From contig NCBJ01000001.1 in assembly GCA_002255585.1 (NCBI GenBank), positions 1-49,986 on the forward strand: DNA of 49,986 bases. Reading direction: 5' to 3'. Position 1 is the first letter of the stretch; every line of letters begins with the position of its first letter. The notes below the pieces were generated by a model. The model was not told the origin of the DNA and ran no database searches. It saw only the letters and a list, made by a program, of their open reading frames with translations. Of this stretch, positions 1-49,986 are shown piece by piece. Both the position numbers and the translations under genes were made by a program. The DNA comes from Parcubacteria group bacterium 21-54-25. Its GTDB lineage: Bacteria > Patescibacteriota > Minisyncoccia > Phycocordibacterales > Phycocordibacteraceae.

Positions 1-73
1 CGAGCGCGTCGCCGCATCCAATAACGTGCCCGCCGATTCCCCAGATGTCTCCCGGTTGGATAACGCGGGTCAT
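1..73 (-). CDS. DNA methyltransferase, N-terminal fragment (runs off window)
   Basis: The minus strand from position 73 opens with ATG and reads MTRVIQPGDIWGIGGHVIGC and then GDAL up to the window edge. The pattern 'xPGDIWxxGxHxxxCGDA' is the usual opening of phage-type N4/N6 DNA methyltransferases, just before their DPPY motif. The ATG overlaps the TGA of the preceding methyltransferase (ATGA, 70-73), so the two are translationally coupled. Only about 24 residues are visible, so the target base and specificity cannot be judged. It would be the second of two consecutive methylases at the 3' end of this leftward operon. Confidence 0.55.
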   Translation of the reverse strand, partial: MTRVIQPGDIWGIGGHVIGCGDAL

Positions 74-1302
74 ACGAGGGTGGCTTTGCTGTTGGTAAAT
101 GCCTCCCACCTATCGAGGCAGACGGTGGCGAAAATTGGATCTTGCTCGACGCCACGCCATTTGCGGTTCAACTGCTCGCACGCGATCAGGTCGCTTCCGC
201 TCCCCGCGAAGCCGGAAAACACGATATGACCCGGAGCGCTGCATCGCTTGATCGGACGCTCGTTCAGGGTCACTGGCTTTTGCGTCGGATGCTCGTATGA
301 TTGCGCGTTGTCCCGTTTCTCGATCCAGAGATCAATCATGTCGAGTATCTCGTCGTGCACCTGATTGCCACTCCCGATCTCTTTGTTCAGAATCTCGTTC
401 GTGTTCGTGAGGCCGCGGTTGAGATAGGGCTTGCCCCGTGTGCCGTACACGCACGGCTCGTATGCCTTGTTGAAGGCCACCTGCGGGGTCATGTTGAAGT
501 TGTTCTTGATCCAGAGGCAGACACGCTTGTTGTCGATGCCGTTCTGCCGATAGAGCGTCTGGAGGAGCCAGAGATATCGTTCATCGGCCCAGTAGAAGAG
601 GTGGGCGCTGGGCTTGGCGACAGCAAGAGATGTCTTTATGCTCGCGTCGATGAACGCCGCATACACAGCATCCTTTTTCGAATCCTTCGCGCCGGTATAG
701 GAGCCCTCGTATTTGCCGGAGGTGCTGATGCCTTTCGAATAATCAAGCCCGATATTGTACGGGGGATCCATGTATACGATGTCGGCGAGATCAGCGCCCA
801 TCAACCTCTTCACCTGCTCCGTGTCCGTCGAGTCGGCCACGAGAAGGCGATGCTCGCCGAGCTGCCATATCTCATCTGGCTTCACGCGAGCGACCTTCGT
901 TTCTTTGAGCGCCTTCTCGACGTCGAAATCGTCATCGATCACATCGACATCGTCGAAGAGCGCCTGGAGTTCCTCGTCGCCGAAGCCGACATCGAGGAGC
1001 AGATCCATATCCATCGCTTTGAGGAGTTCGTCATCCCAGCTACCAGTATTTTGGTTGCTGCGTAGCAGATACTCCTCGCGCTCCTTCGTGGTCAACGCGC
1101 GATTCGGTACGCGCACGTCTATCTCTTCCTCTCCGCGCCCGACTAGTTGCATCGCCTTGAGGCGCTGATGCCCGGCAAGGATCGTGTTGTCCGTATCGAT
1201 TGCCGGTAGGTACCTATGTGCCTGTATTATATAGGCAAGCAGAATCTCTGCAAGGGATCTGTGGATATCAAGGTAGCCACCCCCATTCGACCTGTCGATC
1301 AA
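70..1302 (-). CDS. ParB-like/N6-adenine (N4-cytosine) DNA methyltransferase
   Basis: This 410-residue protein is a site-specific DNA methyltransferase of the beta class. The catalytic motif DPPY (in IVYMDPPYNIGLDY) lies near residue 180, and the SAM-binding motif FAGSGS lies near the C-terminus (residues about 365-370). The N-terminal part (TILAGHQRLKAMQL, then LTTKEREEYLLRSNQNTGSWD) is the tail of a ParB/Srx-like domain often fused to phage methylases. The usual first 40-50 residues of that domain are missing. The start at 1302 lies 35 bp inside the upstream gene, so the N-terminus may have been trimmed by a rearrangement. The role is DNA modification, either self-protection or mobile-element regulation. 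The recognition site cannot be inferred. Confidence 0.85.
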   Translation of the reverse strand: MIDRSNGGGYLDIHRSLAEILLAYIIQAHRYLPAIDTDNTILAGHQRLKAMQLVGRGEEEIDVRVPNRALTTKEREEYLLRSNQNTGSWDDELLKAMDMDLLLDVGFGDEELQALFDDVDVIDDDFDVEKALKETKVARVKPDEIWQLGEHRLLVADSTDTEQVKRLMGADLADIVYMDPPYNIGLDYSKGISTSGKYEGSYTGAKDSKKDAVYAAFIDASIKTSLAVAKPSAHLFYWADERYLWLLQTLYRQNGIDNKRVCLWIKNNFNMTPQVAFNKAYEPCVYGTRGKPYLNRGLTNTNEILNKEIGSGNQVHDEILDMIDLWIEKRDNAQSYEHPTQKPVTLNERPIKRCSAPGHIVFSGFAGSGSDLIACEQLNRKWRGVEQDPIFATVCLDRWEAFTNSKATLV

Positions 1303-3052
1303 GGTCCTGCTTACAGCCCGGGCATTTTGCGCTGATTGAGAGACTTCCGTATTTAAGCTCGATAATAAAAGGTGCTGTGTTTAACATACGCCCGCTTAGA
1401 GTGTTACCGTGAACGAACTTACATATGACCGAGTCGCAGTTAGGACACCTCCACTCAGCATTTTTTATGTTATCCGGAGCTTCTTTCTTTTCTCTGACGC
1501 ACTCATCGCAAATCGAAGGCTGTGATTCGAAGCCGTGACGATTCGAGTCCACGTGAAGCTGAACTGGTCGCGTGCGACAGACCTTGCAAAAAGCCAATCC
1601 GATTCCTGATAAAGCTCTCCCGAATTCGCGTTCTTTTTCCTGAGACTTCTTCGCATGGTCCATAAGCTTTTTGCTTTCTTGCTGAAGCAGTGCCATTGCC
1701 TCATTACGAGGAAGACCCGCGTGTTTCGGCCAAAAGTGATGCCCTATATTTTTATGCGCTTCCCATGCGTCCAATGTAATCGCGTTTAACTGGCTGTGTA
1801 CGCCCCGGTACACCGTCAATAACGAACGCTGGATTTCATCCAGTCGATGGTCAATTATCGATTCGATAATTGACCAATCTTCTTCGTCGCGACTTTGTTT
1901 GCGCCATTGATCGAAGAGCTGTTTGGATACATCGTCTAGCTGATCGTACCGTATGCCCCCGTCTTTTCTGACGCGATAACTGCCGCCGTAACTTCGATCA
2001 CCGTATCGCTTCTCGTACTCGTCAAGTTCCGCCGTAATTGTGGTTAGTGCCTCCTGAATTTGCGGCGTGACATATTTCCCGTTCCCCCTAACGCCCACCC
2101 AGTTCTTAAACCCGACAATGCTGTGGCGCATCGCTTGCACATCGGTTCCATGTAGATATTCAACGCGTGGCGTGAGATAGCCACTGATAAGCTCTCCTTG
2201 TGTGAATTCGAGAAATGGCTTCGGTGTCTCGCCGGTCACCCGTTCCCACACGTCGGTGATGAGATCGTAAAGCCGGTAGAGACGCTGTGCGACGTGCGCG
2301 TCTCCCTTTAAGAGACTCTTCCGCTGACCCGGATGCCGTTTGACGTAGTAGTACCAGAGCTCGAGCGGATCGATGACTGCGGCGGCGCGTCCGACGTTCG
2401 CCCGCAAGATTTCGAGCTTTTTCGCGTCCAGCCCGTATTTCTTGAGCTCCTCTGGGAGAGAGGGTATTTTCGATAGGTCATGGTCAAACACTGGTGCCCT
2501 GGCGAAAATATCGATGTCCTCGTCCGTGACCGCGTACCGATCCTTTAGTGGTGTCGTATGGATAAAACGAAGGAAGTCATCGAACTGCGACGTAAACGCA
2601 TAGGGATTGAACAAGAAATCGTCGGTCTTGTTTCTCCCGGGATCGTCTTTCTTTCTTGCGCCAAATGCCATCCCGGATCCCCACGCAACATAGCGCGGTC
2701 TTTCTTCCATTGGCTTATCCGGATACCAATCAATGCTGTCCGGCGACCAAAGTACACCATTCTGAACTGCGTTCAATCGTAGCTCGGTAACTATGTAAAA
2801 TTGGAGGGGGCTGTAGTAATCGACCATGCCGATTTTCTGGCTTCCGTCAGGCTGGCGTGCGAGACCCTCAGCGGAGTATAGCGGCGTCAGGAGACCCTCG
2901 TCTATTGCGGCGTGTATGAACTGCGAGTCGAGATATCTTTTGCTGGTTGAATACTTGTTCGCATTATCGTCATCGCAGTAACCGATGAAAGAAAACTCGG
3001 GCAATAATTGCTCTTTTATCAGTAAGTCGGTGTTTCGTTTCCTGATCGCCAT
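1268..3052 (-). CDS. Unknown 594-residue protein with C-terminal zinc-ribbon cysteines
   Basis: I do not recognise this family. The long N-terminal and central part (residues 1-480) is soluble, charged and has no motif I can name. The C-terminus carries four CxxC-type pairs: CKVC and CDEC, then CPNC and CPGC. These would form two zinc ribbons, of the type that binds nucleic acid or braces a domain. The gene sits 27 bp after the DUF262-HNH gene and overlaps the next methyltransferase by 35 bp, so it belongs to the same operon. Its position among methylases and a nuclease suggests a defence or element-maintenance role, but this rests only on neighbourhood. Confidence 0.75.
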   Translation of the reverse strand: MAIRKRNTDLLIKEQLLPEFSFIGYCDDDNANKYSTSKRYLDSQFIHAAIDEGLLTPLYSAEGLARQPDGSQKIGMVDYYSPLQFYIVTELRLNAVQNGVLWSPDSIDWYPDKPMEERPRYVAWGSGMAFGARKKDDPGRNKTDDFLFNPYAFTSQFDDFLRFIHTTPLKDRYAVTDEDIDIFARAPVFDHDLSKIPSLPEELKKYGLDAKKLEILRANVGRAAAVIDPLELWYYYVKRHPGQRKSLLKGDAHVAQRLYRLYDLITDVWERVTGETPKPFLEFTQGELISGYLTPRVEYLHGTDVQAMRHSIVGFKNWVGVRGNGKYVTPQIQEALTTITAELDEYEKRYGDRSYGGSYRVRKDGGIRYDQLDDVSKQLFDQWRKQSRDEEDWSIIESIIDHRLDEIQRSLLTVYRGVHSQLNAITLDAWEAHKNIGHHFWPKHAGLPRNEAMALLQQESKKLMDHAKKSQEKEREFGRALSGIGLAFCKVCRTRPVQLHVDSNRHGFESQPSICDECVREKKEAPDNIKNAEWRCPNCDSVICKFVHGNTLSGRMLNTAPFIIELKYGSLSISAKCPGCKQDLDRQVEWGWLP

Positions 3053-3079
3053 GTAGTTAGAGTCTTGTTGTAAATGTAT

Positions 3080-4243
3080 TTATCGATTTCCTTTTGCTCG
3101 ATTGTGAGTCTTACACAACATCTGGCAATTCTTTGCCGATGTCTTACCGCCCTTGCTCCACGCCGCCACATGGTCGGCGTCCATTTCGTCCAGTTTCCAT
3201 ATCCTGTCCTTGTTGGCATCATGCCCAACGGCGCATAGCGGGCAGTTTGCAGTGTGTTTCTTTTCTGCCGCAGCCGTCTGTGTCGCGTAAGTCGCTTTCT
3301 TGGTCGCGTCGTCAAACACGCGCACTTCTAGCAGTTTAGTATCGGTAGAGCCGCCGAGGATATACTCAAAAATACCTTTGCGATTTTTGATGTACGGATC
3401 GGCATAGAGCTTGTGGCGCTCGGCTGATACCTTCTTAGGGTCGTAAGATTTTTTGTGGTATGTCTCGTACAGTCGGCCCCACTCCAGTCCACGCATCTCG
3501 CTTTCCACATCGGTAAAGACGCTGGAAACCCAGTCAATTACGCTGTTGAAATAGGTTTTTAATTCTTTAATATTCTCGTCTTTGCGGTGCTTGCTCATGT
3601 ATTCGCGAATATTGCCTCTGCTCACCCAATCTAGTGCGGCATGCAAAAAATCTTGGCGATTAACACTCCCTTTTGTATATGTATTCCATTTCTGAATGTT
3701 GGAGTTTTGATTATTACTGAACTCTTCTTTCGCAAGCGTTACAAACGGGCCATAATACACGGCATTGCTTTTCTCTTGATCATTGAGTGGAATACCTACA
3801 ATGTTGATAGTTTCAAACCAATTCATGATGTCGGTTTCCTCGCCTTCACATTCATAAATTGTTAGCTTCGTGTTCTCAATTTTTGCTCGTTTTTCTCGTG
3901 CCAAGCCGCTAAAATTCTGGGGCATACCATTTTCGTCTTGGATGGCAAACTTACCGGCAATAAATCGCCCAATGCTAGTGATGCGTTGCTGTCCGTCCAA
4001 AACTTCAAACTTGCCCTTACCCACTTTATTAAAATAGATCAAGCCTATTGGATATTCTTTTAGTATCGATTCAATCACTGCCGCTTCTTTTCCTGCTTCG
4101 GCATAGATAAAATTACGCTGGTACGGCGGCTGAATGATGAGCTTGCCGGACAACCCGAACAACCCCTTGCCCTCGAGTTCGTTATAGACAAACCCCTCGC
4201 AAATTTCCTTGATTGTGATGTTAGTTTTTAAAGTTGTCTTCAT
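3080..4243 (-). CDS. DUF262 domain protein with C-terminal HNH nuclease
   Basis: A 387-residue protein. The N-terminal half carries the DUF262 (ParB-like, GmrSD-type) signature: 'QPPYQRNF', then '[15 protein letters not shown]' and '[16 protein letters not shown]'. The DGQQR block is the conserved core that in related proteins binds or hydrolyses nucleotides. The C-terminus is an HNH nuclease with zinc-binding CPLC, the DADHV motif and [12 protein letters not shown]. Such proteins act as DNA-cleaving effectors. Its ATG overlaps the stop of the EcoRI-type methyltransferase (4240-4243), which makes a coupled modification and cleavage pair plausible. This stretch is richer in A+T than the neighbouring genes, which suggests horizontal transfer. 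Confidence 0.85.
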
Positions 4244-5436
4244 TTTATTGGTTTTTTATGTTTGATAAGTACTCTTTGATAGACCTTCTCCAATAAACCA
4301 TCCCGAGCAACCACTCCGCTTGCGTTCAAGTCATAAGTTCCTTTTTTCCCGAATTTGTCTAAATACGCCTGTTTACATTCTGCGGTTGTGTACACTTTTG
4401 TCTTTAGTTTATACAAATCCCCATTCTCACACATCCCAACAATCTTAAACTGCTCAGGGCTATATTTATCAAGAATACTCACCGGCACCCCCATTATGCC
4501 GCTGTAATCGCTCGGCATATTCTTTACCAATGACACCTCTATTGCATCATAATTATCATACTTCTCAAACGGCTTTTTCGTTACGAACTTAATCACCTCC
4601 GACTTGGTCATGAGTGGTAGTGGTTGGTGACGGCGCCCATGATCAAGGTTGGTGAACCAGCGAACACCTTGCACTCGAGTGACATACACCTTTTCCCCAC
4701 TTTCGTTGGTTTTTATTTCACGGACTTGCTCCAAATTTGCAATCTTTTCAGGTATTTCAAAAAACATGGCGCCAGCATTGACTTTGTAATTATTACCTAA
4801 CCATACTTTATTCTGTTTAAGCAATGGAAATACTTCCTTGTAGGTAATTGCGTTCAAATTACCGATAATCAAGAACTTTTTATCATAACGAACAAGTTGT
4901 TTTATATATTGGCGAAACAGACTGAACGGTGGATTAGTTACCACGATGTCGGATTGTTTCAGTAGATTTACAGATTCATCGCTACGAAAGTCGCCGTCGC
5001 CATCAAGCGGCGTCCACTCGTTGTGTTTGTTTACCTTTAACTGCTTGGCAACATCCTTCATGTTGAATCCGCCATCTCCATCTATGTCATGCACTTCGTT
5101 GATAATAAATTTGTTGGCGGTTATTTTAGGACGGCCTTTTAATTTCGTGAGGGTCTTGTCATCGCCAAACAATTTAAGTTGTGTGTTGGCAACGGGCGAG
5201 GGCTTATAGCTGGTGGTGATAAGCTGTTTCAATCCGAGCTTATTGAAATTGAGCACAAAATATCGAAAGAAATTACTCTCGAATGGATCGTCGCAGTTGC
5301 AATAAATCACCTTGTCGCGAAAGACATCGGGGTTATATTCCAGATACGCTTCAATCTCTTTCTGAATATCGCTGTACTGGGTATAAAACTCGTCGTTCTT
5401 TACTTTTTTTGCATTACCGAGGTTGATGTTTGCCAT
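4240..5436 (-). CDS. EcoRI-type adenine-specific DNA methyltransferase
   Basis: A 398-residue protein resembling the EcoRI modification methylase family. The opening '[20 protein letters not shown]' is typical of that family, and the catalytic motif NPPF occurs in [15 protein letters not shown]. Family members methylate adenine and protect the host from a partner endonuclease. Here the partner would be the DUF262-HNH protein whose start overlaps this stop codon, not a classical EcoRI-like nuclease. The gene begins two bases after the stop of a small HTH gene, so the three form one operon. The region is AT-rich with many AAT/TTT codons, unlike the ~55% GC surroundings, consistent with recent acquisition. 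Confidence 0.88.
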
Positions 5437-5438
5437 AG

Positions 5439-5582
5439 TTATTTCGTGCTGGTCTTTTTCAGAAACCGCTCAAGCTCGGATTTCTCGATGCGGAAGTCTT
5501 TGCCAATCTTATGCGCCTGAAGTCTGCCTGCCTTGATGTACCGATAGATGGTCATGATATTGACCTTCAGTATCTCGGCCAC
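5439..5582 (-). CDS. Excisionase-family helix-turn-helix protein, start uncertain
   Basis: The minus-strand frame reads EFYTAKEVAEILKVN, then a turn and helix (MTIYRYIKAGRLQAHKIG), a wing (KDFRIEKSELERFL) and KKTSTK. This is a complete HTH_17/excisionase (MerR-like) DNA-binding domain. The domain-encoding frame is open from about 5606, immediately after an in-frame TAG at 5607-5609, and has no ATG before the domain. The first acceptable start is GTG at 5582, which would cut into the first helix. Either an unusual start is used or the 5' end was lost where the island abuts the PAP2 gene. It lies first in the operon, 2 bp before the methyltransferase, and could regulate it or act as an excision factor. 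Confidence 0.6.
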   Translation of the reverse strand: MAEILKVNIMTIYRYIKAGRLQAHKIGKDFRIEKSELERFLKKTSTK

Positions 5583-5625
5583 CTCCTTGGCCGTGTAGAA
5601 TTCCGACTAAGCCAGCCGTATAGTT

Positions 5626-6132
5626 CTATTCTGGCGCAATGTTCGCTTTCGCCGCGCTCATGGTCTTCGTTTCTTTCAAGCCGAGAATGGCGACAGACAG
5701 GGCGTAGGCGAGAGCTGCCGCCGCGATTGCGATGACGAACGAAGCGAGGATATCAATCGGGTGATGCACGGCAGCTAACACACGTGCGACTCCGACGAGA
5801 ATGGCGAGCGCCCATAGCAATGCCCCGATCCGTCGATTGAATACCGTGACGATTGCCGCAAGCGTTCCCATGAGAAGCGCATGGTCGGACGGGAATCCGT
5901 TATCGGCCGCATGGGAGATGAGCGGGACGACGTGAAGGACGACAAACGGGCGAGGGTCGTAGTAGAGGAAGCCGGCAATGAGACTGGAGAGGTAGCTGAG
6001 CGGGAGCGCGAAAGCGGAGAGGAGGAAGAATCGCCACCGCGCGGCACCGCGTATATAGAAAAAGTAACCGACAAAGATTGCGACGGCTACGAGATATGCA
6101 TACGAAGCGGTTAAGACGATTATGTTGTCCAT
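5626..6132 (-). CDS. PAP2-family membrane phosphatase (undecaprenyl-diphosphatase-like)
   Basis: A 168-residue protein with four to five membrane segments. The three phosphatase motifs are recognisable: 'DPRPF' (P1), 'FPSDHA' (P2) and 'ARVLAAVHHPIDI' (P3, conserved Arg, His and Asp). This family dephosphorylates lipid pyrophosphates such as undecaprenyl diphosphate at the membrane and so recycles the cell-wall carrier lipid. It also includes general phosphatidic-acid phosphatases, and the substrate is not determined by the sequence. Its start faces the DUF2127 gene with only 57 bp between them. Confidence 0.85.
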   Translation of the reverse strand: MDNIIVLTASYAYLVAVAIFVGYFFYIRGAARWRFFLLSAFALPLSYLSSLIAGFLYYDPRPFVVLHVVPLISHAADNGFPSDHALLMGTLAAIVTVFNRRIGALLWALAILVGVARVLAAVHHPIDILASFVIAIAAAALAYALSVAILGLKETKTMSAAKANIAPE

Positions 6133-6189
6133 GATCTATGACTCATCAGTATACATCGTGGGATTGCCCTCCTATTCCCCGGCGTTCTA

Positions 6190-6552
6190 ATGAATTTGGC
6201 AATGACACTTGTCCAGAACGAGTACATCGAAGACCCGCACGACTTCCTCGCTACGCATCTCCAGCACGCGCTGCCTGCGTTCCTCGCGCAGTCCGGCTGG
6301 TTCGTCGCCCTCTATCTCGTGAGCCATGGCCTCATCAAGATAGTCCTGGTCGCCGGACTCCTCCGCGACAAGCTTTGGGCGTATCCGTCCGCCATCATCG
6401 TGTTCGGATTGTTCATCGTATATCAGCTCTATCGCTACGTCTTCACGCACTCCATCTTCCTCCTCGTGCTCACCGTGCTCGATCTTGTCGTCATTTGGCT
6501 CACTTGGCACGAATACCGCTATTTCAAGAAGTACCGCGTGTTCGCGCAGTGA
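6190..6552 (+). CDS. DUF2127 membrane protein, probably 5'-truncated
   Basis: A 120-residue protein with three predicted membrane helices. It matches the C-terminal two thirds of DUF2127 proteins as I recall them: QNEYIEDPHDFLA, then SHGLIKIVLVAGLLRDKLWA, and a terminal WLTWHEYRYFKK. The usual first membrane helix and about 40-60 residues are absent. The open frame upstream reaches only to 6142 and encodes no recognisable helix pair. Only 57 bp separate this gene from the divergent PAP2 gene, so the 5' part may have been deleted. The function of the family is unknown; it is an integral membrane protein. Confidence 0.65.
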   Translation: MNLAMTLVQNEYIEDPHDFLATHLQHALPAFLAQSGWFVALYLVSHGLIKIVLVAGLLRDKLWAYPSAIIVFGLFIVYQLYRYVFTHSIFLLVLTVLDLVVIWLTWHEYRYFKKYRVFAQ

Positions 6553-6558
6553 CACGAG

Positions 6559-7248
6559 CTACCGCAGATCTTTCTTCTTGGACTCGAACTCCGCCTTTTC
6601 GATTTCGCCCTTGGCGTAGCGTTCCTTGAGAATATCGAGGCTCCCGTGACCATGACGACGATGCATAAGCCAGCGAACCAAAAATACGACACCGACGGCA
6701 ACGAGAATCCACCATCCTATTTCGAGCAACCAACCAAAAGGGCTGTATCCGAAGCCATAGGAGATGCCGCCCCCGGGATATCCGTACCCCATCATCCCCC
6801 AACCACCCATCATGGAAGGAAAGAAATTTTCTCCACCTTGCGGGTAAGCCGCAGAAGGATTGCAGCCGGAGAGGCGCTCTCCCATCGCGATGTGCATCTG
6901 CTCGTCGCCTTGCGCGCCGAGCGCATAGGTCATCTGTTGATCCGCGGCCTCATGCGCGCTCCCCATCATCGCGCCCATGAAATAGTCGCCGAGGGAGGCA
7001 AAGTCGCTGTTGGTGAGTTGGTTGCAGGAAATCTGTTTCGCCGACAGCTGATTCCAAAGCGTTTGTCCGGCAACGTCGGAGCTGGAAGTGGCCGCACTTG
7101 AACTCGCGGCACTCTCGTACCCATATCCACCCATCATGCCACCGTATCCGTTGTATCCATACCCGTACATCATCTGTGCGTGCGCGATGCCGGTGAATGG
7201 CACTATCGCGAAGAGCGCGATGGCGAAACTGAGAAGCGTTGTTTTCAT
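6559..7248 (-). CDS. Secreted/membrane protein with C-terminal SHOCT domain
   Basis: I start at the internal ATG (7248, MKTTLLSFAIALFAIVPFTG), which gives a clean signal peptide ending AHA-Q. The mature region is rich in Tyr, Gly, Met and Ser (MMYGYGYNGYGGMMGGYGYE), then holds two cysteines, a membrane helix (LLEIGWWILVAVGVVFLVRW) and a C-terminal SHOCT motif (SLDILKERYAKGEIEKAEFE). Methionine-rich patches are common in copper-handling envelope proteins. The gene is transcribed divergently from csoR with the probable CsoR operator between them, which supports a link to copper. The exact role is unknown. Confidence 0.75.
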   Translation of the reverse strand: MKTTLLSFAIALFAIVPFTGIAHAQMMYGYGYNGYGGMMGGYGYESAASSSAATSSSDVAGQTLWNQLSAKQISCNQLTNSDFASLGDYFMGAMMGSAHEAADQQMTYALGAQGDEQMHIAMGERLSGCNPSAAYPQGGENFFPSMMGGWGMMGYGYPGGGISYGFGYSPFGWLLEIGWWILVAVGVVFLVRWLMHRRHGHGSLDILKERYAKGEIEKAEFESKKKDLR

Positions 7249-7292
7249 ACAAAAAAGTGATTGTGTTAATAATGCGCCCATTGACCGAGGAC

Positions 7293-7305
7293 ACCCCCTA
7301 GGGGT
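7293..7305. promoter_or_regulatory. Probable CsoR operator
   Basis: ACCCCCTAGGGGT is an almost perfect palindrome in the 68-bp divergent gap between the SHOCT gene and the csoR-like gene. It overlaps the region just upstream of a TATTCT box (7305-7310) seven bases before the csoR start. CsoR-family operators are typically G-tract/C-tract palindromes of this kind. Binding here would block both promoters, giving metal-dependent autoregulation. Confidence 0.6.
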
Positions 7306-7316
7306 ATTCTAGGCTC

Positions 7317-7586
7317 ATGAACAAAAACGTCAAGAGCAAGGTGGTGCGCAGACTGAAAACCATCGAGGGCCAGGTACGAGGGCTTCAGAAGCTCGTCGAG
7401 AACGATACATACTGCATAGACATCATCACGCAAACCTCGGCCGTACGCTCCGCGCTCTCGGCGGTCGAAGACGCCATGCTTGAGAATCACCTTTCCACGC
7501 ATGTGGTCGAACAGATGAAGGGCGGTTCGCAGGCGAAAGCGATTCGGGAAATTTTATCCGTGTATAAGGTGTCGAAGAAGAAATAA
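7317..7586 (+). CDS. csoR: CsoR/RcnR-family metal-sensing repressor
   Basis: An 89-residue all-helical repressor (RRLKTIEGQVRGLQKLVEND, then YCIDIITQTSAVRSAL). By position the three metal ligands of CsoR are C33, H58 and H62, so the third ligand is His instead of the Cys of the Mycobacterium and Bacillus proteins (C-H-H, not C-H-C). C-H-H variants are known, for example in Thermus, with somewhat broader metal response. The apo-protein would bind the ACCCC/GGGGT palindrome upstream and release it on binding Cu(I) or another soft metal. It is first in an operon with DUF302 and the P-type ATPase, 12 bp before the next gene. A TATTCT box seven bases before the ATG suggests a leaderless transcript. 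Confidence 0.9.
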   Translation: MNKNVKSKVVRRLKTIEGQVRGLQKLVENDTYCIDIITQTSAVRSALSAVEDAMLENHLSTHVVEQMKGGSQAKAIREILSVYKVSKKK

Positions 7587-7598
7587 CCAACGTACTAC

Positions 7599-7982
7599 AT
7601 GAACTACAGCATCCAAAAAAGAATTGCGGGCACTTTTGCAGAAGCGGTGGAGAAGACTAAGGCGGCACTCGCGACTGAAGGGTTCGGCGTGCTCACGGAG
7701 ATAGACGTGGCGGCGACAATGAAGAAAAAGCTGGATGTCGAGTTCGACAACTACCTTATACTTGGCGCATGCAATCCAACACTCGCGCACCAGGCGCTCC
7801 AGGCGGAGAAAGAAATCGGCCTCTTCCTGCCTTGCAATGTCATCGTGTACGAAAACGAGGGCGGCGTGGTCGTGTCCGCGATACGGCCGACTGCGGCAAT
7901 GAGTATGGTACACAACGAACGGTTAGGCGGAATCGCCCGAGAAGCGGAAAAGAGATTACGCGCCGCAGTAGATAGCATATGA
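7599..7982 (+). CDS. DUF302 domain protein
   Basis: A 127-residue soluble protein. The pattern 'FAEAVEKTKAALATEGFGVLTEID', a central 'LGACNPTLAHQAL' and 'GLFLPCNVIVYE' identifies the DUF302 family. A conserved Cys sits in the ACNP and LPCNV motifs. The biochemical role is not established. The family is often found beside metal or thiol stress genes. It lies in the csoR operon, and its stop codon overlaps the ATG of the ATPase (ATGA at 7979-7982), so co-translation with the exporter is likely. Confidence 0.85.
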   Translation: MNYSIQKRIAGTFAEAVEKTKAALATEGFGVLTEIDVAATMKKKLDVEFDNYLILGACNPTLAHQALQAEKEIGLFLPCNVIVYENEGGVVVSAIRPTAAMSMVHNERLGGIAREAEKRLRAAVDSI

Positions 7983-10021
7983 GCGACGTACCGCGTATAA
8001 CCTGTCACAACCATCATCAGAACGAGCACGGTGCGCATACACACTCAGGAGGTCACGGCATGGGACACGGTTCGGCGCAGAGTTATTTGCGCCGCTTCTG
8101 GATCGTCACGGCGCTTCTCATTCCGCTCGCGCTCACCAATCCGCCCGTCGCGGCATTCCTGCACATTCCACCACTCGCGCTCGGGCCGTGGATACAATTC
8201 GGTCTTGCGACAATCATCTTCGGCTTCGCGCTCGTGTTTTTCCAACATGCGTGGCACGAGATAAAGGCCCGCGCGTTCGGCATGATGACACTCGTCTCGC
8301 TCGCGGTTGGTGCGGGCTACGCGTTCTCCGTCGTGGCGACCTTCGTCCCCTCGCTCGGCGTGCAGTTTTATCTTGAAATCTCCACGCTGGTCTGGGTGCT
8401 CCTCTTCGGTCACTATCTTGAAGCGAAGTCGAGCTCGGCCGCCGGTGACGCGCTCGCGGAAGTGGCTAGGCTCTTGCCGAAGCAGGCACACAAGCTCGTG
8501 AATGGCACCCCGACGGAAGTAGACATAGCCGAACTCAAAGAGGGCGACACTGTGCTCGTGAAGCCGGGGGAGAAAATCCCGGCAGACGGTGAGGTCGTCG
8601 ATGGACTCTCGAACGTGGACGAATCGCTCGTTTCCGGCGAATCGAGACCGATCGAAAAACAGAAGGGCGGCAACGTCGTGGCAGGTTCCATCGCGCTCGA
8701 CGGCGCACTCACCGTGCGTCTCTCGCGTGTCGGCGAGCACTCTACTATCGGTCAGATTCAGTCGCTCATAGCCTCGGCGCAAATGACTAAGCCGCGTCAG
8801 GCGCGCATCGCCGACACCGCCTCGGCTGTCCTCACCTTCGCCGCGCTCGGTGTCGCGCTTCTCACGCTCTTGGTATGGACCCTTGTAATTGGCCAACCGT
8901 TCGCCTTTGCAGTCACGCTCGCCATCACCGTGCTCGTTATCGCCTGTCCGCACGCGCTCGGACTCGCCATTCCGACCGTCACGACCATTGCCACCTCGCT
9001 CTCGGTGAAGAATGGTGTCTTCATAAAAAATCTTGCAAAGATAGAGACGATACGAAAGGCGGATTATGTGGTCTTCGATAAAACCGGCACGCTCACCAAA
9101 GGCACGTTTGGCGTCACGGGCATCGAATCATTCGGCGACGTCTCAAAAGACGACGTGCTTCGTATCGCCGCCTCGCTTGAACAGAATTCATCGCATGTGA
9201 TCGGAGCGTCCATTGTCGCGTATGCAAAGAAGCGAGACCTATCGCTCGCGCCAGTGAGCGACTTCGAGAATCTAGCAGGCAAGGGCATCCGAGCAACTGT
9301 GGACGGCACTCGCTACGCAGTTGGCAACCGAGCGCTCGTAGAGGAGTCACACGTTCCGCTCGACGAAGCTACGTCCGCGTTCGAGCGGTTCTCCAAAGAC
9401 GGTGCGACAACAGTGTTCGTTTCCGACACAAAGCGCGTCCTTGGTCTTATCGCGCTTGCGGACGAAGTGAAGCCGGAGTCAAAGGAGACGGTGCGGAAGC
9501 TCCACAACCTCGGCCTCAAGGTCGCTATGCTCACGGGCGACAACGAGCAGGTTGCAGCCGCCGTTGCCCGCGAACTCGCCATAGACACTCACTTCGCACA
9601 GGTGCTTCCCGAGGACAAGTACGCCCGTATCAAAGAGCTCCAGAAGAAAGGAAATGTCGTACTGATGGTGGGCGACGGCGTGAATGACGCCCCCGCTCTT
9701 ACCCAGGCCGACGTGGGTATCGCCATCGGCGCGGGCACGGACGTGGCGGTCGAAGCGGGAGACGTGGTGCTCACGCGAAGCAACCCGGGCGACATCGTGC
9801 GGCTCATCATCCTCGCCCGAGCCGTATACGCGAAGATGCTTCAGAATCTCTGGTGGGCCCTTGGCTACAATATTCTTGCCATCCCAGCAGCCGCGGGCGT
9901 TTTCGCCGCATGGGGATTCTTTCTGCGGCCCGAAATCGGTGCGCTCCTCATGAGCGCATCTACGGTCGTTGTTGTTATGAACGCGATGAGTCTTCGTCGT
10001 CTTAATCTGGAGCGCGCGTAA
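7979..10021 (+). CDS. copB: CopB-like heavy-metal P-type ATPase (P1B, CPH motif)
   Basis: A 680-residue membrane pump. It has a His-rich N-terminus (HNHHQNEHGAHTHSGGHGMG), eight predicted membrane helices, the actuator (VSGES near residue 215), the transmembrane metal motif C323-P324-H325 and the phosphorylated Asp367 in DKTGTLT. The hinge motif GDGVNDAP and a C-terminal pair of helices follow. CPH in helix 6 marks the CopB (P1B-3) class, which exports copper or silver. The usual HP dipeptide of the nucleotide-binding domain is replaced by SSHVIG, as in some CopB proteins. No frameshift is seen, unlike several neighbours. It should be induced through CsoR. Confidence 0.92.
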   Translation: MSDVPRITCHNHHQNEHGAHTHSGGHGMGHGSAQSYLRRFWIVTALLIPLALTNPPVAAFLHIPPLALGPWIQFGLATIIFGFALVFFQHAWHEIKARAFGMMTLVSLAVGAGYAFSVVATFVPSLGVQFYLEISTLVWVLLFGHYLEAKSSSAAGDALAEVARLLPKQAHKLVNGTPTEVDIAELKEGDTVLVKPGEKIPADGEVVDGLSNVDESLVSGESRPIEKQKGGNVVAGSIALDGALTVRLSRVGEHSTIGQIQSLIASAQMTKPRQARIADTASAVLTFAALGVALLTLLVWTLVIGQPFAFAVTLAITVLVIACPHALGLAIPTVTTIATSLSVKNGVFIKNLAKIETIRKADYVVFDKTGTLTKGTFGVTGIESFGDVSKDDVLRIAASLEQNSSHVIGASIVAYAKKRDLSLAPVSDFENLAGKGIRATVDGTRYAVGNRALVEESHVPLDEATSAFERFSKDGATTVFVSDTKRVLGLIALADEVKPESKETVRKLHNLGLKVAMLTGDNEQVAAAVARELAIDTHFAQVLPEDKYARIKELQKKGNVVLMVGDGVNDAPALTQADVGIAIGAGTDVAVEAGDVVLTRSNPGDIVRLIILARAVYAKMLQNLWWALGYNILAIPAAAGVFAAWGFFLRPEIGALLMSASTVVVVMNAMSLRRLNLERA

Positions 10022-10037
10022 GTTATACTGAAAATAC

Positions 10038-10446
10038 ATGCGTTCTCTCGAGGATAAGTCGTTCGCCGTTCTCCGCATCGTGTTCGGTCACCATGGGGGC
10101 GCAGGGGCAGTCCGCGCTTGTACAGGCGTGGATACATCTTTGGGTGTATGGCGTCTCCGTCGATCCGCATCTCTTCGGCATCATCGTCGCGCTCGCGGAA
10201 ACCACCATCGCCATCGGTCTTATATTCGGTCTCTTCACGAAAGTCGCCATGGCTGGCGGCATCGCGATGACGCTCGTCATCTGGAGTACCGCCGAAGGAT
10301 TCGGCGGCCCCTATGTCGCCGGTTCTACCGATATCGGTGCGGCGATTATCTACGTCATTGTCTTCATCGCGCTCTGGCTCGGCAAGAGCTGGCGCGAGTA
10401 CAGCCTCGATGCGCGTCTCAAGAACGTGGTGCCGTTTCTGTTTTAG
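10038..10446 (+). pseudogene. DoxX-family membrane protein, internal deletion and frameshift
   Basis: The gene opens with ATG at 10038 (MRSLEDKSFAVLRIVFG), the normal start of DoxX-like proteins. After about residue 17 the homologous sequence continues in another frame (GQSALVQAWIHLW, then a long well-conserved C-terminal part with WSTAEGFGGPY, STDIGAAIIY and FLF). The junction near 10088-10095 lacks the residues that normally lie between these blocks, so some 25-30 codons are gone and the frame has shifted. The downstream frame alone gives 117 residues from ATG 10093. A TATACT box precedes 10038. The family is linked to thiosulfate or redox-related membrane functions. Confidence 0.65.
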
Positions 10447-10469
10447 TGGTGGTAACATTCGCCGCAGTT

Positions 10470-10504
10470 AAAAACCCGCCGCGCGCAAAGCGCGGCGGGT
10501 TTTT
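10470..10504. terminator. Bidirectional intrinsic terminator
   Basis: AAAAACCCGCCGCGC and its exact complement GCGCGGCGGGTTTTT flank a GCAAA loop. The 15-bp perfect arms with A and T runs on either side serve the converging DoxX gene (+) and the HIHQH-motif gene (-). Confidence 0.9.
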
Positions 10505-10513
10505 AAATCGCAA

Positions 10514-10995
10514 CTAGTAGCCGGGGGCGAAGGAATACGCGCTCGGCACGGTCGGCGTGCTCGAGGCCGCGCCGTAGACGACCGCGATCTCCTCGTGCCG
10601 AAGAATTGCCCGAGTGTGAAGTCGCGCACAGTGTTCGATTCGACATGGATGATGCCGCTCGTGTCATGTGTGTGGACGGGGGCGATAAATCCGTACGCTT
10701 CGGCATCTCCGATATCCGCTGGCACGGTCACTGGTGCACCATTTATGCTGAGGTCGAGATGCTGATGGATGTGGAGCACCGAACCTTCGGAAGAGAGCGC
10801 CGGAAGCCCGACGTCTGTGAGGCGCACCCGTAAGTTTTGCATCTCAGGAATCCACGGCGCGTCTCCGATTTCTATGCCGGGAAGATTATTCGGATCGGTG
10901 ATAAGCGCGGCCGGCTTCCCGGGAAACAGGTGGTTCCAGGAGAGAAGGATGCCAATAGCGATGACGAAGCCGCCAACGATAAGCGTTGTTTTCAT
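10514..10995 (-). pseudogene. Envelope protein with HIHQH motif, internal deletion and frameshift
   Basis: The start at 10995 gives an N-terminal membrane anchor (MKTTLIVGGFVIAIGILLSW), then 'LPALSSEGSVLHIHQHLDL' and 'PVHTHDTSGIIHVES', a His-rich block that suggests metal binding. After FTLGQFF (about 10597) the frame runs into nonsense-like sequence, while another frame gives the expected C-terminus HEEIAVVYGAASSTP, ending SAYSFAPGY with TAG at 10514-10516. In related CPR proteins, as I recall them, about 40 residues (beginning DVWG) lie between these blocks. A deletion of roughly 125 bp is the simplest explanation. Function is unknown. It follows the DsbA-like gene in the same direction. 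Confidence 0.65.
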
Positions 10996-11010
10996 AGCAG
11001 TCTCGAGGAG

Positions 11011-11582
11011 TTATTTGTTCTTGAGCGCTATTTCTATGGCGCTTTGAAGCTGCGAATAAGGAACCGCCCCGACGATAAGCCTCCGTTCGTTTTCACGAGT
11101 GCGAGCACTTTATCGGTATCAACCGCACCAAGGACGCCAATGGTAATCGAGCGGATTTTGTCGGGGGTTGCCCAGCCGGTGTTCTCGGTGCCCTGATTGT
11201 CATACACGGCTTTATGCCACTCGTAGAACTTGTCGGGCGCGACGTCCCACACGGCGCGTGCAGTCTGCCCGAGCGTCTGCGAATCAGCACCGAGGAACTG
11301 GTAGTCCTTGAAGACGATCTTCACTTTGCCGGTGTCTACATAATCGCTCACGATCTGCGGCATCGCCGTCTCCTCGTTCTGCTTGCAGAAGGGGCACTGA
11401 TAATCGAACCAGTAGGCGACGGTGACTGGTGCGTTCGGGTTGCCGACGAAAGGATCGCCCGCCGTTTTTACTTTGCTGATGTCCGCTGTTTGCGCCGGAG
11501 GTTGCTGATTCGGCGTACCGGCAGCTGTCTGTTGGTTCGGATGCCCGTTGCTCGCTAAGGGAGTAATAGCCGCCGAGCGGCG
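11011..11582 (-). pseudogene. DsbA-like thioredoxin-fold protein, damaged at both ends
   Basis: The best frame reads from a Pro/Gln-rich linker into VTVAYWFDYQCPFCKQNEET, with the redox motif CPFC, followed by a long thioredoxin-fold helix region (VWDVAPDKFYEWHKAVYDNQ). There is no start codon and no membrane anchor: an in-frame TAG lies at 11583-11585. At the C-terminus the frame ends in FLIRSFKAP and stop. Another frame gives IVGAVPYSQLQSAIEIALKN and K before TAA at 11011-11013, the normal end of this family. About 30 residues around the cis-Pro loop are missing. An intact copy would oxidise or isomerise disulfides outside the membrane. As written it is inactive. Confidence 0.7.
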
Positions 11583-11598
11583 CTACCAAAGCGGAAAG

Positions 11599-12000
11599 CT
11601 AGAATGCCCTCGAATGAAGGACGCCGTTTGAAAATGCCTCTTGTAGCGTGTGTCGTGGGATGTACCGATGTGCTCTTGCTGGCGGCTCGAGCAGCGGTTC
11701 AATAAAATTACCGATGCTACTCCATAGAGTCGGTGTGATAAGCGCGACCATCGCAAGAGCGAGAAGAAACAGGACGAAGGATGCGAATACGCCGCTGAAA
11801 GGAATCGTCGCGAGCATGTTTTACAACGTGAATGCATGGTCGAGCGGGCTCATATGGCAGACCGTAGGGACGCCCATGAGCGGGCAGCCGGACATGTGCC
11901 CATTAGCATTCATCATGCTCGCGCCAATGGTGATGCCGAAAGTTCCAACGAAGAGTAGGGCGGCAATTCCGTTGAGGAGGATGAATTTCCTTGGGGACAT
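11599..12000 (-). pseudogene. Small CPR membrane protein interrupted by in-frame TAA
   Basis: From ATG 12000 the frame reads MSPRKFILLNGIAALLFVG, a membrane segment, 'GHMSGCPLMG' and 'CHMSPLDHAFTL', then TAA (11821-11823). It continues in the same frame with a second membrane helix (FASFVLFLLALAMVALI) and the ending HTLQEAFSNGVLHSRAF. I recall this Met/Cys/His-rich opening and the LQEAFSNG ending as parts of one protein in Parcubacteria. The stop is explained by a single CAA to TAA change. The Cys, Met and His clusters suggest copper binding. A shorter reading as two separate genes is possible but less likely. Confidence 0.55.
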
Positions 12001-12010
12001 TGCACAATAG

Positions 12011-12142
12011 TATATCAGGCTTGCAGTCCTTGGCGACGACATCGTCCCAATCGCCGACTCGCCGCTCCGTGCGCAGTTCGTTGCAGAGGAAGAGACGAAG
12101 GCTAAGGCGGAAGGCCTGCCCATTATCAAGAAGAGCCTGTAG
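12011..12142 (+). pseudogene. 3' fragment of an unidentified gene
   Basis: The plus frame after an in-frame TAG reads YIRLAVLGDDIVPIADSPLR, then AQFVAEEETKAKAEGLPIIKKSL and stop at 12140-12142. The hydrophobic strand followed by a charged amphipathic helix looks like the C-terminus of a real protein, but there is no start codon and I do not recognise it. It is probably what remains of a gene cut at the left border of the DGR module. Confidence 0.4.
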
Positions 12143-12237
12143 CCATTCGCATCGGCTCTATATATTCTAAGCTTTTAACTCCTTTGTTCAGACCTTCTCT
12201 GTTTCCTGAAATTATAGGCATTTATAGGCATTTGGTG

Positions 12238-12457
12238 CGGTACCGCAGGACCCCTTCTGAGACACCAGTTTCAAGCTCCGAATCACTCAGATACCCTTGA
12301 ACTGCTTGCTGGAATCGCGAAAACGAGACACGTCTATATTATGCGGTGGGGTGTCTCATTTGTCTCATTTCGCCCATGACCGTGGGGCCTCGGGCGGTAC
12401 GCTATATAGGTCGCCAAAACGCCTTGCAATTGCCTCACTGGGTGTCCTGCGGTACCG
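12238..12457. repeat. MITE-like element, left copy, with 17-bp inverted ends
   Basis: The ends CGGTACCGCAGGACCCC (12238-12254) and GGTGTCCTGCGGTACCG (12441-12457) are inverted repeats with one mismatch, each holding the palindrome CGGTACCG. A second copy lies at 20170-20398 in the same orientation, with clearly related internal sequence, including ATACCCTTGAACTGCTTG and two copies of GTCTCATTT. Both copies are preceded by two GGCATTT repeats. No transposase is encoded. With the other copy it brackets the DGR module. The rest of the gene-free stretch 12143-12610 holds a hairpin and the promoter region of the VWA gene. Confidence 0.75.
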
Positions 12458-12483
12458 TTAGGGGGCACAGCAGTCAGCAGCCC

Positions 12484-12510
12484 GTATTTAGACCGTTAGG
12501 CCCTAAATAC
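12484..12510. other. Inverted repeat upstream of the VWA gene
   Basis: GTATTTAG (12484-12491) and CTAAATAC (12503-12510) are inverted around an 11-base spacer. It has no T run, so it is more likely an operator or RNA hairpin than a terminator. A related palindrome (TATTTAGGACAC and complement) lies at 46202-46228. Confidence 0.5.
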
Positions 12511-12610
12511 AAGGCCATTTAGGTTCGATACCTTGAGGGGTGTTTGCCACAGAAAGGGGTCCAGTCCAAATGGCTTCGTTTCTATGCCGGTTTTGTGTCA
12601 TACTTTCACC

Positions 12611-14695
12611 ATGAGCCTCGAAAGCTTCGCTGCCGTTAACCCCTCAAAACCTAATGGTTTTGAAAACAAAGGACAAGATGAGATTCTTGGTGGCTTCTCT
12701 GAAGCGGAGCGGGCTGACATCTTGCATAAGCAAAAAGTTCTTTCCTCACTCGGATACTTCATCGGCAAGGATTTTGATATGCCGATTTTGCTCAATAAGC
12801 CGGGAGCTGGCTGGCACTGGAATTTCAAGGAGAATCACATCAAGATTGACCCGAAAGATCTCCTTGAGAAATCGCTCGACTATCTCCGTTTCGTCATTTC
12901 GCACGAGGGCGGACATCGACGCATCAGCCGCACCGATTTCATTCCCGAAGAGGTATGGCAGCAACCCGGTTTCTCGTTCATGATGAACGCCGTCGAAGAT
13001 CCGCGTGACAACAACTTCGTCGCCGAAGCGTACCCGAAATTCCGCGAGCAGATGAATGTCGCGTACACACTCGACACGCAATTTGAAGAAGAAGCGAAGA
13101 GTGCAGCAAAGACGAAACTCGGCACGGTACCTCGATTCCTTCAGGCCGGACACGAATACATAAAGCAATGGTTCAATGAGGCGAATGGCAAGCCGTTTGT
13201 GATTGACGAATCCTTGCCAGAGGATGTGCGCGCGGCGGTCGAGAAAACGCTCACCGCAGCGCAAGAATCGTGGTGGCGATACCCCTCGAAGGACGAGGCT
13301 GATAAGAGCGAGAAGCTGATCTCGCAGTACGCGGAGGCTTCATACCGCATAAACCTCGAAAAGATATGGCCAGAATTTAAGAAGCTTGTTGATGAAGACG
13401 TGAAAGACCAGCAGACAAAGAAAGCGCTCGATGACATGCAGAAATCGCAGGAGCCGCAGGAACCCGGCGAAGGAGAAGTCGGAGAGAAGGGCGAACCCCA
13501 ACAAGGAAACGGCATACCGCAAGAACTCAAAGACAAGCTCACTCCAGAGGAGGCACAGGAACTCGGCGAGAAAATGGAGGCGGCACAAGGCGAAGGTGGC
13601 GAGCCCAGCACCATCGATCCGGCGTCACTTTCGCCGGAACTCAAAAAGAAAATCGAAGAATATGTTGAATCTTTGCCACAAGACGTGAAAGACGAGCTTG
13701 AACACCGAGCGAAAGAAGCGATACGTGAACTTGAAGAGGAGATAAACAAGGCAATTCGAGCGAAGATCGCTGAAGACAAGGAAGGAAGGCCCGAGTCTCC
13801 AGAGCAAACAACGCCAGCAGAAACTCCAAGCAAGCCTTCCGAGCATCCAGCAGATGAACCTGACGTTAGTGGGGTGCGCGATACCCTCGAGTCGCTTCTC
13901 GCACCGAGCCCTGAAGCATACGACACCGTCATGCGTGAAGTGTTACCACTCATCAATCGGCTCGAAAATGATCTGAGGGAGATTTTCGTCGCACGACAAG
14001 CACGGGCGTGGGATTCGGGTCATAAGTTTGGGAAGAAGATAGACTTGAAACGTCGTATTCAAGAAAAAGCGAAAGACGTCTCCGCCTTCGAGAGTCGTGC
14101 GTGGCAGAAGCGCGAAGCGCCATCAGAAAAAGACTACGCCATCACGCTTCTCGTTGATCTCTCCGGCTCCATGCGCGGGACGAAAATCACCGAAACTTTC
14201 AAAGCGGTTGTCGTGCTCGCCGAGGTGCTGAATGCGCTCTCTATCAAAACAGAGATTCTCGGTTTCAATGATCGTATTCATGACTTCCAAGATTTCGGCG
14301 TCCGACTCACTGACGCATCGCGCCGTGAGATGGGCGCTATGCTTGAAGAAGTCGATTCAAGTCGTGCGCGGTACAACGATGACGGGTGGGCACTCAAAGA
14401 AGCATCCGCACGACTCGCACGAGAAAATGCCGAGGAGAAATTCCTCATCGCGTTGTCCGATGGCATTCCTGCAGAATCAGGTGCGCACAGTGGGGCCGAG
14501 TTTGATCTGCATAAGGTTGTCAAGGAAATTCTCGAAACGACCGATCAGAAACTCGTCGGACTTGGTATCGGAAGCGGCACTGAACACGTGTCGGGATACT
14601 ATCCCCACAGTCTTGCGGATGTTCCAGTCAAAGAAATGGCTGAGAAGCTCGCAGATCTCATCCGCGACGTGATTGCAAATTACGAGGATTTCTAG
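12611..14695 (+). CDS. Zincin-like/VWA domain protein of a MoxR-VWA pair
   Basis: I start at ATG 12611 (MSLESFAAVNPSKPNGFENK). A TTG start at 12533 adds residues without family features, and a CATACT box lies close before the ATG. The N-terminal domain has HEGGH at residues about 98-102 and a downstream NAVEDPRDN, which could supply the third ligand of a zinc metallopeptidase-like fold. A long Glu/Pro/Lys-rich low-complexity linker follows (about 270-450), then a VWA domain with the MIDAS motif DLSGSM near residue 516. VWA proteins paired with MoxR ATPases (RavA-ViaA, NorQ-NorD, CbbQ-CbbO) act as substrate adaptors for remodelling. Here the ATPase lies two genes downstream and carries a DGR variable domain. 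Confidence 0.85.
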   Translation: MSLESFAAVNPSKPNGFENKGQDEILGGFSEAERADILHKQKVLSSLGYFIGKDFDMPILLNKPGAGWHWNFKENHIKIDPKDLLEKSLDYLRFVISHEGGHRRISRTDFIPEEVWQQPGFSFMMNAVEDPRDNNFVAEAYPKFREQMNVAYTLDTQFEEEAKSAAKTKLGTVPRFLQAGHEYIKQWFNEANGKPFVIDESLPEDVRAAVEKTLTAAQESWWRYPSKDEADKSEKLISQYAEASYRINLEKIWPEFKKLVDEDVKDQQTKKALDDMQKSQEPQEPGEGEVGEKGEPQQGNGIPQELKDKLTPEEAQELGEKMEAAQGEGGEPSTIDPASLSPELKKKIEEYVESLPQDVKDELEHRAKEAIRELEEEINKAIRAKIAEDKEGRPESPEQTTPAETPSKPSEHPADEPDVSGVRDTLESLLAPSPEAYDTVMREVLPLINRLENDLREIFVARQARAWDSGHKFGKKIDLKRRIQEKAKDVSAFESRAWQKREAPSEKDYAITLLVDLSGSMRGTKITETFKAVVVLAEVLNALSIKTEILGFNDRIHDFQDFGVRLTDASRREMGAMLEEVDSSRARYNDDGWALKEASARLARENAEEKFLIALSDGIPAESGAHSGAEFDLHKVVKEILETTDQKLVGLGIGSGTEHVSGYYPHSLADVPVKEMAEKLADLIRDVIANYEDF

Positions 14696-14707
14696 GATAA
14701 TCTAGGT

Positions 14708-15112
14708 ATGCATACTTTGAGCTCCATCGGTGAATTCTTGTCCCGGTCGCTTTCTCAGAAAGAGGTTTCTCTCGTCATTATCCCATCGGAGGATTCTATG
14801 AGCGATGCACTCCAAGCACTTGAATCGAACGGGTTCTCTCCTTTCAAAAAGTTCGGTGATCTCGAACGGGGCGGCAAGCATTACTTCATTGTTGATGCTT
14901 CGAATGCAAAGACGGCATACGATCTTGCGCGCGAATACGGCACCGGGCAGATTACACATTTCAATAGCGCGACGGGCACTCCTGCATGGACAACGCCCAC
15001 CTACAAAGATAGCGCCTTCGTGCTTGTCATCGTGAAGAGTGATCTTGTTTCGGCAGAAAGTGCCGGACTCGACCTGCTCTCTGCAAGCGGTCTCGCATCT
15101 CAATTCGCATAA
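14708..15112 (+). CDS. Unknown 134-residue protein between the VWA and AAA+ genes
   Basis: A small soluble protein (MHTLSSIGEFLSRSLSQKEV), mixed alpha/beta, with no motif I recognise. It lies 12 bp after the VWA gene and 3 bp before the AAA+ gene, so it is probably co-transcribed with both. A TAATCT box just before its ATG could give a separate leaderless transcript. The position between the two partners of a MoxR-VWA system suggests an accessory subunit or adaptor, which is inference only. Confidence 0.7.
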   Translation: MHTLSSIGEFLSRSLSQKEVSLVIIPSEDSMSDALQALESNGFSPFKKFGDLERGGKHYFIVDASNAKTAYDLAREYGTGQITHFNSATGTPAWTTPTYKDSAFVLVIVKSDLVSAESAGLDLLSASGLASQFA

Positions 15113-15115
15113 TCT

Positions 15116-17191
15116 ATGGCTTCTCACGAGAAATTTCCATCAAGAGCTAAGCCGAAAGAAGAGCTCGTGCCCGTGCACGATACTGAATTATCAGTCGCCT
15201 ACCTCGGCGTCGAATTGCCGAAAGCGACCGATAGTGAAAATGCGCCCAAGAAAGAGCAGTATGCTGACTACATAAATGATCGCTTCTCGCTAGAACTTCA
15301 GAAAAAGATAGCCACCTCGTGGAAGCAGGGCGACCCTATACTTATCGAAAGTGGTACCTCGATTGGTAAAACCACTACGGTGAAGAAGATGTGCGCCGAC
15401 CTTGGTTGGGAGGTTCACTATGTGAACCTAAACGGAGCGACCGATGTTGAAGATTTCATGGGTCGCTATATTCCGAACCATGAGCGCAAGAGTCCGGACG
15501 ATCCAGAATACGTATTCTCTGATGGTAAGATCACGTCCGGCCTGCGACAAGAAGAAGGAAAGAAGAAAGTCATCCTGCTTGACGAATACAACTCGGCTGC
15601 TCCGAACATCCTCATCCGTCTCCATGAAGTCCTCGATGCGCTTGAGAGAAACAGCGAAGTGGTGCTCGCTGAAGATGCTTCGGAAAAGATTCAAGTGAAC
15701 AAGGATGCGACGAAGGTCATCGGCCTCATGAATCCTCCCGGCCGCGGATATCTCCAGCGTGAGCCACTTGATCCCGCGCAGATTCGCCGATGGGTGTACG
15801 TAAAAGAAGCGAGTGAGTTGCCGGACGAGTCACTCACACACGCGACCCGAGCGCTTTTCCATCTCGAAGATAAAACCGAAAAGGTCGAGGACTCGGTCTA
15901 TCTCTTTGCTAATGAAGCCGCACTCACCCCAGAGCAGTTTAAAGAGATTCCCGGCATTGAAACCATCCTTACCAAGTATCTCGAGTTCCACAAAGGCGCG
16001 AAGGAACTTCTTGCCAGTCGCCGCATCGCCAAAGATCAGCCGCAGCGGTTCCTCTTCGATGACCGAGAAGAACCAAAGCGCGTGCGCGACTTCATCTCTG
16101 CTTTCTATCGCGGCGATATTAACGCGACCACTCAAGAAGCCCTCCGTTACTACTATGCCAACAAACTTCTCGAGCCAGAAGACAAGGAAGCGCTTGAGGA
16201 GTTGATCCGTACCGTCGAGTACGTGCCACCACAGAATACGAAACGACGAACGCTCGATGACATAGAACAATTCGGACAAGAAGGAGCTCCAGAGACATGG
16301 GACAAAGTTGCTGAATTTGAAGACAAACTTGCCGCTAAGATTTCTGACCTAGAAAAGGAGCTTGGTGTTCCGTCCAGCGAAGCTAGAGATGGTCTTGAAC
16401 TCTCGCTTGCCGATGCAGAGAGGATTCTTGGTAAAGAGTCGGTGCTCGGAGCGAAAGACGTAGAGCAAGTCTTCGGTATCAAGCTGGATCGAGCGCCAGC
16501 CATTCCATTTTCACAAGAAGAATTGCAACGCGCCAAGGAACTCGGTCAACAGCTTATCCTCCAAGTCGATACGATGCTACACAAAGCAAGTGGTCTCATG
16601 TCTCGCGAGAAGAGCGTGCCGCTCACTCTTGAAAGCCTCAAACAGAAATTCACAAAATCACACGACGATAAGAAAGTCTTCTACGAACAGGATTGGTACA
16701 AGGACGAGGACTTCTTCAAGAAAGAGAAGCCACGTGTCGGTTGGCGACTCACCTCTAGAGATCTACTCCCCGAGTCAACTTCAAAGAGCTACCTTGAGCA
16801 GACCGATGTGCTCGTTGAACATTTGCAGAAGCAAGTCTTCAAAGGTACAAAACTTCCGAAGCAGTACGAGGACGCCATCGCCGAATTTAAACGCAAGCGA
16901 GCAGAAAGCGGCACAGATTCGGAGTGGAAACGTGGCTCACAGATGCTCGCGGATCTTGCAATCACCAAGCTCGCTCGTGAGTTACCAGTCGAAGCAATGT
17001 ATCGCTTTATACTAAATGATCAGGCTCACAAGGATAAACCCCTCCCTTCAACCTACACCTGGACAGCGAGTCGCACGTCTGGCGGCAGCCTCGTGTTTGT
17101 CGGCAACTTCGATGCCGAGGGCACGCGTGTGGACGGGAATGAGCCGAGGTATTCGCACAGCCTTCTCGGTGTCTCGTTCTCCCGCAGTTGA
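15116..17191 (+). CDS. MoxR-type AAA+ ATPase fused to a DGR-diversified C-terminal domain (variable protein 1)
   Basis: A 691-residue protein. The N-terminal ATPase has Walker A G80-TSI-GKTT86, Walker B VILLDE (D156, E157), a sensor region IGLMNPPGRGY and an arginine-rich segment DPAQIRRW, typical of MoxR/dynein-like ATPases. From about residue 435 it is closely similar to the downstream 323-residue protein (IPFSQEELQRAKELGQQLIL, then DEDFFKKEKPRVGWRLTSRD). It ends in a C-type-lectin-like tail LGVSFSRS. The last 42 codons are VR1, which differs from the template repeat almost only at template adenines. The protein thus couples ATP-driven remodelling to a hypervariable binding surface. It lies 3 bp after the preceding gene. 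Its binding target is unknown. Confidence 0.9.
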   Translation: MASHEKFPSRAKPKEELVPVHDTELSVAYLGVELPKATDSENAPKKEQYADYINDRFSLELQKKIATSWKQGDPILIESGTSIGKTTTVKKMCADLGWEVHYVNLNGATDVEDFMGRYIPNHERKSPDDPEYVFSDGKITSGLRQEEGKKKVILLDEYNSAAPNILIRLHEVLDALERNSEVVLAEDASEKIQVNKDATKVIGLMNPPGRGYLQREPLDPAQIRRWVYVKEASELPDESLTHATRALFHLEDKTEKVEDSVYLFANEAALTPEQFKEIPGIETILTKYLEFHKGAKELLASRRIAKDQPQRFLFDDREEPKRVRDFISAFYRGDINATTQEALRYYYANKLLEPEDKEALEELIRTVEYVPPQNTKRRTLDDIEQFGQEGAPETWDKVAEFEDKLAAKISDLEKELGVPSSEARDGLELSLADAERILGKESVLGAKDVEQVFGIKLDRAPAIPFSQEELQRAKELGQQLILQVDTMLHKASGLMSREKSVPLTLESLKQKFTKSHDDKKVFYEQDWYKDEDFFKKEKPRVGWRLTSRDLLPESTSKSYLEQTDVLVEHLQKQVFKGTKLPKQYEDAIAEFKRKRAESGTDSEWKRGSQMLADLAITKLARELPVEAMYRFILNDQAHKDKPLPSTYTWTASRTSGGSLVFVGNFDAEGTRVDGNEPRYSHSLLGVSFSRS
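17063..17188 (+). repeat. DGR variable repeat VR1
   Basis: This 126-bp segment at the 3' end of the AAA+ fusion gene aligns without gaps to the template repeat at 18515-18640. By eye, 18 positions differ. Seventeen fall on A in the template (changed to G, C or T). The exception is template G at 18611, where VR1 has A. The 3' invariant block TCTCGGTGTCTCGTTCTCCC (17164-17183) is the presumed initiation site of mutagenic homology. Confidence 0.9.
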
Positions 17192-17225
17192 TTTTTGAGC
17201 TATGAATTATGATCTTTTGAGTCTT

Positions 17226-17248
17226 CCCCGACCCGTTTAGGGGCGGGG
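17226..17248 (+). other. Hairpin downstream of VR1
   Basis: CCCCG/CGGGG and CCC/GGG arms enclose the loop GTTTA, about 40 bp after the end of VR1. A hairpin with the same loop and a different outer stem follows VR2 at 18286-18306. Such stem-loops just past the VR promote retrohoming in the best-studied DGR. The T run after it would also let it work as a terminator. Confidence 0.6.
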
Positions 17249-17266
17249 CTCTCGAAAATTTTTTGC

Positions 17267-17272
17267 TATACT
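17267..17272 (+). promoter_or_regulatory. -10 box of variable protein 2 (leaderless type)
   Basis: TATACT lies seven bases before the ATG at 17279, preceded by a T-rich run and TG. Transcription would begin at or next to the start codon. No Shine-Dalgarno sequence is present. The same arrangement, TTTTGCTATAGT, lies before the TR transcript. Confidence 0.65.
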
Positions 17273-17278
17273 ACACCC

Positions 17279-18250
17279 ATGTCCGAAGGCTTCCCTAAAA
17301 CCGCAACAAAAACGCCCGAACAGCAGCTTATACAGTTGAGGGAGCTTCAGCATTCTCTAGCCGAAGCAAGGGAAACGCAGGATGCCCCGGCCGCAGAAGC
17401 GCTTATGAAGGACAATTGGGATCTAGTCTTCTCTCGTGAGACCGAAGGTCTATCTTTCGAAGAAGTCGAACATCTCCTCGGTAAGGACTTTTTCGGTCCT
17501 AAGGCAGTTGAGAAGATTTTCGGCGTGAAGCCAGAAACTGTTCCTGATATTCCATTCTCAAAAGAGGAACTGGAACGCGCCAAGGAGCTCGGTCAGCAGC
17601 TTATCTTTTACACTGATTTCATGGCGGGGAAGGCCGGGTCAATCGGGCCAGTTACGCTCGAAAATATGAGAACAATTTTCACAAAGTCACATGATGGTGA
17701 GAAAGTTTTTGCTAGTCATGGCTCTGATGATTTCTGGTATAAAAACGAGGACTTCTTCAAGAAAGAAAAACCACGCACGGGATGGCGACTCACCTCAAAG
17801 GATCTCATTCCAGACTCGACTTCAAAGAACTATATCGAACAGACTGACGTGCTCGTCGGGCATCTTCAAAATACAGTCTTCAAGGGTATGGAGCTCCCGA
17901 GGCAGTATGCAGACGCAATCGCAGAATTCAATCGCAAGCGAGCGGAGATTAAGCCTCTCGCGGAGAGCTCAACCGACGCAGAATGGAAGAAAGGTTCACA
18001 AATGCTCGCTGGCCTCGCAATTACCAGACTCGTGCGCGAGCTGCCAGTTGAGGTCATGTATCGTCTTGTTCTCAATGATCAGCAGAATAAGGATAAGCAG
18101 CTCCCCTCAACCTACACCTGGACAGCGGGTCGCACGTCTGGCGGCCCCCTCGTGCGTGTCGGCGACTTCGCTGCCAAGGGCACGGATGTGTACAGGGCTG
18201 GGCCGGGGGATTCGGGCGGCCGTCTCGGTGTCTCGTTCTCCCGCAGTTGA
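17279..18250 (+). CDS. DGR variable protein 2 (stand-alone diversified domain)
   Basis: A 323-residue paralogue of the C-terminal part of the upstream AAA+ fusion. The two share blocks throughout, such as FSKEELERAKELGQQLIF, EDFFKKEKPRTGWRLTSKD and STYTWTAGRTSGG, and both end LGVSFSRS. It has no ATPase domain; residues 1-60 form a charged helical region. Residues about 282-323 are encoded by VR2, in which all differences from the template fall on adenines. The most variable codons correspond to AAC/AAT in the template. It probably works as a diversified binding partner or alternative receptor in the same system. No signal peptide is visible, so a cytoplasmic role is likely. Confidence 0.88.
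   Translation: MSEGFPKTATKTPEQQLIQLRELQHSLAEARETQDAPAAEALMKDNWDLVFSRETEGLSFEEVEHLLGKDFFGPKAVEKIFGVKPETVPDIPFSKEELERAKELGQQLIFYTDFMAGKAGSIGPVTLENMRTIFTKSHDGEKVFASHGSDDFWYKNEDFFKKEKPRTGWRLTSKDLIPDSTSKNYIEQTDVLVGHLQNTVFKGMELPRQYADAIAEFNRKRAEIKPLAESSTDAEWKKGSQMLAGLAITRLVRELPVEVMYRLVLNDQQNKDKQLPSTYTWTAGRTSGGPLVRVGDFAAKGTDVYRAGPGDSGGRLGVSFSRS
18122..18247 (+). repeat. DGR variable repeat VR2
   Basis: A 126-bp segment aligned without gaps to the template repeat 18515-18640. By eye 23 positions differ and every one is an A in the template (A to G, C or T). The flanks just before and after are shared with VR1 but not with the TR. This shows that the two target genes arose by duplication of the whole 3' region. 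Confidence 0.9.
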
Positions 18251-18285
18251 TTTTTGGGTATTGACTCATGAGTCTTTGAATCTTT

Positions 18286-18306
18286 GCCGACCCGTTTAGG
18301 GGCGGC
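18286..18306 (+). other. Hairpin downstream of VR2
   Basis: GCCG/CGGC and CCC/GGG arms around the loop GTTTA, at the same distance after VR2 as the 17226-17248 hairpin is after VR1. The outer stem differs on both sides while still pairing, which suggests the structure is kept. It is absent after the TR, as expected of a target-only signal. Confidence 0.6.
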
Positions 18307-18514
18307 ACTCGAAAATATTTTGCTATAGTGAGCATACGGCTAATGAAGCGAATGTTTACGGACTTCGCTCGCCGCAAAAACACTGCTTGTCCGCCATTAG
18401 TGCAATCGGTTGAAGTGATGGGACAGTGCGCGCATCCTATACCCCGAATCAGCCGGAACCCGAGTCTTCTTGAGAAGCATTCGCGAACTGGCGAAGCCAC
18501 GGACGATGGCGGGC

Positions 18515-18640
18515 AAAACGAGTCGCACGTCTGACGGCAACCTCGTGAATGTCGGCAACTTCGATGCCAAGGGCACGAATGTGAACAGGAATGAGCCGAG
18601 GAATTCGAACGACAATCTCGGTGTCTCGTTCTCCCGAAGT
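18515..18640 (+). repeat. DGR template repeat (TR)
   Basis: Invariant copy matching VR1 and VR2. It is unusually rich in AAC/AAT codons in the frame shared with the VRs (NLVNVGNFDAKGTNVNRNEP and onward), so adenine mutagenesis hits surface residues. The 3' end reads CCCGAAGT where both VRs read CCCGCAGT. At 18611 it has G in a GAC codon where VR1 has A and VR2 has G. Confidence 0.92.
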
Positions 18641-18643
18641 GTT

Positions 18644-18667
18644 CCCCGCCTACGAGGCGGGGTTTTT
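18644..18667. terminator. Terminator of the TR RNA, shared with avd
   Basis: CCCCGCCT, the loop ACG, AGGCGGGG and then TTTTT. It ends the TR transcript on the plus strand. The avd stop codon (18650-18652) lies inside the hairpin on the other strand. Confidence 0.85.
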
Positions 18668-19022
18668 CGTACTCTTAATCCATCCGCCTATCATTTTGCC
18701 GATCTCAACGACCTGTTCAGACAAAGATGCGAATCCAGCATCGTTAATGCTCTTCGTTTTGTATGCGAGTCGCAAGTGGGTCGTGAGCATTTTGAGCATG
18801 ATGTCTGCTTTGTTAAGTATCAAAAGTCGCGATTGTCCCTGCTTGCTTTGGGCGAGGTAGAGTGTCTCGATTAGATCGAGGGTAGTCGTTTCTATTCTCA
18901 CGCCGAGTGTGTACCGTTCTGGCTTTTTGAACTTCAGTACACGTTTATGTGCAGCAAGATATAATTGACTCGTCTTATGAAAAATAACCGGCTCGGCAAA
19001 ATCGGGGGGGGGGGGGATTCAT
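18650..19022 (-). pseudogene. avd: DGR accessory protein Avd, antisense to RT start, frame broken by C13 tract
   Basis: The frame reads FAEPVIFHKTSQLYLAAHKR, then KPERYTLGVRIETTTLDLIE and finally SEQVVEIGKMIGGWIKS. This is the four-helix Avd pattern, including the typical EIGxMxGGWIK ending. Avd forms a positively charged pentamer that binds the RT and template RNA. The natural start would be ATG at 19020-19022 (M-N-P-P-P-P-D-F), but the C tract between it and the body has 13 bases, which puts ATG one base out of frame. With 12 it would be intact at about 123 residues. A shorter GTG start at 18901 would lose the first helix. It is convergent with the TR and divergent-overlapping with the RT. 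Confidence 0.8.
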
Positions 19023-20044
19023 GCGAATATCTTTGAGCATATCATCTCGAAAGAAAATCTGTTCGCTGCATGGCGTGAGTTCCAGAAAGGAAAGATGGGT
19101 AAAGAGGATGTGCTCGTATTCTCTGAACACTTCGAGAAGCATCTCTTGTCTCTCCATTCTGATTTAGTTAGGGGAAAATACAAGCACGGTCCGTACACAC
19201 GTTTTCTCATCCAGGATCCGAAGCTGAGACATATTGCCAAGGCAAGCGTGCGAGATCGCGTTTTGCACCACGCCATTTGCCGAGTCATAGCGCCGAGTTT
19301 CGACCGAGCGTTCATATTTGATGCGTATTCGAGCCGGAAGACCAAGGGCGTACATCGAGCGATTGAACGTCTCCAATCTCTCGCACAAAAGCTCTCGCGG
19401 AACAACACGCAGACTGTGTGGGCGCTCAAGTGCGATGTACGGAAATTCTTTGACAGCGTCGGACATGTTCGCTTGCTTGAGCTGTGTGCACGGCGCATTC
19501 GTGATGAAAGGGTTATGGCGTTACTGAAAGATATTCTCGGCAGTTTTGAAACGAAGCAAGGGAAGGGTATCCCGCTCGGCAACCTTACCTCACAGCTTTT
19601 CGCCAATATCTATCTCGACCCTCTCGACCAGTACGTGAAGCGAGAACTCCGCGTGAAGAACTATCTCCGGTCTTTATACTGTTATCCCGCGATCGCTCCG
19701 AGCTCGGGCGTGTTTTGTCACTCATACGTGATTTTCTTTCACAGGATCTCGGTTTGGATCTGCACCCTACCAAAGTATTTTTTCGAAAATGGCATCAGGG
19801 TGTCGACTTTCTTGGATATGTACACTTTCCGTACTACCGAGTCCTGCGTACGAAAACGAAGAAACGGATGTTCCGCAAATTAGAGAAACGACGAGAGGAA
19901 TTTGAAACTGGGCACATAGAAGACGACAGTGGTTTACGTCAGACCGTCGCATCGTACCTTGGTGTCCTGTCGCATTCTCGGGGCAGAGGACTGGCGAAGC
20001 GCATTCGTCGCGATTTCTTGCCGAGCGTTGATGTTGATAAATAA
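18977..20044 (+). pseudogene. DGR reverse transcriptase, lacking YxDD and frameshifted twice
   Basis: This is a DGR/group II-like RT by its motifs: DPKLRHIAKASVRDRVLHHA, FDAYSSRKTKGVHRAIERL, KCDVRKFFDSVGH (first catalytic Asp), GIPLGNLTSQLFANIYLDPL, then GVDFLGYVHFPYYRVLRTKT and KKRMFRKLE. A TATAAT box at 18960-18965 precedes ATG 18977. Two lesions are present. The G13 tract at 19004-19016 shifts the start out of frame. At 19670-19673 the sequence goes from VKNYLR straight to FILLSRD with two spare bases, so ten bases covering the YxDD motif are gone. As written it cannot polymerise. Without the lesions it would be about 360 residues, normal for the family. Confidence 0.88.
19004..19016. other. 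G13 homopolymer in the overlap of RT and avd 5' ends
   Basis: Thirteen G on the plus strand lie nine codons into the RT and three codons into avd on the other strand. A length of 12 (or 9, or 15) puts both genes in frame. The length given puts both out. The tract could be a slippage site or a sequencing error. Confidence 0.85.
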
Positions 20045-20169
20045 CCAGAATCGCCTATTTCAGAGAAATAGGATGATATGCCTTAGTTGAGCCATATAAA
20101 GTACTTTTTCAACTTGTTAGGATCCCTCAAATTTTGGCATTTTTTGGCATTTGGCCCTTCACCTTGGTG

Positions 20170-20398
20170 CGGTACCGTGGGACTCCCTATGAGACACGCA
20201 TTATATGCTCGAAATCTACCAAATACCCTTGAACTGCTTGATGGAATCGAGAAAACGAGACAATATCGAATATGCCCGACCTGTGTCTCATTTGTCTCAT
20301 TTGTCTCATTTTGATCCTGACCGTGAGGCCTTGGGCGGTGCTATAGAAGGATCGCCGAAACACCTTGCAATTGCCTCACTTGGTGTCTTGCGGTACCG
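20170..20398. repeat. MITE-like element, right copy
   Basis: CGGTACCGTGGGACTCC (20170-20186) and GGTGTCTTGCGGTACCG (20382-20398) are its inverted ends, less well conserved than in the left copy. The inside shares ATACCCTTGAACTGCTTG, GAGACA and GTCTCATTT (three tandem copies here, two on the left), and CCTTGCAATTGCCTCACT with 12238-12457. GGCATTT repeats precede it. The rest of the gene-free stretch 20045-20485 holds a terminator and nothing else I can identify. Confidence 0.75.
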
Positions 20399-20415
20399 TG
20401 AGGGGGCACAAAATT

Positions 20416-20447
20416 AAGAAGCCCAGCACACCCGTGCTGGGCTTCTT
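20416..20447. terminator. Bidirectional terminator
   Basis: AAGAAGCCCAGCAC and its exact complement GTGCTGGGCTTCTT around ACCC, with A and T at the outer ends. It lies between the right repeat and the converging FMN reductase gene. Confidence 0.85.
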
Positions 20448-20485
20448 TTGCGCAAGCCGCAATGTTTCGTCCGCGGTTTCGGCTA

Positions 20486-21064
20486 CTATTTTTCGCGCGC
20501 GGTTTTGAGTGCGTTGCCCCACCAGCGCAGCTGTGTGGCGAGGTTTTTGAGCGCACTCGCGTAGGGATCGAGCGCGCCCGTCTTGAAGCTGCCTGACTCA
20601 TCCATCAGGTTCCAGGGCGCGGGGATATGGAGTGCCACGCGCACGGGCATCATTTGTAGTTCAGTCGCAACGGGACGCAACTGTTCGACCGCGCGTGCGC
20701 CACCGACGGAGCCGTAACTTACAAACCCAACCGCTTTATTGTTCCACTCCGCATACACGCTGTCGAGCGCGTTTTTTAAGACGGCTGGCGGTGCGTGGTT
20801 GTATTCAGGCGTGATGATGAGGAACGCATCAGCCTCGTCTATCTTTTTCGCCCACGTACGCACGACGTCGTTTGGGTACTTTCCGTCGGCTACTTGCGAT
20901 GGTGACACCGGCTCATCATAGAAAGGCATTGGGTAATCGCGCAGATCGAGCGCCTCAAATACCATGCCCTCTTCATCTGCCAAAACATTTTGTATCCAAG
21001 GGAGCACCTTCTCGCTCGTGCGGCCTTGGCGGGTACTTCCGAGAATGATTTTTATATTCAACAT
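20486..21064 (-). CDS. NADPH-dependent FMN reductase family flavoprotein
   Basis: A 192-residue flavodoxin-fold protein. The N-terminal phosphate-binding loop reads ILGSTRQGRTSEKV, and the flavin-site segment TPEYNHAPPAVLKNALDSVY is diagnostic of the NADPH:FMN reductase (SsuE/ArsH/azoreductase-like) family. It reduces flavin or quinone substrates with NAD(P)H in the cytoplasm. The physiological acceptor is not determined. It is transcribed toward the DGR module and ends against the terminator at 20416-20447. No truncation is visible. Confidence 0.9.
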   Translation of the reverse strand: MLNIKIILGSTRQGRTSEKVLPWIQNVLADEEGMVFEALDLRDYPMPFYDEPVSPSQVADGKYPNDVVRTWAKKIDEADAFLIITPEYNHAPPAVLKNALDSVYAEWNNKAVGFVSYGSVGGARAVEQLRPVATELQMMPVRVALHIPAPWNLMDESGSFKTGALDPYASALKNLATQLRWWGNALKTAREK

Positions 21065-21170
21065 GGTGTTGTGTGGCTATGGCTACTACCTGACTATAGC
21101 GCTGTGTGCGTTTTGCAAAACTGTGGACAACTCATTTTATGGGGTGCGGGAATGGTAAAAAAGGCTACGG

Positions 21171-21176
21171 TATACT
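21171..21176 (+). promoter_or_regulatory. -10 box before the adenosyltransferase gene
   Basis: TATACT lies nine bases before ATG 21186, with no Shine-Dalgarno sequence between, as expected for a leaderless or near-leaderless mRNA. Confidence 0.6.
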
Positions 21177-21185
21177 ATCCACACC

Positions 21186-21752
21186 ATGCTCTATACCCGC
21201 AAGGGAGACCACGGCACCACGCGTGATTTTGTGCGCGGCCAGCCCCGCATTTCAAAGGCCTCTGATTTGCCGGAAGCGCTCGGCACGCTTGATGAGCTCA
21301 ACTCGTTTCTCGGCGTGTGCAAGGCGCGCGGCGCGCGCGAGCCTTTTTTGGTGCCTAATGGTAAACGGAGCATGCGTGCTGTCCGTGTGTTGCAGGACGT
21401 CCAGGAAACACTGTTCATTGTGCAGGCGCAGGTTGCTGGTGCACCAAAGAAAGTGGGGAGGGGAAAGGTCGATGCTATCGAGCGACTGACGGACTCAATC
21501 GAAAAAACACTTCCACCCATAACCTCTTTCACTATCGCGGGTGCCACAGAGCTCTCTGCGCTGCTCGACGTCGCACGCACGCTTGCGCGCCGCGCCGAGC
21601 GCCGGTTGGTCGGCATACACGAGACTGGCCAACGTCCACTCACCAAGCACACGCTCGCCTACGCCAATCGGCTCTCCTCACTTCTTTTCGCGCTTGCGCG
21701 GTTGGCTAGTAACCAAAGCGGGGCGCGCGAGCGCGCCCCGCGCTACCGCTAG
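21186..21752 (+). CDS. PduO-type ATP:cob(I)alamin adenosyltransferase-like protein
   Basis: A 188-residue protein. The N-terminal YTRKGDHGTT is the ATP-binding loop of PduO/MMAB-type adenosyltransferases. It is followed by LGTLDELNSFLGVCKAR and near the end by RTLARRAERRLV, the conserved Arg-rich helix. The family transfers the adenosyl group of ATP to cobalamin. Cobalamin use is uncommon in organisms with such small genomes, so salvage or a divergent role is possible. The C-terminal 30 residues contain a GC-rich inverted repeat (21720-21739) within the coding region. Confidence 0.8.
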   Translation: MLYTRKGDHGTTRDFVRGQPRISKASDLPEALGTLDELNSFLGVCKARGAREPFLVPNGKRSMRAVRVLQDVQETLFIVQAQVAGAPKKVGRGKVDAIERLTDSIEKTLPPITSFTIAGATELSALLDVARTLARRAERRLVGIHETGQRPLTKHTLAYANRLSSLLFALARLASNQSGARERAPRYR

Positions 21753-21795
21753 CTTCCGCGGCGGCAGCCCGCGTGCTATAACAAAGTGCGTCCAT

Positions 21796-21868
21796 GGCGG
21801 CTATGGTGTAACGGTTAACACTGGAGCTTGTGGAGCTCTCGATCAGGGTTCGACTCCCTGTAGCCGCC
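21796..21868 (+). tRNA. tRNA-His (anticodon GTG)
   Basis: Acceptor stem GCGGCTA pairs with TAGCCGC. The extra 5' G (-1) faces C73, the identity element of tRNA-His. The D arm GTGT/ACAC, anticodon loop TTGTGGA with GTG, and T arm CAGGG-TTCGACT-CCCTG are all present. CCA is not encoded in full. Confidence 0.95.
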
Positions 21869-21933
21869 CAAGCGGGTCTTAATATAACCGGAACCGAACC
21901 GTGTACTTTTTCTTTACTATTTAAATTAAACAA

Positions 21934-21957
21934 AGGCCCGCGCCGAAACGCGGGCCT
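21934..21957. terminator. Hairpin terminator between tRNA-His and the beta-lactamase-like gene
   Basis: AGGCCCGCG, loop CCGAAA, CGCGGGCCT. A perfect 9-bp stem that serves the converging genes. Confidence 0.75.
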
Positions 21958-21967
21958 CCTATCAGTG

Positions 21968-22753
21968 CTACCGTCCAAGTCCAGCATAAACCTCTGCTGA
22001 AAGTCGAGCGATGGTCAGCCATCCTGGATTATCCGGCTTGTAAGACACCATCGGGAGATCTTTCGAGAAGATCGCAATGACGTACGGTTGTTTAGTGAAC
22101 ACAATGCCGATGTCGTTACGGAGGCGGTCGTGCGACCCGCCCTTGTTGGCGGTTTCGAGCTTCGCGCCATCGCGTCGGGTATAGGGTAGTAGTCGCTTAA
22201 TGCCGAGTTGATTTTCGCACTCTTTCATGATTTGTAGCAACAGATCTGAGTGCTCTCGATTCAGATAGCGTGCGCTGTATATCCCCTCAAGCATGACCGC
22301 CATCTCTCGAGGGGTTGTAGCGCCAAAATCGAAATCGTCATCCTTGATACCGAGCTGAGTTTTTTGAAAACCAAGGGACGTTAGGTAATTGTTGATTTTG
22401 TCGGCGCCGTGAGCCTTCACCAATAGGTCCGCCGCAGTGTTGTCAGATACCGTCAGCATAAGGACGACAAGGTCTTTGAGCGTAAGCTCTACCCCGGGCG
22501 TCAGCCGTGACAGCACCCCTGAACCCGGCTGGTAATATTCAGCCGAAACCACAAATCTATCCTCAAGACGCGCTCCGTTCGTCTCGACGAGATATAAGAG
22601 ATACAGGGCAATTGGAACCTTGCCCACACTTGCGGCACGAAATTCCCCGTTAGCGTTATGCTCAAAAAGGAAGCCATTTCCAATTGGCTTTACGGCGGCT
22701 CCCCAGATGCCATCCGCTTTCCTCAGAATCTCATTTATCTTGTCTGTGTCCAT
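21968..22753 (-). CDS. Class A beta-lactamase-like serine hydrolase, cytoplasmic form
   Basis: A 261-residue protein with the three active-site signatures of the class A beta-lactamase/penicillin-binding fold: S42-VG-K45, S103-DN105 and TANKGGS in place of KTG. The omega-loop glutamate of true beta-lactamases is not obvious, although a TTPREMAVML segment occupies that area. There is no signal peptide (it begins MDTDKINEILRKADGIWGAA), which argues against a periplasmic drug-hydrolysing role. It may act as a peptidase or esterase. Substrate unknown. Confidence 0.85.
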   Translation of the reverse strand: MDTDKINEILRKADGIWGAAVKPIGNGFLFEHNANGEFRAASVGKVPIALYLLYLVETNGARLEDRFVVSAEYYQPGSGVLSRLTPGVELTLKDLVVLMLTVSDNTAADLLVKAHGADKINNYLTSLGFQKTQLGIKDDDFDFGATTPREMAVMLEGIYSARYLNREHSDLLLQIMKECENQLGIKRLLPYTRRDGAKLETANKGGSHDRLRNDIGIVFTKQPYVIAIFSKDLPMVSYKPDNPGWLTIARLSAEVYAGLGR

Positions 22754-22818
22754 GCCGGGCTCCTTTTATAGGTGCATCATAACTCCGAGTGCTATACTAG
22801 GCGATTCTGCCTCAGACA

Positions 22819-22999
22819 TCAAACTCGTTCATAGTTGGCAATCAAATTCAGTTTCTCCTTCACGCCCACCGTGTACTCTGGATCTGATAGCATGTCGATG
22901 TAATCGACGGCTAAATCAGTCGCACCTTTCCAGTCTTTGTTCACGCATTCGTTACGGAAGAGCCAGTGGCAGGTCGCGAGCGAGACGTTCTTTTTGCTA
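22819..22999 (-). pseudogene. Short fragment without start, 3' end of an unknown gene
   Basis: The minus frame reads KNVSLATCHWLFRNECVNKD, then WKGATDLAVDYIDMLSDPEY and ends with ANYERV and TGA (22819-22821). The composition is protein-like, but a TAA precedes it and no ATG is in place. It overlaps the mscL promoter. It is probably a gene remnant. I do not recognise the family. Confidence 0.35.
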
Positions 23000-23003
23000 T
23001 ACT
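22998..23003 (+). promoter_or_regulatory. -10 box of mscL
   Basis: TATACT lies six bases before the ATG at 23010, in the context TTTTTGCTATACTG shared with the VP2 promoter. No Shine-Dalgarno site fits in the gap. Confidence 0.6.
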
Positions 23004-23009
23004 GTTACC

Positions 23010-23426
23010 ATGACTCTTCTACAGGAGTTTAAGACGTTTGCTCTTCGCGGGAACGCGATCGATCTGGCTATTGGCGTGGTCATCGGTGCCGCGTTTAACA
23101 ACGTGGTCACCTCGCTTGTAAATAACATCATCATGCCGCCAGTCGGTCTTCTCATGGGGGGTATAGATTTTACCCATCTCGCCCTTCCTCTTGGTGGCAA
23201 GTCCATACTTACGTATGGGCTTTTCGTGCAGGCACTCATAAACTTTCTAATTGTTGCGATCGCACTATTCGTCATCATTCGATTTCTCAATCGTATTTCT
23301 CATGCGCTTCCGCACCAGCAACCAGCAGCGACACCAGCGAAGAAGAGCGATGAACTTCTCGTACTAGAAGACATACGGAGCATTCTTGCGAAAGAACCAG
23401 CTGTTTCAGACAAAACCGTCGAGTAA
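23010..23426 (+). CDS. mscL: Large-conductance mechanosensitive channel
   Basis: A 138-residue protein with the MscL layout. The N-terminal amphipathic helix and first transmembrane helix read LLQEFKTFALRGNAIDLAIG and VVIGAAFNNVVTSLVNNIIM, with the gate glycines. A short loop, a second helix (LINFLIVAIALFVIIRFLNR) and a charged C-terminal bundle helix (DELLVLEDIRSIL) follow. It opens in the membrane under hypo-osmotic stress. Length is normal. It starts directly after a TATACT box. Confidence 0.95.
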   Translation: MTLLQEFKTFALRGNAIDLAIGVVIGAAFNNVVTSLVNNIIMPPVGLLMGGIDFTHLALPLGGKSILTYGLFVQALINFLIVAIALFVIIRFLNRISHALPHQQPAATPAKKSDELLVLEDIRSILAKEPAVSDKTVE

Positions 23427-23499
23427 CGATTGCGGCGGCGCTTTTCTACGGTGGATACCGCTACAGTTCAAACCTTTTCTATGCCACCGCACACGGATT

Positions 23500-23838
23500 T
23501 CAGTTCAATAATTGAGCCAATAGAACGGCCTCGTTGTGCTCTTCATCTTTAGCGGCATAAATAAGGGTGACCGTTTGCCGTGCACCCATAGCACGCAGCT
23601 CCTTTACCCGTGACTGCTTCTTTTGCAGCTCTGCCAAGTATTTTCGCTTGAAACCGGCCCACTTTTTCGGATCATGATTAAACCACTTTCGTAGTGCAGT
23701 AGACGGCGCTAGTTCTTTTTCCCAACAGTACAGCTGCAGTTTCTCTTTAGAAACGCCTCGTGGCCACAAGCGGTCGACCAATATGCGGCGGCCATCCTTG
23801 GACGAAGCACTTTCGTATGCGCGTTTAATCTGTATCAT
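23500..23838 (-). CDS. DUF488 family protein
   Basis: I start at ATG 23838 (MIQIKRAYESASSKDGRRIL), which matches the usual DUF488 N-terminus. The longer frame to 23979 adds sequence with no family match. The conserved blocks are VDRLWPRGVSKE, LAPSTALRKWFNHDPKKW and TLIYAAKDEEHNEAVLL. The fold is small and soluble; the function is not established. TATAAT and TATACT boxes lie 14 and 5 bases before the ATG. Confidence 0.88.
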   Translation of the reverse strand: MIQIKRAYESASSKDGRRILVDRLWPRGVSKEKLQLYCWEKELAPSTALRKWFNHDPKKWAGFKRKYLAELQKKQSRVKELRAMGARQTVTLIYAAKDEEHNEAVLLAQLLN

Positions 23839-23972
23839 GCTCAGTATAGTAATTATACCAAGAGCTCTTCTTGTTCCGGTCGTGCATTTGAGAGTCTGAT
23901 AGGATATCGAGATACCACACAGTGCGATTAGTTGCCACCCTCGCCTTTTGTAATTATAAAAAGAATCAACAC

Positions 23973-24212
23973 ATGCCACACACCGAAACTCGTAAACGAT
24001 CTATCGCAAAATCTATCTCATGGCGTATTGTCGCAACCATTCTCACGTTGACGACTATATGGTACGTGACGAGGGTAGTGGCGGCTTCAATAGAAATCAC
24101 GTCACTCACCGCGGTTTTAAGCACCGTCGTGTACTACTTTCACGAGCGCGCTTGGAACCGCTCTTCATGGGGGTTGGTGGCTGCCGCACCACAGAATGCA
24201 AAAACACCATGA
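23973..24212 (+). CDS. DUF2061 small membrane protein
   Basis: A 79-residue protein starting at ATG 23973 (MPHTETRKRSIAKSISWRIV). Two membrane helices (ATILTLTTIWYVTRVV and ITSLTAVLSTVVYYF) are separated by a short loop, followed by FHERAWNRSSWG. The SISWR and FHERxW motifs define DUF2061. The function is unknown. The upstream frame from 23922 is not needed. Confidence 0.85.
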   Translation: MPHTETRKRSIAKSISWRIVATILTLTTIWYVTRVVAASIEITSLTAVLSTVVYYFHERAWNRSSWGLVAAAPQNAKTP

Positions 24213-24268
24213 TCCATGGTGTTTCAGGTTCGTAGCGCCATAGGCACGCTCTATGCTACGCTCTTGGC

Positions 24269-24952
24269 ATGTCTAACGTGAAAGAACTTCTGGTTGGTAT
24301 CGTGCTCGTGTTTCTGCTTGGCGTGAGTGGATTTTTATACCGTACGGCAATGGAGCAACCGTTTCCTGGCGGCTCAGGCGTTGCTGCTTGTACGCTTGAG
24401 GCGAAAATATGCCCAGACGGGACGACCGTTGGGCGCACCGGTCCTTCGTGTACGTTTGCATCATGCCCGCTACCAAACGTTGCGGTGTCGAGTGCCGGTA
24501 TCGCATTCGTGCTACCGGCAGGATACGCGCTCATCGCGACAAGCTCCTTGTCTGGCACAAGCATTGCCGCCGCCTACGACACGACCGCTCCTACGAGCGC
24601 AAGCACCACAGCGACTCTGTTCATACGCGACTATGCGATACCGACAGGGGAGAGCGCAGCGCAGGTAATGCTCGACACCGCAACACTTGACCCGTCAGGA
24701 CGCTCGCCAACGTCGATGAGCCAATTTGCAACGACGACCATAAGCGCGCACACATTCCAGCGTATCCAGATCGGACGGTTCGAAGGACAAGTGCAGACCG
24801 CATACTATCTGCCGCGTGCGCACGACGTGCTTCGTTTTGACGTGACTGAACGCAACGTCGCCAACTGGACAGACCCGACGCTTGTGGTGGACAAGCTGCC
24901 TGGGCACATCGCGCTTCGCGCGCTCCTCGCCACGCTTAGCGTTGGTCCGTAA
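24269..24952 (+). CDS. Membrane-anchored protein with Cys-rich Kazal-like segment
   Basis: A 227-residue protein. An N-terminal membrane anchor (LLVGIVLVFLLGVSGFLY) is followed by a cysteine-rich segment CTLEAKICPDGTTVGRTGPS then CTFASCP, a short motif I recall as common in Parcubacteria envelope proteins. The remaining 170 residues are mostly beta with many Thr, Ser and Ala and no recognisable domain. It is probably exported with the bulk outside. A TATGCT box lies shortly before the ATG. Confidence 0.75.
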   Translation: MSNVKELLVGIVLVFLLGVSGFLYRTAMEQPFPGGSGVAACTLEAKICPDGTTVGRTGPSCTFASCPLPNVAVSSAGIAFVLPAGYALIATSSLSGTSIAAAYDTTAPTSASTTATLFIRDYAIPTGESAAQVMLDTATLDPSGRSPTSMSQFATTTISAHTFQRIQIGRFEGQVQTAYYLPRAHDVLRFDVTERNVANWTDPTLVVDKLPGHIALRALLATLSVGP

Positions 24953-25011
24953 CTAAAGTCGGGGGACAGCGGTTATAATAGACAAGCGTATATCCATAAC
25001 ATATCTAATCT

Positions 25012-25800
25012 ATGTCTGACATGCCAAACAACGTTCCTGGCGAGCACAGCGTTCGGTGGCTGCGCATCGCGGGAGTAGTGGCCCTGGCGCTCCTTTCTCT
25101 TTTCCTGCTCGTGGAGACCGTTGCGGTCATAGACAGTCTCGGCCGTCCGTCAAACGCGGCCGCAGACACAATCACCGTTTCTGGAGAAGGGAAAGCAGCA
25201 GCCGCTCCTGATACTGCAACCATTAGCTACACCGTTACCAAGACGGCGCCGCAGGTTTCTGAAGCGATGGCTGCCGCAACAAAAGTTGAGAATACCGCGC
25301 TCGCGTTTCTAACACAGCAAGGGGTTGCAGACAAGAACGTTCAAACAGCTGGCTACTCAATAAATCCGCACTACGAGTACCGTCCATGCGTTTCGGGCGT
25401 GTGCTCACCAGCAAAAGTTACCGGCTACGATGTATCACAAACCGTGTCAGTAAAAATTAACGATCTCGCCAAAGTCGGAACAGTGATCGGTGGTTTGGGA
25501 GGCGTGGGCGTGACAAACCTTTCCGGCCCTAATTTTGTGGTAAACGATCCGACTTCGCTTGAAGACCAGGCGCGCGCCGAAGCCATTACAAAAGCAAAAG
25601 CACAAGCCGAAACGATTGCTAAAGAGCTCGGCGTGCGTCTTGTGCGCATCGTGAATTATTCGGAGACACCAAACAATCCACGCCCCATTCGCTACAGCGT
25701 GGCCGCCAGTGCGACAGGCGCTGAAGTCAGTACGCCGTCAGTGCCGATCGGAGAGAATGAGTACACGGTAAACGTCTCGATCACCTACGAAATTCGTTAA
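25012..25800 (+). CDS. SIMPL-domain (DUF541) exported protein
   Basis: A 262-residue protein with one N-terminal membrane helix (IAGVVALALLSLFLLVETVA) and a SIMPL domain: ITVSGEGKAAAAPDTATISY, KVENTALAFLTQQGVADKNV, DVSQTVSVKINDLAKVG and a terminal YTVNVSITYEIR. A small insertion holds two cysteines (YRPCVSGVCSP) that could form a disulfide. The family is periplasmic or surface-associated and is linked to oxidative stress in some bacteria. TTATAATAG (24972-24980) upstream is a likely -10. Confidence 0.9.
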   Translation: MSDMPNNVPGEHSVRWLRIAGVVALALLSLFLLVETVAVIDSLGRPSNAAADTITVSGEGKAAAAPDTATISYTVTKTAPQVSEAMAAATKVENTALAFLTQQGVADKNVQTAGYSINPHYEYRPCVSGVCSPAKVTGYDVSQTVSVKINDLAKVGTVIGGLGGVGVTNLSGPNFVVNDPTSLEDQARAEAITKAKAQAETIAKELGVRLVRIVNYSETPNNPRPIRYSVAASATGAEVSTPSVPIGENEYTVNVSITYEIR

Positions 25801-25817
25801 TTGCGTGTACCACATCT

Positions 25818-25852
25818 ACCACCCCTCAACGCCTCTGGCGCTGGGGGGTGGT
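25818..25852 (+). terminator. Intrinsic terminator after the SIMPL gene
   Basis: ACCACCCC pairs with GGGGTGGT around an inner CGC/GCG stem, followed by TATTTG. It separates the SIMPL gene from the secE promoter, which begins four bases later. Confidence 0.65.
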
Positions 25853-25855
25853 TAT

Positions 25856-25884
25856 TTGACACTCACAGCCGCACGTACTAATAT
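25856..25884 (+). promoter_or_regulatory. Consensus sigma-70 promoter of secE-nusG-rplK
   Basis: TTGACA (25856-25861), 17 bp, TAATAT (25879-25884). This is the clearest full promoter in the window. Transcription should start near 25891, leaving a leader of about 45 nt before secE. Confidence 0.8.
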
Positions 25885-25894
25885 ACACAGTAAG

Positions 25895-25916
25895 AAAGCC
25901 CGTGGGGCTTTTTTAA
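25895..25916 (+). other. 5'-terminal hairpin of the secE leader
   Basis: AAAGCCC, GTG, GGGCTTT followed by TTT begins about four bases after the predicted transcription start. That is too close to the start for normal termination. It would form a hairpin at the mRNA 5' end, possibly protective or used in attenuation. Confidence 0.55.
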
Positions 25917-25935
25917 TTTGGAAACGAAGATAATC

Positions 25936-26121
25936 ATGAACGCACTGTTTACCTACCTCAGAAATGTTCGCGCCGAACTCGCGCACGTCACCTGGCCCTC
26001 TACGCGTCAGGCGATTGCGCACACACTTATTGTGATTGGTATTTCGATAGTAACGGCACTGCTCGTTGGCCTGCTCGATTACGTTTTCACAAGCGGCGTC
26101 GGTCGTCTGGTCGGCGGGTAA
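25936..26121 (+). CDS. secE: Preprotein translocase subunit SecE
   Basis: A 61-residue protein starting at ATG 25936 (MNALFTYLRNVRAELAHVTW). It has the amphipathic helix with the conserved HVTWPSTRQA, then one membrane helix (LIVIGISIVTALLVGLLDYV). This is the short single-helix form. SecE clamps SecY in the protein export channel. It lies directly upstream of nusG, as in most bacteria. Confidence 0.93.
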   Translation: MNALFTYLRNVRAELAHVTWPSTRQAIAHTLIVIGISIVTALLVGLLDYVFTSGVGRLVGG

Positions 26122-26140
26122 TGCAACGCGTCCTCTCCCT

Positions 26141-26710
26141 ATGACTCCCGTCACACACATTATTGATGAGACTCAGTCGTCTCCCGAAGACGCGCGCTGG
26201 TACGCTATCCACACATACGCCGGATATGAAAACGCAGTCGAGCGCAATCTAAAACAACGTGTCGAGTCGTTTGGTATGGGGGATAAGATTTTCGAGGTCG
26301 TTGTGCCGACCGAGAAGAAGATTCGCGTTAAAAGTGGCAAACGCGTTATCGAAGAAGAAAAAATTTATCCGGGCTACATTCTCGTGCGCATGGTCGTTGA
26401 TGATGATTCGTGGTTCGTTGTGCGAAATACGCCACGCGTAACGGGCTTTGTTGGCGCGGGCACCACCCCCGTGCCTATGGACGAAACGGAGGTGAAATCT
26501 CTCATGGGTCGCATGACTGCCGAAGCACCAAAACATAAGATCGATTTGGTAAAGGACGATCCGGTGGTCATTGTCGACGGTCCCTTTAAGGATCTTGAGG
26601 GCAAGGTGGGCGCAATAGACGAGGACCGTGGCAAGGTAAAAGTCATGGTCGCTATGTTTGGTCGCGAAACGCCGGTCGAACTCGACTTTTTGCAAGTGCG
26701 TAAGCTCTAG
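26141..26710 (+). CDS. nusG: Transcription termination/antitermination factor NusG
   Basis: A 189-residue protein from ATG 26141 (MTPVTHIIDETQSSPEDARW). The NGN domain (WYAIHTYAGYENAVERNLKQ, then EEEKIYPGYILVRM and RNTPRVTGFVG) is followed by a KOW domain (VIVDGPFKDLEGKVGAIDED). It binds RNA polymerase at the clamp and couples transcription to translation or Rho. It is 19 bp after secE and 18 bp before rplK. Confidence 0.97.
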   Translation: MTPVTHIIDETQSSPEDARWYAIHTYAGYENAVERNLKQRVESFGMGDKIFEVVVPTEKKIRVKSGKRVIEEEKIYPGYILVRMVVDDDSWFVVRNTPRVTGFVGAGTTPVPMDETEVKSLMGRMTAEAPKHKIDLVKDDPVVIVDGPFKDLEGKVGAIDEDRGKVKVMVAMFGRETPVELDFLQVRKL

Positions 26711-26728
26711 TGTAAAGTCTCATCGTAT

Positions 26729-27148
26729 ATGGCAACTGTTACAAAAAAAATAAAACTCCAGATTCCGGCCGGCAAGGCGACCCCTGCGCCGCCGGTAGGT
26801 ACTGCTCTTGGTCCGGCGGGTATCAATATTGGCGATTTCGTAAATAAATTCAACGAGGCTACACGTGATCGCATGGGCGATATAATCCCGGTGGAGATCT
26901 CGGTCTACAACGACCGTACGTTCGACTTCATCATGAAGACGCCACCGGCCTCGCGTCTCATTCTGAAAAAGCTTGGTATGGACAAGGCCTCGCAGAAGCC
27001 CGGCCATTCGAAAGCAGGCACTATAAATAAAACGCAGGTGCGCGAGATCGCCGAGCAGAAAATGCCTGACCTCACCGCCGCATCGCCCGAAGCCGCCGAC
27101 CGTATCATCGAAGGCACCGCGCGCTCCATGGGCATTGAGGTGAAATAG
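26729..27148 (+). CDS. rplK: Large-subunit ribosomal protein L11
   Basis: A 139-residue protein. The N-terminal domain has the proline-rich loop [20 protein letters not shown] and the C-terminal rRNA-binding domain ends [20 protein letters not shown] plus RSMGIEVK. It forms the GTPase-associated centre with 23S rRNA. The usual neighbour rplA (L1) does not follow; a terminator does. Loss of L1 is recorded in some CPR lineages. Confidence 0.97.
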
Positions 27149-27180
27149 ACTCCCTGCTCGGAAACCGGAAATAGAATAAA

Positions 27181-27206
27181 AACAGCGCCGTACAGCGCTG
27201 TTTTGC
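27181..27206 (+). terminator. Terminator after rplK
   Basis: AACAGCGC, loop CGTACA, GCGCTGTT, then TT. It closes the secE-nusG-rplK operon. Confidence 0.8.
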
Positions 27207-27278
27207 AATACAAGGGATCCTCCTGTAGTCTTCAGTCCAGACGCACCTCGTCAGTCCAACCTCTGGAGGAGAAAGGCC

Positions 27279-28328
27279 ATGTTCAAGCGTATTGTGGAAG
27301 GTCTAGCAAGCGCCCAGGTTACTTGCGATAGTGAGTACCGGGGCTCGCGTTTGGTGACGGTCGAGGTTGAATTTCCTCGCCCCTACCTGGCCGAGTTCAA
27401 CACACACACCCGTTTCTCACGCAATTCTGCCAGTTCCCGGGCGATTCCGGTATGGAAACGCATCTTCACCGTGCTTGACCGTCCGTACATACCGAATTCG
27501 TTTGGTATGAACAAGTCGGGAATGCAGGCCGGCGGAGATTTGTCGAAAACCGATCAAGAGAACGCTATCAAGAACTGGCTTGTTGGACGCGACATCGCTG
27601 TTGTGCAGGCGTCCTCTCTCTCTGGCGGGTATGAAGAAATCTTGGGCGCAGCAAAGAAAGCAGGACGTCTTGAGGAAGGGGAACACTTGTGTACCGCCAT
27701 AAATGAGATCATTGACCGGTATGGCTTACGTCATCACTTTTTCGAGCAGGGGCAGGGCGCGCACAAACAGCATGCGAATCGCGTTCTGGAGCCCTATTCG
27801 TTCCACACCGTTGTGGTGACGGCGACGCACTGGCGGAATTTCTTTGGGTTGCGAGCGAGCAACAAGGCTCAGCCCGAAGCGCAGGACTTCGGTATCGCCA
27901 TCGCGAAAGCTATGATGGGCAGCATCCCGCGAGAACTTTCTACGGGTGAGTGGCATTTGCCATACATTCGGCAAGAAGATCGTGACGAGGTCTCTGATCA
28001 GCTTATCCTCGCGAAAGCTTCCGCTGGTAAGTGCGCACGCACAAGTTATCTTACTCACGATGGCATTCGCTCTGTCGACAAGGATGTTGAACTGGCCGAA
28101 GGTCTGCAGCGCAATGGCCACATGTCCCCCTTTCAGCATCCGGCTCGACCGAGGGAGAAGGGGGACCAGGAAGGTTCACAGGGGAATTACTCGCCTGTGT
28201 GGACACAGTATCGCAAACTACTTCCGGATGAAGGAGATTTCACCAAGCTCGTGTCTAGAGAAGATCTTCTTCAGGGATGCCGGGGGGACGAGGCGCTTCT
28301 GGAGTTCATCCTCTCGTTCCCCGAGTAA
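27279..28328 (+). CDS. thyX: ThyX-like flavin-dependent thymidylate synthase, long form
   Basis: A 349-residue protein preceded by a strong Shine-Dalgarno site (GGAGGAGAAAGGCC then ATG). The segment EFNTHTRFSRNSASSRAIPV corresponds to the ThyX signature RHRxxSxNExSxR, but the two arginines of RHR are not in place (T-H-T). Later QHANRVLEPYSFHTVVVTAT and LRASNKAQPEAQDFGIAIAK match ThyX substrate and FAD site regions. Thymidylate synthases of this type make dTMP from dUMP with FAD, NADPH and methylene-tetrahydrofolate. It begins a cluster with tmk and a dCTP deaminase. The protein is longer than typical ThyX (about 220-250), with extra middle and C-terminal sequence. Confidence 0.8.
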   Translation: MFKRIVEGLASAQVTCDSEYRGSRLVTVEVEFPRPYLAEFNTHTRFSRNSASSRAIPVWKRIFTVLDRPYIPNSFGMNKSGMQAGGDLSKTDQENAIKNWLVGRDIAVVQASSLSGGYEEILGAAKKAGRLEEGEHLCTAINEIIDRYGLRHHFFEQGQGAHKQHANRVLEPYSFHTVVVTATHWRNFFGLRASNKAQPEAQDFGIAIAKAMMGSIPRELSTGEWHLPYIRQEDRDEVSDQLILAKASAGKCARTSYLTHDGIRSVDKDVELAEGLQRNGHMSPFQHPARPREKGDQEGSQGNYSPVWTQYRKLLPDEGDFTKLVSREDLLQGCRGDEALLEFILSFPE

Positions 28329-28351
28329 TTATGTTTTACGTCTTACTTCAT

Positions 28352-28376
28352 GCGGCAGCTCCGGCTGCCGCGTTTT
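28352..28376 (+). terminator. Terminator after thyX
   Basis: GCGGCAGC, TCCG, GCTGCCGC followed by GTTTTC and further T. Confidence 0.8.
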
Positions 28377-28439
28377 CTTTTTGGCGCAGTCGCGTATAAT
28401 CTCGAAAGATCCTGACACCACTGTGCGGAGGTAAATGAC

Positions 28440-29078
28440 ATGAGCAAAAGAAAGGGTACGTTCATCGCGTTTGAGGGTGGTGATGGGTCCGGAAAGGACA
28501 CGGTCATTGCGGAGCTGCGACGACAATACGCAGATCGTGACGACCTTGTGTTTACACGCGAGCCGGGCGGTACGGTGATCGGTGAGAAGGTGCGCGAACT
28601 GCTGCTTTCGAAAGACACGACCGGCATGAGTTTCAAGACAGAACTCCTGCTATTCCTCGCGGCTCGTGCGCAACTACTCAATGAAGTTATCATTCCTGCG
28701 CTTCAGGCAGATAAGACGGTTGTGGCAAATCGTTTTGGTCTCTCGACCATCGCGTACCAAATTTACGGGCGCGGACGAGAAGAACATCTCCCGTTCCTGC
28801 AAAGCGCCAGTGCCTTTGTTGTCGGAAAGTGGGCACCGGATGTGTACATTCTGTTAGACGTGCCGCCGACAGTCGGCCTGGCGCGTGTCGCAAGCCGAGC
28901 AGAGGAGACGACTCGTTTCGATGATGAAAGGCAGGCTTTTCATGAACGCGTGCGCAACGGGTACTTGAAGCACGTCAGTAATATGAACACTCAGTACGTG
29001 CAGATTGTCGATGCTTCAGAGCCGCTCATCCAAGTACAAAAAAAGGTTAACTCGATCTTTGCTCAGCACTATCAGTAA
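28440..29078 (+). CDS. tmk: Thymidylate kinase
   Basis: A 212-residue protein with the P-loop FEGGDGSGKDT (residues about 11-21), the dTMP-binding segment FTREPGGTVIGEKVRELLLS and a DR(Y/F)-like segment VVANRFGLSTIAYQ in which the usual Asp before Arg is Asn. It phosphorylates dTMP to dTDP with ATP. The ATG at 28440 follows GGAGGT with good spacing, and a TATAAT lies at 28396-28401. With the upstream ThyX and the downstream dCTP deaminase it completes a route from dCTP to dTDP; the dUTPase step is not encoded here. Confidence 0.92.
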   Translation: MSKRKGTFIAFEGGDGSGKDTVIAELRRQYADRDDLVFTREPGGTVIGEKVRELLLSKDTTGMSFKTELLLFLAARAQLLNEVIIPALQADKTVVANRFGLSTIAYQIYGRGREEHLPFLQSASAFVVGKWAPDVYILLDVPPTVGLARVASRAEETTRFDDERQAFHERVRNGYLKHVSNMNTQYVQIVDASEPLIQVQKKVNSIFAQHYQ

Positions 29079-29082
29079 CACA

Positions 29083-29106
29083 GAGGCGCTCTCGATAGAG
29101 CGCCTC
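29083..29106 (+). terminator. Terminator after tmk
   Basis: GAGGCGCTC, TCGATA, GAGCGCCTC followed by an AT-rich tail ATTATTTATTTT. Confidence 0.75.
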
Positions 29107-29193
29107 ATTATTTATTTTGTTGGAGGTTTGTAGATAATCCTGAATTGGCGTATAGTCGCGGCAGATTCCTGGTTACTTTGGGAGGACAATGCA

Positions 29194-30297
29194 ATGTCAA
29201 GAATTGGTGTGTTGCCAAAGCAGATGCTTCGAGAACTGATTGATAACCATCATGTAGACGGTATCAAGGAAGAACACCTTAATCCGGCGTCTATAGATCT
29301 ACCGCTTGACGACGAAGCGTATCGTCTGGAGAGTATCTTCCTACCATTGCGTGGCGAGCGGATTCGTGACTTGCTCCACCTCGTTGGTGCGACGCCGCAC
29401 AACTTCAATAACCCGCTTGAAGTAGGTGTACCGTACCTCATTCGTGTTGCAGGAAAGAAGTGGGAATTGCCGAGCGTTGTATATGGTTATGCAAATCCAA
29501 AATCATCCACAGGACGCAACGCCTTTTTTTGCAGAGTCGTCGCGGACGGGGTCGACATGTACGATGCGCTCATTGGGCCGAGCTGGAGAGGAGAGCAGTG
29601 GGTGCTCGCTCGTCCGGATTGCATTCCCGTGCTCGTGCAACCCGGCTTAGCCGTTTCTCAGATGCGGTTTTTTGACGGTAAATCATTTCTCGACAACATA
29701 CATGCTGAATTTGCTATCAACGAGACTGGGCTTATCTTCGGCGAAGATGGGAAGAAAGTGCCATTACCGAACGCGCGTATGCATTCGGATTCGTTCTTAC
29801 TCACACTTCACGTCAATGGCGGCACAGCCCATCTGCGTAAGGGCGGTTTCTACATCATGACGACTGTCGAACCGGTCCTTGTTCCGCCGAATTTTTCAGC
29901 AGAACTTCGCGCAATTGATCCGAGACTTGGCGAATTCCGTTCCCATTCGGCCGGGTATATCGATCCAGGGTGGGGGTATGGAAAGAGTGGAGAGGCTGGT
30001 GGGCGGCCTATCACACTCGAGATTACTCCCCAGGAAGACATGCTGGTTCGTCACGGACAGATCATTGCGCGCATTCGCTTCGAGCACATGAAGGAAGTTC
30101 CAGAAGTTCTTTATGACGCGGCCGCATCGAACTACACTGATCAACATACGGCCCGGCTCTCAAAACACTTCAAGAAGGTGGACGATTCAGACATAATCGG
30201 GTGGGAATGTCGTGGAACTCGTAAGGTGCTTGATCTCAGCAAGGTTAACTACTACGAGCCCGCAGACTTCTTTAGTCCAGTTCGAGCAATTAAATAA
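29194..30297 (+). CDS. dcd: dCTP deaminase, long two-domain form
   Basis: A 367-residue protein that appears to be two dUTPase/Dcd-fold domains in tandem. The first has LNPASIDLPLDDE and a central VYGYANPKSSTGRNAFFCRV. The second has SAELRAIDPRLGEFRSHSAG, then YIDPGWGYG and GGRPITLEI. Standard Dcd is about 190 residues and trimeric; a long form of this kind is known in some other bacteria. It converts dCTP to dUTP, feeding dUMP to ThyX. A TATAGT box and the Shine-Dalgarno GGGAGGA precede the ATG. Confidence 0.88.
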   Translation: MSRIGVLPKQMLRELIDNHHVDGIKEEHLNPASIDLPLDDEAYRLESIFLPLRGERIRDLLHLVGATPHNFNNPLEVGVPYLIRVAGKKWELPSVVYGYANPKSSTGRNAFFCRVVADGVDMYDALIGPSWRGEQWVLARPDCIPVLVQPGLAVSQMRFFDGKSFLDNIHAEFAINETGLIFGEDGKKVPLPNARMHSDSFLLTLHVNGGTAHLRKGGFYIMTTVEPVLVPPNFSAELRAIDPRLGEFRSHSAGYIDPGWGYGKSGEAGGRPITLEITPQEDMLVRHGQIIARIRFEHMKEVPEVLYDAAASNYTDQHTARLSKHFKKVDDSDIIGWECRGTRKVLDLSKVNYYEPADFFSPVRAIK

Positions 30298-30315
30298 TAG
30301 TTGAGTGGTTTGTTG

Positions 30316-30346
30316 CCCGCGACGGCGTAGCTGTCGCGGGTTTTTT
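30316..30346 (+). terminator. Terminator after dcd
   Basis: CCCGCGAC, a 9-base loop, GTCGCGGG, then six T. Confidence 0.9.
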
Positions 30347-30368
30347 CTTTTTGTGCAAAAATGTGGGC

Positions 30369-31631
30369 ATGGATTTCTCATTCATTCAGGAAGAGGATGC
30401 CGACGCATACGCAGCAATTGCGGGGGAGGAACAGCGGCAAGCCGAGGGGCTAGAACTTATCCCGTCTGAAAACTATGTGTCGCGCGCGGTGAAGGAGGCG
30501 CTTGCTTCGTCGCTCACGAACAAATATGCGGAGGGGTATCCGGGCGCGCGCTACTACGGAGGGCAAGAGTTTACGGATGCAGTCGAGACGCTCGCCATTG
30601 AGCGTGCAAAGAAACTTTTCGGTGCGCAGTATGCAAACGTGCAGCCGCTTGGCGGCGCAAACGCAAATATCGCGATGTACTTTGCGCTTCTTGAGCCGGG
30701 TGACACCGTGCTTGGCATGGAGCTCTCGCATGGCGGGCACCTGACGCACGGGCACCCCATAACGTATCTCACCAAGATTTTCAATTTCGTGCGCTACGGC
30801 ATGAAAGATATTGAGACGGGGGAGATTGATTACGACGAGATGCGCCGCGTCGCCAAAGAAATGAAACCAAAGATAGTGCTTGCTGGCTTTTCGGCCTATC
30901 CGCGCGAGCTCGACTACGCGAAGTTTGTGGAAATCGCACGCGAAGTGGGCGCCGTTGCGGTGATGGATGTAGCGCACATCGCGGGGCTCATTGCGGGTGG
31001 TGTGGCGAAGAATCCGTTTGACTATGGGTTTGACGTTCTCACCACGACAACGCACAAAACACTGCGCGGCCCGCGTGGCGGCATGATTCTCACGCGCGCG
31101 AGCGATGCACTCGCCAAAAAAATAGACAAGAGCGTCTTCCCAGGGCTTCAGGGCGGCCCCCACATGAACAATGTCGCCGCAAAGGCCGTGGCGTTTGGCG
31201 AGGCGCTCCGCCCGAGTTTTAAAACGTATGCCGCGCAGGTGGTGAAAAACGCACGCGCAATGGCAGAGGTGTTTTCCACGCACGGCGCACGCATGATTAC
31301 CGCCGGCACGAGTAACCACCTTATCTTGCTCGATACCGAGACATCGTTTGGTATGTCGGGTGGAGAAGCAGAGGCGCTGCTCGATCGCGCGGGCATCACG
31401 CTCAATAAGAACGCGATACCAGACGACACCAGGAAGCCGATGGATCCCTCTGGTATTCGCTTCGGCACGCCCGCACTCACGACGCGCGGTTTTACTGAAG
31501 ACGAGTGCCAAGACGTTGCCACGCGTATGGTACGCGTACTTACAAAGCGCGATGACGAAATGGTAGTCCAGGTACGCAAGGCAGTCCATGCGCTCGCTAC
31601 AGGACACCCTATACCCGAGTCCTTTCCCTAG
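30369..31631 (+). CDS. glyA: Serine hydroxymethyltransferase
   Basis: A 420-residue PLP enzyme starting at ATG 30369 (MDFSFIQEEDADAYAAIAGE); the frame upstream to 30351 is not needed. Signatures are LIPSENYVSRAVKEA, YPGARYYGGQEF, VMDVAHIAGLIAGG and the PLP-lysine motif TTTTHKTLRGPRGG. It interconverts serine and glycine and charges tetrahydrofolate with the one-carbon unit that ThyX uses, so its position right after the thymidylate cluster fits well. Length is normal. No Shine-Dalgarno site is visible. Confidence 0.97.
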   Translation: MDFSFIQEEDADAYAAIAGEEQRQAEGLELIPSENYVSRAVKEALASSLTNKYAEGYPGARYYGGQEFTDAVETLAIERAKKLFGAQYANVQPLGGANANIAMYFALLEPGDTVLGMELSHGGHLTHGHPITYLTKIFNFVRYGMKDIETGEIDYDEMRRVAKEMKPKIVLAGFSAYPRELDYAKFVEIAREVGAVAVMDVAHIAGLIAGGVAKNPFDYGFDVLTTTTHKTLRGPRGGMILTRASDALAKKIDKSVFPGLQGGPHMNNVAAKAVAFGEALRPSFKTYAAQVVKNARAMAEVFSTHGARMITAGTSNHLILLDTETSFGMSGGEAEALLDRAGITLNKNAIPDDTRKPMDPSGIRFGTPALTTRGFTEDECQDVATRMVRVLTKRDDEMVVQVRKAVHALATGHPIPESFP

Positions 31632-31648
31632 TCTGCTACACTGGTGGC

Positions 31649-33061
31649 ATGAGGTCGTTTGAAGGAGGAGGCAGGTCAGAAAGAGCGCGCAAAAAGCCGC
31701 AGGCGACGCCGAAAGAAGACCTTGAGGATTCAGGGCGCCGCAGGTTTCTCCGGCGCGTTGTAGGTGGTGCCGTTCTCGCAACGCCGGTCGCTAAGTGGCT
31801 TGAGCATCCTGCGCGTGGAATACCCGAAGCTCCGCCAGAAGCTCCGCGCGTCCAAAAACAGCCCACCCAAGAGCCGCCAGCAACACAAAAACCACCACCA
31901 CACGAACCGTTGTACGAGCAGCCCCAGCACACTATCGAAACAAAAGAAGACATATTTAATCAGTATTCATTTCTAAACGCTGCCGAACATACAACGAGTG
32001 TACATACGCGCGAAATCGAGGGCATGCGTCTGGATGACCTCTACGCAGAATATCTTGGTGTGCCGGACGGTACGGTTGCGTCCGAAACACTCGACCTCGA
32101 TTTCCAAGCGGCGTTAGCGGGTCTTTGGAAACTCAAATGTGAGTACATGATATCCAAATCATCGTTGCCCGGCGACAAACGACAGAAATGGGAAGCGTTT
32201 TTGGAACAGAACAAGCCACTCGTGGATTTCGCTGAAGCACAGTACCGTGCGTACAGTCCGGAGAGCGCACAGAAGGTGTCGTTTGACGAATATAAAAAGG
32301 AGGTAGAAGACTCTATCGCAGACGGACACAAGAAATTTACGGACGCGATCAAGGCGTTCGCACAACAGGAGCCGCCCGATCCACATTTCACACACCCGAG
32401 ACGCCTCCTTATGGTAAAGCTGGCGCACATACGCGCAGACGACCTCATCGCGTGTTCGCTCACCGAGCTCATGCCATCAGCAGACGGAAGAAAGAATGCG
32501 ACAATGTTTGATTTCTTGCTGCGCACGGCGGGCGTGGATTTTGTCTACCGCATCCCCGCTGTTCACGACCGGCAGCTTTCGTTTGGACCGTACCAAATAA
32601 CGCCACAGATATTCGGTTCTGGAGCGGGCACCTATGCGGAGCGTTTCGTGCAAAAGCTTCCAACGGGGTACATGCCGGAACGTGTGCAAGACGTCTCCGG
32701 AACGCTCCACCACCGCGTCGCATACCTGGTGGCAGTCGAACACATAGTGCAACTCGTTGGCATGATGAATGACGCAGAAGTGGAGCGTGCACAAAAGGCG
32801 CTACACTTTATGGCAAACGCGACATTGCACCGAGAGATACTCACTCTTATTGCAACGGCGCACCATCGCCCTGCTGCTGCCTATGAGCGCTTTCGGCACT
32901 TCCTTGCGCACGCACCGACCGAGCACCACGTAAAAGCTATACCGCCGTCGTACCAAGATCTCAAGCATGGTGAACTGCGCCGCTATGCTGAAAAAGCAGT
33001 CGCTAACTATGAGTTCCTGACGACACCTGGTGCGTACGCGAGTATTGGCGCGGTGGCATAG
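31649..33061 (+). CDS. Unknown 470-residue protein with a twin-arginine-type signal
   Basis: I do not recognise the family. The N-terminus has RRRFLRRVVGGAVLATPVA (residues about 30-48), a twin-arginine (Tat) signal-like sequence, followed by a Pro/Gln/Glu-rich spacer (residues 55-95). The remaining 370 residues are mainly alpha-helical and soluble, without cysteines or a clear catalytic motif. Export through Tat would imply folding before transport, but I see no tat genes in the window. A TACACT box lies nine bases upstream of the ATG. Confidence 0.75.
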   Translation: MRSFEGGGRSERARKKPQATPKEDLEDSGRRRFLRRVVGGAVLATPVAKWLEHPARGIPEAPPEAPRVQKQPTQEPPATQKPPPHEPLYEQPQHTIETKEDIFNQYSFLNAAEHTTSVHTREIEGMRLDDLYAEYLGVPDGTVASETLDLDFQAALAGLWKLKCEYMISKSSLPGDKRQKWEAFLEQNKPLVDFAEAQYRAYSPESAQKVSFDEYKKEVEDSIADGHKKFTDAIKAFAQQEPPDPHFTHPRRLLMVKLAHIRADDLIACSLTELMPSADGRKNATMFDFLLRTAGVDFVYRIPAVHDRQLSFGPYQITPQIFGSGAGTYAERFVQKLPTGYMPERVQDVSGTLHHRVAYLVAVEHIVQLVGMMNDAEVERAQKALHFMANATLHREILTLIATAHHRPAAAYERFRHFLAHAPTEHHVKAIPPSYQDLKHGELRRYAEKAVANYEFLTTPGAYASIGAVA

Positions 33062-33100
33062 GAGTGGATTATTTTTTTGATACACTCTACACTCGGTGCT

Positions 33101-34771
33101 ATGAAGGATCGTATCCATGACATTGTTGCTACGGTACTCGCCGACCGGGGCGCTCGCGAGGTCGCGTTTACGGTGGAGTACCCGGCAGACATAGCACACG
33201 GCGACTACGCGGTAAACGCTGCCATGGTCGCTGCTAAAACACTCGGGGGAAAGCCACGTGAGATTGCGGAGAAGCTTTCGGTGGCGCTACGAGAAGCCCT
33301 TGGCGCTGACGCGTCCTCGATAGAGGTTGCCGGGCCTGGCTTTGTGAACATTACCTTGTCGCAGGGCGCGCTGTTGGGCGAACTCGAAGAAGCCCTTGCG
33401 GCAGGCACGGCGTGGGGACAGGGAACAGCAAAAAAAGACACGCGCGTGCTCATTGAGTATTCAAACCCAAACGCATTCAAAGAAATGCACATTGGCCACC
33501 TGGTCGGCACAATTATCGGGGAGGCGCTCGCACGACTTATCGAAAACGTGGGTGCCGTGGTGGCGCGGGACACGTTTGGCGGCGATATCGGGCCAAATGT
33601 CGCTAAGGCGCTCTGGGGGCTGCGTCATGCGAACGGTATCGAGCCCACATCGGCCAAGGAGATTGGTAACGCATATGTGCATGGCGCGCGCGCATACGAA
33701 GAAAGTGAAAAAGCAAAGGAAGAAATTGACGCGCTCAACAAAGCAATCTACGCAGGCGATGACAAGGAACTCATGGATTTGTGGCGCAAAGGGCGCGCTG
33801 TCTCGGTGGAGGAATTTCGCCGATTGTGGCAGCTGCTCGGCACCCGTTTCGATTTTGAGTTTTTTGACAGCGATACAACTGAGATTGGCATGCGCACCGT
33901 GCAAGACGGTCTTGCAAAAGGGATTTTTGAAAAGAGTGACGGTGCGGTTATTTATAATGGGGAAGGCAAGGGCGTGCACACAATGGTATTTATCACCTCG
34001 CATGGTACCCCAACGTACGAGGCGAAAGACATCGGTCTCGCCTTTCTTAAAGAGGAGCGCTGGCCGTCAGACAAGGTCATCATCGTGTCGGGTACGGAGC
34101 AGATAGGACGATTTAAGACCGTGCTTGCGGCGCTTCGCGAGCTCGCGCCACTGGTCGCCGCCAAGACCACGCACGTGCCAAACGGCTTTTTGAAACTTTC
34201 AAGCGGGAAAATGTCATCGCGTACCGGTACGGTTATCACGGCAAGCGATCTTATACAAAATGTTATCGCGCGTGTACGCGAGAAGAACGACGATCCTGTT
34301 GTCGCCGGACAGGTGGCGGTGGGTGCGATTAAATACATGGTGCTGCGCCAGTCGCCGGGGGCTGACATCGTGTTTGACTCAGAGCAATCGCTCTCGCTCG
34401 AAGGTGACTCAGGGCCGTACCTACAGTACGCACTCGTGCGTGCGCGCTCGGTGCTGCGCGCCGTCGAAGAAGCGGGGGGAACAAGAGACGATGCTGCGCT
34501 TACTCAGGACGCGCCCGCGCAACCATACGAAATCACGCGGCTCATCACGCGTTTCCCGGACGTAGCCGCGCGCGCCGAGGCGCTGCTTGCGCCAAACATT
34601 CTCACGACTTACCTCACCGAACTTGCTGGCGCTTGGAACTCTTTTTACGCAAAAGAGCGCATTGTGGGCGGAACGTACGAAGCACACAAGCTCTCGCTCG
34701 CGCGCGCGTTTGCAGCAACCATGACAAACGGTCTCACGCTACTTGGCATTCCCACACCAGAAAAAATGTAA
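33101..34771 (+). CDS. argS: Arginine--tRNA ligase
   Basis: A 556-residue class I synthetase. I choose ATG 33101 (MKDRIHDIVATVLADRGARE); the TTG at 33077 overlaps a GATACACT box that is more likely a promoter. Class I motifs are NPNAFKEMHIGHLVGT (HIGH) and LKLSSGKMSSRTG (KMSKS-like). An N-terminal Add1 domain (residues 1-95) and an all-helical DALR anticodon-binding domain at the C-terminus (LIQ, LLTYL, LAGAWNSFYAKERIVGG) complete the enzyme. It charges tRNA-Arg. Confidence 0.95.
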   Translation: MKDRIHDIVATVLADRGAREVAFTVEYPADIAHGDYAVNAAMVAAKTLGGKPREIAEKLSVALREALGADASSIEVAGPGFVNITLSQGALLGELEEALAAGTAWGQGTAKKDTRVLIEYSNPNAFKEMHIGHLVGTIIGEALARLIENVGAVVARDTFGGDIGPNVAKALWGLRHANGIEPTSAKEIGNAYVHGARAYEESEKAKEEIDALNKAIYAGDDKELMDLWRKGRAVSVEEFRRLWQLLGTRFDFEFFDSDTTEIGMRTVQDGLAKGIFEKSDGAVIYNGEGKGVHTMVFITSHGTPTYEAKDIGLAFLKEERWPSDKVIIVSGTEQIGRFKTVLAALRELAPLVAAKTTHVPNGFLKLSSGKMSSRTGTVITASDLIQNVIARVREKNDDPVVAGQVAVGAIKYMVLRQSPGADIVFDSEQSLSLEGDSGPYLQYALVRARSVLRAVEEAGGTRDDAALTQDAPAQPYEITRLITRFPDVAARAEALLAPNILTTYLTELAGAWNSFYAKERIVGGTYEAHKLSLARAFAATMTNGLTLLGIPTPEKM

Positions 34772-34861
34772 AAGTTGCACGCACGCTGCGCCCTGTGGTA
34801 CAGTCGTCGACGGACGTACGATACACTCCGCACGACAACCACTGCAACGAAGGAGCACTGC

Positions 34862-35218
34862 ATGACTGAGCGATATCCGAACAACAAGAAGGAACGATCT
34901 TCCTCTGAGTTGAGGAAGATGGTGCGCGCGACAGATCACTGTTTGCGCGAAGGAAATATGACCACTCTGGAGTTGTTCACACGCGCGTATGCTCGTTATG
35001 AACCGGGGACGCCTCCTGCCGAACTGGAAAAGGCCCTGGGTACGTATGACCTTGGTCGTGAAGAAATTTTCGCTGGGCACAGGGTGGAAGACGCCTTCAT
35101 TCCCCAACCAGTCGAAAGATTCGTGCGCGACGTGCGTGTCGCCGCTACACAGGCGCTTTCTGCGGATAAGGCGGGAAAACCGCCTTATGTGCGGTACCCG
35201 CGCCGCGCGTACGCATAG
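34862..35218 (+). CDS. Unknown 118-residue soluble protein
   Basis: Starts at ATG 34862 after a Shine-Dalgarno site (AAGGAGC, 6 bp before the ATG). The protein is charged and helical (ERSSSELRKMVRATDHCLRE, then a tail rich in Arg, Pro and Tyr ending YVRYPRRAYA). I do not recognise it. A GATACACT-like box lies upstream (34819-34826), so it seems to have its own transcript with a leader of about 30 nt, unlike its leaderless neighbours. Confidence 0.6.
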   Translation: MTERYPNNKKERSSSELRKMVRATDHCLREGNMTTLELFTRAYARYEPGTPPAELEKALGTYDLGREEIFAGHRVEDAFIPQPVERFVRDVRVAATQALSADKAGKPPYVRYPRRAYA

Positions 35219-35314
35219 AGCCCCGTTCTAACTAAAAATAACCACCGCCCCCTTTCGCCGACGCACACGCGCCGGCATTTTTCTTTTTTTGCACAAAGCG
35301 CTAGGATAGTCTGT

Positions 35315-38300
35315 ATGGAAGACGCGCCGCAGTCTGAAACAGCAAAGCGAGAGGAGGAAATACTCGCGTTCTGGGAAGAGCACCACATTTTTGAGAAATC
35401 ACTTGAGAAGCCCTCCCCAAAGGGCGAGTTCACTTTTTATGACGGCCCGCCGTTTGCCACCGGCACGCCGCACTACGGACACATCGTCGCGAGCGTCATG
35501 AAAGATGCCGTGCCGCGCTACAAGACCATGCGTGGGTATCACGTGCCGCGGGTGTGGGGCTGGGACTGTCACGGTCTTCCGATAGAGAACATCGTCGAAA
35601 AAGAGCTCGGCTTTAAACACAAGAAAGACATCAAGGCGTACGGCGTTGAAAAGTTTAACGAGCGATGCCGTGCGCAGGTGCTCATGTACGTGGACTACTG
35701 GAAAAAATTCATTCCACGCATCGGACGTTTCGTCGACATGGAACACGCGTACCACACGATGGACCACACGTTCATGGAGAGCGTCTGGTGGGTATTCAAA
35801 CAGGTGTACGACAAGGGTCTTGTGTACGAGGACTACCGCTCCATGCACATTTGTCCACGTTGCGAAACGACGCTTTCGCAGCAAGAGGTAGCGGAAGGGT
35901 ACAAAGACGTGAAAGACATCGCGGTGACGGTGAAGTTTAAAGTAGCGCCAGGGCAGAAAATAGGGAATGAGTTTGTGGCGGACGATAAAACTTTTGTTTT
36001 GGCATGGACAACGACCCCTTGGACTCTCCCTGGTAATGTGGCGCTTGCTGTCGGAAAGGACGTGCAATATGAAGCGGCGAAACTTCCTAACGGCGAGACA
36101 TACATATTTGCGTTCGAACTTGCAAAGAAAATCGAAGGGATTAAAGAACACATGGATTCAGGCCGTGAGTTCAGCAAGAACACATGGTTCTTTAAGGGCG
36201 ACGATCTCGTCGGTCTCGAATACGAACCGCCATTCGACTACTACAAAAAAGACACGGAACTGAAGGATCGAAAAAACGGATGGAAGGTGTATGCCGCTGA
36301 CTTCGTCACGACCGACACCGGCACCGGCATTGTGCACATCGCGCCAGCATTTGGCGAGGATGACATGGCACTCGGTAAAGAAAAAGAACTACCATTTGTG
36401 CAGCATGTCAGCTATGACGGCACGATGCGTCCAGAGGTCACGGATTTTGCCGGCAGAGAAGTGAAGCCGCGCTCCGACGACGATAAGGTGCGCCTCGGTA
36501 CCGACATCGATATCATCAAGTACCTCCAGGAGCACGGCGCATTCTTCTCTAAAGAGAACTTAGTGCATTCCTATCCGCATTGCTGGCGTTGCGACACGCC
36601 GCTACTGAACTACGCGACGACGTCGTGGTTCGTTTCGGTAACCAAACGCAAGAACCAGTTGCTTGAAAACGCAAAGAAGATTACTTGGTCACCGGCGCAC
36701 ATAAAAGAAGGTCGTTTCGGCAAGTGGCTCGAAGGCGCGCGCGATTGGTCAATTTCGCGCCAACGTTTTTGGGCGAGTGCTATGCCGATTTGGAAAGATT
36801 CAGCGGGAAATATCACCGTTATTGGTTCGGTCGAGGAATTAAAGTGTCACACCAAGACGAGCGGCAATACATATCTCATGATGCGCCACGGCGAGTCGAA
36901 GGGGAATGTTCAAAGAACTTTTGATTCTGGGAATGACCCAACAAATGGCCTCACCGAAAAAGGAAAGACGCAAGTTGATACCGCCGCGGAGCAGTTGAAA
37001 GAGCTGGGTATCACAAAAATGTATGCCTCACCGCTACCGCGAACGAAAGAAACCGCCGAACGTGTAGCGAATCGCCTCGGCATCACAACCGACTCCATTA
37101 TCTATGACGAGCGTCTGCGCGAATTTAATTTTGGCTCGCTAAGCGACAAGAGCAATCCTCACGCGGACGAGACGTTTTGGGAATGGAAGAATGCACATGG
37201 GTATCTCGATCACGCACCAGGAGGTGGCGAGAGTTATTTTGAAGTGAAAAACCGCTTCGGGTCATTCCTCTATGAACTTGAATATACGCTCAAAAACGAA
37301 CGGATACTCATCGTGTCGCATGGCGGCGCGTTTGAATCGGCTGAAGTAGTCCTAAAAGGTGCCGATGTTGCTGCCGCCAACAACATTTTGAATAAAATTA
37401 TCAGTAGCGCAAAAGAAGCGGAGGTGCGCAAACTTGATTTCATTCCACTCCCGCATAACCGCGACTACGAGCTCGACTTGCACCTGCCCTATATCGACCA
37501 GGTACAACTCGTAAACGAGGAGGGCGAGCCACTTACGCGCGTTCCTGATGTGCTTGATACTTGGTTTGACTCCGGCTCCATGCCGTACGCCCAGAAACAC
37601 TATCCGTTTGAAGACAGAGAGCAGTTTGAGAAGACCTTTCCAGCGCAATTCATTGCGGAAGGCGTTGATCAGACGCGCGCGTGGTTTTACTATTTGCATG
37701 TGCTTGGCGGCGCACTCTTTGACATGCCAGCATTTGAGAACGTCATTGTGAACGGTATTGTCGTGTCGCCAGAAGATGGTAAAAAACTCTCAAAGAGCAA
37801 GAAAAATTATCCAGACCCCATGACGGTAGTGGAAAAGTATGGCGCCGACGCACTTCGTTTCTACCTGCTCTCGTCACCGGTCGTGGCTGCTGAGAACCTT
37901 GCGTTTTCCGAAGAGGGTGTTGACGACGTCGCAAAAAAGAATCTCGGCCGCCTCAGCAACGTACTCTCGTTCTACCAGCTTCATGCAGACGGCACCCCCG
38001 CCGCGTCAACGAGCACGCACCTACTTGATCAATGGATCCTGGCGCGTCTTAGTCAGCTCGTCGCTGAGGTAACCGAAGGATATGAACACTACGCACTTGA
38101 TCGCGCTGCGCGACCGATACCGGCGTTCATTGACGATTTGTCCGCGTGGTATGTGCGCCGTTCGCGCGATCGTTTTAAGGAAGATGGTGCGGGGAAAGCC
38201 GCGGCGCTTGCAACACTGCGCTACGTGCTCCGTGAGAGCGCGAAAGTGATGGCTCCAGCTTTGCCGTTTATTGCAGAGCGGATATTTCAGGGAGTAAGAA

Positions 38301-38863
38301 GCGCAGATGACCCAGAAAGCGTACATCTTGCGTCCTGGCCGGAGAGAAGCTCTTCGCCGCTTACGCGCCTTGTGACGCAGGTTACGGGCGACAAAGATGC
38401 CGCGCTGCTTACTGGCATGGCGCGGGTGCGGGCGCTCGCTTCGGAAGCACTCATGTTGCGTCAGAAAGAGGGGATAAAAGTGCGTCAGCCGCTTGCAGCG
38501 CTTGCGGTGCCGGACGCGCTTTCAGCGCCACTCGCTGCAATACTCGCCGATGAAGTGAACGTGAAGCGTGTTGAAACACGTGCGCCGGCACTCTGGCTCG
38601 ATACGCAACGTACCGACGCGCTTGTGCGCGAGGGTGACATCCGTGAATTTACCCGCGCGCTTGCAGAAGCGCGTAAGACCGCAGGGCTTTCCCCGCAGGA
38701 TACGGTACACCTCGTCGTTGAAGAGTCGGCACGAGCACTGCTAATCGACGTGTCGCTTTCCGGCGTCTCAATTCTATCGTTTGCCGCCACTGTCGCTCCA
38801 CCCTATACCGCACCACTTTCTTTTGGCTCAGTGGCGTTTTCGTTTTCACGGCATGCGACATAA
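35315..38863 (+). CDS. ileS: Isoleucine--tRNA ligase with inserted histidine-phosphatase domain
   Basis: An 1182-residue class I synthetase. HYGH (residues 53-56) is the HIGH motif and KLSKS lies near residue 827. The editing (CP1) domain contains TTTPWTLPGNVALAVG. Between GSVEELK (about 509) and the catalytic-core segment ELDLHLPYID (about 718) sits a complete phosphoglycerate-mutase-like domain. It has RHGE (R524, H525), a conserved SPLPRTKETAERVA helix, LREFNFG and the second catalytic histidine in VSHGGA (H669). In ordinary IleRS only about 20 residues occupy this place. The insert keeps all catalytic residues, so it may be active. Its stop codon overlaps recO. Confidence 0.93.
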   Translation: MEDAPQSETAKREEEILAFWEEHHIFEKSLEKPSPKGEFTFYDGPPFATGTPHYGHIVASVMKDAVPRYKTMRGYHVPRVWGWDCHGLPIENIVEKELGFKHKKDIKAYGVEKFNERCRAQVLMYVDYWKKFIPRIGRFVDMEHAYHTMDHTFMESVWWVFKQVYDKGLVYEDYRSMHICPRCETTLSQQEVAEGYKDVKDIAVTVKFKVAPGQKIGNEFVADDKTFVLAWTTTPWTLPGNVALAVGKDVQYEAAKLPNGETYIFAFELAKKIEGIKEHMDSGREFSKNTWFFKGDDLVGLEYEPPFDYYKKDTELKDRKNGWKVYAADFVTTDTGTGIVHIAPAFGEDDMALGKEKELPFVQHVSYDGTMRPEVTDFAGREVKPRSDDDKVRLGTDIDIIKYLQEHGAFFSKENLVHSYPHCWRCDTPLLNYATTSWFVSVTKRKNQLLENAKKITWSPAHIKEGRFGKWLEGARDWSISRQRFWASAMPIWKDSAGNITVIGSVEELKCHTKTSGNTYLMMRHGESKGNVQRTFDSGNDPTNGLTEKGKTQVDTAAEQLKELGITKMYASPLPRTKETAERVANRLGITTDSIIYDERLREFNFGSLSDKSNPHADETFWEWKNAHGYLDHAPGGGESYFEVKNRFGSFLYELEYTLKNERILIVSHGGAFESAEVVLKGADVAAANNILNKIISSAKEAEVRKLDFIPLPHNRDYELDLHLPYIDQVQLVNEEGEPLTRVPDVLDTWFDSGSMPYAQKHYPFEDREQFEKTFPAQFIAEGVDQTRAWFYYLHVLGGALFDMPAFENVIVNGIVVSPEDGKKLSKSKKNYPDPMTVVEKYGADALRFYLLSSPVVAAENLAFSEEGVDDVAKKNLGRLSNVLSFYQLHADGTPAASTSTHLLDQWILARLSQLVAEVTEGYEHYALDRAARPIPAFIDDLSAWYVRRSRDRFKEDGAGKAAALATLRYVLRESAKVMAPALPFIAERIFQGVRSADDPESVHLASWPERSSSPLTRLVTQVTGDKDAALLTGMARVRALASEALMLRQKEGIKVRQPLAALAVPDALSAPLAAILADEVNVKRVETRAPALWLDTQRTDALVREGDIREFTRALAEARKTAGLSPQDTVHLVVEESARALLIDVSLSGVSILSFAATVAPPYTAPLSFGSVAFSFSRHAT

Positions 38864-39410
38864 ATACGCAACAAACGGCATCATTCTTGCGCACTTTCCA
38901 GTTGCGGAGGCGAGTGTCGACGTGGTGGTGCTTACCGATACGCTTGGTTTGTTACGTGCGCGCGCGCAGGGCGTACGCAAACAGGGCGCAAAACTCGCAA
39001 GTGCGCTACAAACTCTCGCCGAGGCGCATGTGTTACTGGTGCATGGCGCGCAGGGCTGGCGCGTAGCGGGAGCGACGCTCAGGCGTAATTGGTTTTGGGA
39101 CCTTCCGCGCTCCGCCCGCGTGCGCGCCGGGCGTGTGGCGGGCCTTTTTCTTCGTCTTGCACCGGGCGAGATGAATGACCTCTCGTCGTATGATATTATG
39201 CACGGATTTTTCCACTCGCTGTTTGATACCCCTCCAGCACTCCACGATGCCGCCGAGTGCCTTGCCGCACTACGGCTTCTTCGAATGCTTGGGTTAGACG
39301 CAGGTACGTTGTCATCTCGCTACGACACTCCCGCGCTGGAAGCGGTACAGCACGAAAGACGGCACTACATCGCACGCATCAATCGAGGCATTGCTGCTTC
39401 GGGTCTGTAG
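38853..39410 (+). CDS. recO: DNA repair protein RecO
   Basis: A 185-residue protein from ATG 38853, which lies inside the end of ileS (11-bp overlap), so they are co-transcribed. The N-terminal OB fold reads TNGIILAHFPVAEASVDVVV, then LGLLRARAQGVRKQGAKLAS. The C-terminal part is helical and lacks the Cys4 zinc finger of longer RecO proteins. RecO with RecR loads RecA on SSB-coated single strands. Similarity is modest but the domain order fits. Confidence 0.8.
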   Translation: MRHKYATNGIILAHFPVAEASVDVVVLTDTLGLLRARAQGVRKQGAKLASALQTLAEAHVLLVHGAQGWRVAGATLRRNWFWDLPRSARVRAGRVAGLFLRLAPGEMNDLSSYDIMHGFFHSLFDTPPALHDAAECLAALRLLRMLGLDAGTLSSRYDTPALEAVQHERRHYIARINRGIAASGL

Positions 39411-39450
39411 GGCGCTCGACACGCGCCCAATACGGTATACTGACAGCAAT

Positions 39451-41352
39451 ATGCCTCCGGAAGACGATACGCGCGGTTCGCTTGAACGTGCACGTGAACG
39501 GCTCTATAGCCAACACGCGAAGCCGCGCCGCGTTGCCGGTCACGCAACAAAAACCGCTGCGGACACGCCGCACGCATGGGAACAACAAAAATCGCCAATC
39601 GAATCCGCCGCACCGCATCATCACGTACGTCTTGCACTTAAGTTTTTCTGGGGCGCACTCGCATTTTTCGTTATTACGTCAGGCGTCGCAGCATACCTGC
39701 TTTTTTCGGGAGATCGCTCGGTCTCTACTGCAAACGTACCAATTACCATCCAAGGGCCAACGACGATTGCGGGGGGCGATACCGTCGCACTACAAATTTC
39801 CGTAACGAACAACAATCCGGCGGCAATCGAGAACGTATCGGTGGCGCTCACTTTTCCGCCGGGTACGCGCTCGGTGGCAGACGTGCTTACGCCATTTGCA
39901 AACGATATCGAAGACCTGGGCACCATCGCACCCGGCGGGCATGTCGAACGTACGGTGAAAGCGGTCTTTTTTGGCGGTCAGGGTGATACGCTTACGGTCA
40001 ACGCCATGCTCCAATTCCATACAAGCGGGTCAAATGCGACTTTTGTGAAAAGTACCAATTATCTGGTTTCAGTTGTCGCCACACCTCTTTCTGTCTCGGT
40101 TGATGCGCCAGCAAGCGCTATTTCCGGCCAGCCCTTTACGGTTTCAGCGACCGTGCGATCAAACGCCGCCGCACCGATTTCCGGTGTCGTGCTTCAGGCG
40201 GACTATCCTATCGGTTTTACGCCAACTCGTACGTCAATCAAGTCTTTTGGTAACAGTTTTCCTCTGGGCACCCTTGCGCCGGGCGCCACGACCACGGTTG
40301 CCATTACGGGCACGCTCGTTGGTCAGGAAGGAGAGCAGCGCGTCATGCACTTTACTGTGGGTACCGCAGACAGTGCTCAGGGTACCGCGGTTGCCGTTTC
40401 CTATATGACCCAACAAGCGACGCTCACTATTAGCCAGCCGTTTCTCGCAACGGCGCTGTCTCTTAATGGTGGTTCAGCGGACCATGTGGTCATTGCCCCC
40501 AGCGCACGCGCAAACGCATCTCTTTCATGGACCAATACGCTGACCGTACCGATTACGAATGCGCAGATCGCGGTCTCTTTTACAGGAAGCGCCTTTGATC
40601 CCGCAAGCGTCCAATCTACCCAAGGGCAGTATCAATCCAGTACCCAGACAATCGTTTTCAGTCGAGATACCGATCCTGCGCTGGCGTCGCTTGCCCCTGG
40701 CGCGCAGGGTTCCGGCACCTTCTCTTTTGCCGCCCTTCCCGCAGACAGCGCCTCAAGCACTCCGGGGGCAAATCCTGATATTACGCTCTCCGTGACAGTA
40801 TCGGGCCAGTACCCGGCGCAAGATGGAAGTACCCAGACGGGTATTGTCTCGCTCTCAAAGACAGTCAAGGTGACCACGGCACTCGCACTTGACGCGTACG
40901 CACTTCACGCAAGCGGCCCATTTCGCAATACCGGCCCCATTCCACCGGTCGCTAACCAGCCGACTACCTACACTATTGTGTGGAGTGCGCAGAACACCAT
41001 CAACGATGTTGCGGCCGCAAACGTTACGGCCAACTTGCCTGCGTACGTCCAGTTTGTTGGCCCCACTGCGCCTAACGACGGCTCCATCACGTATGATGCT
41101 GGCGCGCATACGGTAACCTGGAATGCTGGTGATATTGCTGCGGGCGCATCACGGCAAGCAGCATTTCAAGTATCGCTTACACCCAGCACGAGCCAGCGTA
41201 ACTCTAACCCACAGCTGGTCGGTCCGGCCACGTTCTCTGCGTTCGATCGCTATGCACAAGTGTCCATCTCTCAAACGATGCCGGCAGTGACTACTAGTCT
41301 TGTGCACGATCCGCTATACCAATCGCAACCGAGTGCCGGTACCGTGCAGTAA
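39451..41352 (+). CDS. Single-pass membrane protein with repeated Ig-like domains
   Basis: A 633-residue protein starting at ATG 39451, ten bases after a TATACT box. The N-terminus is cytoplasmic and charged (60 residues), with one membrane helix (residues 61-86, ALKFFWGALAFFVITSGVAA). Outside are at least three repeated beta-sandwich domains of CARDB/DUF11 type, with recurring motifs such as IAGGDTVALQISVTNNNPAA, ISGQPFTVSATVRSNAAAPI and GTLAPGATTTVAITGTLVGQ. It probably acts at the cell surface in adhesion or as a scaffold. No enzyme domain is visible. Confidence 0.8.
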   Translation: MPPEDDTRGSLERARERLYSQHAKPRRVAGHATKTAADTPHAWEQQKSPIESAAPHHHVRLALKFFWGALAFFVITSGVAAYLLFSGDRSVSTANVPITIQGPTTIAGGDTVALQISVTNNNPAAIENVSVALTFPPGTRSVADVLTPFANDIEDLGTIAPGGHVERTVKAVFFGGQGDTLTVNAMLQFHTSGSNATFVKSTNYLVSVVATPLSVSVDAPASAISGQPFTVSATVRSNAAAPISGVVLQADYPIGFTPTRTSIKSFGNSFPLGTLAPGATTTVAITGTLVGQEGEQRVMHFTVGTADSAQGTAVAVSYMTQQATLTISQPFLATALSLNGGSADHVVIAPSARANASLSWTNTLTVPITNAQIAVSFTGSAFDPASVQSTQGQYQSSTQTIVFSRDTDPALASLAPGAQGSGTFSFAALPADSASSTPGANPDITLSVTVSGQYPAQDGSTQTGIVSLSKTVKVTTALALDAYALHASGPFRNTGPIPPVANQPTTYTIVWSAQNTINDVAAANVTANLPAYVQFVGPTAPNDGSITYDAGAHTVTWNAGDIAAGASRQAAFQVSLTPSTSQRNSNPQLVGPATFSAFDRYAQVSISQTMPAVTTSLVHDPLYQSQPSAGTVQ

Positions 41353-41461
41353 ACAAATTTTTCCCTGTATTCATCGCGGGAACATGCGTGCCGTCGCGCG
41401 CATGTTCTGTCGAGTTCGTTTGGCAGTAGCGCGGCGCTCGCTTCTGTCGTAGAGTGGTTGC

Positions 41462-42778
41462 ATGCAGGATTTGATGGAGAAGGTCGTGTCGCTCGCCAAG
41501 CGTCGGGGTTTCGTGTTTCCCGGCTCGGAAATCTATGGCGGGCTGGCCGGGGTGTACGATTATGGTCCATTCGGTGTCGCGCTCAAGAACAACATTAAGC
41601 AACTCTGGTGGCGCATGTTCGTGGAGCGCCGTGATGACATGTATGGTGTGGATGCGGCTATCCTCATGAACTCGAAAGTGTGGGAGGCGTCAGGACATGT
41701 CGCCGGCTTTTCTGATCCGCTTGTCGAATGCGAGAAATGCAGGCGTCGGTTCCGGGCCGACCATCTTACCGATCCAAGCGCGTGCCCCGAATGCGGGAGC
41801 GCGCTTAGTGAACCGCGCCAATTCAATATGATGTTCAAGACGCACGTGGGAGCCTCGGAAGACGAGGCGGCATCAGTGTATTTGCGTCCCGAAACTGCCG
41901 GCGGCATCTTTGCAAACTTTAAGAACGTCGTCGACGCACTCCATCCGAAATTGCCGTTTGGTATTGCACAGATCGGTAAAGCATTTCGCAATGAAATCGC
42001 GCCGCGCGATTTCATCTTTCGTCTGCGGGAGCTTGAGCAGATGGAGGTCGAGTATTTCGTACGGGAAGGGGATTGGGAGCGTGCGTTTGAGGAATGGCGC
42101 GTGGTCATGCATGAGTTTGCTACGGCAGTAGGCTTGCCGGAGCGCATGGTGCACGAACTGGCTGTTCCGACAGAGGATCTTGCGCACTACAGCACGCGTA
42201 CGATTGATTTTGAGTTTGACTACCCGTTTGGCCGCAAAGAGTTGTGGGGCTTGGCATATCGCACCAATTTCGATCTCTCTACACACGAAAAAGGGTCTGG
42301 TGTGGATTTGAAATACATGGATGAAGAGATGAAGACGAAGATAGTGCCGCATGTCATAGAACCCTCGCTTGGAGTTGATCGCACTGTGCTTGCGGCGCTC
42401 GTTGCCGCGTACCGCGAGGACGATCTTGGAGGAGAGAAACGGGTGTACCTCGCGTTGTCGCCAAAGATTGCACCAGTCAAGGCGGCGGTTTCCCCGCTTT
42501 TGAAAAACAAGCCCGAGCTCGTGGAGCACGCGCGCCAGGTGTATCGCACACTCAAGAAAGACATTCCGCAAATCATGTGGGACGATAACGGCAACATCGG
42601 CAAGCGTTATCGTCGCCAAGATGAAATCGGTACGCCGTTTTGCATCACCATTGATTTCGATACGCTCGGTGAGACGCCAAAGCTCAAAGACACGGTCACG
42701 CTGCGCGACCGCGACAGCGGTGAGCAGGAGCGTGTACCGATTGCTGAGCTCTTCGGCCGCATTCGCTCGGTGCTTTAA
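41462..42778 (+). CDS. glyS: Glycine--tRNA ligase, dimeric class II type
   Basis: A 438-residue class II synthetase of the alpha2 (eukaryote/Gram-positive-like) type. The N-terminus FVFPGSEIYGGLAGVYDYGP and the following blocks (WEASGHVAGFSDP, RPETAGGIFANFKN) are diagnostic. A zinc-type insertion with CEKC and CPEC lies near residues 85-117. The C-terminal anticodon-binding domain (VYLALSPKIAPVKAAVSPLL) is complete. It is not the tetrameric glyQ/glyS form. A hairpin follows at 42787-42813. Confidence 0.96.
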   Translation: MQDLMEKVVSLAKRRGFVFPGSEIYGGLAGVYDYGPFGVALKNNIKQLWWRMFVERRDDMYGVDAAILMNSKVWEASGHVAGFSDPLVECEKCRRRFRADHLTDPSACPECGSALSEPRQFNMMFKTHVGASEDEAASVYLRPETAGGIFANFKNVVDALHPKLPFGIAQIGKAFRNEIAPRDFIFRLRELEQMEVEYFVREGDWERAFEEWRVVMHEFATAVGLPERMVHELAVPTEDLAHYSTRTIDFEFDYPFGRKELWGLAYRTNFDLSTHEKGSGVDLKYMDEEMKTKIVPHVIEPSLGVDRTVLAALVAAYREDDLGGEKRVYLALSPKIAPVKAAVSPLLKNKPELVEHARQVYRTLKKDIPQIMWDDNGNIGKRYRRQDEIGTPFCITIDFDTLGETPKLKDTVTLRDRDSGEQERVPIAELFGRIRSVL

Positions 42779-42786
42779 CACTAGAC

Positions 42787-42813
42787 GACCAGTGCTCATT
42801 ACGAGCACTGGTC
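42787..42813. terminator. Hairpin after glyS
   Basis: GACCAGTGCTC, ATTAC, GAGCACTGGTC: a perfect 11-bp stem with no T run. It may be a terminator-like or RNA-stability element. Confidence 0.5.
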
Positions 42814-42852
42814 ATGCATACGTACGTTTCTGTGCTACTATATATGTGAAGC

Positions 42853-43914
42853 ATGAAGGAGACCCGCTACACCATCTCCATAACCTCGGGCACCATCGTG
42901 ACGGCGATTATCATTGGCCTCATCGCCTATGCGCTATGGACGTTGCGCGACTTGTTGCTGCTTGTTTTGACCGCGGTCATACTGGCCTCGGCAGTGCGTC
43001 CGGGTGTGCTTTTTTTCATGCGGTTTAAGTTTCCGCGTCCGCTCGCGGTGCTCGCGGTGTACCTTGCCGTCTTTGCAACGGTCTTCGGCATGGTCTACTT
43101 CTTTCTCCCGCCACTTCTTGCAGAAGTTGGCACTTTCATACGTGCGTTACCACACTATCTCGAGACGGTGTCGCTTCCCGCGCCCTTCAACACCGCCAGC
43201 TCTTCCAGTTTTCTCTCGGGTAACGGGAGCGAGTCAGCGCTTGCGCAAGCGCTCGCAGCGCTCCAGCAAGCATTTGCAAATACTTCAAGCGGTGTCGTAC
43301 GACTTATGACAACCATATTTGGCGGCATATTCTCGTTCGTGTTTGTAGTCGTACTCTCGTTTTATTTTGCGGTACAGGAGTCCGGCATTGAAGATTTCTT
43401 GCGCATCATCACACCGCTCGCGCGCGAAGAGTACATCATCGATTTGTGGCATCGCGCACAGAAAAAGATCGGCCTTTGGATGCAGGGGCAGCTCATGCTC
43501 TCAATTATGGTTGGCGTGCTCGTGTACTTGGGGCTGCTCATTTTGGGCGTACCGTACGCACTTCTTCTCGGACTCTTTACTGCGCTTATGGAAATTATTC
43601 CGGTATTTGGATCGTTTATCTCGGCAATTCCTGCGATTGCAGTGGCGTTTACAAGCGGCGGTACTGCGCTTGCGCTCATCACCACCGGGCTCTATGTTGT
43701 CGTGAACCAGTTTGAGGCGCACCTCATTTACCCGCTCGTCGTGCGGAAAATTGTTGGCGTGCCGCCACTTCTCGTCATCATCGCGATGGTCGCCGGCGGC
43801 CTTCTCGCCGGGTTCTTGGGTGTACTGCTCTCCATCCCGGTGGCTGCTATTCTGCAGGAATTTGTGGCCGATCTCGACAAGGGCCGTCGCGCGCGCCACG
43901 CGTCCGCGCGCTAA
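42853..43914 (+). CDS. AI-2E family (PerM-like) membrane protein
   Basis: A 353-residue protein with about eight membrane helices. The order is typical: two N-terminal helices (TSGTIVTAIIIGLIAYALWT and LLLLVLTAVILASAVRPGVL), a large extracytoplasmic loop (LETVSLPAPFN and onward), then helices including VGVLVYLGLLILGVPYALLL and the conserved LMEIIPVFGSFISAIPAI, and finally LIYPLVVRKIVGVPPLLVII. Family members export small molecules or ions (AI-2, sodium/proton). The substrate is not predicted. A TATATATG-like box lies upstream; the next gene (metG) follows after 15 bp. Confidence 0.85.
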   Translation: MKETRYTISITSGTIVTAIIIGLIAYALWTLRDLLLLVLTAVILASAVRPGVLFFMRFKFPRPLAVLAVYLAVFATVFGMVYFFLPPLLAEVGTFIRALPHYLETVSLPAPFNTASSSSFLSGNGSESALAQALAALQQAFANTSSGVVRLMTTIFGGIFSFVFVVVLSFYFAVQESGIEDFLRIITPLAREEYIIDLWHRAQKKIGLWMQGQLMLSIMVGVLVYLGLLILGVPYALLLGLFTALMEIIPVFGSFISAIPAIAVAFTSGGTALALITTGLYVVVNQFEAHLIYPLVVRKIVGVPPLLVIIAMVAGGLLAGFLGVLLSIPVAAILQEFVADLDKGRRARHASAR

Positions 43915-43929
43915 CGGCCGTTTCTGTGC

Positions 43930-45354
43930 ATGGCGCGTTACATCACCACCACGCTTCCTTACGTGAACGCGGATCCGCATATCGGGCACGCGCTTGAATT
44001 TGTCGAGGCCGACACGTTTGCGCGCGCACTGCGTCTTGCGGGCGAGGAAACGTTTCTCAACATCGGTACTGATGAGCATGGCGCTAAAGTTGCCCAGAAA
44101 GCGAGAGAGGCGGGAGAAGACTCGCAAACGTACGTTGATAAGTATGCGCGGCGTTTCAGAGATTTTGCCGATATGCTCGGTATCACCTATGACGCATTTA
44201 CGCGTACGACGGATGCGCACCACCTGGCCGCCGCACAGGAGTTTTGGAAGCGCTGTGATGCGGCGGGCGACATTTACAAAGCAGCATATGAAGTGAAATA
44301 TTGTGTTGGATGCGAGCTCGAAAAAACTGATTCAGAGCTTGCGCACGGGCACTGCTTAATTCATCCACAGCTGGAGATAGAAGTTCGCCAAGAAGAGAAT
44401 TACTATTTCCGGTTTTCTAATTATCAAGACGCACTGCTCGCACACTACGCGACGCAAAATGAATTCATCGTGCCAGAGGAGCGCATGCGTGAGCTCGTGT
44501 CGTTTGTGTCGGGTGGATTGAAAGATTTTAGTATCTCACGCCGCAAAGAAAAGCTCTCCTGGGGCGTGCCGGTTCCCGGTGACGACGAACACGTTATGTA
44601 CGTGTGGTTCGACGCGCTAGTAAACTACGTTTCCGCAATCGGGTGGCCTGATGACGAAACTCATTTTACAAAATGGTGGCCCGTAACACAGTTCGCAGGC
44701 AAAGATAACTTGCGTCAACAGGCCGCCATGTGGCAGGCGATGCTCATGTCAGCTGGGCTGCCGCTCTCGAAACAGATCTTTATACATGGCTTCATCACCT
44801 CGGGTGGTCAGAAGATGAGCAAAACAATCGGGAACGTCATAAACCCAAACGAGCTTGTCGAAAAGTACGGCATCGACGCAACGCGCTACCTCCTGCTGCG
44901 CCACGCGCATCCGACTGAAGATACGGACGTCACACGGGAGCGTCTCGACGAGTGGTACACCGCAAACTTGGTCAACGGCCTCGGCAATCTTGTGGCGCGC
45001 GTCATGAAACTTGCCGAGACGCATTTGGAGGAACCTACCGTGCTACCGGAAGCTGCGGCACCCCCAAGCCAAAAAGAGTATCTCGACGCGTTCAGTGCGT
45101 ATCGTTTCAACGATGCGGTTGACTACGTGTGGAGCCGCATCCAGAAACTTGATGAGAAGATTACCGAAGAGGAGCCATTCAAGGTAGTGAAGATCGAGCG
45201 GGAGAAAGGGAAGGCAATTATTGCCGACTGCGCGCTTGAGCTCTACCGCATCGGCGGGCTCTTAAATCCACTCATGCCAGAGACGAGCGAAACCATAAAA
45301 ACAGCGGTGCGCACCAACAAAAAGCCCGAAAACCTTTTCCCACGACTCAGCTGA
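43930..45354 (+). CDS. metG: Methionine--tRNA ligase
   Basis: A 474-residue class I synthetase. HIGH appears as ADPHIGHAL, KMSKS as KMSKTIGNVINP. The knuckle region has YCVGCELEKTDSELAHGHCL, a partly degenerate zinc site with CxxC and HC. The C-terminal anticodon-binding helix bundle (LVNGLGNLVARVMKLAETHL) is present; the tRNA-binding (EMAP-like) extension is not. It charges tRNA-Met and initiator tRNA. It is 2 bp before tatD. Confidence 0.96.
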   Translation: MARYITTTLPYVNADPHIGHALEFVEADTFARALRLAGEETFLNIGTDEHGAKVAQKAREAGEDSQTYVDKYARRFRDFADMLGITYDAFTRTTDAHHLAAAQEFWKRCDAAGDIYKAAYEVKYCVGCELEKTDSELAHGHCLIHPQLEIEVRQEENYYFRFSNYQDALLAHYATQNEFIVPEERMRELVSFVSGGLKDFSISRRKEKLSWGVPVPGDDEHVMYVWFDALVNYVSAIGWPDDETHFTKWWPVTQFAGKDNLRQQAAMWQAMLMSAGLPLSKQIFIHGFITSGGQKMSKTIGNVINPNELVEKYGIDATRYLLLRHAHPTEDTDVTRERLDEWYTANLVNGLGNLVARVMKLAETHLEEPTVLPEAAAPPSQKEYLDAFSAYRFNDAVDYVWSRIQKLDEKITEEEPFKVVKIEREKGKAIIADCALELYRIGGLLNPLMPETSETIKTAVRTNKKPENLFPRLS

Positions 45355-45356
45355 CT

Positions 45357-46154
45357 ATGGAGTTCACATATTTTGATGCGCATAGCCATGTGCAAGGGAG
45401 TGAGTACGACAGGGATCGCGCCGAACTTCTCACGGCGATGGCAACCGAGGGTATTGGCACGATGACAGTCGGTGTTGACCTCGCGTCGTCTCGAGCAGCG
45501 GTTGCGCTTGCGAGCGCGCATGCGCACGTGTATGCGGCGGTCGGGCAGCACCCGACCGACACCGACGAGCCGTTCGCACCAGATGCGTTTGCTGCGATGG
45601 CGCGCAACGCGCGCACGGTAGCTGTGGGGGAGTGCGGGTTGGATTATTTTCGTACCGACGACGTCGCCGCTGCGCGCGCCGCACAGGTGCCGCTCTTTGA
45701 AGCACAGATTGCGCTTGCGGTGGCGGCACAGAAGCCGCTTATGATTCACGCACGCCCTTCTACGGGCACCGTGGACGCGTATCGCGAGCTTATCGATATC
45801 CTTAAAAGTGCCAAACGCGAGCACGGCGACGCACTCACAGGCAATGTCCACTTTTTTGTTGGAGGAGTGGATGAGGCACGCGATCTATTTGATCTCGATT
45901 TCACAGTCTCGTACACGGCAGTCATTACTTTTGCACGTGACTATGATGAGGTAATCCGCTTCGCACCGCTTGAGCGGATTCTCTCTGAGACCGATTCGCC
46001 TTATGTGGCGCCAGCCCCACACCGCGGCAAGCGAAACGATCCGCGTGCGGTCAAGACGGTGGTGGCGGCGCTCGCCGGCATTCGCGGAGAGGACGAGGAA
46101 ACCGTGCGCGCTGCCACCCTCGCCAATGCCGTGCGCGTATTTCAGCTCGCGTAG
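45357..46154 (+). CDS. tatD: TatD-family metal-dependent deoxyribonuclease
   Basis: A 265-residue TIM-barrel hydrolase. The metal ligands are recognisable: DAHSHVQG near the N-terminus (HxH), the GECGLDYF glutamate, MIHARP histidine, VHFFVGG and SETDSPYVAPAPHRGKRND (Asp). It cleaves DNA 3' to 5', acting in repair and turnover. It directly follows metG, a common arrangement in bacteria. Length is normal. Confidence 0.94.
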   Translation: MEFTYFDAHSHVQGSEYDRDRAELLTAMATEGIGTMTVGVDLASSRAAVALASAHAHVYAAVGQHPTDTDEPFAPDAFAAMARNARTVAVGECGLDYFRTDDVAAARAAQVPLFEAQIALAVAAQKPLMIHARPSTGTVDAYRELIDILKSAKREHGDALTGNVHFFVGGVDEARDLFDLDFTVSYTAVITFARDYDEVIRFAPLERILSETDSPYVAPAPHRGKRNDPRAVKTVVAALAGIRGEDEETVRAATLANAVRVFQLA

Positions 46155-46201
46155 AAAATGTATCTTACGCGCACCCCCTTGGTAGGAGCCCCCTTCCAAC
46201 A

Positions 46202-46228
46202 TATTTAGGACACGGCGTGTCCTAAATA
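46202..46228. other. Perfect 12-bp palindrome upstream of rpsF
   Basis: TATTTAGGACAC, GGC, GTGTCCTAAATA. It lies between tatD and rpsF. Without a T run it could be an operator or an mRNA hairpin; it resembles the inverted repeat at 12484-12510. Nothing else is recognisable in 46155-46323 apart from the start region of rpsF. Confidence 0.55.
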
Positions 46229-46323
46229 CTTCAGATACTGATTTTTTGCGTCTGGGGTGTAATGTCAGAGACGTTCTTTGGCAAGTTGCCTCCCGGCTAA
46301 TCGCGTGCTAGGATGCGCGCATC

Positions 46324-46824
46324 ATGGCTCGAAAACAAAAAGAAGAACGTGACGAATCGTCCGATACGGCAGTTGATGAAACCCGTGCGGAACCGCGCGT
46401 GTATGAGCTTGGTTTCCACATCGACCCAGAACTCTCCCAAGAGGACGTTAAAAAGATTTTTCAGAAATTAAAAGCCGTAGCGGCCGAGGCGGGCACAGTC
46501 GTTGCCACAGGCGATCCAGAGAAAATGCCGCTCGCCTACACGATTTCTCGTATGGAGCACACCGGGCGTCACGACTTCTCTACGACGTTTTTCTCCTGGA
46601 TTGCCTACGAAGCGACCGGAGAAGCACACGACAAGGTTCTCGAAACGGTGCGCGGCGAAGATCACGTATTTCGTTTTATAGACATTCTCACCACAAAAGA
46701 CGCGGCACTCCACGCGGCCGAGCAACGGGAAATGCGTATGCGCGTGGCTGATACGTCTAGTGGGCCAGAGGAAGCGGTGTCAGAAGAACAGCTAGACGCA
46801 GCACTTGAGGAAGTCGCCGCATAA
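46324..46824 (+). CDS. rpsF: Small-subunit ribosomal protein S6, extended
   Basis: A 166-residue protein. The core has S6 motifs YELGFHIDPELSQEDVKKIF, MPLAYTISRMEHTGRHDFST and ETVRGEDHVFRFIDIL. It carries an acidic N-terminal extension (KEERDESSDTAVDETRAE) and an acidic C-terminal tail, both longer than in E. coli. It binds S18 and the central domain of 16S rRNA. It starts the rpsF-ssb-rpsR cluster, 14 bp before ssb. A TAGGAT-type box lies close to the ATG. Confidence 0.92.
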   Translation: MARKQKEERDESSDTAVDETRAEPRVYELGFHIDPELSQEDVKKIFQKLKAVAAEAGTVVATGDPEKMPLAYTISRMEHTGRHDFSTTFFSWIAYEATGEAHDKVLETVRGEDHVFRFIDILTTKDAALHAAEQREMRMRVADTSSGPEEAVSEEQLDAALEEVAA

Positions 46825-46838
46825 TCACCACAACTATT

Positions 46839-47288
46839 ATGTACCTCAACAAAGCACTCATTTACGGAAACCTTACTCGCGATCCGGAGGTGCGCGCACT
46901 GCCGTCTGGCCAGCAGGTTGTCACCTTTGGCGTGGCGACCAATCGTACGTACAAAAATAAGGAAGGCCAGAAACAAGAGGCAACAGAGTTCCATAATGTC
47001 GTTGCATTCGGTCGTCTTGCCGAACTCATCGGTCAATACATGAAAAAGGGCCGTCCGATTTACATCGAGGGCCGTTTGCAAACACGTTCGTGGGAGTCTG
47101 ATGGTCGGAAAAATTACCGTACAGAAATTGTTGCCGACACCTTCCAGTTTGGCGCAGACGGTGGCACGGGCCGTGGTAGCGCGGCTGGGGAGTCCGGGAC
47201 GGCGAGCGCACCCACAAAAGACGCGGAATCCGCCGAATCAATACAGTATCCTGACGAAGACATCAACCCAGAGGACATTCCTTTTTAA
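46839..47288 (+). CDS. ssb: Single-stranded DNA-binding protein
   Basis: A 149-residue protein. The N-terminal OB fold is typical (NKALIYGNLTRDPEVRALPS, then ATEFHNVVAFGRLAELIGQY and GRPIYIEGRLQTRSWE). A Gly/Ser/Ala-rich linker and the acidic tip DINPEDIPF follow, which recruits partner proteins. It sits between rpsF and rpsR in the classical order. Confidence 0.96.
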   Translation: MYLNKALIYGNLTRDPEVRALPSGQQVVTFGVATNRTYKNKEGQKQEATEFHNVVAFGRLAELIGQYMKKGRPIYIEGRLQTRSWESDGRKNYRTEIVADTFQFGADGGTGRGSAAGESGTASAPTKDAESAESIQYPDEDINPEDIPF

Positions 47289-47308
47289 GATTTCATAGCA
47301 TACACAAC

Positions 47309-47515
47309 ATGGCACATCAAGCAGAGCGAGAGGAAATAGAACACAAGAGATTTATCGACTACAAAGACGTCGCATATCTGAAGTTGTTTACTGACCCGCA
47401 CGCAAAAATGCTTTCGCGTCGACGCACCGGCATCGCGGCAAAAAGGCAGCGCGAGATTGCACAGGCCATCAAGCGTGCTCGCTACATGGGCCTGCTTCCG
47501 TACATAGCCGCGTAA
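47309..47515 (+). CDS. rpsR: Small-subunit ribosomal protein S18
   Basis: A 68-residue protein with the S18 core: FIDYKDVAYLKLFTDPHAKM, then RRTGIAAKRQREIAQAIKRA and RYMGLLPY. The N-terminus is charged and lacks the Cys motif of some S18 proteins. It pairs with S6. rplI (L9) does not follow, in agreement with loss of L9 in many CPR genomes. Confidence 0.94.
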   Translation: MAHQAEREEIEHKRFIDYKDVAYLKLFTDPHAKMLSRRRTGIAAKRQREIAQAIKRARYMGLLPYIAA

Positions 47516-47520
47516 GGTGG

Positions 47521-47573
47521 TGTGGGCGTATGAAGAAACCCCCTAAACCAGGGGGTTTCTTCATACGCCCACA
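47521..47573. terminator. 24-bp perfect hairpin after rpsR
   Basis: Arms of 24 bases (from TGTGGGCGTATG to AAACCCCCT) pair perfectly around AAACC. This is much longer than a usual intrinsic terminator. It separates the converging rpsR and efp genes. Confidence 0.75.
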
Positions 47574-47591
47574 TGAATATATAAAAAGGCG

Positions 47592-47614
47592 GCCAGCACT
47601 GGGGAAGCGCTGGC
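47592..47614 (-). terminator. Terminator of efp
   Basis: GCCAGCACT and AGCGCTGGC (one mismatch) around GGGGA. On the minus strand the hairpin is followed by a run of T (complement of the A run at 47583-47587). Confidence 0.7.
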
Positions 47615-47625
47615 GCAATAAAGTC

Positions 47626-47661
47626 CATCGTGTCTGACTGTTGGGGGGGTTGGACACGATG
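47626..47661. other. Hairpin in the efp 3' region
   Basis: CATCGTGTC and GACACGATG, 9-bp perfect arms around an 18-base spacer containing seven G. It lies downstream of efp and would be in its 3' untranslated RNA. Confidence 0.45.
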
Positions 47662-47698
47662 AACCCAGGGAGACGTCTGCTACTAAAATAGCACATCT

Positions 47699-48274
47699 CT
47701 ACGCCTTTGCAACTCGTTCGACATAGGCGCCAGTGTCGGTGTTTATGCGCAGCATGTCGCCCGTGTTGATGAAAAGCGGCGTACTCACTACGGCACCGGA
47801 CGCGAGCGTCACCTGTTTGGTCCCGCCGGTAGCAGTGTCGCCTTTTACTGCAGGCGGTGCGTCTGTCACCGCAAGATCGACCTTGACCGGAATACGAATG
47901 GTCATGGGCGTCTGATTGTAGAGCAGTGCAGTGCATAGCGCGTCCTGCACGAGCCATTGTGTTTGTTCGTGCACTGCCCCTTCGGGGAAGGAGAATCGGT
48001 TCTTCGGATTGCCTTCCTCTGCAAACCACGACTCGCCGCGGTTGGTGTAGAGGTAGCGTGCTTCTATGGTCTCGATTTCTGCTTCGGTGGCGTTTTCATT
48101 CTGATGAAACGAGTTCTCGATGACCTTGCCAGAAACGAGATGGCGGAGCTTTGTCTGGTTCACCGGCTTTCGCATCTGCATACGAAAAACGTGCGAGGAG
48201 AGTACTTCGTACGGCTCGCCATTGAATGCTATGACTTTTTTTGGGGTAATGTCGCTGTAGGAAAGTATTGCCAT
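47699..48274 (-). CDS. efp: Elongation factor P with atypical loop
   Basis: A 191-residue three-domain EF-P (KOW-like N-terminus MAILSYSDITPKKVIAFNGE, OB domains with WLVQDALCTALLYNQTPMTI and GAVVSTPLFINTGDMLRIN). It relieves ribosomes stalled on polyproline. The loop that normally reads VKPGKGQAFARVKL, with the modified lysine, is VFRMQMRKPVNQTKL: one residue longer and with a different tip (R-K). The length is otherwise normal. It is divergent from the ECF sigma gene. Confidence 0.95.
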   Translation of the reverse strand: MAILSYSDITPKKVIAFNGEPYEVLSSHVFRMQMRKPVNQTKLRHLVSGKVIENSFHQNENATEAEIETIEARYLYTNRGESWFAEEGNPKNRFSFPEGAVHEQTQWLVQDALCTALLYNQTPMTIRIPVKVDLAVTDAPPAVKGDTATGGTKQVTLASGAVVSTPLFINTGDMLRINTDTGAYVERVAKA

Positions 48275-48346
48275 GTAACCTCTTGCGCTGGTCGGTGGTT
48301 ATAAAAAATGCCCGACGTGGCAGATTATTGTATGATACAGGGCATA

Positions 48347-48928
48347 ATGAGTATTTCAAGCGAGGTGCCCAACATGGGGGCGCTTTCGGATGAAGAGGTC
48401 TTGCAACAAGCGCAATATGATTCGAAAGTGTTTGCGGTTTTGGTTGATCGCTATGAAAAGCCCTTTCTACGGAAAGCGCGTTCTATCGTGAGGAATCGTG
48501 AAGACGCCGAGGAGGTGGTGCAGGATGCGTTTACGCGCATCTACCTATACGCTGACCGTTATCGCTCGCAGGAGGGCGCGTCGTTTAGTTCGTGGGCCTA
48601 TACCATCCTCACCCGCGTGGCGCTTACTCGTTACGGGAAATTGAAACGCCGACATAATGAGACGGTGAACCTCGATCCTGAACACTATGAAGCGCTCCCC
48701 GATACCGAGCACTTCATAGAACGACTTACCATCCGTGACGAGGTGTTGGTAGCGCTGTCCCGTCTTCCGGAAACGGCCGCCCGTGTGCTGCGCCTGCAAT
48801 TTCTTGAAGGAAAGACGCAGGAGCAGGTCGCGCGCGCAGAAGGGACGACCGTGTCCGCCATAAAAACGCGCGTCCATCGCGCAAAAAAATTATTCAAGCA
48901 ATCCATTGATCATGACCGCACCCACTGA
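48347..48928 (+). CDS. ECF-type RNA polymerase sigma factor
   Basis: A 193-residue sigma-70 family protein. I start at ATG 48347 (MSISSEVPNMGALSDEEVLQ), ten bases after a TATGAT box; an ATG at 48308 is less likely. Region 2 is LVDRYEKPFLRKARSIVRNR then EDAEEVVQDAFTRIYLYA. Region 4 is LSRLPETAARVLRLQFLEGK, then TQEQVARAEGTTVSAIKTRV with HRAKKL. Region 3 is missing, as in ECF factors. It directs transcription of a stress or envelope regulon. The small membrane protein gene overlapping its end is a candidate anti-sigma factor. Confidence 0.92.
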   Translation: MSISSEVPNMGALSDEEVLQQAQYDSKVFAVLVDRYEKPFLRKARSIVRNREDAEEVVQDAFTRIYLYADRYRSQEGASFSSWAYTILTRVALTRYGKLKRRHNETVNLDPEHYEALPDTEHFIERLTIRDEVLVALSRLPETAARVLRLQFLEGKTQEQVARAEGTTVSAIKTRVHRAKKLFKQSIDHDRTH

Positions 48929-49250
48929 CTCTCTTGTGAAGAAACGGATTATGCGCCGTATACAAATAATCCACGCATTTCAATCGCTCGTAAGCGGGGA
49001 GGCTCTTGCCACCGCTCTGTTTGCAGTATCATTTGTGGGCATTGCGCACGAGGTCGCACTAGCGCATGTGTTTGCGAATATGCCCAACATCAGCCATCTC
49101 TACGCGTTCGATCAATTTTGGTTGTTAGCGTTCGAACATACGCGGCGTATCGTACAAGCACTCACGATCATGGCGGTCGGTTCAGCGCTTGTTCTCGCAC
49201 GTGCCATGGCGCGCCTCGTCATGCCAGAGCTGCGACCGACCGGGGCATAG
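48912..49250 (+). CDS. Small membrane protein, possible anti-sigma factor
   Basis: A 112-residue protein from ATG 48912 (MTAPTDSLVKKRIMRRIQII), overlapping the sigma gene by 17 bp. It has two membrane helices (ALATALFAVSFVGIAHEVAL and VQALTIMAVGSALVLARAMA) and a short basic N-terminus. No zinc-binding anti-sigma domain (HxxxCxxC) is visible. The tight coupling to an ECF sigma gene is the main argument for a regulatory role. Confidence 0.65.
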   Translation: MTAPTDSLVKKRIMRRIQIIHAFQSLVSGEALATALFAVSFVGIAHEVALAHVFANMPNISHLYAFDQFWLLAFEHTRRIVQALTIMAVGSALVLARAMARLVMPELRPTGA

Positions 49251-49298
49251 CGCCTGCTCATGCAGGCCGCACGGCCGCCGCCCATCATTATTTAGATT

Positions 49299-49986
49299 TT
49301 AGCTCGCAGCGAGCTTCTCACGAATTTGCTTGAGTAGTTCACCTGCGATTTTTGGGTTTTCGCGTAGAAACGTGCGCGACGCATCGTACCCACGGCCAAG
49401 GGCGGTGTCTCCAAACTTATAACTTGCGCCAGATTTTTGTACGAGCTCGTATTTTTCGCCAAGCGCAAGAAGCTCGCCCTCACGGCTGATGCCCTCGTTA
49501 TAGAGCAGGTCGAACTCAGTTGTTTTGAAGGGCGCGGCGACTTTGTTCTTCACCACTTTCACACGAACACGACCACCCACGACCTCGTCACCTTTTTTGA
49601 TTTGTGCGATACGGCGAATGTCGAGCCGTACGCTCGTGTAGAATTTGAGCGCCTTACCGCCCGGTGTTGTCTCCGGATTGCCGAACATGACGCCAATCTG
49701 CATACGGATCTGGTTGATGAAAATAACAATTGTTTTGCTTTTGGCGGTGATGGCAGTGAGCTTGCGGAGTGCCTGGCTCATCAATCGCGCCTGTTTGCCG
49801 ACATGGGTTGCGCCCATATCGCCCTCGATCTCATCTTTTGGGGTGAGGGCAGCAACGGAGTCCACGATAATAACATCTACATTGCCGCTCCTGACGAGCG
49901 ACTCAACAATTTCAAGCGCCTGCTCGCCAGTGTCGGGTTGGGAGATAAGGAGCTCTTCCAACCGTACGCCGAGTCGTCGAGCGTAC
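49299..49986 (-). CDS. recA: RecA recombinase, C-terminal part (runs off window)
   Basis: The reading frame is open to the right edge, [20 protein letters not shown]. It has the Walker B region [14 protein letters not shown], loop L1 [20 protein letters not shown], loop L2 [20 protein letters not shown] with [17 protein letters not shown], and a C-terminal helical domain ending [11 protein letters not shown]. The N-terminal domain and the Walker A motif lie outside the window. RecA drives homologous recombination and the SOS response. Confidence 0.97.

Follow-up and report, generated by a model that had tools for sequence, protein, structure and literature searches.

A conserved simple-sequence repeat at the avd/RT junction as a proposed stochastic switch of diversity-generating retroelements in Patescibacteria

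The natural regulation of mutagenesis by diversity-generating retroelements (DGRs) was called an "exciting frontier" in a 2026 DGR paper (PMC12875486), and the locus described here raises the question of how a cell might control when such a targeted mutator runs. The window, by which we mean the whole 49,986-nt stretch of DNA from Parcubacteria group bacterium 21-54-25 that was analyzed, had been read in a preliminary description as carrying a DGR with one template repeat (TR) and two VRs. The repeats and their hairpins are placed as follows:

17063-17188, forward strand: VR1, with 17 of 18 mismatches to the TR at template A
17226-17248, forward strand: stem-loop just 3' of VR1, CCCCGACCC GTTTA GGGGCGGGG, read in the sequence
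18122-18247, forward strand: VR2, with 23 of 23 mismatches to the TR at template A
18286-18306, forward strand: stem-loop just 3' of VR2, GCCGACCC GTTTA GGGGCGGC, read in the sequence
18515-18640, forward strand: TR, aligned ungapped to VR1 and VR2
18644-18668: GC-rich hairpin and T run after the TR, read in the sequence

Recomputation recovered both the gapless alignment of the TR to each VR and the counts that had been obtained by hand. In this ungapped comparison every TR-VR2 mismatch fell at a template A, and the single exception among the TR-VR1 mismatches was a G>A change at position 97. For a template of 126 bases with 35 A, the hypergeometric probability of this bias is 1.5e-10 for VR1 and 9e-17 for VR2, which bears out the reading of the element as a DGR in which one TR serves two VRs. 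Three identical A mismatches are common to VR1 and VR2, at positions 2 and 4 on the left edge and at position 123, the last being of the IMH/IMH* type. These are probably fixed repeat boundaries rather than products of mutagenesis, and without them 14 of 15 (VR1) and 20 of 20 (VR2) mismatches lie at template A. The IMH/IMH* difference, CGC in the VR versus CGA in the TR, was seen in six of six VRs examined. Differences were not spread evenly over the template bases, and homologous TR/VR/RT sets were found in relatives, where comparison of the VRs revealed the same A-site bias for the same targets in relative G043 (16/16 and 20/21) and in the IMG/VR contig L339 (18/20 and 18/18). L339 also carries counterparts of both stem-loops, a perfect stem CCCCGACCC-GTTTA-GGGTCGGGG after VR1 and a covarying stem TGCTGACCC-GTTTA-GGGTCAGCA after VR2, and each VR is followed by a hairpin with covarying stems. 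No further TR/VR copies were found in the window's own genome besides the TR, VR1 and VR2.

The targets and their upstream neighbours occupy the following positions:

12611-14695, forward strand: VWA protein, partner of the MoxR target; Pfam CobT_C (2.1e-16) and VWA (3.9e-06)
14708-15112, forward strand: small ORF, an open frame between the VWA and MoxR genes
15116-17191, forward strand: target 1, a MoxR-type AAA+ ATPase whose C-terminal domain ends in VR1; Pfam AAA_5 (1.2e-12)
17279-18250, forward strand: target 2, a stand-alone paralogue of the MoxR C-terminal variable domain, ending in VR2

Both VR-carrying ORFs are open and end in their VRs as first described, and target 2 is 66% identical to the C-terminal part of the MoxR protein. 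Target 1 has an ESGTSIGKT Walker A motif, kept in five of five MoxR proteins checked, and a VILLDEY Walker B motif. Its VWA partner combines an N-terminal zincin-like HEGGH motif with a C-terminal CobT-type VWA domain that bears a DLSGSM MIDAS-type motif, and both HEGGH and D-x-SGSM are kept in six of six orthologues checked. The small ORF gave no significant Pfam match and no tblastn match in G043 or L339. The order VWA, MoxR-VR, paralogue-VR, TR and avd|RT is the same in L339, in which the RT is intact; G043, G279, G400 and G377 hold the same module in other arrangements or without the paralogue, and a MoxR ATPase that itself carries the VR is found in at least five other CPR loci. When the variable domain was modelled from a 16-sequence alignment, a mean pLDDT of 93 was obtained (51 for a six-sequence version), and the best PDB matches of the model were mostly FGE (formylglycine-generating enzyme)/EgtB members of the CLec superfamily, with TvpA and Mtd among them, all at E > 0.1, none of them significant, and the compact ones spanning ~60-80 residues. 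On this model a CLec fold is likely.

In the preliminary description, the diversification by a DGR of an AAA+ remodeller beside a VWA/zincin partner was taken to be the unusual part of the locus. The locus does contain such a MoxR ATPase and vWA protein pair, but published parallels exist in the MoxR-vWA ternary systems with DGR-diversified CLec/FGS domains (Kaur 2020, PMC7159879; Dore 2024, PMC10907252), conflict systems that likewise combine a MoxR ATPase, a VWA protein and a DGR-diversified domain. In those systems the variable domain resides on the vWA protein or a distinct sensor; in the window it forms the C-terminal end of the MoxR ATPase and also of a stand-alone paralogue, and a zincin-like motif is present in the VWA partner. 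No VMAP was identified, and a PADLOC scan of four proteins of the locus, the targets included, gave no confident match. As the MoxR-vWA-DGR systems were published for multicellular bacteria, we regard the locus as a version of this known theme in CPR, distinguished by a VR carried on the ATPase. Its more unusual part is a conserved simple-sequence repeat at the avd/RT junction, which lies beyond the coordinates of the preliminary description:

18650-19022, reverse strand: avd, with a conserved body at 18650-18991 and an ATG at 19022-19020 beyond the G tract; out of frame as assembled
18977-20044, forward strand: DGR reverse transcriptase (RT), broken; RVT_1 (7.2e-11) and PHROG RT (1.7e-75)
19004-19016, forward strand: G13 tract in the RT/avd head-to-head overlap, the proposed phase-variation (slipped-strand) switch
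19671-19672, forward strand: ~10-bp deletion in the RT, with the Y-x-D-D codons lost and the frame shifted

The avd product matches Pfam bAvd (2.7e-15) above the cut-off of that profile, and NCBIfam DivGenRetAVD (1.6e-18) at 66.9 bits, under the curated 80-bit cut-off. The 5' ends of avd and RT overlap head-to-head over the first ~45 bp. The order target-VR, TR, opposite-strand avd and RT recurs through the genus, RT orthologues adjoin TR/VR in many loci, and intact RT orthologues share 83% (L248/L339) and 76% (G043) amino acid identity with the window's RT. In the window, the RT start codon is cut off from the body by the G tract and the body itself is frameshifted at 19671. The deletion site reads NYLR-tc-FILLS, versus NYLRYTDDFILLS in G043 and NYLRYTDDFLLLS in L248/L339, and the catalytic site of these relatives reads NYLR-YTDD-FILLS and NYLR-YTDD-FLLLS, respectively. 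In 184 of 192 loci, the closest relatives included, the RT frame is unbroken through Y-x-D-D. As the window RT is free of stops both before and after the deletion, the loss of Y-x-D-D looks recent. Judged on its sequence, the window's element cannot run as assembled and is a DGR by descent: with the RT broken and both RT and avd out of frame, the TR/VR differences record past activity, and owing to the Y-x-D-D deletion slippage cannot restore this copy. The preliminary description was thus right as to the DGR anatomy, but its coordinates ended before avd and RT, and the broken RT and the G13 tract were missed. A second, intact RT in the same genome was considered and rejected, as RVT_1 matches only the RT of the window; a ~100-bp RT scrap at a contig end (C7:95-202) is fused to transposase-like and recombinase-like fragments.

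The G13 tract separates the ATG of each gene from its body, that of RT (18977) on the forward strand and that of avd (19022) on the reverse strand. With 13 G neither RT nor avd is in frame, and a tract of 12 or 15 G opens both. Independent support for the starts assumed here comes from repeat-free relatives, in which RT and avd begin at positions matching those of the window (MENNRLGE... and MTKTATKTF... in L248; MKNDRFGK... and MIATQQETF... in G043). Runs of G9 or more occur at two places in the 840-kb genome, the G13 tract and one other. Such runs in same-genus genomes that lack an RT match were also considered and set aside: they are not DGRs and lie in or near other genes. In the RT tree, the window's tract is nested in a repeat-free clade with two repeat-free relatives (G043 and L248), and since the window groups with these, its tract was likely regained at the same site.

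Nor is the junction repeat a local oddity of the window. A set of 194 distinct RT loci was drawn from genus, order, phylum and named CPR genomes (Patescibacteria/CPR). In 150 of them a simple-sequence repeat lies at most ~130 nt upstream of the conserved RT core, and these repeats comprise 132 poly-G tracts of 7-14 bases (mostly 9-10), 15 GA/AG repeats and one each of CT, GT and TTCG, the last as (TTCG)9. The junctions, 19.4 kb in all, hold 129 G/C runs of at least 8, and the remaining 1.197 Mb of these loci hold 7, a ~1137-fold enrichment in density. Of 52 coded families, 46 have repeats; they occur as well in records named as Uhrbacteria, Falkowbacteria, Moranbacteria, Peregrinibacteria, Nealsonbacteria, Nomurabacteria, Taylorbacteria and Kazan, and in one single-cell genome (L216). 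The other 44 of the 194 loci, which include the closest relatives of the window, are repeat-free, and no repeat was found in 55 DGRs of other clades in a viral collection. The RT tree requires at least 20 changes between repeat and none, nine of them forced by well-supported branches, and at least seven changes for GA, four of them forced. Repeat replacement at this site has been convergent, and the different repeat types together with the many independent changes at one site suggest that what is kept is a repeat, not one motif. Tract length differs between relatives (G11 versus G10 in loci with 84% RT identity); no same-species pair for length comparison was found, the closest repeat-bearing pair being 85% identical in RT.

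The frames on either side of the repeat follow a consistent logic. In 130 of 131 loci an avd ATG lies within reach beyond the repeat in one frame or more, a count obtained with alignments and frame scans built on one Avd and one RT query, from which divergent avd genes may be missing; in a shuffled flank control an avd ATG was reachable in 41% (maximum 50%). Exactly one frame opens avd in 112 of the 131 loci, and the predicted avd N-termini are alike, with a recurrent M-S/T-E...PPP start. Where the RT crosses the repeat and each gene has one open frame, the same frame opens RT and avd in 33 of 34 loci, a coupling given here without a p-value because it stems in part from codon-aligned antisense overlap and shared descent. 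In one locus (G087), a G18 tract lies inside the RT, and 16 or 19 G gives a full-length RT. No RT ATG follows the tract in 78 of the 150 repeat-bearing loci; in about half of these loci the RT has an ATG of its own past the repeat, so that switching would affect avd alone. As assembled, avd is open in 25 of 131 loci and in frame in 15 of the 112 single-frame loci (13%; p = 2.7e-6 versus one third), or in 11 of 79 with each family represented by a single locus (p = 1e-4), and RT is in frame in 3 of 52. This OFF excess persists with GTG and TTG allowed as starts, and tracts with one base too many (one fewer or two more needed) are commoner than tracts with one too few. An ON state rarer than one third and a bias towards one base too many both go against the prediction of a simple random-switch model.

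We consider it quite likely that the locus is a cellular DGR of Patescibacteria type in which the repeat in the avd/RT overlap serves as a heritable stochastic ON/OFF switch, and that the copy in the window was recently silenced. The alternative that fares best against this reading, albeit an unlikely one, is that the repeat tunes expression, with polymerase or ribosome slippage on the G/C run yielding low, constant RT and Avd in most cells. Tuning would fit the preponderance of out-of-frame tracts and the excess of the one-base-too-long state, as well as the persistence of A-biased TR/VR pairs in 77 of the 126 repeat-bearing loci with enough upstream sequence, and non-programmed transcriptional slippage on homopolymers is known (PMC6260861). 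A programmed slip, however, should fix one offset, whereas both offsets and ON states occur; moreover, tract lengths range from 7 to 14, and GA, CT, GT and 4-base units are expected to slip less readily in transcription. Tuning could also coexist with phase variation.

It is very unlikely that the purine tract serves RT as a ribosome-binding site or as some other element defined by its sequence, rather than being a repeat selected for instability. G and GA runs do resemble Shine-Dalgarno sequences, and all 129 junction G/C runs have G on the RT-sense strand, but CT, GT and TTCG repeats occupy the same site, the distance from repeat to RT core varies from 0 to ~66 nt, the loci without an RT ATG after the tract make up 78 of 150, and 9-14 identical bases are unnecessary for a binding site. 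Least probable of all is an ordinary active DGR whose G13 tract and RT deletion are assembly errors, since, although the window genome is a draft of 27 contigs and long homopolymers are error-prone, 150 distinct loci, one of them in the single-cell genome, have a repeat at this place, random length errors would leave one third of loci ON rather than the 13% seen, a 10-bp deletion is atypical of sequencing error, and the other frames of the module are open.

Under the stochastic switch that we favour, the TR transcript would be copied with errors at adenines, and the cDNA would rewrite C-terminal domains of ligand-binding type in two paralogous targets, of which one is fused to a MoxR AAA+ ATPase that would work with the VWA/zincin partner. 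Mutagenic homing in the Bordetella phage BPP-1 depends on RT as well as on Avd (PMC12875486), so a repeat placed in their overlapping starts could act as a single stochastic switch of mutagenesis: a slipped-strand change in repeat length would move the RT and avd frames at once, which would make one repeat a heritable switch for targeted mutagenesis. Cells would be mostly OFF, keeping an evolved binding domain fixed, and rare ON cells would diversify that domain and later lock the result by slipping back. In the window, the switch would be OFF (G13), with the catalytic Y-x-D-D lost in addition. For Patescibacteria/CPR at large, it is likely that DGR hypermutation is under contingency-locus control through a repeat in the avd/RT overlap; the outcome would be bet-hedging, with bursts of diversification in populations that are otherwise mostly silent.

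Compared with the BPP-1 DGR (mtd-avd-TR-brt; PMC12875486), the locus shares the A-specific TR/VR differences, Avd, RT, the 3' IMH-type difference and a stem-loop after the VR, but it has two cellular targets and an opposite-strand avd whose head-to-head overlap with RT contains a simple-sequence repeat, and the RT of the window is without Y-x-D-D. With the phase-variable poly-G genes of Campylobacter and Neisseria (PMC8355987, PMC5084427, PMC11868660) it shares a repeat at or near the 5' coding end and one frame in three that is ON; here, however, the genes switched would be those of a targeted mutator rather than of a surface structure, and one repeat sits in two overlapping genes. Literature searches, covering DGR papers and a phase-variation review, yielded no report of phase-variable DGRs, although an earlier mention in the 2017 CPR/DPANN DGR paper (Paul et al.) is possible.

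Host range suggests that the RT of the window belongs to DGR clade 2 of Roux et al. 2021 (PMC8144416), with which the locus shares a CPR host, a cellular context and targets that mostly lack recognised domains. Activity in this Patescibacteria-restricted clade was reported to be significantly lower than average, for which the authors suggested purifying selection; their main text makes no mention of phase variation, homopolymers, frameshifts or tandem repeats. A mostly OFF population would explain the low activity of clade 2 and, if the switch is real, would help to account for the seemingly lower activity of CPR DGRs in metagenomes. A repeat that did work as a switch would answer the question of DGR regulation for a large share of CPR DGRs, and RT or avd ORFs that surveys of CPR DGRs have listed as pseudogenes may then be genes in the OFF phase. 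Two classic diversity mechanisms would then be joined in one device, a random switch set upon a targeted mutator.

Locus L042 belongs to a subclade of related DGR reverse transcriptases (RTs) that lacks the repeat at the avd/RT junction, and here a simple-sequence tract sits within the RT gene:
G087 contig C1:240000-259000, oriented positions 9463-9480: intragenic RT tract, G18.
As assembled with 18 G the L042 RT is out of frame, and among the tract lengths of 15-20 tried, a full-length product requires 16 or 19 G. At a further locus, L053 (genome G070), the RT contains stops and the tract is interrupted (GCGGGGTGGG), whereas its 80%-identical relative L057 (G072) carries G12 at the same position. 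Comparison of these two sequences suggests that RT death may bring decay of the repeat.

CPR-like DGR RTs were also found in contigs filed under other phyla, namely Chloroflexota (L165, Anaerolineaceae SURF_68) and Ignavibacteriota (L166, Ignavibacteriae), and reflect either misbinned CPR contigs or horizontal transfer. The genome of the window itself holds a further RT fragment, flanked by transposase-like and recombinase-like fragments, which may mark either a chimera at the end of the contig or another DGR that has been lost:
G000 contig C7:95-202 (L035): RT scrap of ~100 bp at the contig end.

Two other genes in the window were recorded:
35315-38863: class I tRNA synthetase (I/L/M/V type) carrying a histidine-phosphatase domain.
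21971-22753: beta-lactamase-family protein (PF13354, 3.9e-50), downstream of the DGR and close to tRNA-His.
The histidine-phosphatase domain (PF00300, 1.7e-33; residues 521-688) lies between synthetase parts, an unusual insertion.

In same-genus genomes (loci L326, L329, L331, L335 and others), other genes have G9+ tracts close to their starts, the products of which, from frame reading, include a PilC/GspF-like protein, an exported repeat protein, MraY, and DnaE. The placement of these tracts hints that CPR may contain more phase-variable genes.
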